From Absidia repens (lineage: Eukaryota > Mucoromycota > Mucoromycetes > Mucorales > Cunninghamellaceae): a stretch of DNA of 64,000 nucleotides. Below the pieces are notes generated by a model, which searched no databases, had not been told where the DNA came from, and saw only the letters and a list, made by a program, of their open reading frames with translations. Position numbers and translations under genes: made by a program. The stretch is taken from positions 2,046,001 to 2,110,000 of the forward strand of contig MCGE01000002.1 in the NCBI GenBank assembly GCA_002105175.1, given 5' to 3'. How positions within the stretch are numbered: the first letter of the stretch is position 1; every line of letters starts with the position of its first letter. This document shows positions 1 through 64,000 of the stretch, one piece after another.

Positions 1-1099
1 GAACTGATCACTAATATCTTTATATATATCCTAGGTAAATCATAGTTAACCCACCCACCCAGATGAATACATAAATTAGTACCTAACACAACTGTCACCT
101 AATTTTCTTCCCCCCCCCATCCACCGTCTTTTTTTCTGATATTGACTACTTACCAGAGCATGATCATAATACAGTTCTTCTTTTAAAATCGCCTTCTCCA
201 CACATTGTTCGTCACAAACATAGTCGTTATTTTGATAACAATCGCACACTGGGGTCCAGACCCGACTGATCCTTGCACAACAACATGAAAATAGTAGATT
301 ATCCTAAAATAATAATAACGTTTGCCCCGTTTTCTATTTTTCGTCTTCTTCTTGGCACATCACTTACATTGAGTTTGTCCTTATCGCCAGTAGGTCCACC
401 AGTAAATAATCCGGCTGTAGTACCCTTGATAGCGATCACCAGTAAAGAGTCATCCGAATTACCAAATACATGCCCACGCAAACCGTCTTGGTCCCAGCCA
501 AAGGTATCATTCTATCAAAAAAAAAAAAGAAAAAAAAAGGATTGTTGGTCAATTTGATAGGAGTACACAAAATAGTAAAAATTTCTTGGCTCTTGTGTAC
601 ACGTAAAAATAAAAAACATTACCAAAGCCCAATTGTTGTCCAGATCATACCAGTCATCCCCATCAACCACAGTATAAGAATCATAAGACATTTTGGCAAG
701 ATTCAAGACAGTTTCACGATTGGTAACATCAGGGGATAGGTCCCAAACAGATTCCATTTTGGTGTAAGCGAGTGGTACGGTCTGCCAACGAGTAGTTGAA
801 TGCTGTGACTGTAAAAGATATTCTATGGATGCTTTGGACGGCTTGGCATAGTGTTCAATGACAGGTTTTATTCTATATGTCTTTTCTAATTTTTGCGCCG
901 AGCTTGACCCTGATGGTAACTTTTCATATCGTTCCAATGTGCTGGTTTGAGGGTCGTGATAATAAAGACGTTTCAGTGAGAGAGTTTGTAACAATGAAGA
1001 CGTCGACGGAGGGTGAAATGATACTTGTTGCGGTACTGCCAATACCGCCGACGATAGTGAATATAATAGTAGTATACAATAGATAAATAGACTAGACAT
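1..1099 (-). CDS. ATG15: ATG15-like autophagic phospholipase/lipase, 5' part, cut by window edge
   Basis: ATG15 is a vacuolar phospholipase that breaks down autophagic bodies. It reaches the vacuole as a membrane protein with an N-terminal signal anchor. The chosen start (1097-1099) gives a short N-terminus followed at once by a hydrophobic anchor (LLLYSLSSAV). Visible exons are 623-1099, 368-511 and 154-303, all with GT..AG borders; the intron at 512-622 carries a T-rich tract. Spliced together they read through family landmarks: a WYDL..NW block, DGLRGHVF, IAIKGT, GGP..DKLN, then the cysteine cluster CCCAR and VWTPVCDCY. The GxSxG nucleophile motif of the family lies further downstream, beyond the left edge, so catalytic competence cannot be judged. 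The next exon is probably at or beyond base 10. A longer upstream ORF with a poly-Phe stretch is probably untranslated leader. Confidence 0.85.
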
Positions 1100-1808
1100 A
1101 AAATACGCAAAAGAAAAATAAAAAAATAAAAAGAAAAAGAAAAAGAAAAGAAAAAGAAAAGAAAAAGCATAAAATTTCAAAATGAAAAAAAAAATCCCGT
1201 GCACCGGAGTTTCAGAATTTCTACCTTGTAACCAATGACGAGTAAGGATCAACAGGAACGCAAAAACTAAATTCTTCAAATGGCTGTCTGACCATTTCAC
1301 TCGCCTTGATGCTCAGCATTTGCAATCATACTGTTCAATGAAAAGTTCATTGACACTGACCATTTTTTTCTCAAATCATGTCTTCGATGAAAAAAACAAA
1401 CAAAGTTCCAGTTGTTACACCAATTATAGCGACGAGTGTCTGGGATTGTACATAAAAACAAACTTTTCCGGATCAAGTACTAAAGGGTAGCACTGAAAAA
1501 TAGAAAAGCAAAGTGAAATAAAATTTTCTTAGCTAAAATCAAAGCAAAGAACAGTGATTTTCCGATTTGTTAAAGACAATCAAAATCGAAACATAGCGAA
1601 TGATAACAAGCTATTAGTCCATTTATTGTAGGAAAAAATCAATTTTAGCAAACCTTTTTTTGTTACTGTCCTTTAATGTTTGTACAGTTTGGTTAATTGA
1701 TCTTCGACTGTTCGTTTTCTTTTAATTTTTTTTCTTTCTCTCTCTTTCTTTTTTCTGAGTATAACTAGAGTCCCCATCACTACTGTCCCTAATATCATCA
1801 ACCATATC
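1100..1808. promoter_or_regulatory. Shared divergent promoter region
   Basis: This is the 0.7 kb between the divergent ATG15-like gene (minus) and the Zn2Cys6 gene (plus). It contains an A/G-rich stretch at 1130-1175 on the ATG15 side and a C/T-rich stretch at about 1715-1755 just before the plus-strand ATG, typical of fungal leaders. No clear TATA box was found. Around 1190 there is an AAATCCCGTGCAC-like string resembling the edge of the dispersed repeat family A described elsewhere in the window. Confidence 0.5.
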
Positions 1809-3041
1809 ATGTATGAATCACATCATCAACCTGATACATTGACAGATATGGACTATCAGTTAATGTTGGAGGCCAATGCATTTGCGAAATGCGACCCAAA
1901 TATGGTAGATTTTAATCACCCCGACTATATGACTTTAATGCAAGCCCCCTCGCTCCCTTTGGAACCTTCCCTAGTGGATCAGTCATATCATCATGAAGAT
2001 ACAATTATCGGATCGGATTCAAGTAGTAGCAGTAATGAGCAACTCTACTATAGCCACCAAAATCAGCAACAACAGCATCACCAGAATAATCCCTCTTTGG
2101 ATTTACAACAATCGTCTTCAACCGCTTCATCCTTACAAATTCATTTTTCAAACACCGAACATTCGGCACCTGCGCATAATTCGTCAATGTTCATGGCAAG
2201 TTCAGCTCCTGTCTCATCATCTATGGCCCCAATAACCAATAATCAATCTAATACTGACCATTCATCTATAATAACCCAACAAAATATCCCTGCACCATCC
2301 TCTTCATCATCCTCTTCCTTATCTTCCGCCTCTAATTATGCACCCACAAACAATCATGACTGCCACCAACCCCAAAATCATCAGTATCATGATCCACTTC
2401 ATCATCAGCCTTATCGACAAAATTATGGAAATGGTTCCGATCCATCCGTGTACCCTTCTTTAGAAGAGTGCGTGCCGACCACCTCATCCACCTTTTATAA
2501 CAACAACAACAATAATGACCCCAGAAATCAAATAAATTCAAACGCCGCTTTGGAAGACATGGAGGCATCTCAATACCAGCACCTGGAACAATTTTATGGG
2601 CAATCACTAGATGAACAACAACAATTTTTTTTAATGCAGCAACATCAGCAGCAATTGTGGGCCCAACAACAATATCAGCAACAACACCATCAGCAGCAGA
2701 TACAACAGCAAACCGGGTATCCTCCGCATCAACATCCCCGTCATGTTTCCCCGTCGTCATCCTCATATACAACGGAAAGTGATTCGCGTCCTCAGATTTA
2801 TGTTCGAAAAGCCTGTGTGGCATGTAAGCAATCTCATGTGGCATGTGATGTACAAAGACCATGTTCTCGTTGTGTACGGCTCAACAAGGCAGAAAGTTGC
2901 GTGGATGCTGAAAGGAAAAAAAGAGGCCGCCCGTGTGGCTCTGGAAAAAAGAAAAAAGAAGAAGAAAAGGAGTTAAGAAGAAGAGAACAACAACACCAAC
3001 AACAACAACAACTTCATCTTCAGCATTCTTTATTAAGATGA
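1809..3041 (+). CDS. Zn2Cys6 transcription factor with C-terminal zinc cluster, intronless
   Basis: A predicted nuclear DNA-binding regulator of 410 aa. The zinc cluster is complete and C-terminal: C336-X2-C339-X6-C346-X5-C352-X2-C355-X8-C364, directly followed by a KKRGRP basic patch and a Lys/Glu-rich then Gln-rich tail. The first 330 residues are low complexity, rich in His, Gln, Ser and Asn, as in transactivation domains. No PF04082 middle homology region is present, so this is a short zinc-cluster protein unlike its convergent neighbour. The ATG at 1809 follows a C/T-rich leader and opens a single uninterrupted reading frame. The target genes cannot be read from the sequence. Confidence 0.85.
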   Translation: MYESHHQPDTLTDMDYQLMLEANAFAKCDPNMVDFNHPDYMTLMQAPSLPLEPSLVDQSYHHEDTIIGSDSSSSSNEQLYYSHQNQQQQHHQNNPSLDLQQSSSTASSLQIHFSNTEHSAPAHNSSMFMASSAPVSSSMAPITNNQSNTDHSSIITQQNIPAPSSSSSSSLSSASNYAPTNNHDCHQPQNHQYHDPLHHQPYRQNYGNGSDPSVYPSLEECVPTTSSTFYNNNNNNDPRNQINSNAALEDMEASQYQHLEQFYGQSLDEQQQFFLMQQHQQQLWAQQQYQQQHHQQQIQQQTGYPPHQHPRHVSPSSSSYTTESDSRPQIYVRKACVACKQSHVACDVQRPCSRCVRLNKAESCVDAERKKRGRPCGSGKKKKEEEKELRRREQQHQQQQQLHLQHSLLR

Positions 3042-3534
3042 TGAGTGTTCTACCGATCTAGTATTGTTTTTTGTTTTTTGTTTTTTTGGACGATAATAAA
3101 TATTCACTAAAATATATACAAATATATACAATTTCGGATCCAATAAGGAACTGTCAAGAAGTCGGAGATATAAATTATAGATTTTTCAATTTTTTATTTT
3201 TATTTTCACAATGCATTGAAAAAAAAAGGGAGAAAGGTTAAACTATGTATAAAAAAAAAATATGCATAAAAAAGACAGCTAGTATTTGACTAATGAGAAT
3301 AATATAAATGACGATGAAAAGATATATGCATGAAGTAAATAAGAAAAAAGGCAATGTACTATACATAAAAGGATAGAGGGTAAAATCATATAGCAGGTGT
3401 GTGTGCAACATAAACATAATAAAATAAACAAATATCAAAGAGGTATCTAAAATAAGAATTTTTTTTTGTGGGGGGTGGGAAGGGAAGGGAAAGAAAAGGA
3501 GAGACCAAGTAAAAATAATAAATAGGATACTATA
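3042..3534. other. Convergent 3' intergenic region
   Basis: This is the 3' flank of two convergent zinc-cluster genes. It holds AATAAA-like signals (for example near 3095 on the plus strand), A/T runs and a G-rich string near 3471-3495. No gene was found in either strand. Confidence 0.6.
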
Positions 3535-5467
3535 CTAATGAGTGTAAGGGGGAATAATTGCAGAATCCGACATGAAAGCACTAAAATCCACATTGACAGA
3601 TCGCGGCGTAAAAGGACATCCGTACTGACCAGCTGATTTGTAGTAACCTGTTCCATAGTCATTTGATATATGAGTTGGTATATTGTTTGATGAAGTGATC
3701 ACGGTATGGAGGTTCGAATCAGAGGACAAGGTTGGTGAGTGTGTTGGCGAAATGAAGGATACCGGTGAATATAACGTGTCCGTTGGTGTTGCTGTGTAAC
3801 AAGATGAGTTCGATGAGTAACATTGTGGTGCGGCAGGTACCTCGGGGAATAAATCGAGAATCGAACTTGTTTCATCCAACCATGATGGATCCAATACATT
3901 TGATGCTGATGATGATGCGGATGGTGATGGAATTGAATTGGAAAAAGAAGTAGTGTATGGGTAAGAGGATTGCAACAAATGGTGGAGTCGTGTGTCCAAA
4001 AGATCATCTTTGTTGCTGTTGTTCTCCACATTCATTATAATCAAGGGAGATGATGACGGTGAGACTTGAGTCAGTGAATGGGTTGTGCATGAAAGTTGTT
4101 CTGCATTTATTTGATGTCGCCGTTTTCGAACGTGTCCAGGTGTATAATCATAATCATCGATATTGCTAGTTTCTGTGGGTGCCTCGTCCATAAATATAAC
4201 GGAAGTTCGCTTTTGGCAAGGGTGTCGACATGTTGCTCGTGCTGACTGGCAAGAATCCCGGTTTTTTCCATCCAGACGAATTCCATAATGATCCAACAAG
4301 AAACGATTCAAAAGCTGCTCCAATTTGATAGATGATAAAACGGTGCAATTACAGTTCTTCAATACGTCAAAGCTTTTTCCAAGATTGAAGAGAGAGGAGA
4401 TACCGTGTCTTTTATCCAAATTCATTGCATTGTCCAGCTGCATCGATGACGCCAAGGTCAGAGAGATCAGAAAGGTGTTGTGCAGGTACATGTACTGATT
4501 GTGTTGAATCATCTGCTCAGAGATATGGACAATAGTGTTGGCTGCGTTTGTACATATGGATCTAGCCATATTAATATCGGATGCCGTAATAGGGTTGTTG
4601 CCTATAAAATTTGGTAATGGTGAAGGGGGTGCTGATGCTGGTGACTGTGCCAAGTTGAACGATGCCGGTGGTGTTTGTGTTGATTTGACTGTCATTGGAC
4701 CCACTTGTTGAAGATAGGGCTGATAAAGCATGATTTGTACAGTATAGTATAGCATATGGTATATTCGAGCAATAGGTGAAGGCGCAGCATCATGTTTCGG
4801 TTTGTCATATTCCAGATAGAAAGGAAGATGTACCAACCAATGGGTAAGACGAGACGCAATAGTTTGTTGATGATGCCAAACCGGTGTCTTTGATGAAGAT
4901 GCATAAAGATCGTGCACCTCGTCTACAATGCAGGCCAATTTAATCATTTCCGAAAAAGCTGTAATTTGAAGAGCATACTCGGCAGAGAGGTCGGGAATAG
5001 AATGCGACAATTTGGCGGGTGAGTCATTCACTTGTTGAGATTGATTCCGATGTTGGTGCTGGCGCTGATATTGATACCGAATTTGTTGGTGTTCCTGTGT
5101 ATGTATCATTTCGTCATTATTGTTGATGCGCGATTGCTTGTTGTCGATCACCAAAAGCTGACTGTCTTCCAATCTTGGCCATTGACAATTCCATCCATCA
5201 GGCAAAACCAAAAGTCGTTCACCAGTACAGCTAGAGAGCCATTGATCAGTAACGTATGCCACCCAGAAAGCGCGCCGATACATTTCAACTGATACAATTC
5301 CTAATGATGACCCATGATCCCAAAATAGTTGAAGATCATTGACAGCCTGATTCAGACGTTGCCGTAATTCAGTGCAAGTTTGCATTTTTGCCAAAAGGTG
5401 AGCATACCAGCATAAAATCACCAAAGCCTAATATTTAAGTGTTGTATCCAATGAAGGGTTAGATAAA

Positions 5468-5509
<42 letters not shown>

Positions 5510-6579
5510 GTAGAGGAGGAGTGCGTCTCATTTTTCTTTTTACCTGCATAGTACACAGAGTAGCCGAGTCATGAGACATGTTCAAAACATGTTGGCATCT
5601 TTCAAAAAGGAACTGACTAGTTTCTTGATCACCATCAGAATATTTTGCACCTATCGTACAGACAGCATAAAACAGCAAAGGGTCCACATTTTGTTGTAAT
5701 AGTTGCTGCATATAATGGGGTTGAGATAGCACAGGGAAGAATACGTTGAAGTGAGCAAAGTAACTCGAAGTCCATTTCAGGTAATCAGTGGCCAATCGGT
5801 CGTCTTTCATAAAAAAATCGTTCTTGATGTAGTGGCTGCCCTAGAGAGATATCAAAAGAAATAGAACTTATCAGTGGACTAAATTCATAATATAAAAATA
5901 CACAAAAGGCTTATAGAATCGAATAACGTACAGGCGTGTCCTGTTGATCCAAAGGAGGGTTTGATGAGCATTTGTTCGTTTGCACAGCATCCACAGCACC
6001 TGATATAAGATGTAGGACAGTATTGTTTTCCAATGAGAAGAGTGTATTGTCGCCATTGTTATAAAAGTCACTGATCAGAGCGTAGCCATTGGTCCCATGT
6101 GTCACTGGAACAGGTGATACTAATGGAACCAAGAATACCCAGAATTCAATTCCATGTAATTTTTTAAAAAGTGAAGTTAGTAAGTTGTTATAATCAGGGT
6201 TGGAAGAAGAATTTCTTTCCGGGGATGATTTACCTAATGATCGGTTGTAATTTTGTAATATACCAGTACCAACACGAAGGGATTCGATTCGGTGAGCACG
6301 GCTTTCAATAATTTCAACTTGGCCTTTAGGCGGTCCGCGCTTTTTGGGAGGATCAGAATATTCACAAGAGAGGCCCATTGAGTTGCAGCGAGAGCAAGAA
6401 GGTTGAATCCCGTCGCACTTGACCTTCTTTTTACGGCAGATGACACAGGCCAAAGTGACTTTGACTCTTTTGGCGTTGGTGTTGGTGTTGATGTTGGTGC
6501 TCGTTGTTGTAGGTAATGTTGCTTTTTGCTGAGTTTGCTGATGTTTGATAGATTGAGCCGATGAATTTGAATTCGACAT
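3535..6579 (-). CDS. Zn2Cys6 transcription factor with fungal-specific TF domain
   Basis: A predicted regulator of about 945 aa. Exons: 5932-6579, 5544-5840 and 3535-5427; phases agree at both joints. The zinc cluster is near the N-terminus: C45-X2-C48-X6-C55-X6-C62-X2-C65-X6-C72. It is followed by PPKKRGPPKG, a signature linker of XlnR-like and similar regulators, and a short region leading into the dimerisation helix. Exon 2 and the start of exon 3 carry the PF04082-type middle region (WTSSYFAHFNVFFPVL, FYAVCTIGAKYSDGD, then YRRAFWVAYVTDQWLS). The last 250 residues are Ser/Thr/Pro-rich. The ATG at 6579 is preferred because sequence upstream of it translates to a poly-Phe/Tyr leader. Intron 2 contains 29 consecutive T on the plus strand. 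The regulated pathway is unknown. Confidence 0.87.
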
Positions 6580-7251
6580 TATGGCGAGTTCATAAGCTGT
6601 ATAAGCTATGTTGATTGATATAAACTTATATGAGATAAAACGTATAAATAAATATAAATAATGAAAAAAGAAAGAAGAGAGATAAAATATAATAAAGGAA
6701 AGAGAAAGAAAGTTGAATAAAAAAAAAAGCCTGACTTTAAACTTCCCAGAGCAACAAAAAAAAAAGTTAGGGGGTATCTTCATTTTTGATTGGTTAAACC
6801 ATCTGGCTCATGAATAATGCAGCCTCAAGTCAAATTTTGGTACCTCCACAAAATGACAACTGTTTCTTTATACAGTGAGAAAAGGGTATCAATTTTTGTG
6901 TCATTAAATTACTGTAAGGAAGATATTTGGTCAAAGTCGAAATATCATATGACCAAACTATTCAACATTTCCATAGTATAGATACCCTAACCGCCAGTTC
7001 CGAGGAAACATCAAATAAAGAAATACAAGGGGGTCCCCACATTGTTTATATAAAATAAAACGGTCATCCCCCTTTTACACATACAATCATATCTTTCATG
7101 CACATCCATCAACCCCATAAAGTTTAGATAAGACCGTGATGAATTCTTCTTTTGAATCAATACACAAAAATACAATCCCAAGTTTTATTAACCACACGCT
7201 AAACACATCCGTTTCTATAAACTACAACTAAACTACCAGCTAAACTACAGA
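6580..7251. other. Intergenic: TF promoter and 3' end of aminotransferase gene
   Basis: Both flanking genes read leftward, so this stretch is the promoter of the zinc-cluster gene (6579 leftward) and the 3' UTR of the class IV aminotransferase. A/T runs occur near the TF start. Between 7196 and 7260 there is a set of AAACTAC/TAAACTAC repeats (7-10 nt units). No additional gene was seen. Confidence 0.5.
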
Positions 7252-8316
7252 CTAAGCTACATCCAAATACACCTTGTATATCTTGCGTACCGAGTTGAAG
7301 CAGATGATCGTATCACCATCCTAATAAAAATAAAATAGGTGTTACAAGACAAGGGGATAAAAAGATGTAAATTACTAAATATGATGCTATTGGATGATAA
7401 GGGGGGGGGGAGGTTACCTGTTGTGCCTTGATAAGATCATCAGTTGTTATCTTTGACTCTACCATCTTTCCTTGATCTAATAGGTACCGTCTAAATACCC
7501 CAGGCAACAAGCCTATAAAAATGCACCCGTACATGAATCATAATAAATAAAAGATCAGTCAATAGTTGCCTCGTACCGGCTCTCTTCCCTTACCACAGTC
7601 CAATGAGGGTGTTTTCCAGATATAGTTTCCTTGCTGGGATCTTTTACCAATAGCAATGTTTGCAATACTAGTTTCTGTGATTTGATTATTGGTGTTCCAT
7701 AAAACTACGTCGAATACATCACTTGTACCTGCATGAGTCCGCTCCCTTGCTGCTGTATATACCCGTCGATGTGTAGTTTTGTGTTGTATTGTTAACTGAC
7801 CCACTGTAAGTGTAGCTTGCGTGTCCAAAACGATCTTTAATGGAGACTGGGTATTCAACTTGAGCGTCGTTTGGTCATCCAAGGTATTGATAGAGTTGAT
7901 GGATTCTATTGGAAGTGTTGTATATTCTATGGTGGTGTTTCCGTGTATATCATATAGTAGTCGTACCTATGCCAATAGGGAAAAAGTCATAAGGACATTC
8001 AGTATCAGTATTATTACTATTGTTATTATTTGCCAAAAGTGGGTCGGGGTAAACTTACACGTTGAGGGTTTTCTAAGGGTACTTGTGCCAGCAACAGGTC
8101 CTTTATACATGTACCGTTCGGTTCGGGATATTGAAAGTCTTTTGCTGAACGAGTCAATCGTGCCAGGTGAAGGTCGAGTAAATAAAACCCTATTTTGAAA
8201 TATTTCATTCTATTAGTGAGTCACAATACGAAATCATAAAAGTCACTTGCTTTTTCAGTCTTACCTTCATTGGGGTCATAAAGAATAGTTTCCAATAAAT
8301 AAAGCGGCTCCTCCAT
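7252..8316 (-). CDS. Class IV PLP-dependent aminotransferase, aminodeoxychorismate-lyase-like
   Basis: Predicted 239-aa enzyme of the branched-chain aminotransferase/PabC fold (fold type IV PLP enzymes). Five exons with consistent phases: 8265-8316, 8059-8189, 7594-7966, 7418-7512, 7252-7320. Landmarks in order: LLETILYDPNEGFYLLDLHLAR (start of the fold, where PabC-like proteins have the LxxHLxRL motif), ITETSIANIAI (the E-T/S-x-x-x-N region near the cofactor), TPSLDCGLLPGVFRRYLL (the conserved G-x-L-x-G-x-x-R loop) and a terminal DGDTIICFNSVRKIYKVYL. Aminodeoxychorismate lyase makes p-aminobenzoate for folate; fungal proteins of this compact type often have unproven activity, so the assignment is to the family only. 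It is divergent from the cystinosin gene across 231 bp. Confidence 0.82.
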
Positions 8317-8547
8317 ACTATCGGTGCAAAAAAAGAAAAAAAATCCCTTTTTGCGGATGACTCGTCAAGTGGTTAAAGGCGGTGTTTGAAATGATCTGAT
8401 GGCGGAAAATCTCTTGCATGTTTGCTCATATCCGCTACCTCTAATTTGTCAGCTTTAGGACTTTTTTTTTTTTTTTTTTTTTTTCTTATATCATTCCGTC
8501 CTATCCTTGATGTCTCTTCTTCACTCTTCTTCTTTATCTTTTTATAA
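8317..8547. promoter_or_regulatory. Compact bidirectional promoter with 24-T tract
   Basis: Only 231 bp separate the start codons of the minus-strand aminotransferase-like gene (8316) and the plus-strand cystinosin gene (8548). A pure T tract at about 8461-8484 sits in the middle. Long dA:dT tracts exclude nucleosomes in fungi, so this tract is a plausible core of a shared promoter; that role is inferred. Confidence 0.55.
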
Positions 8548-10034
8548 ATGGACACTTTGACATCGACTTCCGCAAATACATGGCCAATTATTTCTAATAT
8601 CATAGGCTGGGTAGGTTAAACAGAAGACGGGTACTAGTTGCATAGTGCATATAGCAGATATTTCGTCTAACAATTTGCCTTTAAAACACCTCTTTAGACC
8701 TACTTTTTATCTTGGTCTTGTAGCTTTTATCCTCAAACCATACTCAACTTTAAAAGAAAAAGGTATAACTGACCATTTTTGACGAAACATACAAATACTG
8801 ACTCATTGGTTTTTATTCTCACGCAGCGTTCAAGGACTCTCTATAGACTTTTTGTACTACAATGTTTTTGGTTTTCTATGTTACTCGGTAAAGACACCCC
8901 GTTTTTAATAAAGAAGATTGTATGATTACTAACCCTTTAATCGACCATAGATTTTCAATTTGGCATTCTTCTTTAGTGAAGACGTTCAAGATGAATGTAA
9001 GTCATGTTATATGAAAATGATAGACGACACAATCAATTTTTTGGGGGTTTAACGGTATTCTTTTTAATTCATTTGGGTACCTGAATGAATTTTCTTATAA
9101 TAGATCGACGGCGGCATCAAGATAGTGATAATCTTGTTAGGGCTAATGATGTCCTATTTGCCGTCCATGCTTTTCTGATATCCTTTCTGACATTGTCACA
9201 AACGTTTATCTTTAAGGTAGTAAGCTCATAACCAAACCAATTTCTCAATTTCTACTCACTGTTTATTTATTTAGTCGGATCAAAAGTTGTCCGTAACGGC
9301 AAAAACATTCCTGTTGACATTTATTGTATTTATTCTTACTGCTATTGGTGCTGTATTTACGGAATACATCAAGTGGATTGACGTGTTGTATTTTCTGAGC
9401 TATATCAAGCTACTTATTAGCTTCATCAAATATATTCCTCAGGTAAAAAAATAGTAATAATCACATTTTGAGACAGTATCTTGCTAACGTGCTATATATT
9501 CATGTTTGTCTAGCTATGGATGAATTATAGACGAAAATCAACTATTGGATGGAGTATTCACAACATTTTATTAGTAAGACAGAGTGCTGCGGTAATGTAT
9601 ATGTATAAAGATAATGCTTAACAACATGCATTTATATTGGTAGGACTTGAGTGGAGGTATACTATCAGTAGCTCAACTGGTTTTGGATGCTGCTATCTCT
9701 GGTGATTGGTCCGGTATTACTGGTGTAAGTTAGAATGAAATATGAACGTACATGTATAGAGATGCTAACTTCTTTTTCTACTGTTTCTATTTGATATAGG
9801 ACCCTGTCAAATTGTAAGTAAAGCATTTTATATTTCACGATTATTAGTTTATATGATTAAATTTATTTTATTTTACTTCGATTGCATAATTACAGTGGAC
9901 TTGGTTTTGTTGCTATTGTATTTGACCTTTTGTTTATGTCCCAACACTATATATTTTACCGCGAGCGATATGATTTCTATTTGGCGGTGGACGATTCTGA
10001 ACGCCAAGCTCTACTTCCTACTGAACAGTCTTAA
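8548..10034 (+). CDS. Cystinosin-like lysosomal/vacuolar cystine transporter, PQ-loop family
   Basis: Cystinosin exports cystine from the lysosome/vacuole using the proton gradient. Ten exons give a 269-aa protein: 8548-8610, 8698-8762, 8827-8887, 8951-8996, 9104-9216, 9275-9442, 9514-9573, 9644-9724, 9800-9813, 9896-10034. All joints are GT-AG and in phase. Two PQ-loop repeats are visible: [25 protein letters not shown] in exons 2-3 and KYIPQLWMNYRRKSTIGWSIHN in exons 6-7. The ANDVLFAVHAF and DLSGGILS..QLVLDA blocks match the cystinosin core. Exon 9 is only 14 nt and supplies DPVKF at a joint; skipping it would break the frame. The protein is shorter than animal cystinosins because it lacks the long N-terminal luminal domain, as in yeast Ers1. 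Confidence 0.9.
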
Positions 10035-11130
10035 CTTCTAGCATTGGTTTGTTTATAGCTTATTTCTTAGTTTTACCGCTCTGCTTCATTAGTCACTGCC
10101 CTATTTCGACGTACGCCTTTCCCCAGTTAGTCATAGCTTTTTTTTTTACAATATAGTACTATTACATACCCATCCACTTCTACAGTCATCTTTTATATCA
10201 AACTCTTTTTAATAAACCTCCAATATAGACTATGCATACATTTACAATGGTATTGATGATGGTCATAGTAGCGGTTGATACTTATAGCAATAGGTATTAT
10301 CAGGTAGTAAAGCCATATCAAAAACAAAACAAACGCACACACATGCATGTCGTATACAACACAGCAAAATATGGTGAAAATCGACTACACAGTTTTGTTT
10401 ATTAATTAGTTAAATAATGATAGTAGTAAAATTTCAAGGAGCAAGCTAAAAGTTAAAATAATCCTGGGGCTGGGAAGAAAGAGGAAGGTGGAAAGAAAAA
10501 AAATGCCAACATGACAAACTACTCCAAAAATGAAAAATGTATGGGAGTTTGAAGACGACATGACAGAGAGAATTGCTTGAGGCTTAAATATGAGAATATA
10601 AAAAGAATTTGACGAGCGAGAGAATGATGAAAAAACAATGAAGAAACTAATGCTTTGTCATCCAAAAAAAAAAAAGCAAACTTCTTCAAGTGTGATTTAA
10701 AATAGTGTATGCTTCTTTGTTTTTCGACGTAAGACTATAACTAAAAGCTTTAGAGGGGTTTAAACATTCTTACACTTCCAAAGGTGATCTAGTGGGTGTC
10801 AAGAAAAAAAGGACGGCAGTGATGGAAGTGTGAGTTTGAAGAGATAGGAATAGATCCATCGTCCTTTGCCTTTTTTGTACCTTGGATAGAAGTCGCTTGG
10901 GTCTCAACTGGTATTGATTTGGGTTTTTATGTGTGTTTTTCATGAAACCATAGCAACGATAACAAATGAACTGGCTACATACAGTATGTCAAGTCTGTGT
11001 CATATGTTATAGGAAAGGCCACACTATGGTGTGGAAATATGAAACATGATTCTAGTGGATGTAAAAAAGGACACTCAAAAAATAGACACAACAATGGCTT
11101 TGCTTATTTTACAGTGTGTCAGAATGTAGT
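10035..11130. other. Intergenic, no gene seen
   Basis: The first few hundred bases are the cystinosin 3' UTR (AATAAA-like signal near 10210). The rest is AT-rich with scattered stops in all frames. I see no coding, RNA or mobile-element signature before the repeat copy that begins near 11130. Confidence 0.5.
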
Positions 11131-12000
11131 TAATAAAAACGGTGTATTTTATTGAAGCAACCAATATAGTATACACTTAACTAAAAGTACGGAGTTCAAA
11201 GTAACAAGGGATCCATTTGAGGTAGCATTAGGGAGATTAGGTGGAGATCTGAAGAATGGTCAAAACTAATCTTGAGGACTGAATATAAAGCAGGAACTAA
11301 TGCACAGTACAGTACACTGCAAGACATGAGAAAGACTACAGGGATATAATTTATTGAAGCATTTACAATATATCTACAAGAGGCGATCATAAAACAGATA
11401 TTATACAAAGCGTGAAGGAGACACTTGGGACACACTTTTTCATTAAAGTAAGTAGAAAAGATATATTTTATTCAAATTTAGGTACAAACTACGGACAAAC
11501 TAAAACTAAGCTAAGCTAATGAAGGCTTCAAAAAGTCAACTAATGGTGGTCCGAAAATCCTGAATCCAAAATGAAAAGGGTTCCCCATACATATTGTAAT
11601 CCCTGAACTGAAACCCCTTCTAAACTAGTCCTGATACTAATCTAAGATCAACACAACCTCAGAGAAGTTGAATGGTGAAAAAAAAGGAAAGAAAGAAAGA
11701 GAAAAAATAAAATTCAAATTCCCGGGAGTATGCGCGAAATTGTACGTGTCCCTAACATCCCCCCCCAAAAAAAAAAAATTCACGTGTACGGAATTTGAAT
11801 ATTTTTTTTTTTGGTGGATACAAAAGAGAAATTCCCCTTTTTTTCTATTACAGCAATCAACACCATTTAATATCATCAACATTGTGCTCTTTTTTTCTCA
11901 TGACAGTAACCACCGCCATCCAACATGGTTGTCCTCTTCTTGTGATGGCTTTGCGCAGAAAATGGAGCAATTCGACGTAGTTTAGTTCACCGCTTCACCG
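11131..12000 (+). repeat. Dispersed repeat family A, copy 1
   Basis: Long copy, in the orientation called plus here. It shares with the copy at 36.66-37.69 kb an ordered series of blocks: TTTTATTGAAGCA near the left end, GATCTGAAGAATG, AAGACTACA, TTTTATTCAAATTTAGGTA, CTAAGCTAATGAAGG, AATCCAAAATGAAA followed by TTCCCCATACAT, CTTCTAAACTAGTCCTGA and, near the right end, GAGCAATTCGACGTAG. An E-box-like CACGTG lies at about 11781. No protein is encoded. Ends and target-site duplications could not be fixed by eye. Confidence 0.7.
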
Positions 12001-12928
12001 TAGAATAGTTATCACTCACTGTAGTTCAGTGGCTAGCGTATCTGACGCTATGCTTATTCTACCTACAACAGGACATCCCGTCCCACACATATCTAGGCTC
12101 CTCACCTTTAGGTAGGTGTCATGATGCTTTTATTATGTAGATCATATACTGTGGTTTAAGTGTCATATTGTAGTTTATACCTTCATTTGAATAAAAATAT
12201 GTCTTGGTTTTCACTTTTTTGTGTCATTTTTCATAAGTTTAGTTTGTATTTTCAAATGTGTATATCGACACTGTACGATACTATACAGTACTATATGTAT
12301 AGTTATTGTGGGTGTAGAATACCTTTTGTTTTTTTTTAAGATGAAATTTATCGGGTCGGTCATTATCCATCAACCACTTGATAGTGTGGTATTTCGATTG
12401 GCGGTTGTTTCAATTTCTGACGGACTGTAGAAAAGTTTCACAACAATACCCCCGGCGCGGTTTGAAACTCATACAATAGAAAAGGGAAAAATACGCTGTA
12501 TCATATCATTTATGTAAAAAAACTATGCTATAATTGTGTATTTCAGACGAAATGTAAATAGACATAAGTCAGAACCAAGAAAATATTTAGTTTTTTTTTT
12601 TGTTCGGCTTTCCATCAAGTCACCCGTTCTTTTCCATATTAAAAAAAAAAAAGTGGAGATGGCTCTCTCGGGGATTAAATTAAACCCATTATGTAATAAT
12701 TTAAACCAATCGTATTGCACTGATATTGGACCCTGGGCTTAAGTAATACACTAAATTCTTTTCTAGTTTCCAAGAAAACACATTTAAAAAAAAGTCTTGA
12801 CTTGTTGGATCCCTTTTTTTATTCTTCTTCTTTTCTTCTTTTTACACACATCTTATATAAAATAGACTATTTTTTCTATCCCCTCTCCCTCCGTCCTCAT
12901 ATTTTGTACATAAACTCATCATTTAGTC
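12001..12928. promoter_or_regulatory. Intergenic and promoter of the NagA gene
   Basis: The right part is the promoter of the GlcNAc-6-phosphate deacetylase gene: a TATATAA box at 12854-12860, about 70 bp before the ATG at 12929, in a C/T-rich setting. Further left the sequence is AT-rich with ACAGTAC-like strings (12265-12300) and no gene. Confidence 0.5.
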
Positions 12929-13329
12929 ATGTCTGATAAAATTTACAAAATCATCAATGCTCGTCTTTTAATTGACCATCAAATAGTGGAAAATGAATAT
13001 CTTTGGTTCCAGCATGGCAAAATCATCCATCCTCAAAACCTCTTCTTTGATGAACATCGGGACGCTGACGAAATTATTGACGCTCAAGGCTTACTGGTAG
13101 CACCTGGATTTATCGATACTCAAATCAATGGTGGTTATGGGATTGATTTTGCTGATTACGAAGCCCCTGTGGAAAAAATTCAAAAAGACATTGATACAGT
13201 TGCTAAAGGTTTACTTCAATATGGCTGCACTGCTTTTTGTCCTACCGTGGTTAGTTCAGAACCCGCTGTCTATGAAAAGGTATTATCATTATTATTTTTT
13301 AAAAAACAAAATAGGATCGCTTATTCAAC

Positions 13330-13389
<60 letters not shown>

Positions 13390-14624
13390 GTTAGGTTTTA
13401 CCACTACTCAATTGTCGCAAAGGTTCGGCTCAAGGTGGTTCGGAAATTCTTGGTGCGCATATCGAAGGACCATTTATCTCTATCGAAAAAAAGGGTGCCC
13501 ACAAACAACAAGTTTTCCGCAATGCAAAGAATGGGATCGCTGACTTTGACGATGCTTATGGCTCCGAATTGAAAAAGGGTAACAAGGCCGTCAGCATCAT
13601 TACGATGGCTCCTGAAATTGAAGGTGTCACTGAAGCTATTCCTGACCTTGTGGCTCGAGGTATCACCGTCGCTATGGGGCATACTGATTGTCGTATTGCT
13701 GAAGCTGAACTTGCCGTGACCAAAGGTGCTACTAGTATTACTCATTTATTCAACGCTATGCAAGCAGTAAGTTGTTTTTTTTTAGGTTGGATGGGGGGGG
13801 GTATGGGACGGGGCCGACTAGTATACTTATCGCTTCTTTCTTTTTTTTTTTTTTTGGTATGTTTCAGTTCCATCATCGTGATCCTGGTTTGGTCGGTGTG
13901 CTGGGTGCAGCTGACTTACCTTTACCGGAAAAGGCACAACGTCATCCTGAACCTTCATCCACTTCTCCATGCAGAAACAAACCTGACCCTCGACCTTTCT
14001 ATGGTATCATTTGCGATGGCGTCCATGTACACCCCAATTCAATTCGGATAGCCTATTATTCACATCCTCGTGGTGCCGTCCTTGTTACTGTAAGTAGTGT
14101 ACTATCAAAAAGAAAGGAAGGTGCCTGCATAAGAGGAGGATCCTTTTCTCTATCACTGACATCATTAATTTATTTTAGGACGCTTTATCTGCCATGGGTT
14201 TACCGAAAGGTATCTATACTTTGGGCGGACGTGATGTGGAAGTGGATGAAAGTGGTGCTTGCTATATCAAAGGAACACGAACTCTGGCTGGAAGGTAGGA
14301 GAAAAATAGAAATAGCCATGCCTACAAAAAAAAAAAAAAAAAAAAAAAGAGAGAGATAGACCATGATACTAATCTTTGGAAACTTTTAGTACGGTGACAA
14401 TCGACGAATGCGTTCGAAATTTTCAACGATTCACCAACTGTACCATTGTGGAAGCTTTGGAAGCCGCTACTCTTCACCCGGCCCGACTTCTTGGTATCGA
14501 TGATCGAAAAGGGACTCTCAATGCAGGTGCCGATGCTGATTTTGTGTTTTTGGACGATTCTACCGGCGAAGTATTTGTGAAATCAGTTTATGTGGCGGGT
14601 GAAATGGTCCAATTGAAGAATTAG
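12929..14624 (+). CDS. N-acetylglucosamine-6-phosphate deacetylase
   Basis: Removes the acetyl group from GlcNAc-6-phosphate, a step of chitin-derived GlcNAc catabolism, in the cytosol. Exons 12929-13279, 13395-13766, 13868-14089, 14179-14294, 14390-14624 give 431 aa, close to the usual size. Amidohydrolase landmarks in order: APGFIDTQINGGYG, GAHIEGPF (metal ligand region), MGHTDC, ITHLFNAM and FHHRDPG (His metal ligands), VTDALSAMG (catalytic Asp) and LHPARLLGI..KGTL.AGADADFV at the C-terminus. Intron 1 contains 48 consecutive T just before its acceptor, and intron 4 a long A run; both would challenge splicing and sequencing accuracy. No other GlcNAc-pathway gene is next to it. Confidence 0.93.
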
Positions 14625-15328
14625 ATTTTCATGATTGCTTTATTTTTTGTGGATGCCTCTTCCCCGCCCCCCCTTTTTTTTTAGTATGATATCTTATCAA
14701 ATTATCTCATTTTAGCTAGTCAACCATCACCATATTATCTTTATCATATCCATTTTTATCATGTTCATATATACAATTGTACCAATAAACCGTTTATACT
14801 TTTTTCTTTTACAAAATCATCCATTATCTATATTTTTTCGCATCACCCAGCAAACTGCATGACCTTTTTTTTTTTTTTTGCTAGTCATTCATCACCATAT
14901 TTTCTTTATCATATTATATCTATATATCTATCCATATATTTATATATCGCATCACCCTCATACGGCATGACATTTTTTAATCCATTTTCAACAAAAAGAG
15001 ACAAATAAAATGAGACAACATCCATTTATTTATTTTGGCAAGTTATATACAGAGACACGGGGGAAAAAAACAAAATGTATTGAACGGCTATCTAATATAT
15101 ACTATTATAGAGAGTGGAAGAGGGGAGTAACTACTACTAGAGGGTATAGAATCTATAGAATGGGGGGGGGATGGCTATTGCTAGTAGGTGTGATTTTCAT
15201 AAAATGCTACAAGTCTATTACTACAGAGGGGAGGAGGAGGGAGGGAGGGAGGAAACAACAAGCATGAATCATGCAACGGTGAGGAGGTCCAGTGATCAAG
15301 TCAGTCGAGAAAGGAGAGGGGAAGGGAG
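14625..15328. other. Convergent 3' intergenic with local duplications
   Basis: 3' flanks of the deacetylase and of the minus-strand G-patch gene. It contains a degenerate local duplication: GCTAGTCAACCATCACCATATT at 14715 and GCTAGTCATTCATCACCATATT at 14880, and TCGCATCACCC...GCATGAC at 14838 and again at 14946. G-rich purine runs occur at 15230-15260. No gene seen. Confidence 0.5.
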
Positions 15329-16816
15329 CTAAAAAGTGGTCATTTTTTCATAATTCTTTGTCCGCGTGAGCGATCCTTGAACTAGTGCAACTTCCTGCTT
15401 GGCGGATCTGAGTTGTCGAGCGATAGTGTCCACATTGGCTTGAAATTCGCGTTCCATGGTTGTCCCTCTGTTTCGTTTAACAGCCGCCATACCTTGTCGC
15501 CATTCCTTATCCAGTCGATCCATCTTATCTTGAAGCTGCCACAGTCTTCGTTGGTTCTTTTGTTTTGGCGTTGTTGTTGTATCGCTTTCTTTGTTGGTGC
15601 CATGGCCACTGCCATTGTCATTTTTCCGTTGCTGTCTTTGTTGATGTTGTATTGATCCTTTCTGATAATCATTGTCGTTCGTTATGTTGTCATTGTCGAT
15701 TATAGAGTTCATCAAATCAAACATGGAAGAAGTACCAGGCATATCAATGTCGTTTGAGGTATTCGTTTTGGTCTTGACTTTTTTTTTCTTCTCTAGACTT
15801 CCTAATCCAGGCCGTTTAGATTGACTATATTGTGACCCCTTGTCATAAGCTTCCACAGGTTCCAGTCGTCCTTGTCTTGCTGTACCTAAACCTTGGCCCT
15901 AGTATACCATGAAAAAATAAAAAGTGCATAAATGAGTGAATATAGTAGTGCTCCGTTCCCATCTGCTTACCTCAACATAGCCCATTTTCTTCATCATTTT
16001 TTCTCCAAAACCACTGGTATGAGTTTGCCATGCACCAAAGGAGTTGTTCGATTTCCACATCGATTTGTTGTCAAATATCTGATCTGAGGTATCGGCTATG
16101 CTTCCATTGTCCGAGCTATGATTGTCAACCACTTCAGCACCATGTACAGTAACAGAGTTCGGGTCGTCGCCAAGGTACACCAGAGGAATGACTTGATTTT
16201 CGCCCACTACGATAATATCACCGTTTTCAGTTGAGATACGCCATTGATGTTGTCCGGTAGATCCAGTACTCGAGGATAGTAGTGTCGCCTTTTTCCATGT
16301 CTGGTGCCGCTGCTGTTGCTGCATACTTGTGCCGTCCATAGTATTGTCAGACTTGTACAAAACAATGGACTTGGGATGGTAATGACGTTCTTTGTTGTAA
16401 ATACCCATGGTTTCTATAGGCAGTAACCAGTCGGCCTTGACAGAATAGCCATGTGAATAGTTGCAGTGGTGTATGTCACAAACGGAAGAGGATGATAAAG
16501 AAGGGCATGGGATCGTTTCTTGTGTCAGTGGTGTCAGGATCAGAACATACACGTCATCGTTGTCAGAGTCATCCATTAAAGATAGCACGCGAGCTGGAAG
16601 TAGTATAGTTGCATCCGACCAAGGGCAAGGGAATGGAATGCTGCATGAACTGCCAAGAGTGTATTCTGCTGTTGGTGTTGGTGTCGCTAACTTGCTGGAG
16701 GACTGTTGTTTTAAGGAAAGTTGTAAATCATCCAACATTCGTATGAGCTCAGTATCATTTGGAGTGTGTATCAATAATTCTTCAATGTCGCGAATCATCG
16801 ATTTGGTTTCCTCCAT
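15329..16816 (-). CDS. CCCH zinc finger and G-patch protein, ZGPAT-like
   Basis: Two exons, 15971-16816 and 15329-15898, give 471 aa. The family is nuclear; ZGPAT in animals is a transcriptional repressor and related G-patch proteins activate RNA helicases. Visible features: an N-terminal coiled region, a C-X8-C-X4-C-X3-H finger (C..C DIHH C NYSH G) around residues 118-135, a Tudor-like region with VKADWLLPIETM, then a G-patch split by the intron: HTSGFGEKMMKKMGYVE | GQGLGTARQGRLEPVEA. The C-terminal third is charged and ends in a predicted coiled coil (QLQDKMDRLDKEW). The domain order (finger, Tudor-like, G-patch, coil) matches ZGPAT. The start at 16816 opens directly on a family-like acidic helix. 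Confidence 0.82.
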
Positions 16817-17202
16817 GATAATAGAATAGAGTAGAAGTGAATGAGGAAAAAAAAGTTAGAGGAATAAATACAACAAAGGCCACGCCGATCATTTTTAAAG
16901 TCAGAGGCCAAAAAAAAAATTCATGTGGAGTGCAGTCGTCATGGGACAGCACAACCAAAGTCAGACAATAGTAAAATGTAGTTCAATTTTATTTTTGATG
17001 GGAATAATAGAAATAATAATAATAATAATAATATGGACATAAAAAAGAAGGGGATGATCAAAAAATGTATATAAATAAGAGGTTGATCGGATTAAGAAAT
17101 ACAAATAATAGTAATGGAAGTAAGGAAAAGGGGTAAACAAAGCGAAAAAGTAGTCATAAGGACAAACCAAGTGAGGTGCATAATGAGGGAAATGTTGTGA
17201 TT
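16817..17202. other. Short intergenic region
   Basis: This is the promoter of the G-patch gene and the 3' flank of the SUR7-like gene, both on the minus strand. It contains an ATA/ATT trinucleotide run at 17005-17032. No gene seen. Confidence 0.5.
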
Positions 17203-17829
17203 TTAGGCCTTGTCTGCGTCCCGAACTCGACCAGAACCAAGGCAGCAACTAATACAGTAAGTCATTGATGAGAGGAAGAGGCCAACCATAGCACCAAGAG
17301 TCATCCACATAGAAGGACCTAAATTGCCCGAGATGTTATCTGACGCACTTTTGGCCGCATTGATACCACGCAAGGAAGCCACCAAGACGATCACAAAAAC
17401 AACCAACATCACCACAAATGAAATAAAACATGCCAAAGAAGCAAAAACATCACTACTACGACGCCAGTGCGAAAGGATGGTGACGGTCAACGCAAATAAA
17501 GTCAATCCGATAGCAATCCAGTATAAAATAAAGTTGGCCAAAAATACTTTCTCCTGTCCATCAAATCCTTGAATCAAATTGGCTAATTGGGGTACATCGG
17601 TCCAAGCAAAGGCAGCTTTTGGTTGTGAGCACATATCCACCACTCCGTTACTACCCGTACAGTAATTCCATAATCCAAAATCAATAAAGGAACCATTTTG
17701 TACCGATAATCTGGCAAAGTAGAGGTCTCGCAAAAATGGTTTGTTGTAAGTATTTCCAATCATGGTGAAGACTTCAAGAATCAACGCCGCGAACGTTGTG
17801 AATGTTGCGAGAAAAGCAAAAAAAGCCAT
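17203..17829 (-). CDS. SUR7/PalI family plasma-membrane protein, intronless
   Basis: A 208-aa four-span membrane protein of the claudin-like SUR7/PalI family, which in yeast marks eisosome/MCC patches or takes part in pH sensing. Hydrophobic segments lie at about residues 3-25, 92-115, 128-152 and 172-196. The first extracellular loop carries the family's G-L-W-x-x-C motif (FGLWNYC) and a second Cys (DMCSQ), the claudin-type disulfide pair. The cytoplasmic tail is very short (GSGRVRDADKA). The YSC84-type gene, also linked to cortical patches, is the next gene upstream (18.9-20.4 kb); co-function is only suggestive. Confidence 0.85.
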   Translation of the reverse strand: MAFFAFLATFTTFAALILEVFTMIGNTYNKPFLRDLYFARLSVQNGSFIDFGLWNYCTGSNGVVDMCSQPKAAFAWTDVPQLANLIQGFDGQEKVFLANFILYWIAIGLTLFALTVTILSHWRRSSDVFASLACFISFVVMLVVFVIVLVASLRGINAAKSASDNISGNLGPSMWMTLGAMVGLFLSSMTYCISCCLGSGRVRDADKA

Positions 17830-18922
17830 TGTTTATTGTTTTTGCAAAGAAAAAATAAATGCAAAAAGAAAAGGAAGGAAAGAAAAGACGAGCTTTAAAT
17901 ATTTCTTTTATGATGTCAAACGGGGTTTAAAAATGACCTAAACCTATTTTAGTCCTGGAGCCAAAAGAACGGACATGATGCATATCATCAGTCCTTTCTT
18001 CTAGTCATAAAAAATAAACCGATAGAACATAATAACCTTGTACATATGTTTTAAAAAACGCCTCGTTTCTCTTTTTTCTTTTTCTTGAATTATCTATAGC
18101 CATGCCAAGAGGTCCCCTACAACAAGTGGGCTGGCGGTGTTTATTTATATTTTTGTTTAATACAGATCGATTTGCCAAGAGGTCACCTATGGCAGGTGAG
18201 CTGGCGGTGTTTATTTCTATCTTCTTTCGTGATAATGAGGTGGATGAGATTGTTGCCACCCACATCGTACAAAAATAGGTGACAATAAACAGTACTGTAC
18301 CCATGTCTCTAAACTGCCAAGTGACGTGCTGTTGTGTTATTATTGTTTGGTATCCTTATTTTTGTACATATAATGATCAAAACAAGGTAATGCAGATTGC
18401 CAAGTTTTTTTTTTTTCTTTCTTTTTTTTTTCTCAAACAAACGAGCCTCTTCCTGGCAAATCTGACTCGCATTATTTAATTTGCAAGTCCGACATTCCAC
18501 TGGCAGTCCTCCACCCCCCGAACCTTCACTTCGCGTGCTTCACCAGAAATCTACATCACCTTCCCCTAATCAGCCGGCCGCTTTGTGATTTCCTATGTAC
18601 GACTTCTCATGCAAACTGTGTTCACACGAACCACATGATCTAGATTGAAAAAGTCTAACCTTTGACATTTATAAGTGCCTCCCTCACCTCGACTGACATC
18701 TCTTTTCTTGTGCACCACACACGGCGCCCACCTCGATCGTCAGCTATCATATGTCAAAGCTAAATTTATAAGTATAAAATTATTATCATCCACTAATATA
18801 TAAACATAGTCCTGTCGTCATCATCGTCATCATCAAGCAACACACACAACAATACTAACATAATAACCAAATGTGATATAAAAAATATTTATTAAATATA
18901 TGTGACGTTAAATCTCTAACTA
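17830..18922. promoter_or_regulatory. Intergenic, promoter of SUR7-like gene
   Basis: About 1.1 kb between two minus-strand genes, so it is the upstream region of the SUR7-like gene. It holds a tandem pair of hairpin-like units (18104-18217, listed separately), C-rich pyrimidine stretches at 18505-18580 and an AT-rich end. No ORF with family features was seen. Confidence 0.5.
18104..18217. repeat. Tandem pair of palindromic ~43-nt units, 70-nt period
   Basis: Two related units start at 18104 and 18174. Both begin GCCAAGAGGTC and end GCTGGCGGTGTTTATTT. In the second unit TCACCT and AGGTGA form a perfect 6-bp inverted repeat around ATGGC, flanked by GCCA and TGGC; the first unit keeps the outer arms but has drifted inside. 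This looks like a repeated operator or RNA hairpin upstream of the SUR7-like gene. Confidence 0.6.
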
Positions 18923-20371
18923 CTAATAAGGATCCCTTTCTTCAGCTTGCTTGATGACATCATATAAGACCTGACATTCCTGAGGAGGTGTAATTTCGCC
19001 TTGTAAGATTTCGGCAGCTTTGACAGGACGACCATAGAATTCAGTATTAGTTTTTGATAATTCGAACAAACCTAAAAAGTAAAATAAATTTTTAAGGACA
19101 ATTTGTTTTCTAATGCCGAGTTTCCCTTTTTTTATATTTGATCATACCTGTTCCTTCAACGCTCATTCCAGCAAACAAGCCTTTGGATTTTGTGTAGGAG
19201 AATAACGGTACAATCTTGCCTTTAGAAGAAGTTCCACTAGCACTGCTGCCACTACCAATGGGACCAAGCGAAATCTAATGGTATGGAATAGATATGTTAA
19301 ACCATAGAATATATATATATATATTGCCCATTTTTCATTTTTGCACTTACAGCCAAATCCCCGCCAAGACTAACATTACCCTTTGTTTTGAAAGCATCCA
19401 CAGCTTCATCACTGTTTAAGATCAGTACAACATCAGTGATATCTGCACCTACTTGAATCCCAAAACCAACACCTAATTTGCCAAAAAGGAAAAATGAGAA
19501 TCACTTGGTTCCTATTCTTTCTAATCTCCTTCTATTCTATTTGATTCTTACCTCCAGTAGCAATAGCCGAAGGTGCAGACCATCCTAACAAAAAAAAAAA
19601 AAAAAAAAAAAAAAAAGTATGTTTATTACTAAAATCATTATATCAGGTGATAGATTGTTTGTCATGTAATATGAAACTTACGTCCGTCAGGTAAACGAGC
19701 CACCACAACACCATTACCTAATTTACCAGACCACAAAAACCCGGCTTTAACGACAGTAAAGATAGCCAATCCTTTTGCTTCTTGAAGCACCTTGACAGGG
19801 ATCACATTATCAAACCCCATTTCCACTTCTTCCTTTTCTAATCAATAGCATGTCCAAGAACAAATACACACATATATATATATAAAACGAAGCGATAAAA
19901 CACAAAAGGGGAGGAGGGTCAGTTCCAAATATAAATAACAAACAAATGGGGAAAGGGAGGAGGCGGGGGGGGAAGGGTCTTGGCTTACCTGTAAATGCTC
20001 GAAGAATACGCGCGGCCTTGGCAGAACTTTCGGTCAAGGTGCCCATAACAGGAGCATTGATATTGTTATTTGTAGCAAAGGTATCGACACTGCGACTTGC
20101 CTGTTGTCCGTATGTGCTGGCCGTTTGTCCAAATGAGCTTGCCCCTAAATCAATTATAAAACCATGTCAATGAGCATCATCATCGTCATCATTCATGATC
20201 TTGATCTATGTACTGTGCTTTTTTCTTGTTTCGCCTCACCCCTCTTCACTTCCCCTGCTTTTTTTTCCCCTCCTCCCGTTTACCTTGAGCAGCTTGTTGG
20301 CCAAGTTTTGAAGTTGTTTCACCGGTCTGTTGTGCGAATTTTGCTGCTTGTTCTTTGAATTGATTGAACAT
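18923..20371 (-). CDS. YSC84/SH3YL1-type (DUF500) lipid-binding protein
   Basis: Seven exons (20284-20371, 19989-20144, 19682-19837, 19552-19584, 19351-19472, 19148-19274, 18923-19071) give 276 aa with all phases matching. The YSC84 (SYLF) domain fills residues about 70-276: IPVKVLQEAKGLAIFTVVKAGF, GNGVVVARL, WSAPSAIATGGVGFGIQVGADITDVVLILN, VSLGGDLAISLGPIG, SYTKSKGLFAGMSVEG. This domain binds phosphoinositides and links actin to endocytic patches. The yeast and animal proteins add a C-terminal SH3 domain; here the protein stops after the SYLF domain and has a Gln/Ala-rich N-terminal stretch instead. Exon 4 is only 33 nt. Intron 3 holds a run of about 27 A on the plus strand. Confidence 0.9.
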
Positions 20372-20705
20372 AGTAAGTAATATAAAGTATAATAAAATAA
20401 AATAAAAGAGATGAAAAAGGAAGAAAAGAAAGAAGAGAGAAAAAAACGGAGCTTGATTTTTTATTTTTTTTTAAAAAACAGTAAATTTTTGAATACTCTT
20501 TTGGCAGAGTCAAAAAAAAAGAAAAAAAAAAAAAAGAAAAGAAAAGAATGCGGGCAAAAAAAAAAAAATATGGAATTGGGAATAATAAGTATAAATAAAA
20601 ACTAAACAACTACTATCTAAAACTACAAATAGACATAAATATATAAAATAACGGAGGGAGGGAGGTGACGGTATGCACTGTTTCGAATAAGAAGACAATA
20701 AGGCA
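20372..20705. other. Short intergenic region, purine/A-rich
   Basis: Promoter of the YSC84-type gene and 3' flank of the kinase gene. It is dominated by GAAAAGA-like and A-run sequence (20405-20590). No gene seen. Confidence 0.5.
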
Positions 20706-22914
20706 CTATGATTGTTGGAACCAAGGTAAGCGGTCAATGTTGTCCAAGTCTAACCGAAGCTCAGGCTGTCGTACAAGTATTCGTTCCACCACATCTTTTG
20801 CTTCAGGACTAATAGCCAAATGATGATGATGATCCCATGTCTTTGGCCACTTGATTTGAGCACGCACAATCCGATAAAACATTTGTGTGACACGTTCACC
20901 TTTGGATACATCATAGCGGAATGGTAAATAGCCCACCAACAATGAATATAAAATAATACCAAGTGCCCATGTATCCGTTTGACGTCCATCATATCCTTTG
21001 CTTTGTACAATTTCCGGTGCTGCATATTCTTCACTTCCACATCGTGTAGTCAGGATGGGTGAGTCTGGGTCAATCACCCGAGCTAATCCAAAATCGGTTA
21101 CTTTCAAAATCGGTTCACCCTGAGGGTGCCTTTCATCAATTTGAATAAGAATGTCTATTAGAAAAAAAAAAAAAAAATGGAATTTGTTAGTACGTCTTTG
21201 GTTCATACAATTCATCGATAAATACTTTACTTTCTAGTTTGAGATCCCGATGAACGATATTGTGTTTATGCATCCATTTCACTACGCGCACCAGCTGTAA
21301 AAAGATTTTTTTGATCAGGTTTTCATCCACTTTTTCATTCGCAGCATTCAATCGTTGATGTAGTTGTTGTACATAGTCAAAGAGTTCCACACCTTCAGCA
21401 TATTGTAAAATGATACATAGACTATGTTCAGTTTCCATGGTAGCTTCAATACGCACAATATGCGGATGATCAATAAACTAGAATAGATACACACAGACAG
21501 ACCAAAAAAAAAAAAAAAAAAAAGAAGTAAGTAACTTGGTTTGAACCATGGCGATCTATAGATGCCTTTTTTTTTTTTTTTCTCCTACCTTTAATATGCC
21601 CACTTCACGTTCAATGCTAGACCGGACCCTAGGATTCTTCAACATACCCACTTTGTTGATGGTTTTGATTGCAAAAAGTTCCACTTGATTCTCATCCACG
21701 CCATCTGAAGAAGGATGTCGTTCAGCCAAGTAGACTTTGGAAAAGGCACCAGTACCCAAAAGTCGTCGGATGTAAAAATGACCAAGTTGTTTGTCTACAA
21801 AATCTTCGTCGACACATTTACTGAGAGTAGGAAGATTGGATGACTGTGATACTTCACGTACCATGCCCCCACCAGTCGGTTGTTTATTGGTATGTATTTG
21901 GGATTTGTGTTGATGCTGGTGATGATGATGATGATCTAATGACTGGTAATGTTGGTTGGGTTGCTGTGAAGGAGGAGGTGGCGCATGATTGATGAGCATT
22001 CGGTCGTCCATATCACCCAACATTGGATGTTCAGATAGTTGAGGGATGACGTCGTTCCTGTGTACAAAGGTAGGCGATATAGCTATGATAGGGATACTAG
22101 TTGATGTTGACGGAGATGGCGGTGTGACAGGAGAATGTGGTGATGTAATAATTCCGGTGTGTTCTGATGGTGTCGCTCCTGCTGCTGTTACTGTTGATGT
22201 CGATTCTGGGTTTTTTGCTGGCAAATCAGGCGTCGAAGATGAAGTCTCTTCAGTCGATGATAATACGGATCCAAGGCGGGAGGATGACGAGACATGGTGG
22301 TGTTGTGTAGATTGAAAAACATGTAGGTCGTGAGGTAATCGATGTGATGACGTTGAAGTTGTACTTGTAGGTAATGGACTTGGTAAAGGCATAATTTCAT
22401 CATCATCATCGTCATCTTCTCCAAGGTGATAAGGTGGTCGAAGTCGATAAGATCGAGCACGGCGTACTTTTGCTTTAGCTGTGTTTGTTGTATCGCATAG
22501 TCCTGGTTCCGAGTCTTTCATTGCGTTGATATTATGTGCATCACTATTTGATATTGGTGTCAACGTGGACGTGCTGTTGTGTTTGTTGTTGTTGTTCATA
22601 TTAGCGACAATGTTTCTCAGTCGACTTGCGTAAGTTGCAGCTGGTTCTTGTGGTGTTGGTATTGGTGAAAACGTCTCTTTGGATTTATCCATAGAATAAA
22701 GTCGTGGAGGTGGTCGCACAGTGATATCAGACGTTTCAAAAAAAGAAGCATTCTTACTGTTGTTTGTTGTCGCTGTTGCTGCATCCTTTGAACTTGCTTT
22801 AGCTGGTGTGTCGTTGGAGTCCAGGTTTGTAATAATTCCCAATCCTATCGAAGCTTGTCTGCGATGTCCAAGAGGAGAATTGCTTTTGTTGACATGTATA
22901 TTTTGTGGTTCCAT
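20706..22914 (-). CDS. Ser/Thr protein kinase with long disordered N-terminus
   Basis: Three exons, 21589-22914, 21231-21477 and 20706-21154, give 673 aa. Residues 1-370 are Ser/Thr/Pro-rich and disordered, with a run of acidic residues. The kinase domain begins near residue 378: LLGTGAFSKVYLAE (glycine loop), FAIKTINKV (ATP Lys), HRDLKLEN (catalytic loop, formed across intron 2), VTDFGLAR, then CGSEEYAAPEIV and TDTWALGIILYSLLVGYLPF. It ends in the kinase C-lobe (LDLDNIDRLPWFQQS), so there is no C-terminal regulatory domain. All catalytic residues are present, and the style is CAMK/CAMKL-like. A more exact orthology cannot be given. The start at 22914 (MEPQN) is preferred to an upstream in-frame ATG that would prepend a poly-Phe leader. 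Confidence 0.87.
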
Positions 22915-23997
22915 TGATTCGAAAAATTTAAAAAAAAAGTAACAAAGATCTATACCAAAAAAAAATGTTAGCAATGCTTCCACACAAGCAGCGATTCAAG
23001 CTTAGAACGTGTTTGTTTATTCAAAAGTATAACTTGAAGTACCTTTTTTTTTTTTTCTTGGACTTTTACGATCAAATTGAATCCAGAGAGTGTGCAAGAA
23101 AGAAAAGAAAAAAAAAATAGTAAGGTAAGGGTAAAAAAGTGAAAAAAAAAGTACGAAGAAAAAAAAACTGGTCTTTTTTAATTCACGAACCAATAGAAAA
23201 GGCGTATCTGGAATACCTAAAAAAGGGAAATGCTCCTTGCCCTGCTTCAGCATGCCCATTGTAGAAAATCATATCCATGAAACTTAATAAATTGTAGCGA
23301 AAATTCCAGAAACTATTACTGGTGTCTAAAAGGTTCACCACTACAGCGTTATAATGTGCAGTGCTGTAGAGTTACTACCTCCGATACCATAAATAGAGTA
23401 CAGTATATACTACAGTATAATATCAGTAATATTAAGGTATCGTACATATTGTATTGTATCATAAGGGGGTAAGCAGTTGTTAATAGGTTCAGTATGATAT
23501 GGCACATTACGATTACCATAGCATACAGTACTACAGTTCACTGTTGTATGCTAGGTTTTCTACCATGTATCATACACTATGAAACACTCTGTTGCAAAAA
23601 ATCTGCATTTATACAAATACATTATTACTATATGTATAAAGTACTGCGCGTACTGTACTTGTACTAGCCTCAGAAGAGAATATATTCAAAGACTGAAAAG
23701 CACTGTAACTACCTGTATGTTTGGGAACCAATAGGCTGCCTGCATTGATACAGTATGATTTTACATTGGTCGGTCTTTTCTCGGTTCTTTTCCGTGATTT
23801 GACCTATTTAAATTCGCTCGAGCGTGAACAGTACGTACGTCAATTATAAAACAACCCTCTCCTATTGTCTGTTACTCCTTATTTTTATCTTGGTCGGCTA
23901 GTGCACTGGCTGAAGCATTGTCGGGATTTAAATTATCATATTTTTACTGATGTCTCTTTCTTATATTTTTATTCTCATTATCCACTCTCTCTCCATA

Positions 23998-24030
<33 letters not shown>

Positions 24031-24069
24031 ATATAATCGTACATACTTTATTATTGACGGGAAGCCACG
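22915..24069. promoter_or_regulatory. Divergent promoter region with ACAGTA-rich segment
   Basis: 1.15 kb between the divergent kinase and RING-finger genes. The kinase side is A-rich. From 23330 to 23760 there are many TACAGTA/TACTGTA-type strings, including an imperfect palindrome at 23521-23551 (GCATACA..TGTATGC). A TA dinucleotide run at 23995-24035 precedes the RING gene. No ORF with support. Confidence 0.5.
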
Positions 24070-25260
24070 ATGGAGGAACAAGCATTACATGACACTACGA
24101 GCATGGCCGGATCAAGCAGCTCAAACAGTAGAGTGACTCAGACTCCGGTACTTCCAGGGTCCACCTCAATATTCAGAACGCCTTCAAGAACCGTCAGAAG
24201 CAACTGGCTGCACTACTTACGAGCATCATGGCAAAGAATCTCACGGACAAGCAAGGTCATTCTTGGCACAACTTTACTGACTGGACTCACCCAGGTAATA
24301 CTGAATTAGGAAATGTGTCAATAGTTTCACTCATCTCAATTTATCTTTTTAGGTCGTCATTACGATCGCAATACTTATCATTGGAAAAAATGAGGTATGT
24401 GACAAACCATTAGATGCATACCTTATTGTTTTTTTGATTCGACTTGGATTCTCTTTGCCTCTTATGCTATATCAATATCTACGACCGTCAGGACCCGATG
24501 GACGAAGCAATCAGTCAATATCAACAACAACGTCTCAAGAAGTAGTAACAACACCAATAACAGTATCGTCGTCAATAGTAAACTTAGCTGATCAAGATAG
24601 AGGCAGCATCATTACATCGCCACCACCATCAACACGATCGGCTACAAATACCCCAGAGGATATACCGTCAATAAACGATCATGCTTCAACATCACGCGAA
24701 TTCACGTCCTCAGTAGATCAAGTAAACAGTACACCTGGAAATACCCAACATCCATCGTATCGGCCTACTATAATACGAGCATGTTGGTTAGATAGGTAAG
24801 GGAAAAAGTAGCATATCGTTAGTTAATGATGCGATGTTGATTTACTATCCATGTTTTGTTTAGATTTAAATCCTTATTAGATCTCACATCGATCCTTTGG
24901 TTTGTGGTTGGAAATTATATGCTATTTACTGCATCATATCAATGTCATCGTGATGCCAAGTATTTATTCTATACGACGATGGCATGGATCCTATTAGGTT
25001 ACCTTTTGGTGTTAATTCCGCTCTTACTTTGTGTTGCTGCCGTATTCTGCTTGCCGTGCTTACTAGGTAATAAATATATGATAGGGGGGATGTAAAGAAG
25101 GACCTATTGATAAAATGAATACCTTATATTTAGTGGCTATGCGGGTGATGAATGTGGATTATGCAACGGGAATGGTCGGAGCCAGCAAGAACGAAATTCA
25201 AGCCATACCTGTTTACAAATACAAGTCCCCCTCAGGCGATCACCACAGTCAAACATCTCT

Positions 25261-25296
<36 letters not shown>

Positions 25297-25781
25297 TTTT
25301 TCACCACCTTCGCCATCGACTTGCTCATCCATCGATAAAAAGAAAAGAAGCATCATGTCCTATTTGATCTCTTATCACAATAGACACCGCGACCGTGACG
25401 ATGAAGAATCAAGTCTTGAAGACTGGACCATGGACACCACAGATGCATCATGTACAATTTGTCTATCCGACTATGAAAATGGGGACTTTATTTGCAAATT
25501 ACGGTAGGCTATGTTTCCTGACGGCTGCTTTTATACAAGCGATACTCACTTTTACTCCCTTCTAACACTTATATACCTGTAGATGCGACCATCATTTCCA
25601 CAGGGACTGTGTTCACGAATGGCTTTTGTTGAATTACAAGTGTAAGTTAGGGGATTTACGGGATACCATATTGTCAATTGATTATTATTATTACCCTTTT
25701 TTGGGGAGGGACCCATTAGGCCCTCTTTGTCAAAGAGACTTCCGTTTGAAAAAGTCTAGTATCCGTCTCTATGTAAATTGA
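24070..25781 (+). CDS. Multi-span membrane RING-H2 protein, likely E3 ubiquitin ligase
   Basis: Six exons (24070-24294, 24353-24795, 24864-25066, 25134-25503, 25583-25641, 25720-25781) give 453 aa. Hydrophobic segments: one before residue 90, AYLIVFLIRLGFSLPLMLYQYL, LLDLTSILWFVVGNYMLF and a long LLGYLLVLIPLLLCVAAVFCL. A polar, Ser/Thr-rich loop separates spans two and three, and a Ser run encoded by a TCA repeat (25260-25292) follows the last span. The RING-H2 is at the C-terminus and is assembled from three exons: C-T-I-C, then CDHHFH..C, then CPLC. All eight ligands are present. The arrangement (spans then C-terminal RING) resembles plant and fungal membrane RING-H2 ligases. The substrate is unknown. 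Confidence 0.87.
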
Positions 25782-26128
25782 AATTACGATGACGTTTGGT
25801 GAACTGGATTAGTATTAGTGTTAGTGTTAGTATCGGTATTAATATTAGTATTGTAATTTTGTATTTTATAATTTATATTTTACCTAGTGGTTGTTATATA
25901 TTATATATTAATTGATGCTTGATGCTGTCTTTGTCATTTGAAAGCTTTTGTGTCGTGAATCGATCGGATGACACTTCCTCTTACAGGTAGCTGTAGTATT
26001 AGTATTGACCTTTGTATCCTATTTTATCTTTTTTTTTTTTTTTTTTTTTGAATAAAATAAATTTGAATGTTTCTCTCTCTTTCTTTCTTTCTTTCTTCTT
26101 TCTATATATATCTATATATATGTATGTA

Positions 26129-26172
<44 letters not shown>

Positions 26173-26764
26173 TGTGTGTGCCTTTTTTATGACTGTTAGT
26201 GTGTAGCAGATGATGTGTAGAAGGGTGATTCGAAACCATTATATTTAAAATTATTTTAAAAAAAGACTGTGTTACGATGAACATGATAAAATATGATATG
26301 ATCAGTTATGAAGCATCGATTCTCGTAAATAAAAAAAAAAGGACCGGCGGAGTTGTCCCTTGATTTATATGTTAAAATGGGAGAGGTTCCATTAATGCCA
26401 AACCTGTCAGGACAGTATATCAATGAGTATAGCAATGGATCTACAAGTTCTGTGCAAACTGAAAAGAAGCATTTTAAAGTATTATATAAATAGTACCATT
26501 AATATAAAATCATTACAATTAGTATCGCTACCGTTATAGCCCCTTTTCTCCCTTTATCCCCTAAGAAGAGGGATCGCAGTAAAAGAGAGAGATGACGGGC
26601 CTCCCGTACTTATTATAATTTAAAACCCGGCTCGAGTTATTCTCCCCTTCCTTTGGATAAAGCAACCTACAGCTCATTTGCTTCATCTTGTTTTTCTTTT
26701 TCCTCTTTTACTTGAGTTTTTTTTTTTTTTTTATTATATATATATATATTATAAATTACAAAAC
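25782..26764. other. Intergenic between RING and RasGEF genes
   Basis: 3' flank of the RING gene and promoter of the RasGEF gene. It contains a degenerate TTAGTAT/TTAGTGT hexamer-like run at 25810-25855, a T tract at 26031-26050, CTTT repeats, the TG microsatellite described separately and a TA run just before the RasGEF ATG. No gene seen. Confidence 0.5.
26121..26180. repeat. (TGTA)n/(TG)n microsatellite
   Basis: A TATG/TGTA run passes into about 20 TG dinucleotides with one TTTG interruption. Simple sequence repeat in a non-coding 3' region. Confidence 0.95.
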
Positions 26765-29700
26765 ATGAATATATACAAAGCTATTCAAACCAAAAAATCG
26801 ATGGATGATGATATCGTAAGTGTCGGAGAACAAATTGAAAATTCGCTTGGCTAGGATGACTGAAAAGGCAAACAAAAAAAAAATCGAGCTAAACACTATT
26901 TACATTTGCTTATTTTTTATGCTCATGTAGTGGTGGGACACATTTCTATCAACATTGACATCCATACTTTCGTCCGCACCGAAGCTAAAGGATTCCCCAC
27001 ATTATCACGCAGAAATTGAAACGGCAACAGGAAATATTCGAACAATGATCCATCGTCGACTTCAGTCTACCGAAGTTAAGAAACGAACCAATTATTTAAT
27101 TCAACATGAAACTGATATTACAATTGAATCTATACAGCACATTCAACAATTGGCTTTACATCGTCACCCAGCTTATAAGACTCAATTGGTGAGCTTTTCT
27201 CCTTTTTTTTTTTTTTTTAAGAAAAAATCAACCACTCCTTCTGTTGGAGTATCTGTCCCCTTTCTCATTGCCGTCTTCTTCTTTTTTTCATTTTATAAAT
27301 ATTTTAGGTAATATTGACCAATCATGCGGATCGACTTGTAGATGCATTGATGAGCTACGATATTGGAGGTACGACACAATTTTTTTTATATGATCGTTTT
27401 TTTAAGAAAGCTCCTCTCATAGGCACGACAAGGAAATTAGATGAGATGAATGCTACCGATATAAAAAGGTAACAAAAATATGACATGCCCCTTTACTTTC
27501 GATAGAAAAATACCATGGGTTTCTAACTTAAACTTACGATGATGACACTTTTTTAGGAGTGAAGAAATGGATCATTCGTCTTTCAATCAATTTGACGCCA
27601 GTAAGTATAATTCGTGTTTTTTGTTTCATTGAATGATAATTATACTGAACTTGGATTGAAATATTTGTTAGTGGGACAAAAATTGAAGAAAAAAATTTCA
27701 TTACTAAAACCGATGCAACACCACAATCATCATCATAGCAGAGATCGGCGGCAGATGAATGTGGTGCATGGAGGTGCTGATCAGTCCAATTCTATCAAAA
27801 ATACAAAAACTAGCTTCTTGAATCTTTTCAGTGCCCGTAAATCTAGTCGTTCTAGTTTACGAGATTTGTTCAACGCTCATAAAAAACGTGATGATGAAAA
27901 TTCCATGGCTATTGAGGTAAGCATCACACATACATTTTTGCCACTACGTTGTAAAATTAGGCATCAAGGAGGTCGGTGTTTCAAAATCGAATTTTCAACG
28001 AGTTGGATTTTTCTATTTTCTTCTCCTTTTTTATAAATATATTTATTTTTATCACTTTAGGCATTACTACCTGACAAGCTGTATGACTCCTTTTATCAAA
28101 ATCACTCCTCTCACAACAAAAGCAGCAACAATAGCAATAACAACAATACTATTCAACCTAACAGAAGGGAAATAAAAGGGCGGCGCTCTGATTCTGTCCT
28201 GTCTTCTTTAATCTCTCCACCTTCCATTGATTCGACTCCTATGATAAAGCGTAGAAATTCACTTATTATTACAACTGAACACTACTATGACGATCCATAC
28301 TTCTTCAACGAATTCCCTTCTTTATCTCCGACTGAGCAGCAGCCAACAACAACAAAAGTAAATACCAGCAAAGCGTCAACAATATCTTCTTCCGACTCTT
28401 CTTACTTCTCTGCGAAATCATCTTCACTTCATTCTTTTGTTGAACCTATTGAACCTATTGAACCTATTGAAACTGCTGAAACCGTTGAAACTGTTGAAAG
28501 CGATCCAGCAACCCCAATACCAATTCCCCAACCGTCGATCCCCGTGTCACCTCTTGTCGAATACAACACAAAGGAAGTACTCCCAGGAACAACAAAACGG
28601 AAAAACACCATACGTCAATTAACTGGACCGCCTCCATTACATCAGCCTGGGCAATCCAAGAAGTCACGGGAAAAGGATGGATCACCTCTTTATCATGTTT
28701 TCGACAAAAATGGACGCCAAATCATGGTATTAGAAATTTTGGCTGGGAAGCCCAAAATGGTAGCTGCTACAAAAGAACAGCTTCTGCTGAAACTGGCTGA
28801 TGAATCACCTCAAGGTAAGTCAACATAGCGAAAGATAGATATTACCCAAACTAAAATTATTATCCCTATATTCTTAGATTTTGATTACGTTGACGCATAC
28901 CTTTTGAATCATACAAGCTTCACCTCCTCTTCTGAACTTCTCGACGATCTAATTGCGAGGTTTCATTTGGAACCCAGTCCTGGACACTACGACTACTTCA
29001 ATCAATGGCAAAAACGTATCCAGATCAAGTATGTAATATCCCACAATAATGCGGTAGGCTGATGCACTAATTATTATTATTATTATTTTAAAAAAAAATC
29101 CAAACATAGAACCCTCAATGTCTTGTCAAGGTGGATCAAATTACAATTCAGCGATTTCATTCAGAACAGGTCTCTACTATTTCGTGTAGAAGAATTTTGT
29201 GGCAATGATTTGGTTTCTGCAGGGTTTACAACAGAATCAGAAATGATAAAGGATTCTATATATGCACAGGTAAATTGCTTTCTGTAAGGAAAGGGGAAAT
29301 ACATGACAAATATTGTAACCAGCTTTATTATCAGGCATTTGGTCATCATACCCAATACGACCATAACCACTACGATTATTCCCCTTGCACAGCTTCAACG
29401 CCTCCTTTAGCAACATCTCGAAATAACTTTGGAATGAATACTGCATATCCAATTGTCGATACAACGCCTCCTGATTCACCATTACTCTCTGCACACTATC
29501 AATTGCATCACCACTCCTCTCATTATCATCAGCACCAGCATCAATATTCATCACATCACTTTTATCAGCAAAGGCACAGCAATAATAACAACAGCATCAG
29601 CCCATTTTTATCATTCAACGCAAAGGATATTGCAAAATACCTTACGTTGGCTGACTACCATCTCATAAAGCAAATCAAGCCGCAGGATTACTTGGACAAC

Positions 29701-29966
29701 CATTGGCGTGACATTCAATACAACGATATCTCACTATCTGAAATTGGGTCCAAAGGTGATTTTATTGGAATTTTGACGAAAAGGGCAAATATGGTATGTA
29801 ATAGAATAAAAGATATCGTTGTGGTGAGATCGCTTATACTCATTTATATTCTAGATAAACCATTGGATCATTCACGAATTAGCAACAGCAAAGACATCAA
29901 AGCAAAGAAAAACCATTTTGCGTAAACTGATTGAAACTTCAAAGGTAAGCACAACTAAATCAATTT

Positions 29967-30012
<46 letters not shown>

Positions 30013-31142
30013 GCAATTTGCTGATAGGTTTATAAATATTGACGGATATTTAGTTGTGTCTGGAATGGAACAATTTTCACACGTCAATGGTGCTAACTAT
30101 GGGCCTCTTATCTCACCCTGTGCAAAAGATGGAAGAAAGTTGGCAATCACTCTCCAATCGCGACAAGACGACATTCAGCTCGCTGAAAAAATTGGTAGAC
30201 GTCAGCCACAATATGGGCCACTATCGCCACGCACTTCATGAAGGACTACATCCCGATCTATCAGTCAAAAGACGTGAACCGTATATTCATTCTACTACAC
30301 CTACAATCAAGGACATCGCTAGTGGAAAATCATCACCATTATCATCATTCAAAGAACAACATCACCATACTAGCTCTCCTCTTCTATCGCTGGCATCATC
30401 CAACAACAGTCCGACCTGCTCCTTCCCTACGTTGTTATTCTTTCCTGTGGTTCTCAAAGACTTGGCGTTTTTGATGGATGGGAATTCAAATACATACGGT
30501 CAACAGAAACAACAGCAATGCAACAAAATCGGCCATTCGGACAACACTGATGACGATGACGACATACTAATCAACTTTGCAAAGTTTTCCAGTCTCGCAC
30601 AATACGTTACAAAGGTGGTGCAATCAACAATGGGAAACTATTGGTTTGCGATGGAACTTGGCCATTTTCCATTTTTGCCAGCACTACCACGAACATCAAC
30701 AGACTCATTGTTCGGGACCTATTACACAAACGCCAACACCAGCGCTCCTGTTGTCCATTCATGCGCTATTCCATATTCACCCACGAGGTCTTCCATTTCC
30801 ACCGTCTCATCATCCATCACTAATCAATTCGATCATTATCCACCTCCCTCTGGTCATTCATATTCTCTATCTTCAGCATCATCGGCATCTGCATCGACTT
30901 CATGTGCTGCGAAACATCAGTATCAGTCATACCATCACCAACAAAGTTTTCCGGGCACCGGCTCGATCAAACAACAAAATCATTATCATCAACCACTACC
31001 TTTGGCGTCTCCTCCACCAGTGACTTCTTCTTTGGATTGGATGGCTGAAACCATTGAACAACGTCTCCTTGGTGTATCTACTTGCTATGGTGATCCTCAT
31101 TGTGAATCTCGTCTTGACCAGACTTTGAAAACTAGCTTTTAG
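26765..31142 (+). CDS. CDC25-type Ras guanine nucleotide exchange factor
   Basis: Activates Ras-family GTPases at membranes. Twelve exons (26765-26815, 26931-27188, 27308-27368, 27423-27468, 27557-27600, 27672-27916, 28061-28814, 28878-29028, 29110-29269, 29335-29793, 29855-29944, 30054-31142) give 1135 aa with all phases consistent. The N-terminal 120 residues are helical. A disordered middle holds an EPIEPIEPIE repeat. The RasGEF_N region lies near residues 435-580 (YVDAYLLNHTSFTSSSELLDDLIARF). The catalytic domain starts near 690 (IAKYLTLADYHLIKQI..DYL), continues INHWIIHELATAK and, across an intron with 43 A, LCLEWNNFHTSMVLTMGL, then SHNMGHYRHAL and FFPVVLKDLAFLMDGN. A low-complexity insert of about 70 residues splits the catalytic domain before FFPVVLKD. 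No SH3 domain is visible. Confidence 0.88.
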
Positions 31143-31610
31143 ACTACATACACATACCCCCTTTTACATGTAGTTTAGTTTATATTATTGAAACATTTTT
31201 GCTTTGTTTTTTTTTTTTGTTTTTTTTGTATATATCATGATTGTACTTATAATAAACACATCATTTACTAGCTGGACTTTTTGGAAATTAAATTGATGAC
31301 AATGGGAATGCGTGCTGTCAATGGAATGGAGATGGGGCCTGAAGTTCATTGTGATAAAAGTGGGCTACTGTGTATTAGTTTTTAGGGGGGTTGACTGTGG
31401 TGAGTTGATGATTAGTAGTTCACTGTCATACCAGAATGAGGGGGAAAGGGGGGTGCGGAATATGGTGCAGTTCAGCAAGAGCGTAGTAAAAGATTGGGTC
31501 TCACGGAAATTGCTGACAAGGTGCCTTTTTTTTTTTTTTACTTGATAGTCAAACGCCTAATTGAATTATATGATAGTAATGAAAAAAAGGAACACACCTA
31601 CTGGTTGTTC
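31143..31610. other. 3' flank of RasGEF gene
   Basis: AT-rich 3' UTR with an AATAAA signal at about 31250, followed by G-rich intergenic sequence with no coding features, ending at repeat family A copy 2. Confidence 0.5.
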
Positions 31611-32360
31611 GTGCCTTGTTTTTAATAAAAGAAAAGTATTAAGCGTTGGAAGTTGAGCGATTTTGGCTCTGGGGTGGAGGAATCGCGTTAGCAAAAAAAT
31701 AATAATTCAAATCCCGCCCACGTGGATTTTTCATTTCATCCGATGCGAATATTTACTTCCTCCCGCTTTTTATTTTTTCACGCTCTTTCTTTCATTTTCT
31801 TTTTTTGTTTTTTCTTCCTTTTTCTCTACCATTCGACCTCCATGGGAATATGATGGACTTATATTAGTGTCAGGACTAGTTTAGAAGGGGTTACGCTCAG
31901 GGGTTACAAGATGCATGGGGAAACCCTTTCATTTTGGATCTAGGATCTGAGGACGCCATGAGTCTTGGAGACTCCATTAGTTTAGCTTAGTTTTTAGTTT
32001 ACCCACAGTTTGAGTAAAATATGCCTCTTTTTGACTTATTTAATAAAAACTATCCCATTTATCTCTGCATTTTCTTGTGCAATACATCCTCTTTTTTACT
32101 ACCGTCACTTTTCTTGTTTAGTGCTGACAGGTGTCGTGCTTCACTAATAGATGCCCTTTCTAGTTATCTTGTACAGAATATTAACTTCCATTTTAGAATC
32201 ATCCCTTTAGATTAGATGGCGTTCATCATGCTTCTTCCAGTAGATTCTTTCATTAATCCCTTGTTACAATGAACCCCTCTCCTTTAGTTTTGAAATCTAA
32301 TATCTACCATTATGCTTCAAATTATGTCTTTTTATTAACTATCCTCTGACACAGTAGCCT
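31611..32360 (-). repeat. Dispersed repeat family A, copy 2 (inverted)
   Basis: Carries the family blocks in reverse order and complement: AAATCCCGCCCACGTGGATTT near 31710, GTCAGGACTAGTTTAGAAGGGG near 31870, GCATGGGGAAACCCTTTCATTTTGG near 31912, TTAGTTTAGCTTAG near 31980, then CCCTTGTTACAATGA (32260) and TTTTTATTAAC near 32330, which match the left end of the plus-oriented copy at 36.7 kb. No coding capacity. Confidence 0.7.
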
Positions 32361-32529
32361 ACCACGGAAAACGCACGCTTTTGAAATTCCGATGATATCT
32401 TGCATCTTATTTTTACTTTTATATCTTTATCATTGATTGCTGGAGACACAACAAAAACTAATAAAAACTACCTTGATGTAGTACAAAAAGTTATGCTTAT
32501 GAGCTTTTATTATGTAAAAAATATATATC

Positions 32530-32935
32530 AGGTCAACCCCACCCCAACAACCAACTATTCGTGGGATCTATTGGAGGTACCCTGAGGGAGATTGTTAAGG
32601 AGATCTGAAGAGCAGTCAACACCAATCTTACGGGATGATTTTAAACGAGATCTAATATAATGTACAAGGCAGACGTGACATAATAAAGACTACAAGAATA
32701 TATTTTATTGACACATAACAATTGTTGGAAATAATCTAAACGAACAATGGTGAGAAGGGGTTTCTTGTATAAGGCATGGAAAAGACAAGTGGGACAGTTT
32801 TCATTGAAGGATGTAAAAAGAAACATATTTATATTCAAATATAGGTACAAACTATGGAAAGACTAATACTAAATCAAGCTAATGAAGGCTCATAAAAGGC
32901 CAAATAATCGCGGTCTCAAATCCTGATAAACTTCA
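32530..32935 (+). repeat. Dispersed repeat family A, copy 3 (truncated)
   Basis: Plus-oriented copy lying right after the inverted copy 2. It has GAGATCTGAAGAGCAGTC, TATTTTATTGACACA, TATTCAAATATAGGTACAAAC and CAAGCTAATGAAGGCTC, but stops before the CCCCATGCAT/CTAGTCCTGA half. The facing copies 2 and 3 form a large inverted repeat. Confidence 0.65.
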
Positions 32936-33010
32936 AAAGTATGTCTTCATCAATTCTTTTTTGTAATGATTTTGGTGTTAGTGGCCAAACTAAATTTCAA
33001 CAAAAGAGCA

Positions 33011-33736
33011 TCATACATTGATACTATTGACTTTATTTGTACATGTCTGAATTCTATCGACTACACTATATGTTTTTCCTGAATATTTCAAACATTGCAA
33101 AAAGAAAAAGAAAAAAACTCCTAATTCGTTAGTCAAAGGTTGGGAGGGAGAGATGAGGAAGCTGCCTTTCTTACCTAATTGTTCCATTCTTGCCTGTTCT
33201 TTGAGGTATAAGGATCGATCACGTTCAATCGCCGCCTTTTGTATAAACACGAGTGTACCTATCAAACAGCAAATATAAGAGCATTATATTGTCGGCACCA
33301 CTATTCCAATAAACCCACAAAAAAAAAAAAAAAATTACCTGACACTCGAAGAAACCTGAAACTACAAGGTATCGATTCGATTTGCTTGACAAAAAATAAA
33401 GCAGACAATAACATATCGTCGTGTTCCCGTGGTGTTCGTATAATACCAGTCCCTGTTTCTGGATTGTACCATTTCACTATGCAGTAAATAAAATACAGTG
33501 TTATTGCAATCGTTATACAATGAGAATTCTTTTTCTTATATTTTATTACCATGAGCAGCCCGTAATAAACCAGCACCGTAGTCACCATAGGTTGTTAGTA
33601 TTGAGTCTCGTAGAGTTTTTTGTATCATTTGTTCGGTTAAGCGCAAAGGTGTATTCGTGTCTACAATTTTATCATTCTGTAAAATAGGATCTTGTACAAG
33701 TTCGAATAAAATCCAGCGACATTTGTATCGGACCAT
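33011..33736 (-). CDS. POP5: RNase P/MRP protein subunit POP5
   Basis: Subunit of the RNase P and RNase MRP ribonucleoproteins that process tRNA 5' ends and pre-rRNA. Exons 33550-33736, 33339-33476, 33175-33258 and 33011-33078 give 158 aa, the usual length. Landmarks: the N-terminal MVRYKCRWILFEL, TLRDSILTTYGDYGAGLLRAAHVKWYNPETGTGIIRTPR spread over exons 1-2, and FRFLRVSGTLVFIQKAAIERDR across intron 2. The last acceptor is ambiguous: TTCAG (used here) or an upstream TTAG in the same frame that would add a Phe-rich insert. Only 183 bp separate its ATG from the stop codon of homoserine kinase on the same strand, and an A tract lies in that gap. Confidence 0.88.
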
Positions 33737-33780
33737 TGTTGTGAGACGATATAATTATTGAAAAGCGAAGGTCTACCCAC

Positions 33781-33811
<31 letters not shown>

Positions 33812-33919
33812 AGGCTTCAATCAATTGAATCACCGCCCAGACAATTTTTGCAGCAATAAAAATCATGAATAAAATAGCAATCAAATAATTTATTGAAAAT
33901 ACATGAAAATAAAGCGCTT

Positions 33920-35156
33920 CTACAAATCTACACAAGTTGACCCATCTTCTACCACATCTAAAACCTTATAAAAGCTATCCTGAATACCATGTTCTTTGAA
34001 AACAGCTTGGGCGGCATTTGCAATAGCATCGAAGTTCTTGGTAGCCAATGCCAAAATAGTAGGTCCAGCGCCTGATAGGCAGATGCCCAATAAACCATCA
34101 TACTTTTCAGGTGTGATCGAAGATAAAACCTCGGGTAATCCAGGAATCTATAGAGTTTAGAGTAAAAAAAATAATTAGTTTCCTATTCCTCTGTCCTCTT
34201 CTTGCCTCGACATGTATTATTATTATTATTGTTATTACCAATGTCTTGCGATAGGGTTGATGAACCTTGTCTTGCATAGCGTTGTAAATGAGATCAGAAT
34301 CAGGAGGATTTTGACCGAGAGCGGTTGTTAAAACAGCCAAACGTTGGAAGTTGAAGATCTAGAATCAATAATCAATGATATACGTCAAAATCAATGACAA
34401 CCCCCTCTTTCCTCTTATCCATCCTTTTTCAAGTACAGAAAAAAAAAAAAAAACTTACTACATCCTGGCGTTGATAAGAGGAAGGTAAAACGGATCGAGC
34501 TTCAGCTGTGGCGACCTTAAATTGAGGCACAATGGCGATACACTTGATATTTTTGTTCCACCCCAACTGACATAATGACCAATACCAAGAGGAGGTTGAG
34601 GAGAAGGTTTGGATGGAGTGACTTCCAACAAGGATTCAGATTCAGGGATGCCTTCCATATCTTCAGGAGAGAGTTCGCGAAGGTAACTGGCAACGAAACC
34701 ACCTACCAAAGCAGCAGCCACATTATCCGGGTGGCGTTCGATCATCAAGCAATAGTCTAGCAAGCGAGATCTGGATAATTTCAATTGTCCCAATGCATCA
34801 CCGAGAAGAATACCAGCAACAACAGCGGCCCCGGAAGAGCCCAGGCCACGGCCAAGAGGAATCGGATTGTCGACATGAATCTTAAGAGGACGAGGCAATT
34901 GTTGAATGCCATTGGCGGAAAGAACATAGAGAGCGGCCTTGGTGATCAAGTTGTGCTCTGGAGTAAGTGGAACATCCTTGGCTCCTTCCCCCGAATAGGT
35001 CATTTCAAAATCTTGGCTGTTACTGTCGCCACCCACGTGCACATCCAAAGTCAAATAAAGTGATAATGATGCACCAAGGACGTCAAATCCAGGACCAATA
35101 TTTGCAGTAGACGCTGGTGCGGATATGCGAAAGTGTCGAGAAGTCGTGCTGGTCAT
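33920..35156 (-). CDS. THR1: Homoserine kinase, reading frame broken by one base
   Basis: Phosphorylates homoserine in threonine biosynthesis (GHMP kinase family, cytosolic). Exons 34459-35156, 34239-34358 and 33920-34147 would give about 348 aa. Landmarks: SAPASTANIGPGFDVLG, IPLGRGLGSSGAAVVAG (GHMP ATP loop), ERHPDNVAAALVGG, PGLPEVLSSI and LGICLSGAGPTILALA. In exon 1, after GIGHYVSW, the conserved continuation WNKNIKCIAIVPQFKV is in the next frame. The exon is 698 nt where 699 would keep phase. The shift falls at a run of four C (plus strand 34561-34564). No intron fits there. Either a missing base in the sequence or a real lesion. Confidence 0.88.
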
Positions 35157-36659
35157 GACGGTATGTTTCCCCTTTGCAGTGATTGAGAAAGAGAGAAAGA
35201 ATGAGAAAATGGAAAAAATTGTTGCTTTTTTTTTCTGATTTTTTATTTTTTTATTTTTTTGACAGTGGGTTAGTCACGCACGATGTGATTGGCCAAAAAT
35301 CATCGGAGATCTCCTTTTCTTGTTGAGCCGTCAAAAAGATATGCAGATGTGAGCACAAACCAAAACTTTATTTGACTAGTGTTTATAGGGTCGAAGATAA
35401 TAAATATAGTTCATAAAATATAGAAGAATAAGACATTGGTTCAAGCAAAAGTATTCAAAATAAAAAGCCCATCCTCTGTCCTTATAAATATGCTTGAGTC
35501 ATACGCCGTTACCTATTATTAATCTACCACTTCTCATCATTAAATTTTTGATACCGTGTGCATTCTGTTAGATTTGTTCTCATTTATCAACAATAATCTG
35601 TATAGGTAGCTCCATTTTCCACGTGCGAAATTATGAAATCAACATACCCACAATATGATCACTACCATGGTATACTGTAATCTTGAAACGATGGGTCATG
35701 GCAAAGAACAGAAATAGGAAAAATCACTTCGTATGGATCTGTATATCCTAATCTTACATTCGATATAAAGTGAATCTAATCTGTATTTTTTGCTTGAAGT
35801 GAAAAGATTGCACAAATAGGAAATTTATGGACGCATTTTGAATTAGAATAAATGCTAGAAAAAAGCCATGTAATATTGGCTTATAATTTATTCACGCACT
35901 GCTACAGGCTATTGGGTTCAGCATTGGATTAGGGGATAAGAAGCAGCATCTTTTTTTATCGATTTTTTGGTGAGGGAGTTGTGTCAAATGTGTGGCATCA
36001 AAATAAATTGTGGAAAATTGGCTCCAGACTGTCCAGGGAGAACCAGGAGAAACTACGAGAGTTTTTATCAGTACGATTGAATAGAATTTGAATTTTAGGT
36101 ATCATAGTTGGATAGGTCCACATAATATAATGACAGTTAGTTTTCTGTCAACGTCCAAAAAATAAAAATATAAAAATAAAATAAAATAAAATCGAATTGA
36201 ATGTATACAATGTCCAGTCTGAAGACTCTGATGGCGCCACGACCTTGTCCGACTAATATGAATGTTAGAACAGGAGTAGTGACACATTTCATATCAAACG
36301 ACCTGGAACTGAAAAAGAATTGCTTGTGGAGGAGAATAGTATCAGAAAGATCGTTTGGTACATCAGTATGAATTGTTTAAATAGTCCCTTGAAAAGATAC
36401 ATGGAGCTTTTTTTTAAATTTTTTAAGACTGTGTGCTAGTCAAAAAGCGAGGGAAACACTGTGAAAAAATCTCTACAGTATACACTCACGGCACAGCATA
36501 GGTTCACTTATATAAATGTTTGATAAGGAATAAGACCTTGTTTGATATTAACTGACCCAGAATTGTCAATCATACTCTGGGACTCTGGGGGAAATATCAT
36601 AGTGAAGGGAGCTAGAACGCATGCGTCTGGTATCAAAAGAGCTATAATAATGGCGCTTT
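35157..36659. promoter_or_regulatory. Intergenic, promoter of homoserine kinase at its left end
   Basis: 1.5 kb with no supported gene. Within 150 bp of the homoserine kinase start lie an inverted CCAAT box (GATTGG at about 35288) and a TTAGTCA string near 35270, close to the Gcn4-type site expected for an amino-acid gene; function is inferred. The rest is AT-rich with several stretches ending at a repeat family A copy. Confidence 0.45.
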
Positions 36660-37690
36660 TATTGTTTTATTGGCCAGATGAGGGTTAATAAAAAGGGCAC
36701 ATTTTATTGAAACATATTGCTAGATACTATGACGAAAGGTTTTATTGTAACAAAGGAATTCAAGGGAGGATCTATTGAGTCTAAGCATGAGACAGGTTAA
36801 TGCAAGATCCGAAGAATGACAACGCTAATTTAAAGGAACTTTTGTAAAATGGTAGTTAATATACTGTAAAAGGCATGAGAAAGACTTAATGGTCTTTTGC
36901 TATTGCAGCACAACGAAGGTCAATACAAATCACAAAGCTAGCAAAAAAGAGATTTATTACACAATGCAAGAGAGAGGCTAATGCAACATTTTTCATTGAG
37001 ACAAGTAAAAAAGACATATTTTTATTCAGTGTAGGTAAAAATTGTGGGCAAACTAACACTAAACCAAGCTAATGAGGACTCTATAAGTTAAACTAATGGT
37101 GCCTGCAGATCCCGAATCCAAAATGAAAGGGTCTCCCCATGCATCTTGTACCCCCTGAGCTGAAACCCCTTCTAAACTAGTCCTGACACTAATCTAAGGT
37201 CACCACAACCTAAATTGGTTCCAATGGTGAAGGGAACGTGAAGGGGAAAAAAAGAAAGAGAAAAGAAAGAGTGCGAAAAAAATAAAAATAGGTGTAAATA
37301 AATACACTTGTGCGGGATTTGAAATATTTCCTGCAGTCTCTCCAAACCGATTATCTTAATAGATATCAAAAAAAAAAACTTTTTATAACAACCAACACCG
37401 TGCAACGTTGTCAATACAATTTTTTTTTTTTTTAGTGGCAACATCTGTCACCATTTAACAACGGCAGTATGATATCCCCTTACCTTTATAGCAGTCAACA
37501 TCAGAAGCATTCTAGCGCTCTATTGTTTTGTTACAGCAGCCATCATTCAAAATCGCCAGAACGTCTGTTATCTTCTAATAATGACTGTGGGTTTGCCGTA
37601 GAGCAATTCGACCTAGATTAATTTACCCCATTCAAATGTGGAATGATTTCTCACTCACCGTAGAATAGCTTACCCTCTCTGATTAGACAA
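36660..37690 (+). repeat. Dispersed repeat family A, copy 4 (longest)
   Basis: Begins near GGGTTAATAAAAAGGGCACATTTTATTG and runs through GATCCGAAGAATG, TTTTTATTCAGTGTAGGTA, CCAAGCTAATGAGGAC, AATCCAAAATGAAAGGG, CCCCATGCATCTTG, CCCCTTCTAAACTAGTCCTGAC, GTGCGGGATTTGAAAT and GAGCAATTCGACCTAG, then CTCACTCACCGTAGAATAG. All these blocks recur in order in copy 1. It is the best guide to the length of the family, about 1 kb. No ORF longer than expected by chance. Confidence 0.7.
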
Positions 37691-38038
37691 CATGTATTAT
37701 ACTGTACCTAATAAGCTAGATACTAATAATATGGTACATTAATGATACATTAACCAATGATAAATGTCATTTATTGAAGAATAAATAAAGGTTAAAAAAA
37801 TAAAGTATTATCATTTTACTAGGTAATATATTTGATTGGTAATTGTATGTTAAATTGATGGGTTCACATCCTTTAGGTGGAAAAAAGAATGTTATCCACC
37901 TAAAATTCCCGTTAAATATTCATGAGAAGGCGGTAAAACTGGTAGATGCAGATTTATATGAAGTTTTGTTTAATTTATTTATCATGTTTTTTAAAATACA
38001 GACGCATCCCTGCAAGGAAAAATATTAAATTTAATTGA
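37691..38038. other. Short intergenic stretch
   Basis: AT-rich 3' flank of the phosphoesterase gene. No coding feature seen. Confidence 0.5.
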
Positions 38039-39405
38039 TCAAGGAGGAGGGCTACCACCTTGAGGATGAGTTTGGTTGAATGACTTGCCAGTTAAAAGAC
38101 CAGTGATTGTATTGTTGTTTAACGGAATTGCGTTTTCAGATATATGAGTATTCTTGTAACCAACCGTTTTAGACAAAAATTCAAACACGTTATTTGATTG
38201 CTTTTCAGCATCACCTCGACCTAATGACCCCAAGTCCCAATTTTGCTCGACAGTGTTTAAAGTAGAGTAGTCTGTATAAAGAAAAAAATAAAAAACATTA
38301 GTTCAAACCTAACAAAGTAATATCATGGTGCCTTACGAGTGTAGTATGTTTTATCACTAGTGCCCTTCAAATGCTTGGGAATCGCGCCGAGCAAAAGAGA
38401 CCAAACACGGTTGCGTTTAGGATAAGAAGCATTTTCATCAAAAGTCAACAAAACCAAAGTTTTATCAAGCAAGTTAGGTTTGCTCAATGTAGTTTTATAA
38501 AAGCGCTCTAACCAATTGCCAGCATAGGTAGCGTTTGTGTCTAAATTGCATGTTGATCAGCGCGGTGTTTTAATTTGCATGATTTTTTTTTTTTTTTTTT
38601 TTTTTACCGTGGGCATCGTTCAGCATGTCAGGAGTATAGCTATAAAAAAAAAAGGGCGTTAATATCACAATAGTTTTGTTACATTTATATGTTACGCCAT
38701 TTACAACATCCAGTTAGGAAGGTTATCATCCTTGATATCAGCATCGAGTTGAGTTCCAGGGACAATGTTGGCCAATCGTTTGGGATTTTGAGCAACAGAA
38801 TCGAATATGACAGCCGGGTTGTGCTTTCTAACATATTGTCCAGAGTGATAGCCAGTATAGCCGACAGATGGTATGCCATCTTGGTATACTTTCCATGTCA
38901 GATCTTTCTTTTCCAATAGGTCATAAATAGTGGAAATATTGGCAGGGATATTGTAATAATCATCATTGTCGATACCGAAGTTGGATCCACCAGCAGCAGC
39001 GACATAATTAGGCTCACTTGGATGCGTAATGGCTATAAGAAAGGAAAAGAAAGATACCGTCGTTATTAGCTTTCATTGCAATACAAGATTTAAATGTGGC
39101 ATTTTTTCATGTTAGTACCATTAAAGTTATCCAATAGGATACCTTCCTTAGCAAGAGTTTTCCAGGTGGAAATTTCATTGACAACATCGAAGTCCTGAAA
39201 ACGGTAATACGGATTCAGCCACTGTTATATTTCTATTTATTTATTTTTTATGGTGTACCTGATTTTCAAACCAAACTTGTAGAATATGATCAAAGGCTTT
39301 TCCTTTATGTTGATCACGATGATGATGATGGTTACTTGTAGGGGCAGCCATTGTACCAACAGACAATGTGGCAAGAGCAAAAAAGGTAGCCAAGGTTAGT
39401 TGCAT
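38039..39405 (-). CDS. Secreted phosphoesterase/acid phosphatase (PF04185 family)
   Basis: Predicted secreted phosphate-releasing enzyme of the fungal acid phosphatase/phospholipase C superfamily. Six exons (39259-39405, 39119-39194, 38705-39032, 38608-38639, 38337-38540, 38039-38271) give 339 aa. Residues 1-21 are a signal peptide (TLATFFALATLSVGTMAA), followed by a His-rich patch. Family motifs: FDHILQVWFENQDFDVV (metal-binding E-N), ITHPSEPNYVAAAGG (catalytic T-H-P-S region), KRLANIVPG..LDADI, and LVLLTFDENAS..RNRVWSLLLG (the late D-E-N metal site). Exon 4 is only 32 nt. Several N-x-S/T sites fit a secreted glycoprotein. It belongs to the same superfamily as Aspergillus PHOA-type acid phosphatases; the substrate is not determined. 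Confidence 0.85.
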
Positions 39406-40051
39406 GGTGAATAAAAAAAAATCTCGTAAAGAGTAGTTTATAAAAAAAAAAATTAAGCATTGACACTTTTATAGTTCTGGTTTATTTTGTGAAACGATAC
39501 TACTGGAAATGTTAATTTGAGACATGATTGATCAATGCAACCAGGTGCAGTGATCTGATATTTTGATTGGCAGAAAATGTAAGAGCGGGATTTCATTTCG
39601 AATTTTCCGCTATCAAAAAAAAAAAAAAAGTTACCGATTAAATATCCAAGTAAAGACAAAATGTACAAAAATGAGGTTTTTATTGTAAAAAATCGAATTG
39701 ATTCTAGTACTACTGCACTATATTGACTACTTGATTATACTATTTGTTTTTCAATTCTAATAAATATGATAAAGGAGTTCTACAAGTCAGGCTGAAGTGA
39801 CAGCTAATATTTTCGTTGCATAGCTGTGGTGTGGCTGCCCTGAAGTCGAAAACAAACGGTGAAAGAAAAATGAACAGCGAGAAAAGAGCATCATAGTTTT
39901 GGTTAGTCATACCAACGCAAAGATGTTTCTAGCCATCGCCATTCATCAAGATAATCCATGATCATAAAATCGTCAATTGAAGCCGAGGATAGGCTAGTCG
40001 AATGGAGCTATACATGTGACCGATTCGTGTCCTTGAACACCATTACTTCTG
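39406..40051. other. Intergenic, promoter of the phosphoesterase gene
   Basis: AT-rich upstream region. No CACGTG/CACGTT phosphate-response box was obvious. No gene seen. Confidence 0.45.
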
Positions 40052-40470
40052 TTACTTGTCGATGTCTACAGTGGAGTGTCCATATCTTGTGGTTTCACCA
40101 GTATCGTCGAAATCCAGTTTGTGTAACTACATGATGAAGAAAAAGAATAAGGAAAAAAGATACATATTTAAGATTATTTTAACATCCAATGGAATTGGTA
40201 GTTTGATCAACATGTTCGCTGACTTACTTTAATGACAGTAATCCCAGTTCCTGATTTCATGGTCAGAGTGATGCCGGAATAAGGTTCATAAGAGTCGTGC
40301 CAGGTGTCATTTTCTTCTGTGTGTGACCAGTAAACCCTTTTATTTGACCTGGATGTAAAATAGTCATAATAATGATAATAAATGACAGTGAGTATCAGCA
40401 TCGTAATTGGCTTATACCTGGTTGCATTACCTATAGTGTTCCGATTGTTGCATTTGAGAGCATCCTTGTA
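40052..40470 (-). CDS. Unrecognised spliced gene fragment, 3' exons only
   Basis: I do not recognise this gene. Two 3' exons are well supported by phase: 40228-40348 (121 nt) and 40052-40126 (75 nt, ends in TAA), joined GTAAGT..GTAG and reading RSNKRVYWSHTEEND..., ITLTMKSGTGITVIK, then LHKLDFDDTGETTRYGHST. A preceding exon ending at 40431 reads in phase as CSQMQQSEHY, but its own acceptor is unclear. Further upstream (40700-40780) a possible first exon exists but I could not connect it without meeting stops. The peptide has no known domain. It may be a small unknown gene or a decaying one. Confidence 0.35.
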
Positions 40471-40779
40471 TTTCTTAGGGTTCGTAAATATTTAGCCGAA
40501 GGTGTGCCTAATAAATAAATCAACATCAGTCAATCATCGGTACATACATATTGTCCGTCACGAACCTCTTGCTGTTTGCTATTTCAAGTCGGTTACTCTA
40601 ACCTGTATCAAAATAATAATAATAAGCAGGATTGTTCCTATATGAATTGTTCAGTGAATCAGGAAAAAAACGGATAAGCGTGCTACACATATACATACCA
40701 GTATGTTTGTCTTCCATACGCATTTGTCGAGATAAACTAGATGTACTGCATGTAAGAGATATTAATGGCAAAACATTCA

Positions 40780-41190
40780 AGACAAATTTTATTAAGATAT
40801 AAATATATATAAGCTATGAAACTAAAGCTTGATTAATTTAAGACAGTTTCGTAAAAACAATCGAAGATGAAGGCTAATCTAAAAGTCGTCTCAAATCCAA
40901 AATCCAAAATGAAAGGATTTCCCCATGCATGTTTTCAAAGACCCCTGATTCAAGTTCTACCCGTTAATCCGATGCCACTACCACCTCATTGATGTCCCAA
41001 TGATGATATTTTTTTAAGCCAAAAAGAACAGAGAGAAGAAGAAAGAGGAGGCACAGATAGAAAAAATAAATAAAAATAGAAATCATGTGCTTCGGAGTGT
41101 GATTTTTCAGCTGTTATTTTTTTCCAATAACTCTACCTACACAGCATCCAGTCTTCCCACTGTGACTAATCCCAAAATCACCCGTTTTCA
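40780..41190 (+). repeat. Dispersed repeat family A, copy 5 (diverged)
   Basis: Contains TTTTATTAAGATATAAA at the left, GATGAAGGCTAATC, CAAATCCAAAATCCAAAATGAAAGGATTTCCCC, CATGCATG and ATCATGTGCTTCGGAGTGTGATTTTTCAG. It is clearly related to copies 1 and 4 but has more substitutions and lacks the intact CTAGTCCTGA block. Confidence 0.6.
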
Positions 41191-41545
41191 TAATCAGCGT
41201 TGGTTTCTCCCGCTATCGACAAGAAGTTATCGATTTGATAGTAACGAGCTATAATGTGTACAATTTGCAGTAGATGAATAAAATTAGCCAAAATATAAAT
41301 TATCTGATCCCTTTCAATGTCAAAAATACGTGGTGAAAACAGTACCACTATGAATAAGAAGGGCAAGAAAGAGACAATATATTGAAAATAAAAAAGGCTT
41401 TTTTATTTATAATTGAATCTAATTATATATACTTTTGTCTAAAAAATAGGGGAGAGGAGATGATATAAAGTAGCACTTGGGAGATGATTATAAAACAATA
41501 ATGATGGTTGGAAGGGGTGGAAGGGAATAATTATATCTACTATTT

Positions 41546-44500
41546 CTAATCGCTGTCAGTATCAGGTTCCTTTTCGCCACCTTCAATAATCCATTTGAGA
41601 TGACGAGCACGACGACGGTCTTCTTGTTTCTTGATATCGTTTCTGGTCTTCTTCTTCTTTTTGCTAAGTTTGGCTTTGACCTTTTCATCATCCACTTGTT
41701 TTTCGTCGTCGACCGCAATTTTGCCAGATCGATCCAATTGACCAGCTTCCAATTTCCATGTTTCAGGGCAAAGCGCACTGACAAACTCCTGGGAGTGAGA
41801 GATCATCACCACTGCACCTTCCCAGTTCTTAATAGCATTGGCAAGGCCACCCAAAGATTCACGATCCAAGAAATTGGTAGGTTCATCCAAAATCAACATA
41901 TGAGAGTTGTTCCACATTGCAGCTGCAATGACCACCTTGACCTTTTGCCCACCAGATAGTTCGCCCAGTTTGCTGTATTGCGCAATATCAGGATCTAAAC
42001 CGACATCTTTACCCAAAAAATAAAACGTTGCAGTTAGTACGCCACTTCACACTTTTTTTTTTTTTTTTTTTTTTTACCCATATAATGTTGGCGAATGGCA
42101 GGGACGGTCAAGTCACGGTACATAAGGCCTTCACGTGAAGCTTCCTTGTCATCAAATTGTTGAACCATCTTTTGGAAACCAAGTTCAAGGAGTTTTTCAC
42201 GAGAAAGCCAAGTGTTATGTTTATGAAGCAAGTTTTTCCATTTGACTTCATACTGGAATGTCTTCTTGAGCTTGGCACGACCCAATAAAGTCTAATAATA
42301 ATACAAAAAAAAAAAAAAAAGAAGACATGTGAGACACAACTTACCGTGCAAATATTCCTGTTCTTATTTATTTCACTTACTTCGATTTGTCGCTTATCAC
42401 CATTAATTTCAATATGCTTTTCCATTTGTGCCTTTCATCATCGGTCCATTGACGGGTTTCCTTTTCCAAAACTTCCTTGTCTTCACCGGTGGAATAACGC
42501 CATTGCAAATAATCCATAGGCGTCTTTTCCAAATGTTGTTCTAAATGATGGAAGGCATGTTGCGCTACATAGCCAATACGCAAAGCAGGGTGACGCCAGA
42601 CAGTACCAGTTTGAGGGACGGATTCACCAGTAAGGAGCTTGATCATAGTTGTTTTACCTAATAAAAAAAATCCCGCTCGTTAGACTCGAATCCATCCGAT
42701 ATTCACAGACGTAATTTCTACTATGATAATTCTTACCAGCACCATTAGGCCCAATGACAGCCACCCGGGAAGACAGAGATAAAGACGCAGAAGCATTGAA
42801 CAATGAGGGACGAGCGGCACCGTCATATGTGTAGGTACAATCAGTGATTTTCAAAATGGCTTTGGTGTTGCTTCGGACACCTGACAAAACCGAAGGCTTG
42901 GGGAAAGAGAATTCAATGGTGGAAGCATCGAGGGTATAGTAAGTACGTGCAGCAGGGTAAACTTCGACAAACCTACAAATCATAAATCAATGTAAATTTG
43001 TTAGTATATAAAGCCAAATACTCAGAAATCATTTTTTGTGTGATTACTTGGAGAGATTGCCAGCATATAAGCGCAATTTCTTCTTTTCATAATGCAAGAT
43101 TTGAGTACAGACATTATCCAAAAATCCAGAGTCGTGAGAAACAATGAGACAAGTAACTTGAGATTGGCTGTTGAGGTAGTCTTCTAACCATTTGATATTA
43201 TATACATCCAAATGATTGGTAGGTTCATCCAACAATAAGATATCAGCCTTGGTAAGCATAGCACGAGCCAACTCCACCTTCATTTTCCAACCACCCGAGA
43301 ACGTATTGACAGCATGAGACAAACGAGAATCGTCAAAACCAACAGATCGGAGTGATTCCTCGATTTCATCCCTAGGCACACCTTGCAAGTGATGATCAGC
43401 AGCAACATAATCTACCACATTCAAAGAAGTATCCGCACCTTGAACTGTATAATCCACAAAAGCCGTTCGTACTTGATCTTGAGAGGGGAAGCCTTCGACC
43501 TTGCCTTGATGAATTGCGCGCATCAACGTTGATTTCCCAGCACCGTTTGTACCACACAGACCGTAACGTTGACCACGATGCAGCTTGAGTTTTGTATGGT
43601 TCAGTAAGAGACGGGTACCATAAGCCAAAGAGAAATCGTCCACACGACAAATTTCTTCACCTTCTTGATGGTCAAAGGCATCGGCGTCATCAGTAGCACC
43701 ACTACGTTCTTTCCATAAACTGTGCAATTGTTCAAAAATAGCCGCACTAACGGCAGGCACATCTTCCGTAACCAAAATAGTATTCAAATAAACAGATAAG
43801 AGCTTGGACCATTTTTCGGAGGCAAACATTTCTTGGCGGATAGAGTCAGCACATAGGACACCAATAAAGTTCAAGACCGGGTTGTAGAAAGAATCCAAAA
43901 AGAATTGCACCTTCTTCACTTGGGCCTTGACAGTATTCACAGTTTCATCCAAAGAGACACCAGAGAGTTGTTTGTCCTGTTCATCCTTTTCCAAATGACC
44001 ACCGGCATCAATCAAAGTCTGTTTTGCTTTACCAGCCAAGGCACGAATTTCAGGGAACGCTGCACCTTCCGCTTGACGATCCACACCAGGATAAAGTTGA
44101 GGCAAGAATTGGGCCGCAGTGCGAGGATCACGCACCAGTTTACACAGATTGTCAATGATGATCACAGTTTGGCGTAACAACAAAGTGGATCGTTCCGTCA
44201 AGGCACGAGTCAATAGAGGCACCATAATAGCTAGGGTAGGACCATTGACTTCGGCTACAAAAGTGGTACTTGCTAATTTTTCAATGGTAGCAGGGACATG
44301 TGTAGGATCACCCATGCAAAGCACCAAGTCCTTGATGTGACGTTCAATATCAGGATTGCCACCTACAGCACACACAGCATGCATGGTTCGTTGGGCTTCG
44401 GCAGCGACTTCATTCTTCGTATCAGATAAACAGTTGGAAACCACAGGAATGATATCAGGCAAGAGTTCACCGACTTGTTCAGTGGCACGTTCAGTAAACC

Positions 44501-44999
44501 GCTTGAGTAACTTGAGAGCACCGACCTTGGTTTGCCATTTCTTGGACACATACGACTTTTCACCTTCAGCAGAGATAACGGTACCCATACCTTCATACAA
44601 TAATGGGAGCATCAACCGAGCCGATTCAGTAGGAGCAAGATCGACCACCGCTCGCGCAGCTTGTTCAGCGGCATCTTGCACGACTTGACCCTTATCTGCA
44701 TAGAGATCCAAAAATAAGACCAAATATTTCAGTAAGACAGGCACCACAGGTTCCCTGACGACTTCAGCCAAGGCATTGAAACCAATAAGCCCACTTTCTC
44801 TCTCCATTCCAGATTTTTTGTTCTTGGCGCTGGTTTCCAGTTTTTGTAAAATGTTGTGATGCTTCAGCATGATAATTCCACGGGATCGGACTTCCTTGGC
44901 AAGATCACGAGCAGCTTGATCGACCTCTTCACTAGTAGGTGCACTGTTCAGTTTATTCAATAGTTCGTTGACTAAAACGGCCACATCATCGGTTACCAT
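41546..44999 (-). CDS. Translation elongation factor 3, frame broken by one base
   Basis: Fungal-specific ATPase that clears E-site tRNA from the ribosome; essential in yeast. Five exons (43048-44999, 42737-42972, 42381-42657, 42078-42291, 41546-42006) add up to about 1046 aa when one base is restored, matching the 1044 aa of the yeast protein. N-terminal HEAT repeats (residues 1-400) precede two ABC cassettes: GTNGAGKST / SGGWKMKVELARAM / LLLDEPTNHLD, then GPNGAGKTT (across introns) / LSGGQKVKV / LILDEPTNFLD. The chromodomain-like insert (LKKTFQYEVKWKN) sits in cassette two. The C-terminus is Lys-rich. In exon 3 the frame changes between WTDDE and AQMEKHIEINGDKRQIE at an AAA run (plus 42432-42434). 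The exon is 277 nt where 278 fits. No intron is possible there. Confidence 0.93.
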
Positions 45000-46010
45000 T
45001 GTTGTGTGTTGGTTGGGCGAGGAGAGGAGGTGGTTGGAAAAGGACGAGAAGCAAGAAAAAAAAAAAAAAAAAAAAGGAGACGAAAGCGGAAGTTCAAGTA
45101 TGATTTTTTCCAGCCACCAAGCATTTTTCGGAATTGCTTTTGAGCGGCAATAAAATACTTCCTCACATAATGGGTAATAAAGTTTCGACTCTAATTTTTA
45201 TTTATCATTGGCCACACTATCGTATTCCGGTAGTATTTCAGTGGCGAGACACCCTTGGGACGCCGACTACATTGTTCAGCGTGTGGTCACCCCAAGTGAA
45301 CGGACTCAAATAAAATCGCGCTCTAACTGTAATTATAAAACACCAACAACCATATGCAGCTATTATCGCATGTTGTAGTTACGAGTCATTAGGATACCTA
45401 TTCCAATTTCTTTTTTGTTCGAATAAAGACCATATTATAACCCTTGGTGCATATACTTTTGCCTTTTATTTATTTTGTTTGTTATTGTTATCTTCGTTGC
45501 ATTTGTTTTATTTATATATATATATAACAAATAGAGACCGAGCGCCATTCCTTCAAAAAAATAAAAAATAAAAAAAAAAAAAAAAAAAAAGCTCAGGAGA
45601 AACACTTGACCTTTGCATAAAAAGGCTGTGTTTTTTTGTATGGATTTGTCTAAAACCACTAAGGATTGCAGTTGGGACAGTGAGATGGTAATGATTGGGA
45701 TGTGACAGGGGTTAAACAGACAATAATTTAATAATAAGCAGCTGGTATGGTCAATGGGCTGGGATAAAATACCATACCTGAATATAACAGTATTACATTT
45801 TGTAGTTTTAGAAATCATTTACAGTACGATATCCCCGCCCACCTTTATATATATATATATATATATAAAAACTTATACACTTTTATCATTCATTTGTCTT
45901 TTTTAGGGGAGTGAACGGTGATGCCTTGGAGCAGTCAGTTCATTTTCTAGCTCCAAAGAATTGCTTGATCAAGATAGCGGGATTTCAATCAAATTTTTTA
46001 AAACGCTAAA
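45000..46010. promoter_or_regulatory. EF-3 promoter and gene-poor flank
   Basis: Upstream region of EF-3. It includes a 20-A tract close to the start (45057-45075), an inverted CCAAT (CATTGG near 45207) about 210 bp upstream and TA microsatellites (45520, 45850). No gene in the rest. Confidence 0.45.
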
Positions 46011-46014
46011 TTTT

Positions 46015-46200
46015 CTAAAATTCGTCGTTTTGTTCCTTCCTTTTCTTTCCACATTGGTATCCTCCCAGGGTCTGGTGATCATGGAGTAGGTTTTTTTTTA
46101 TCAGATTTATAGGTTTTAAAAAGGTGGATGATAAAGTACATGGGGAAAGCCGTTCATTTTGGATTTCAGGTTCGGTACATCCCTTTAGATTGCTTTGAAG
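46015..46200 (-). repeat. Dispersed repeat family A, copy 6 (short, inverted)
   Basis: Short remnant recognised by TACATGGGGAAAGCCGTTCATTTTGGATTTCAGG at 46137-46170 and the preceding T/C-rich block, matching the ATGGGGAAACCCTTTCATTTTGG core of other inverted copies. Confidence 0.5.
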
Positions 46201-46747
46201 ATGAATCGTCATATTTGCTGTATGAAAATAAGGTGTGGGTATATTTGTAGATAAGGGTATTGGCTGGCAACATGAATTTGGTGTGGAATGGTGACGACCC
46301 TAATGGGCTCAAATTGTCATTCATCGATTCAGGAATGGATTCACGCCTGGAATCTGCTTTGGTGGAGAAAGCGATTTCGGATTTGGAAAAGGCAGCTTGC
46401 TATTTGCTATGTGATACTCTCTAGCATCACCGCTGGTTTGACTCCATATGGCTTATATGGCATTTAATAGGAATAGCATATACAGTACATAGTATATTAG
46501 ATATAGTGGTGATGGTTCTATTGTATACGGAGTCGCTATATTAAAATAAAATCATTATTACTTTATTTTTTTATTTTTTGTCTCCACGCAGTTTTATTAC
46601 TTACAATTATCCGTCCATTATATTTTAAATAATTCAATATCATGTCTCTATTCTTTTATGCGGTATATACAATAAACTCATGCAATATCTATTTTCAATG
46701 AAACATAAGATATAGTATATAAAGAATGATACTTTTTTTAACAAAAA

Positions 46748-46822
46748 CCATATACAAGAATCTCACTTAATTCTACTCTGTCTTATCTTTAATTTTACAG
46801 TAAGTGAGGTTCTCGTATATGG
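46748..46822. ncRNA. Long hairpin: 22-bp inverted repeat, 31-nt loop
   Basis: CCATATACAAGAATCTCACTTA (46748-46769) is nearly the reverse complement of 46801-46822; 20 of 22 positions pair as Watson-Crick in one strand, the two others are A/C or G/T type changes. It lies in non-coding DNA. The size resembles a small-RNA precursor hairpin or the arms of a tiny inverted-repeat element. Transcription is not shown by the sequence. Confidence 0.4.
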
Positions 46823-46839
46823 CGTTATATTACAAAAAA

Positions 46840-47060
46840 AAAAAGGACTTGTTATCAAGTATTGTGAATCTTCTGGATGATTTTTTATTTCTATTCAAAT
46901 GTATTATCTTATTTATAATAATGTGATGGTATGTGTTCATGTAAAAATAGGGTGATGAATATGATAGGAATTAGTGGGTGATTCGGCGTCTGAATTACGT
47001 ATTATAGAGTGACCGCATGTGCATGAACTAAGGTATAGGAATAAGTGTAGGGATAAATAT
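46840..47060 (+). repeat. Repeat family B, copy 1
   Basis: About 220 bp resembling 49140-49360 in the same orientation. Shared blocks: AGTATTGTGAA, TTTATTTCTATTCAAAT, AGGGTGATGAATATG, CATGAACTAAGG. Not related to family A by eye. Confidence 0.65.
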
Positions 47061-47819
47061 AAATATATACATGAAAATATATATGGTAGATGGATAGATG
47101 GATGATAGGTGAATGTGTTGATATACAGTACAACATTAACCGCGTCCCTAATAAAAGGGTGATTGATTCATATCAAATAAAAGTAATCAATATGTATTAT
47201 CATTTTATTTTCGGCTTTCTATTTTTTTTTTTATTTCACAACAATATAACCATTAAACCAAGATACTTTGTACCAAACAAAAAAACCAATAATATATATT
47301 GTGTTTTACCATTAGTCCATGTATACATTTAACTATCTTGTGAAATCGCAATCTATATCATTTTATAAAAGGAACAAAAGTTAAAATCAATTACTAAAAT
47401 TAGAAATAATATTCAGGCCTTTAAGTTCCGTCCATTAAGATCTTCTGCTATTGTTAGCCTATCCATGAACGTGTACCGAACAAATATAATCATCTACTTC
47501 AATATACCCAAGATACCTCTGTGTTGAATGACAAGTGTGAGAATAAGTGGGGAATTCAGGGGTAGAAAATAGAGTGAAGAGATAAGTCGGATATACAAAT
47601 GATGATGGCATAGATGCTTTTGATGTAAATATTGCTAAGCAGGAACCAGGAATACGACAACCTCTATTAAGATTGATAAATCTTTAATGATTCCAAGAAA
47701 TGCAAGATTTCCAATCATAAACTTATCGAAATTTCAATCAGCCCAAAAACTAAGGAAGCAACCGTCAAAACAAAAATGGTCATTACACAGGCTTCGGAGC
47801 TTAAAACGGTAAAAAAATT
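47061..47819. other. Gene-poor AT-rich stretch
   Basis: No coding, RNA or mobile-element signature was recognised. The sequence is AT-rich with stops in all frames. Confidence 0.5.
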
Positions 47820-47935
47820 TGGGCTCCGCTCGCACTGCCCCACGGGTCATTTTGGCAAAAGCGCGGCGTAGCCGCGCCTCTCCCGGCGCTTTTTTAGCGG
47901 ATTTCCATGTTTTTTTTAGCGGTATGGCGGGGTAT
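47820..47935. repeat. GC-rich palindromic islet
   Basis: A sharp island of high GC in AT-rich DNA. It includes GGGCTCCGCTCGCACTGCCC, a perfect GCGCGGC-GTA-GCCGCGC palindrome at 47861-47877, and an outer pair AAAAGCGC (47857) with GCGCTTTT (47886) that ends in a T run. Such GC-rich, hairpin-forming strings are often transposon ends or excision scars; the identity is not known. Confidence 0.5.
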
Positions 47936-48329
47936 TTCTGTGTGTGTATGGGGATATTGGATGGGGAAAAAAAAAAAAAAAAAAAATGGTATGAGTAGAA
48001 GGAGTATGTGACTAGAAAGCGGATCCAAGCAAACGTGGATGTCCAAATATGTGTGTGGTTGAATGGTGGGCAATAATGTAGAGGCGGTTATTATGGCTGT
48101 AGGCTTTAGCTGTGAGCTTATAGGCGTAAACTTTAGAGCATTGTGCAATTAATTGTATGAGAGATGGATGGTTGGTTTGGTGGCAAAAAATGATTGTATA
48201 ATATTTCTAAAGATGCATGGAAAATTTGAAGTTGAACGGTTTCGTAGTTCGTTTTATATAAAGCGAAGAAGAGTATATTGCAGGTTAATTGGATTTTGCA
48301 GGCTGTAAAGCCAGATGGGTGTGAATTCA

Positions 48330-48660
48330 ACCGCCGCCGCCGGCGAGAAAAAAAAAATCGAAATCAACGGGAATGAGCAACATCTGTTCACTGTTTTGGG
48401 CTCGTTGTGGACCTGGTGGCCTTGGCTTTCTGTTAGAACTAGTTTAGAAGGGTTTTAGAAAAGGGATTGCAAGTAACATGGGGAAACCCTTTCATTTTGG
48501 TTCTAGGATCTTGGGGAAATGTCTTGATTAGCTTAGTACATGTATGTCACTTTTCTTCAATAAAACATATCTCTGCTTCAATAAAACTTGTCTTTGTTTG
48601 AAAAAAATGTGTATTTGCTTCAATGATGTGCATTTTAGCTTCATTAGAAGTTTGAAGATC
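48330..48660 (-). repeat. Dispersed repeat family A, copy 7 (inverted)
   Basis: Recognised by AGAACTAGTTTAGAAGGG (48437), ACATGGGGAAACCCTTTCATTTTGGTTCTAGGATC (48476-48512) and GATTAGCTTAG (48525), followed by several CTTCAATAAAAC repeats. Confidence 0.6.
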
Positions 48661-49139
48661 GCTTTTAGAGTTCCCTTTTTTTTTATTTGACATTGTTCCT
48701 TCTTCTACATTCTAGACTAGCACCTCTCTCAACTACTATTGGCGGCCTCTATTCACATCTTCTTTCCTTTTGGTATAGTATTGACTATTATGATTCAATA
48801 AAAGCTTTTTTTATTTTGCAATGAACAATGGGATGGCAAAGCTATTCTACTGTGCTCGACATTCAGCCAACTGATTCAGCTATTCACTTACCTTTACATA
48901 TAGTAGGAGCCATAGAACCTCCTTCGTTCTCACATATTTTTCCCTGTGCCTTTTCTAGTTAGATATAATACATTTTACTATACTTTATAATACATTATAT
49001 CAATGAAACTCACAAAGTATTAACACTAGTCTCCGCTTTCTTTATCTTATTCTGTTTTCACCCCCCCTCCTGCATTTCAGTTAAATAAAGAAAAATTGTT
49101 TTCTTTGGCAGTTATATTTGTTTCAAATTTTTATTAAAG

Positions 49140-49360
49140 AAAAGACTTGCTGTCTAGTATTGTGAAACTTCGGCATGATTCTTTATTTCTATTCAAATCT
49201 ACTGTCTTGGTTATACCAGTGTTTTGGCATGTGGGTATGTCAACACACAGGGTGATGAATATGGTAGAAAATTTGTGTAATCGGGATCTGAATTTACTGA
49301 TTGTGGAGTCATCGCATACACATGAACTAAGGATATGGGAATGAGCCTGTAGATAACGTA
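49140..49360 (+). repeat. Repeat family B, copy 2
   Basis: Second copy of the 220-bp sequence at 46840-47060, about 2.3 kb downstream in direct orientation, with moderate divergence. Confidence 0.65.
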
Positions 49361-49772
49361 TATTACTAGTTTGTACGGTTCATGTGGGGGGGGGGTTCAA
49401 AATATTTACGCATAGATGATATTTTCATCCGAAACAGGAAGCATCATCCCTCTTGTGGGAAAACGGCTTTTTCCAAGTAAGAAAACAGTCTTCTTGAAGT
49501 TTTATATATATATATATATGTATTATACGACATAAACAACCCCTGAAATCAATTCAACTCTTGTATCAAAATGCAACAATTGGTTCATGAATGTTTTAAA
49601 TGGATAGTCATTTATTGAGGAGATATACTATATTATAGATCAACTATTTCTGTCCGCAAAGTTCATATATTTGTTGTAAAAAATAGATATTATATGTAGG
49701 TAACAAGTGTATGGTGGATGTCAAAAAGGAAGGAGGGGAGGGGAGGGTAATAATCTACGCTAATGTATAATA

Positions 49773-51148
49773 CTATTCTTGTTCTTCGTCCGATGATAGG
49801 CATTCAAAGATCTCAGTTGGTTCATCATAATCATCACCAGCACTGCCATTGTCCTTGTCATCGCCACTGTCATTTTCGTTATGTTGCGCCGGATATGCAG
49901 ATTCTTCAGAATACATCTTGATTCCAAAATCCACACTATATGTCATTGTTTCCATTGCCTTTTCTTTCATTTGGTCGGCTCCATGCATATTAATATCGTC
50001 GTAACACCCTTTTTTTATCAAATCCTCTTGAATAAGCCTCCACCCGGCTTCAGGAACCAATACTTGCTGAATATATTCCAAGGGCAATTGGGGATACGTC
50101 TTGTCTTTTGTGAGAAACCCAGTATGAAGAAGGATGTCGTTGAGTTTGCTCATGATGATAGATGCACCTTTTGGTCCATAATAACCGGGCTTGTAGTAAA
50201 GATAATACAGTTGTTAATCATTGCATATGCTGCTTTTGTTTTTGTTGTTATGTTTTTATTTCTTACCAATGTTTTTTCAAAACGGGCAAGTACACCCATT
50301 GTATTCCGCGCCTTGTGTAGACCCATATCTTTGTAGGCAGCCAAAGCAATATTTCTGTATGTACTATCGATCTTCCCATTGATCACCCTTTCCAGTTCTG
50401 GCCGTAATGACTCGACACGTTTTCCAAGTTCCGTAAAATCCAAATCAATAGGGTAGCCCAGTCTAATCCCTTCCGGTTTGACTTTCAATTCCAGTATATG
50501 CAACTGACAAAAGCGAAATTGATCCATGTTTGATACAAAGCGTCGTTTAGGGAGGTCATCCAGGTGCTTTTGTCCCTTTCTTTCTTCATGATACTTCTTT
50601 TCTGCAACGTTTATCTTGTCCAGCTCCAATTGAAGAATAGGAGGAAGTGTTGCCGGCAATTGATCATCCGCATTGTTGATATCTTTGCTATCGATGGTTA
50701 AGCTTTCATGGCAATATGGGCATTGTGTCTTCGATTTGGAATCGGTTTCCATATCTATAAATATATCCCAGTGCTATTGATTAGTAAAACACAAAAAAAA
50801 AAAAAAAAAAAAAGATCGCTTTCAGTCTTATTTACCTTCGTGGATTCTTGCAATATTCTTCATCAAAACTGTTGAAGGTATCTTGTTCGGTCGTTTTGGA
50901 GTAGCCTTCATCAGCTTTTCCTTCTTCTTTGGGGCATGAGGATGCGTTCTACTCCAGGGTATTTTCTTTCGCTGCTGTAAGCTTACTGCAAAGAGGTCGT
51001 TCAGCGCTGCATCATTAGCGTTGGATCGGATGTTGCTTTTTGTAGGTGATTTCTTGAGTATTGACGTATTCGGAGATTGTGTTTCTTCCTTTCTATGTTT
51101 TTTGGAGACGGATCCTTCGGATGATCGTTCTTTGTGAATGATTTTCAT
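49773..51148 (-). CDS. RTC4-domain protein
   Basis: Three exons (50836-51148, 50267-50754, 49773-50189) give 405 aa. The N-terminal 105 residues are basic and Ser/Lys-rich, likely nuclear targeting. Exon 2 opens with a CPYCHESL zinc-binding-like pair and continues with a helical region (RFCQLHILELKVKPEGIRLGYP, the start of the RTC4-type domain). Exon 3 carries PGYYGPKGASIIMSKLNDILLHTGFL and YIQQVLVPEAGWRLIQEDL, the conserved core of the RTC4 C-terminal domain (PF14474). The tail is very acidic. In yeast RTC4 was named from a telomere-capping genetic screen; the biochemical role is unclear. The restored exon lengths are in phase. Confidence 0.8.
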
Positions 51149-51703
51149 GGAATGGAAGGTATTTGCAAAAGATAAAAAAAAAAGACCCGAAGTCCCAGAT
51201 TATTCTTACAATTCAACTCCCGCCCATGGCGAGTTACAAAAACAATTAGGCAGCATATTGAGACGTCTGCTGATCCCCCCCCACCTCACTGCTGCTTCCC
51301 TTCTTTTAAAAATGAGCCTCCATAATTAGCTCAACAGAAAAAATTAGTATCCGTGGTAGGCCATTTCCTTTCTACCCTTTCCCCTCCTAAAAAAAGGGGT
51401 TTCTCAAATTATATCTACGGTACAGTATACTGCAAATAGCCTTCGAAATACAGGTTTTCCACAGGTACCTGTCGCACTTTTTAAAATCAGTATCGCACGT
51501 AAAAAAATTTAAGGGGCTCCAAATCATCTTTGTCGGATTTTTTGGGCCTGACTCATTGGTAAGAAGATGTTGCAAATCCTATAAAAAAGACAGTACGCCG
51601 GGCAATACAGTACACACACAGTGATTAAAAAATAAAATAGTTTATTGCGTGGAATTGAATAAAATAACTAAACCAAAAGAAAACTAAATATAAAAGGACT
51701 ACG
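51149..51703. other. Intergenic, promoter of the RTC4-like gene
   Basis: A CCCGCCCATGGCGAG string at 51221 resembles the CACGTG-bearing edge of repeat family A. ACAGTATAC strings occur at 51425 and 51605. No supported gene. Confidence 0.45.
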
Positions 51704-51940
51704 TTAAACAAGCTTTCCTTGGAGACAATCATCAAAGTGGGACCAGCGCCAAATCAAGAGCCCTAAACACAACAGAATGAGCATTAAAAAAGACTTAAAC
51801 CGTATATAGAGAGTTGAATACCATGCTACAGCGTCCAAAAAAAAAGAAGAGTCATCATGCTGCCGATTGCCGTCATGCGAAGGGAGGCTTTTGACGTATG
51901 AAGAGAAAAGAGAAAAGAATAGAACAGCCATGTTGATCAT
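51704..51940 (-). CDS. Small putative membrane protein, unrecognised
   Basis: An open frame of 78 codons from ATG 51940 (or 51931). It encodes a hydrophobic N-terminus (MAVLFFSLFSSYVKSL), a polar centre and a strong hydrophobic segment near the C-terminus (FKSFLMLILLCLGLLIWRW), so it could be a two-span or hairpin small membrane protein. An AATAAA lies about 80 nt past the stop on the coding strand. No family was recognised. It lies next to a repeat copy, so it may be chance. Confidence 0.3.
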   Translation of the reverse strand: MINMAVLFFSLFSSYVKSLPSHDGNRQHDDSSFFLDAVAWYSTLYIRFKSFLMLILLCLGLLIWRWSHFDDCLQGKLV

Positions 51941-52059
51941 TTTATTTGGTGTTGCACGTTGTAATAAATGATATAAGCAAAATATGATTTGAAAGAAGAG
52001 GTTTTCCCATCTTCGTATCCGCCGATAAAAAATATTGCTCACGAGAGATCAAACAAAAA

Positions 52060-52400
52060 AACCCATTTCAAATCCCGCACACGTGAATTTACTCTCCCTT
52101 TGTTATTTTTCCGCTTCTTTCTTTTTTTTTTTTTTTTCTGCGCCATTTTTAACTTTTTTGAGGTTATGGTAACCTTGGAATAGTGTCAGGACTAGTTTAA
52201 AAGGGTTTTCAGCTCAAGGATTACAACATACATGGGGAAACCCTTTCATTTTGGATTCGTATTTTTGCGTCCACTATTTAGATTAACCTTCATCTTAGAG
52301 ATTAGTGTCATGAAATGGAACCGTTTTTAGCATAGCCTAATACTAGTTTTCATTATCTTTTATCTACATCTGAATAAAAATATATTTTGTCTTTTTTTTA
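52060..52400 (-). repeat. Dispersed repeat family A, copy 8 (inverted)
   Basis: TTTCAAATCCCGCACACGTGAATTT at 52066-52090, TAGTGTCAGGACTAGTTTAAAAGGG at 52182, ACATGGGGAAACCCTTTCATTTTGGATTCG at 52229-52260 and a final AATAAAAATATATTTTGTC match the inverted copies 2 and 7 in order. Confidence 0.65.
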
Positions 52401-53069
52401 CTATTGGTCTCTCTCTCTCTCATAACATTTAGCTTGTCGTTTACAGCACCCCTCATTTATATATCCCCCACCCCTCATCCGTTAGATTAGCGTTGACTAC
52501 CCCACAGCATACCAATCTTCCTTTTACACCCCTCCTCCCTCTCTCTGTGTGTATTATATATCATACTTTCGCTTTGAAATAGAAGTCATATACAAGTTCA
52601 GCTGCCATTTTATTTTTATTTTATTTTTTGTATACAGTGGATAATAATAATCAATAATACGAAATTATAGCACTGCAAAATACTAAACTAACACATCCTC
52701 CCCATACTAGCTGATAATAATGATTTTCTCGAAATTTTCAGAGGTATCGAATATTGAACAAAACTTCAATCCCTGACCACTAAGATAGGAATCCTGTCAA
52801 CTTGCGTTGGCAATTCTAGTTTTATCCCACCTCCAATCTACTTTTTTTTCTTCCAACCCATCTTCCTCCCCCGAGTCAACATATGCGAAAAAAAAAAAAA
52901 AAAAAAAAAAAAAAACATTGTTCAAGCAATACTATTCATGTACTTTATTTGAATATCTATCGTAATATATTTTTTTGTTGTCGCAGCGGATCTATACTAA
53001 CTTGTTTTTGTTGTTGATGTGGATGTATACTAATCTAACTTTTTGTTGTCGTTGCAAATATATACTGCT
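52401..53069. other. 3' flank of the ETT1 homologue, AT-rich
   Basis: Contains a 25-A tract at about 52889-52914 and a degenerate TTTTTGTTGTCG direct repeat (52974 and 53040). No gene seen. Confidence 0.45.
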
Positions 53070-54497
53070 CTACCTTTTGTCGTCGTTGATCCACTCGTCC
53101 AAAAAAATTTCCAGGCCTTCAGGCAATATGTAATCAGATCCATCCGCAAGAGTTCGGGCTTGATCGATACACTCCACAACTTTTTCATAGAGCGCCCTTT
53201 GTTCTTCAGTGCACATCGTCAAGTTCGCTTCATTTAAATATGTTTCTGCCAAATCGGTGTAGGTCTGTGGTGATAAAGATCCGCTCTTTTCAAGAACATC
53301 TCTTGCATTGATGAAGTATTTCTTAGCTGTATCGTAAAAAGCGAAAAAAAAGGAGTCAGCATTTAAGGAAAACCCGAAAATCTAATATTACCTTCAAGGA
53401 TAGCGAGATAAGCATTTTCTTCTTCCAATGTTCTTTTAGTTTGATCCACTTGTCCCTTATTTTCTACTTCATCCATACGTTCCAACCAATAATTTGCCAA
53501 TGATAATTTATGAAGACCTATTTCAGATAGAGCACGGGCATTGCTGGCATCATCTAAATATGAAGGGACCCCTAGATTAGATCACCATATCATCACTCAT
53601 CATCATTTTTTTAGTATTACCTTGGAGAACACGTTTGAAGATCTCTTCAGCCCATTGTGTAAATTTGCTTCGTGATTCCAGAATCAAGTATAGATCACCG
53701 TGGTTCTGCACAATACTAGCAACATCCAATAATAAAGTTGGTTCCACCTTAGAGTCGGTAAAAGTTTTATCTAAAGTGTCCAGCGCCTTCAATGCCAATT
53801 CAGGAATATCTTTGGAATCAGCGTCCACTGACATGGCAGCCTATATAAATAAGAATAAGCAATAATCAAAATCAGTACATATAATATATATCATTATGCC
53901 ATGTTCTTGACCCATCACCTTTGCAAGCCAAATCTTTCCCAGACTAATATTCATCTTGTTCACTACTTCTTGGTCAGCTGTAGGATCACCTCCGGCCTTC
54001 AAGTGATCGAAACCATCTTGTAATCGTTCTTCAGCAGCTTCCAAAAAGGGAGAAAATTCTTCGTCTTCTGTCAAACGACCAAGTTCATATAACGCAGACC
54101 CATAGGTATAGTAAAATATAGGTGGTAAGGGTTGTTCTGACTCCCAGTTGCGTAAAATACGATCCGATTCATGTATAGTTCCACGTAATAAGGTCAATGC
54201 TTCAGTAGGATTCTTTTCTATTTAGTGGGGAAAGTACAAGAATAGTGTTAGTGCATCCCACCATTACTTAAGTATGTTTATTTCCTTACCAAGTTTTCCA
54301 ACGGCATCTTCAAAAAGCGCGGCAGCTTCACCAACATCATCCCCTTCTTCAACCACCTTGTCAATAACAACGGTTTGTGCGTTTTCAGGAATATCACTTC
54401 CATTGTCACCAGCTTCAGTTTTGGCTTTCTTGGAAGAAGCCTTGTTTGAAGCAGCACTGCTTTTCAAACCACGGGGTCTTTTCTTTTCAATCGCCAT
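53070..54497 (-). CDS. ETT1: ETT1/Nro1 family nuclear TPR-like protein
   Basis: In budding yeast Ett1 affects translation termination; the fission yeast homologue Nro1 binds the Ofd1 prolyl hydroxylase in oxygen-responsive regulation. Five exons (54290-54497, 53919-54217, 53621-53840, 53392-53571, 53070-53326) give 387 aa, near the 412 aa of the yeast protein. The N-terminus is a basic nuclear-localisation-like stretch (KKRPRGLKSS..KKAKTEAG). The rest is helical with TPR-like pairs: ALTLLRGTIHESDRIL, FYYTYGSALYELGRL, ALDTLDKTFTDSK, ARALSEIGLHKLSLANYWLER, AKKYFINARDVLEKSG. The tail is acidic (LEIFLDEWINDDKR). Confidence 0.85.
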
Positions 54498-56225
54498 CGT
54501 GAGGATATTCTTGAAAATAATCAAAAAAGTGAAAAAAAAAAATATTTTTTCTCAAAAAAAAAAAAAAGGGCGGAGTTTGGCAGTAATCCAAAAGTAGACC
54601 AACTTGCGAAGAGGGAAATTGAATGGTATTTGTAAATCACACCCACATCAAAACAACTGCAACTACTTGTATAATTTCAAATCACTTAATTGCTAGGAAA
54701 ATCAATAAGGTAAATCCATCATTTATGCTGTGGATTAATACACGTTCGAGAAAAATTCGGCAATATTATTTGCTAAAAAGTTAACAAACTGCGATGTGTA
54801 TGTCTCGAAATCCCAAAATTTCTGTCGGTACGAAAATATAGAAACTGGACAAAGAAGAATATGAAAATTCACCCTGACTCCCTCCAAACGCTGTCGCCAA
54901 ATCACACCATCATCATCATCGTCACCTCCTCGCCTTTTGAACATAAAATAAAGATAACTACGATTTTCCCTTTTATTATTATTATTAGAATATTGATTAT
55001 CATCCTCAGCAGATTGGTCATATTTTGTACTGTATATTTAAAATAGACCTTTATGACATTTATAAACACACTATGTCTGTTAATACGAGGCTGACACTTC
55101 TGAGACGTATGGTATTAAAGCTTTTATATGGGTTTTTCTTGTCTACTTTCGTTCTTCTTGCTTCTTCTTTCTTAGTGACAATATATTCAACCAACGATTC
55201 TGTTGTGTTCGTACTGTTTTGAATATTTGTAGTATAAAAAGGGGCGATCTTGCAGTTGACAGAGTATCAAATAAAAATATATATAAGAATAAGCTTGTCT
55301 TTATTGAGATCAACCATCCATCTGTCATAAATAATCGAGATTAGAGCGGCGATGTAGTAAAATAAAAAAATAAATAAAAGAACGAAAACTAAACGACGAT
55401 AATAAGATAATGAAGAATTTACTAAATCTAACGCAAAACTTGGGAAACGAGAAGAGACAAGATCCGTTTAGGAAAGAGGTGGAATTGGTTCATATACTAC
55501 TACACACGTACCCCTTCATGAGACGCATGGAATTTACTTTTATTAATAACTGATGTATGGAAGGTCATTTTTCTATACAGAGCACTGAATACTTTACTTT
55601 CTGATGTTCGGTTTAGTAAATATTCTATCAATAAGAGCCAATATTCCGTATCAAAGAGAGAAAAGATAAGGGATAACAGGAGAAAGAGAGAAACGTCAAC
55701 AAGTGTAAAGCAAGTAAAAAAAAAAAAAAATAAGAGAGAAGGAAGTTGTTTTTTATTGGAGATTGTAAAACTGGAAATACAAAATGCTAAATACTAGAAT
55801 GCCTATACTAATCTGAAAAGAATGAGTTGGGCAAGTTACTTGTGTCGTCGACACAAGTAAGGTAAAAATAATAGAAATAATAAAAAAAAAAAAAAAAAAA
55901 AAAAGGGAACTGAAACTATGCAAAGAAAATTAGTAACAAAAAGAAGGGGAAAGCGAGGGAACTGAGTCAACGAAAGAAATGAAGATAAGATAAAAGATGG
56001 GAACTGTGACAATGTCAAAAACGAATGAATGGGAAAATGTGTGAGGGGAAAGGGAAAAGAAAAAAGAAAAAAAAAAACAGGTAAAAATGAAAATTCGCGA
56101 TACAAAAATAAAACCAGCCGTCCATCAGTGGAAGGCCAATCACCGTCGAATATCATACGGGCCGAGTCCAATTGTATCTCCGCTACTGTGAAATTTATAA
56201 TACTTTTCAATTTTTCTTTCATTAA
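54498..56225. other. Gene-poor intergenic stretch
   Basis: Upstream of the ETT1 homologue and left of the tRNA gene. It holds A/T runs (54547, 55718, 55883-55905), a TCATCATCATCG run at 54910 and a purine-rich segment (55640-56080). Possible short ORFs have no family features and no support from splice structure. Confidence 0.45.
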
Positions 56226-56309
56226 GGTGATTTGGCCGAGTTGGTCTAAGGCGCCGCACTCAAGTTGCGGTCTCAATCTGAGGCGGGAGTTCGAATCTCC
56301 CAGTCACCA
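56226..56309 (+). tRNA. tRNA-Leu (CAA)
   Basis: Complete class II tRNA of 84 nt. Acceptor arms GGTGATT and AGTCACC pair with one G-T wobble, with discriminator A. The D arm has GGCCGAGTTGGT..AAGGC. The anticodon stem CCGCA/TGCGG encloses loop CTCAAGT with anticodon CAA (reads UUG, Leu). The long variable arm CTCA-ATC-TGAG is the leucine/serine mark, and the T arm is GGGAG-TTCGAAT-CTCCC. No intron, which is notable as tRNA-Leu(CAA) has one in many fungi. The A box (TGGCCGAGTTGG) and B box (AGTTCGAATCT) are intact. Confidence 0.97.
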
Positions 56310-56314
56310 ATACC

Positions 56315-56321
56315 TTTTTTT
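56315..56321 (+). terminator. RNA polymerase III terminator
   Basis: A run of seven T six bases after the tRNA 3' end, the standard Pol III stop signal. Confidence 0.85.
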
Positions 56322-56402
56322 CATTTTTATTTACTGTTTTACGTTTTATTTTTTTGTTCCGGCTAATTTTGGTTGTTAGATCTGTTGCGGCTAAATTTGT
56401 GA

Positions 56403-57020
56403 TGTTACGGGTATTTTTGAGTTAATAAATAAAGTGATGTACCAAATATGTATGGTTTGTTAGAGTAATAAGAGCCGTAACGGTATGAAAATAACCTTTT
56501 AGTTAAGTTCAAATTGTATTTTACACCAAATAGATAGTGTATAAGTATTTTCTTGTTCTTGCTTGAACGGATTTGCAGCGAGGACCAAAATTTATTTTTC
56601 CCCTGAATCGGAATTTGAAATGTCCTTTTTTGTTTACTTGACTTGTAGTCTTGAAAAATAGAGAGTACCAAATACCCAAATAAATTATTTGATATAAGTA
56701 GAAAGTACCAGATATGTTATTGGTAATAAGTAGTGAGCACCAGAACCTTTGTAGATAAAGTCCAACTTGAAATAAAAGAAGTTTTAAGAAGAAAACTTGA
56801 TAAAATAAAATAAAGTAGAAGTATTGACCTTAGCTGGTTCAATAAAAATAAAAAAGAGTATAGCTGACTCTGAAAATAAAATAAATAAAGATTTCTATAG
56901 CAAAATAGAAATGACTTGATAACTTGATGTTTTTATAAAAAAACTTTAGACTAAACTTTTTATTGATAACTGAGTAAAGTAAGAGAAAACTAAGGAAAAA
57001 ATAATTTATAACAAAAAGTT
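56403..57020 (-). repeat. 3' LTR (left copy), minimum extent
   Basis: Starts TGTTACGGG (plus strand) and is identical base for base to 63383-64000. The end is not fixed because the right copy runs off the window: identity continues to the last base. A TAACA at 57009-57013 could match the TGTTA start, but seven further bases also agree, so the true LTR is at least 618 bp and could reach the purine-rich string near 57586-57603. Confidence 0.9.
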
Positions 57021-57113
57021 CGCCCTTTTATACTAATTTGAAAAGCGGAGTATGATGATAGTTGATGAAAGCGGAGTATATGAAGTTGACGAAGATGACA
57101 AGCTGTGGCGTAT

Positions 57114-57548
57114 TCATTCACCAGTGGCCCAGTTCATCAGTTCTCGGAGACCAAAAAGGTTAGCTAAATCCAGCTCGTCGTTGACATGCCCCTCCCCTAT
57201 AAGAGCGGCACCGGCGATTTGCTCCCATTCGTCAGAGCTTGCCAATTTTTTCAGCACCGTGTTGATGTGTCGGCGGCTTGTTGTTGGTTCATGTAAAGTT
57301 TCAGTCACCAGACGTTGCTTTTGTTGGCGGTATGCGATGAGCCCCAAGGTATTAGTAGGTCGGTCCAACTTGAGGTGTATATACTCCAAAAGAATTGGCA
57401 CCAAGTTATTTTTCAATGTGGCGGCTCTGGCCCAGTGATGCTGGCGTTCCGAATATGCGTGGCTTTCATAGCAGGCAAAATGTTGCACCGCCATGGCTTC
57501 GAGATATGTGAGCTGTTCTTGTTCAGAGAGGGTCCAGGTGGAGTTCAT
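57114..57548 (-). CDS. Accessory ORF of the retrotransposon, unknown function
   Basis: 144 codons, ATG at 57548, located after the integrase in sense direction, either between integrase and the 3' LTR or within a longer LTR. The protein is soluble and helical, begins MNSTWTLSEQEQLTYLEAMA, with no signal peptide, membrane segment or known domain. Its base composition is clearly richer in G+C than the AT-biased gag, pol and integrase, suggesting a different origin such as a captured host gene. No envelope features. If the LTR is longer than 618 bp, a second copy should lie to the right of the window. Confidence 0.6.
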   Translation of the reverse strand: MNSTWTLSEQEQLTYLEAMAVQHFACYESHAYSERQHHWARAATLKNNLVPILLEYIHLKLDRPTNTLGLIAYRQQKQRLVTETLHEPTTSRRHINTVLKKLASSDEWEQIAGAALIGEGHVNDELDLANLFGLRELMNWATGE

Positions 57549-57621
57549 GTTTATAGTGATGTATTGATTGAAAAAAAGTATACGGAAAGTTTCGCTTTTT
57601 CCTTGGCCTTGATATATATAT

Positions 57622-57660
<39 letters not shown>

Positions 57661-57661
57661 A

Positions 57662-59050
57662 CTAGTACAAATGAGATGCCCAGGCTTTCATCATTTGATC
57701 ATTGTAGAATACATCGGGTACGTGATACAATTTTAGCCTATTTCCATGCATGATTTTTGTTTTTGGATTATCTGTGTTATATTCCTTTATAGTGTACGTC
57801 CCTTTTTTATGTATTTGATGTATAATATATAGTCCTTCCCAGTTGTCAGATATTTTTCCTGCCCATGAGTTTGGCTTGATACCTGTATATAACATTACTA
57901 GATCGCCCATCTTAAAGGGTGGCTTCCATTGTCGTTTAATATTCATCACTTTCTTGTCTACTGCTTTCTTTTGACTTGCTTGTGATTTCTTTATCATATC
58001 CGCGGCGTCTTCTCGGATCCTTTCTAATATTTGTATCTCTATGGTGGAACGTTTGACCCATTCTCTTTGGAAAGCTCTTGTGTTTATGTTTTGCGGTTTT
58101 TCCATCATGTTATCATAAGGCGTTCTGGCTTCAAACCCATATGTTAAGAAAAATGGAGAATAGCCGGTTGATTCTTGTTTTATGGTTCTGTACGCAAACA
58201 AAGCTGAAGGCAAATATTCGTCCCAAACAAGCTTTTCCGTTTTATTTATTTTTTTAATGATCGATCCCAAGGTTGAATTTAGTCGTTCGATTAAGCCATT
58301 TGCTTGAGAATTTCCAACGGTGATCGTTTTATGATGTATATTATATTGAAAACAAACTGAATGGATTAATTTACTCACCATAGGTTTTCCATTATCCGTG
58401 ATCAGAATATGCATTGTGCCAAATCGAGATATTATATCGTAAATGAATAAAGCGACTTCTGCTGATGATTGATATTTTAAGGCTTTGGCCTCAACCCATT
58501 TTGTGAGGTAGTCTATAGCTGCGATAATATACCTGTATCCATTTTTTGATGTTGGTACATGTTTCACGTCAATTGCCCATTGATGGAATGGCTTTGATTT
58601 GACAGGTATTGGGTTTAGTAATTCGTTGAGTACCTTAGGTCCAGTTGTTTGGCATCTTTGACATTTTTTGACGTATGCTTGTACTTCCTTTGCCATACTA
58701 GGCCAATAATATTTGTTTGTTATTTTGAAAAGGGTGTTTTGATAGCCCATATGTCCTCCAAGTGGATGCTGGTGGTACATGTACAATGCTTCTTCTGCTT
58801 GGCTTTTATTCAGTACCTGACGTATTGTTTGTTGTTGTAGGTTGTAGAAATATAATTTGCCTTCTTGTATAATGTACTTGTTTGTATTGCGAAGTAGAAA
58901 ATTCTTTTCTTTCTTGGTTGTGTTCAGTGGCATTTTTGCCGTCGTAATGTATTCCTTTATCTTATCTATTAATTGTACTTCCATGTTTGTTATTTGTTTG
59001 TTGATTGTTACTGTTGCTGTGACTTTCGGCGATTCAATTTCAATTTCATT

Positions 59051-59053
<3 letters not shown>
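57662..59053 (-). CDS. Retrotransposon integrase as a separate ORF
   Basis: 463 aa with its own ATG. Inserts the cDNA into the genome. The H2C2 zinc finger is intact (YHQHPLGGHMG ... CQRC). The catalytic core has D162 (WAIDV), D220 (ITDNGK) and E256 (LIERLN), spaced D-X57-D-X35-E, the canonical DDE geometry. The DNA-binding-like NSQANGLIER replaces the commoner HPQTNGQVER. A GPY/F-like module follows (GDLVMLYTGIKPN, EGLYIIHQI..TYTIKE); there is no chromodomain. The ATG is preceded directly by 47 A, and a 36-A tract follows the stop. In Ty3/gypsy elements integrase is normally the C-terminus of the pol polyprotein, so the split is unusual. Confidence 0.93.
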
Positions 59054-59103
<50 letters not shown>

Positions 59104-59232
59104 GAATCATTAGAGATGAATGAGCACCAACTATATTATTTTTTTCTTTTGCACCAATTATATGTATATAGCACCAGATATATGAGAGTTTTTAAGTGCC
59201 CAGTATGTGTTCACCAAATATAATTTGTCTTC
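59054..59232 (-). promoter_or_regulatory. A47 leader and reiterated TGGTGC motif upstream of integrase
   Basis: In sense direction this spacer runs from the pol stop to the integrase ATG. It contains four TTGGTG/CTGGTG strings (plus strand GTTCACCA at 59210, AGCACCAG at 59171, TGCACCAA at 59150, GAGCACCAAC at 59122), then 47 consecutive A up to the ATG. The GAGCACCAA form equals the core of the primer-binding site. The spacer may act as a translation leader or internal promoter; that is inference. Confidence 0.55.
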
Positions 59233-62200
59233 TTAGTAGCCGAGCCTGCTCATAAAATCAACAGCTTGGTGTAGTTTACCAGATTTGTACCTTAGTTCAA
59301 AATCGTAGTCGGTTAGGTATTGTACCCATCTTGCCACTATGCCAGAAATTTTCGGTGATTCAATTATCCATTTCAGAGGTTGATGGTCTGTGATCACAAT
59401 AAACTTTTGCCCTAATAAATAAGGTCTAAATTGTTGTACGGCAAATACTAAAGCCAAACATTCCAACTTGCTTGCGCCATAGTTTTTTTCAGCTGCCCGT
59501 AATCCTCTACTTGAAAATATAATAGGGTGTTCCTTGCCATCTTCATCCTTTTGACATAATATGGCACCTAGTCCCAGTTTGCTGCCATCACAGTGTACTA
59601 TAAATTCTTTTTCAAAATTAGGCCTCTTCAATATTGGCGTAGTTGTGAGCATTGTTTTTAAAGTTTCAAATGCTTTTGTTTCTTCTATTCCCCAGCTTGT
59701 ACGATCGTTCTTGGTTTGATTGTGTAAGGGTCGTGCTATTTTGGCAAAGTCCTTGATAAAACGGCGGTAGTATGACGCTAAGCCAATAAATCCCCTCACT
59801 TGTTTGATTGTAGTGGGTACCGGATAATTTTTCACTTTCTTGATTTTTTCTTCATCGGTCTTGATTCCGTCACTGGTTATGATGTATCCCAGGAATTTTA
59901 ATTCACTTCTAAAGAAGGTACATTTTTCCACATTAAATAAAAGTCCACCTTTCCGAGTGAATCTGAATAGTTGTTCCAGATCGAGTAGGTGTTGATCCGT
60001 ATTTTTTGAATGGACATTTAAATCGTCAATAAATGCGACTAGACATTTATGCAAAAGTTGCTGATAGCATAAATCTATTAATCTTTGGAAGCATGCTGGT
60101 GATCCTTTTAATCCCATTGGTAGTGTGATATATTCGTAAACTCCAAATTTTGTTGTAAAACCAGTTAAAGGTTTGCTTTTTTCATTCAAAGGTACTTGAT
60201 GAAATCCTGATCGTAGATCCAAAGCTGAAAAAATACGTGAATCACCCAATTCATCTATTAAATCATCGATCCGCGGAAGTGGATATGGATCGTCCCTAGT
60301 TTGTTGATTTAATTTTCTATAGTCCACTACCATTCGATATTCACCATTTTTTTTCTTCACCAATATTATAGGAGATGTATAAGGTGTATTAGAAGGCTTG
60401 ATAATTCCCATTTTACATAGTTTATCCAATTCTGCCTTAAGATGCTTTGATTCCTCAGGGCTTATTCTGTAGGGCCTGTGTCTTATAGGGGTGACTTCCT
60501 TTTCGAGAACAATTTCATGCTCAGTTAGATTTGTTAATCCCATCTTGTCATTATTCCAATCGAATATATCTTGATAGTGTTGTATTAGTTTATAGAATTT
60601 TCTTTTCTGTTCTGGGGTTACTTCTCCCATCTGTAGTTTTTGTATAATGTTTGGATCCAATATAATTTCCTTGCCATCATCCTGGTTAAAAATAGATTCA
60701 TATGTTTCAGCTGAATTCCAGGTTTTTAATTCATAGGCACTGTATTCCATTATTTCTTCATTTTGATCATTTAGTAATTGAGTGTGGAATTCCCCAAGTA
60801 CTTGTTCCGGTGGTATTCGCATTTCCTCTTCGGTTTGGTTAATAAAGCTTAGTGAATTTTCTTTATTGCGAATATTTATCATGCTGGCCAAAGGTTGGTA
60901 AACAAAAGAGGCTTCATGACTGTCGGGATTTAAATTTATGCAGCAGGCTGCATAAGGTGGAATATTCAAACCGGCATTCTGTGTAGATACTGTTAGTGTA
61001 TTTTCTATATTATTTTCACTTACTCGTATATTTTGTTCAAGGCTATCCATGATATATAATTCTTCTTCTGATTCTGATTTTTCATCATGTTCCCATCCTT
61101 CTGATTCGGTTTCTTCATCTGTTGAACTTTCTTCTGAATCTTCAGATTCATCTTGTGACCATCCAATATCTTTTTCATCTGCTTGATAATGTACATGATT
61201 CACTTTTATGGGCACAAACTTTTTATCGGTTGATTTGACATAAGTAATAGGTATCTTTTGTCGCTGCCGTTTATATGTGAGCTTTAAATATCCTGTTTTA
61301 AAGTCGATAATAGCTTGCACATGGCTCAACCAGTTATTTCCCAAAATAAAATGCGCAGGACACCTTGGTATCACTTCCATATTTGATGGAATAATAATTT
61401 CATTCCCCACATTAATTGGTACGTCTTGTATCATCCCCAAGGTAGGCTGTTTATTTCCATTTCCAAGTGTGAATACACTATTTGAAGATGTATCGATTTC
61501 CAAATCCAAAGCCTTCATCATACTTCTTGACATACATGATCTGGAGGCACCACAATCGACTAGGCCTTTTATTTTTTTATCACCTATTTGGAATTCAGCA
61601 TAGACTGCGGTTGTGACTACATCGGTTTCTTCCATTGTATTCATTGTGACATCTTTGTCTGTATCTTCAGTGGGAATTCTTTTGTGTCTTTGATCCCTAC
61701 AAGCTTTTACTAATTTTGTTCTTAGTGGTGTAGCTATTTTTAATAATTCACCCAGTTCAATATTTGCTTTTTGTTGAAACACATCTTGCACAATATCATA
61801 TTTAATGTTGGGTGTGGTGTATTTTCGCCGAGTTACTTTTTTTGTGGATTTTTCTATTTCAGGGGTAACTGTTGATTTTGGTGTAACAATTTCCTGAATA
61901 TCAATATCCTCATTTATAGGTCGATTATTTTCAAGGTCTTGACCTATTTGTTCCTTATGATGTTTTATGGCTTGATTTCCCTTTTTATTTTTTGGTGTTG
62001 GTTTTGTGATAACCTTTCTGTTGGAAGCAGTTTTAACTTCAGGTGGTTTTTCTTCCCGATGTGATGCTGCCACATAAAAATCTTGATAATAGTCATCCTC
62101 ATTATCTTCGGTTAATAATATGTTGAAGTCCTGATTGGAACTTTGTTGTGGATTAGATTTATACAATTCATTTGAATTTTTGTTGATGGTTTTTTGATGT

Positions 62201-62241
62201 TGGTGAGCCAATTGACCATCATTCACAATTGGCTGTTGAAG
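59233..62241 (-). CDS. Retrotransposon Pol: protease, reverse transcriptase, RNase H
   Basis: About 1000 aa, expressed as a -1 frameshift extension of Gag: its frame has no ATG until roughly residue 193 and opens upstream into the slippery site. A charged N-terminal linker precedes the protease, whose active site is LVDCGASRS with D224; Cys replaces the usual Ser/Thr after the Asp. An acidic linker follows. RT motifs: RMVVDYRKLNQQT, FSALDLRSGFHQVPL, LPMGLKGSPACFQRL and the catalytic FIDDLN (D734, D735). RNase H: HCDGSKLGLGAIL (D880), KLECLALVFAVQQFRPYL (Glu), ITDHQPL (Asp) and LHQAVDFMSR at the end. The frame stops here, without integrase. Confidence 0.95.
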   Translation of the reverse strand, partial: LQQPIVNDGQLAHQHQKTINKNSNELYKSNPQQSSNQDFNILLTEDNEDDYYQDFYVAASHREEKPPEVKTASNRKVITKPTPKNKKGNQAIKHHKEQIGQDLENNRPINEDIDIQEIVTPKSTVTPEIEKSTKKVTRRKYTTPNIKYDIVQDVFQQKANIELGELLKIATPLRTKLVKACRDQRHKRIPTEDTDKDVTMNTMEETDVVTTAVYAEFQIGDKKIKGLVDCGASRSCMSRSMMKALDLEIDTSSNSVFTLGNGNKQPTLGMIQDVPINVGNEIIIPSNMEVIPRCPAHFILGNNWLSHVQAIIDFKTGYLKLTYKRQRQKIPITYVKSTDKKFVPIKVNHVHYQADEKDIGWSQDESEDSEESSTDEETESEGWEHDEKSESEEELYIMDSLEQNIRVSENNIENTLTVSTQNAGLNIPPYAACCINLNPDSHEASFVYQPLASMINIRNKENSLSFINQTEEEMRIPPEQVLGEFHTQLLNDQNEEIMEYSAYELKTWNSAETYESIFNQDDGKEIILDPNIIQKLQMGEVTPEQKRKFYKLIQHYQDIFDWNNDKMGLTNLTEHEIVLEKEVTPIRHRPYRISPEESKHLKAELDKLCKMGIIKPSNTPYTSPIILVKKKNGEYRMVVDYRKLNQQTRDDPYPLPRIDDLIDELGDSRIFSALDLRSGFHQVPLNEKSKPLTGFTTKFGVYEYITLPMGLKGSPACFQRLIDLCYQQLLHKCLVAFIDDLNVHSKNTDQHLLDLEQLFRFTRKGGLLFNVEKCTFFRSELKFLGYIITSDGIKTDEEKIKKVKNYPVPTTIKQVRGFIGLASYYRRFIKDFAKIARPLHNQTKNDRTSWGIEETKAFETLKTMLTTTPILKRPNFEKEFIVHCDGSKLGLGAILCQKDEDGKEHPIIFSSRGLRAAEKNYGASKLECLALVFAVQQFRPYLLGQKFIVITDHQPLKWIIESPKISGIVARWVQYLTDYDFELRYKSGKLHQAVDFMSRLGY

Positions 62242-62247
62242 TTTTTT
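62206..62247 (-). promoter_or_regulatory. Programmed -1 ribosomal frameshift signal (gag-pol)
   Basis: On the minus strand, in the gag reading frame: slippery heptamer A-AAA-AAC at 62247-62241, a 6-nt spacer TTCAAC, then AGCCAATTG (62234-62226), an 11-nt loop and CAATTGGCT (62214-62206), a perfect 9-bp stem. The gag stop TGA (62225-62223) is in the loop. The pol frame is exactly -1 relative to gag and is open through the site. This matches retroviral gag-pro signals in all parts: heptamer phase, spacer length and downstream stem. Confidence 0.9.
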
Positions 62248-63293
62248 GACAAGTTTTGTTTATGCAAATTGGAGGGTTGCTGAGTTTGATTCTCATTTTG
62301 GCGTTGGTAACCATTATTTCGTGGCCTATATTCTTGTTGCCTATTATTTCCATATTGCTGAGCACCAAATGTGTGGCTTTGATATCTATTATAATTATTT
62401 CTGAATCTGTTTTGTTGATATCCTTGTCCTTGACTCATTTCCTGTCTTATCGTTTGACGGATTAGTTCTTGAATGTCATCAGGTTCAGTTATTTCTTGGG
62501 GTTTGCATGTCTTTTTTAATTTTTTATCTTCAATAAAAATATTGTCGGACTTCTGGCTCATTTTATCAGCCACTAAGGTTGCAAGCTTTTCCAAGAAACC
62601 ATTTTGATTTAAATCGTCTTCATCCACTGAAGTATCCATAACATTTAAGCTAGTGGGTTGTATCATAGGCATGCTATTAGCAAAATTAAAAGATTTAGCC
62701 TTCTTGATGGTACTTTTTGTTCCATTTGTGGTTTGATTTATATTTTCTGATCGATAGGCCTTCCACCAATCTTCTGAATGCTTTTTCCATTCTTCTAAGG
62801 TAGTGGCTCCAAAGGCTAAACAGTGTGCTCTAATAGGAGGAAGCAGTCCTGTTCTGAATCGATTCAATAACACAGTTTGATCAGTACTTTCTGCCAATTT
62901 AGCAGCTGATCTCAATCTTGTATAGTATGACTGGGGTCTTTCATCATTTTCTTGAGCCATATCATTGTATGCAAAGTTATATTGCTGGATTAATTCAGTT
63001 GTGACATATTGATCCTTTAAAGCATCAATGGCACCATGATATGTTAAAGGTCCCTTGAGAGTATCTTGCCAATCTTCCATGAAAGCTTCAGCTTCTCCAT
63101 ATAAAAGAGAATTGAGAATAATAATTTTTCGATCATTGGCAGTAATGTTAGTCAGGGCAAAGTAGTTGTCCAATAATTTTTTAAATTGACGGAAGTCTTC
63201 TCCTTCCTTTGCAGAAAAAGTAATAACACGGGGCTTAAGTCCCTTGAGGTGTTGCTCATGTGTGCCAGCCAACACAGTATGTTCTTGATCCAT
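62223..63293 (-). CDS. Retrotransposon Gag
   Basis: 356-aa structural protein that forms the virus-like particle. The core fits the retrotransposon Gag family: VITFSAKEGEDFRQFKKLLDNYF, LYGEAEAFMEDWQDTL, YVTTELIQQYNFAYNDM, ERPQSYYTRLRSAAKLAE, RFRTGLLPPIRAHCLAF. The C-terminal 90 residues are rich in Asn, Gln, Arg and Tyr and contain no CCHC zinc knuckle; the Arg-rich NRFRNNYNRYQS stretch could bind RNA instead. Cys is nearly absent. The ATG at 63293 is 90 nt after the LTR end. Its last codons contain the frameshift site. Confidence 0.92.
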   Translation of the reverse strand: MDQEHTVLAGTHEQHLKGLKPRVITFSAKEGEDFRQFKKLLDNYFALTNITANDRKIIILNSLLYGEAEAFMEDWQDTLKGPLTYHGAIDALKDQYVTTELIQQYNFAYNDMAQENDERPQSYYTRLRSAAKLAESTDQTVLLNRFRTGLLPPIRAHCLAFGATTLEEWKKHSEDWWKAYRSENINQTTNGTKSTIKKAKSFNFANSMPMIQPTSLNVMDTSVDEDDLNQNGFLEKLATLVADKMSQKSDNIFIEDKKLKKTCKPQEITEPDDIQELIRQTIRQEMSQGQGYQQNRFRNNYNRYQSHTFGAQQYGNNRQQEYRPRNNGYQRQNENQTQQPSNLHKQNLSKNFNSQL

Positions 63294-63365
63294 GTTTGAT
63301 ATGATCTTAATGTTTCTTGTAGTTGTTTATAAAAATTGACTTGATTTTTTTTTTTTGTAGCCCCT

Positions 63366-63378
63366 GTAGTGAGCACCA
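63366..63378 (-). other. Putative primer-binding site
   Basis: In sense, four bases (TATT) after the 5' LTR comes TGGTGCTCACTACAGGGGC, which starts with the TGG complementary to a tRNA CCA end. The matching tRNA would end ..GTAGTGAGCACCA; I could not name it. The same 13 nt recur inside both LTRs (56730-56742 and 63710-63722). Confidence 0.6.
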
Positions 63379-63382
63379 AATA

Positions 63383-64000
63383 TGTTACGGGTATTTTTGA
63401 GTTAATAAATAAAGTGATGTACCAAATATGTATGGTTTGTTAGAGTAATAAGAGCCGTAACGGTATGAAAATAACCTTTTAGTTAAGTTCAAATTGTATT
63501 TTACACCAAATAGATAGTGTATAAGTATTTTCTTGTTCTTGCTTGAACGGATTTGCAGCGAGGACCAAAATTTATTTTTCCCCTGAATCGGAATTTGAAA
63601 TGTCCTTTTTTGTTTACTTGACTTGTAGTCTTGAAAAATAGAGAGTACCAAATACCCAAATAAATTATTTGATATAAGTAGAAAGTACCAGATATGTTAT
63701 TGGTAATAAGTAGTGAGCACCAGAACCTTTGTAGATAAAGTCCAACTTGAAATAAAAGAAGTTTTAAGAAGAAAACTTGATAAAATAAAATAAAGTAGAA
63801 GTATTGACCTTAGCTGGTTCAATAAAAATAAAAAAGAGTATAGCTGACTCTGAAAATAAAATAAATAAAGATTTCTATAGCAAAATAGAAATGACTTGAT
63901 AACTTGATGTTTTTATAAAAAAACTTTAGACTAAACTTTTTATTGATAACTGAGTAAAGTAAGAGAAAACTAAGGAAAAAATAATTTATAACAAAAAGTT
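63383..64000 (-). repeat. 5' LTR (right copy), cut by window edge
   Basis: Identical to 56403-57020 over its whole visible length. Its far end and the target-site duplication lie outside the window. Confidence 0.93.

Follow-up and report, generated by a model that had tools for sequence, protein, structure and literature searches.

Slippage of ribosomes by -1 into the enzyme gene is common in retroviruses and related elements, and at -1 sites of the retroviral and PEG10 types a short spacer is followed by a downstream structure. At the gag-pol site of Rous sarcoma virus the gag stop lies immediately after the heptamer. In the accessible part of PMC5009743, retroviral and PEG10-type sites follow the pattern X_XXY_YYZ (in PEG10 with a pseudoknot), A_AAA_AAC is listed with the heptamers at which mammalian ribosomes shift most readily, and 28 of 51 animal elements have pol at -1. 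For fungi, the available text of PMC3441728 describes Verticillium elements with pol at -1, and that of PMC10085805, whose tree of the Tf1/sushi group includes skippy, MAGGY, Cgret and sushi-ichi, states that such elements outside the fission yeasts produce Gag-Pol predominantly by programmed -1 frameshifting. As far as the accessible text of these sources goes, -1 frameshifting in fungal Ty3/gypsy elements is thus already known, and the element described here adds another case; the initial annotation had implied that such signals are rare among these elements, which is at odds with what PMC10085805 reports for the Tf1/sushi group. A search of literature available in partial text returned no study of -1 frameshifting for this fungal group.

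The window, by which we mean the whole 64,000-nucleotide stretch of Absidia repens DNA that was analysed, contains at its right end a minus-strand LTR retrotransposon of the Ty3/gypsy type (Table 1). It has LTRs, protease, RT and RNase H in that order and the integrase last, though the latter occupies an ORF of its own. Since its two LTRs are identical over 784 nt and GTGA flanks the element on both sides, the insertion is recent. The predicted expression of Gag-Pol by -1 frameshifting likens the element to the Tf1/sushi group as the available text presents it; it differs from that group in its separate integrase ORF and in the lack of a Pfam match to a chromodomain, the mark of chromoviruses, at the integrase C-terminus (E 0.01). 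The gag ORF likewise had no Pfam match, searches of the protease and RT pieces against viral contigs confirmed no relative, and an Rfam search gave a single match, under its gathering score and on the opposite strand. TTGGTG motifs like the candidate primer-binding stretch were also seen by eye in the pol-integrase spacer (~59100-59220, minus strand) and in the LTR.

Table 1. Features of the retrotransposon in the window, listed from its 5' to its 3' end
Feature	Position	Strand	Remarks
5' LTR	63383-64000, with 166 nt more past the window end	minus	
Candidate primer-binding stretch	63361-63378	minus	starts TGGTGCTC; next to 5' LTR; by eye
gag ORF	62223-63293	minus	356 aa
Slippery heptamer A_AAA_AAC	62241-62247	minus	gag phase (TC-A AAA AAC)
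Spacer TTCAAC	62235-62240	minus	6 nt
Stem S1, 5' arm AGCCAATTG	62226-62234	minus	9 nt
Loop TGAATGATGGT	62215-62225	minus	11 nt; begins with gag stop
gag stop TGA	62223-62225	minus	first 3 bases of loop; TAA in families B and C
Proposed S2, 5' strand	62215-62221	minus	in loop; 7-bp complementarity
Stem S1, 3' arm CAATTGGCT	62206-62214	minus	9 nt
Proposed S2, 3' strand	62184-62190	minus	15 nt past S1
pol, -1 frame	59233-62247	minus	aspartic protease, RT, RNase H
Integrase, separate ORF	57662-59053	minus	463 aa
144-aa ORF	57114-57548	minus	3' of integrase and of a second poly(A) tract (~57624-57659); no Pfam match; ends inside 3' LTR
3' LTR	56403-57186	minus	784 nt; identical to 5' LTR

The junction of gag and pol is, with high confidence, a programmed -1 ribosomal frameshift signal of this young element. 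The gag frame ends ...TCA AAA AAC TTC AAC AGC CAA TTG TGA, the gag and pol frames overlap by 12 codons only, and the predicted Gag-Pol junction peptide reads ...SKNLQQPIVNDG.... Every component that had been read here at the outset, namely an in-phase A-AAA-AAC, a 6-nt spacer, a perfect 9-bp stem and an 11-nt loop holding the gag stop, is present; pol does lie at -1, and the first ATG in it comes 201 codons past the slip rather than the roughly 190 initially given. A heptamer, short spacer and downstream structure of this kind resemble the retroviral and PEG10-type sites in the accessible part of PMC5009743, from which the site in the window differs in that its S1 is AT-rich and its S2 pairing (below) is only likely. 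Canonical heptamers occur in phase at 29 of 5258 gag codons (16 families counted), which gives a p of about 0.064 per 12-codon overlap, and for the 45 nt that include the stem the folding energy is -11.0 kcal/mol, where shuffled versions average -2.7 (z -3.7, p 0.002). On their own these window statistics are moderate; the case is made because both heptamer and fold recur across copies and families.

A search of the 47.4-Mb genome for the junction returned 18 matching places, making up subfamilies A (that of the window element), B and C. Six of these are 97-100% identical to the window element, and the other 12 match over only 67-74 nt, located at the cassette and the sequence next to its 3' side; a more sensitive setting adds, for the eight copies of C, an 89-nt match at 69-70% farther downstream. 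The cassette is retained in A-C while the flanks diverge: the heptamer keeps its six As in 17 of the 18 copies (L010 has five), and from the heptamer through the end of S1 only the stop differs (TGA or TAA) in 17 of 18. The position of the gag stop is constant within each family, and Lys350-Asn351 is invariant across six aligned gags. We also counted identical codons among unchanged amino acids, comparing the segment from the slip through S1 with the rest of pol. Codon identity in this segment was 13/15 versus 165/279 between A and B, 13/14 versus 183/315 between A and C, and 14/14 versus 149/273 between B and C; with the S2 region added, the B-C figure became 19/19 (p 1.7e-5).

These matches extend beyond the hairpin. 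At DNA level A and B match as far as 62177, and A and C as far as 62182, just past the 3' strand of a proposed second stem, S2, in which TGATGGT of the loop is complementary to ACCATCA downstream (L1 4 nt, L2 0, L3 15). The 42-nt cassette, initially described as complete, is probably not the whole signal, given the extent of the matches and the possible loop pairing, and we favour, with some reserve, an H-type pseudoknot in family A. S2 would be 7 bp long in both A and B, and 6 bp long in C, all S2-region codons compared are identical (A-B 6/6, A-C 6/6, B-C 5/5), family I has a perfect 7-bp S2 (p 0.018), and loops pair better with their own downstream strands than with swapped ones when no distance limit is set (p 0.0065; 0.0064 by duplex energy). 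Against this stands the possibility, which we rate as appreciable though short of even, that the 9-bp hairpin is the sole stimulator, the S2 match being fortuitous where the sequence is A/C-rich, and protein constraint accounting for the conserved downstream patch. That patch indeed codes for a common peptide, HQK[TS]IN; S2 is down to 4 bp in D (L057), with J and K at 3 bp and several families lacking it; and the pairing statistics are weak, single families giving p values of 0.084-0.096 (A), 0.064 (B) and 0.328 (C). Restricting S2 to within 2 nt of S1 raises the swap p to 0.053 and the Fisher p over 14 families from 0.094 to 0.48, combined values that, the families being related, overstate independence.

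Two more distant families, D and E, have an RT 72% identical to that of A. They share the heptamer of A, and their gag stop lies immediately 3' of it; in this they resemble Rous sarcoma virus, whereas the stop of family A lies five codons farther on, inside the loop. A scan of 27 further loci recovered the D/E junction in recognisable form at 24, with six As in 23 of these and five in the remaining one (the five-A loci are L010 and L044); the other three had no recognisable junction of this type, the stretch fetched for L063 not covering it. In D and E the stem has 6 bp, and a 5-nt bulge separates these from a CGGG/CCCG extension; at one S1 position the T-A pair of A is replaced by C-G in both families. 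Since every S1 pair is invariant within A-C, covariation comes from comparison between families only; relatives, for which conserved heptamers and compensatory stem changes had been suggested as a check, keep much the same geometry and show a compensatory change at that level. In the codon comparison, D-E gave 10/10 from the slip through S1 versus 105/195 in the rest of pol, and A-D showed no excess (5/7 versus 86/142).

Taken over 14 representatives, the heptamer is A_AAA_AAC, G_GGA_AAA, T_TTA_AAA, G_GGT_TTT or A_AAA_AAA in gag phase, the last four forms being those of the distant members, in which pol is again at -1. The stem begins 5-6 nt past the heptamer in all 14 (counting, for D and E, the lower 4-bp stem across the bulge), with both heptamer and stem letters varying between families. 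Heptamer phase, frames, stem and their conservation across copies and families can all be read directly from the DNA. In a fixed window starting 4 nt past the heptamer, each of the 14 folded better than its dinucleotide shuffles (p ≤0.03 each; Fisher p 2e-17, which, again, overstates the independence of related families), and own stem arms paired at 115 of 126 positions versus 69 ± 6 with swapped partners, a test that is partly circular as the arms were picked for pairing. The combined fold and S2 tests excluded B, C and additional D copies, since these repeat A or D. For H and M, where automatic hairpin choice gave another fold, the register common to their relatives was used, and for M the second of two in-phase heptamer candidates was taken. 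The 20 loci L069-L088 included 13 with a -1 overlap and an in-phase heptamer, L083 among them; L081 had -1 frames and overlap without a canonical heptamer, L084, L085 and L088 had gag and pol as a single ORF in the stretch fetched, and L073, L074 and L076 had no usable gag-pol overlap. L049, which resembles a gag-pol fusion produced by a deletion, was not counted, and no long ORF was seen in L055.

Outside this genome we found 32 gag relatives, known here as proteins and, together with the integrase relatives, coming from sources that include Rhizopus, Absidia, Chlamydoabsidia, Thamnidium, Phascolomyces and, once, Rhizophagus. The exact end -KN is found in 17 of the 32, and two more have KN inside their last eight residues. 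In all 19, KN is preceded by S, Q, P or A, residues that fit A_AAA_AAC because each has a codon ending in A; as 47% of tail residues have no such codon, the p for this is about 5e-6. Such ends are consistent with a stop right after AAA AAC, the arrangement seen in D and E. The other 13 gags lack a KN end, among them P0125, labelled partial, P0141, which ends in KK, and P0135, taken up below.

These comparisons bear on whether gag and pol might in truth be one ORF, their frames set apart by an indel or an assembly error. The genome offers an apparent case: judged by the ends of gag and pol, L083 and L084 are closely related, and where L084 is a single gag-pol ORF, L083 is split into -1 frames at an A run that lies in phase, so that an indel can mimic a frameshift site; five As, moreover, occur in L010 and L044. 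L083 was set aside. Elsewhere, six As persist in nearly all A-C copies and D/E junctions, the gag stop falls at one site per family and more than half of the external gags finish at KN. Given the constancy of A run and stop site across copies, an indel artefact was rejected for all but L083, and for the window element we consider it extremely improbable. Joining of gag to pol by a spliced transcript, or an internal start of pol, seems hardly more credible. The gene model of P0135 (Thamnidium) does, by eye, continue from gag into a pol-frame-like peptide, which may reflect an annotated intron or an in-frame fusion; an intron, however, needs no canonical in-phase heptamer with a stem at the overlap, yet the 14 representatives have them, and an internal start would have to contend with the late first ATG of pol. 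A -1 cassette joining gag and pol, as first proposed, is strongly supported by the comparison of copies and families.

Under programmed frameshifting, most ribosomes would terminate at the gag stop of the loop and release Gag. A smaller share, stalled by the S1 stem, probably within an H-type pseudoknot, while AAA and AAC occupy the P and A sites, would slip in tandem one base back onto AAA AAA and then read pol, giving Gag-PR-RT-RNase H as a minor product. We infer the slippage itself, its efficiency and the S2 pairing. The position of the stop suggests that termination may compete with shifting. With at least 14 related gag-pol junctions in one genome, in which heptamer and stem letters have changed and the geometry is much the same, the set is a natural comparison for studying the trade-offs between slip site, stop position and structure at -1 frameshift signals.

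Downstream of RNase H the element departs from the usual layout, integrase being as a rule the last part of pol in Ty3/gypsy elements (PMC3248453, as far as its accessible text states); a search of literature available in part found no case of a separate integrase ORF. In the window, pol stops after RNase H and a run of 48 As follows (59053-59100, minus strand), the last of which is the first base of the integrase ATG. At nine of nine other loci from families A-E (L089-L097), pol similarly ends just past RNase H, ahead of an A-rich spacer, so that this stop is common to all five families examined; the A runs in the spacers comprise 10-88 As. Integrase-like frames were seen by eye 3' of the spacer in seven of the nine, that of L090 being broken, and none was seen in the stretch fetched for L095. 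Their frame relative to pol varies among loci; in the C loci L092 and L093 a single in-frame TAA separates the two, so that stop readthrough is possible there. In L091, a family A copy, the integrase is seemingly lost and the 144-aa ORF follows the first poly(A) tract, perhaps through recombination between the two tracts. Free-standing integrase proteins of ~448 aa, many from Rhizopus, are common among the 120 of 177 matches listed, in a search that admits only proteins of limited length.

Tentatively, and with more doubt than conviction, we suggest that in this Mucorales-type lineage the frameshift yields Gag-PR-RT-RNase H only and that the integrase is translated alone from an ORF preceded by a poly(A) leader; that this leader serves internal initiation is a guess. 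Should separate translation hold, the dosages of Gag, Pol and integrase would each be set separately. The separate integrase ORF is more unusual than the frameshift site, and may matter more.
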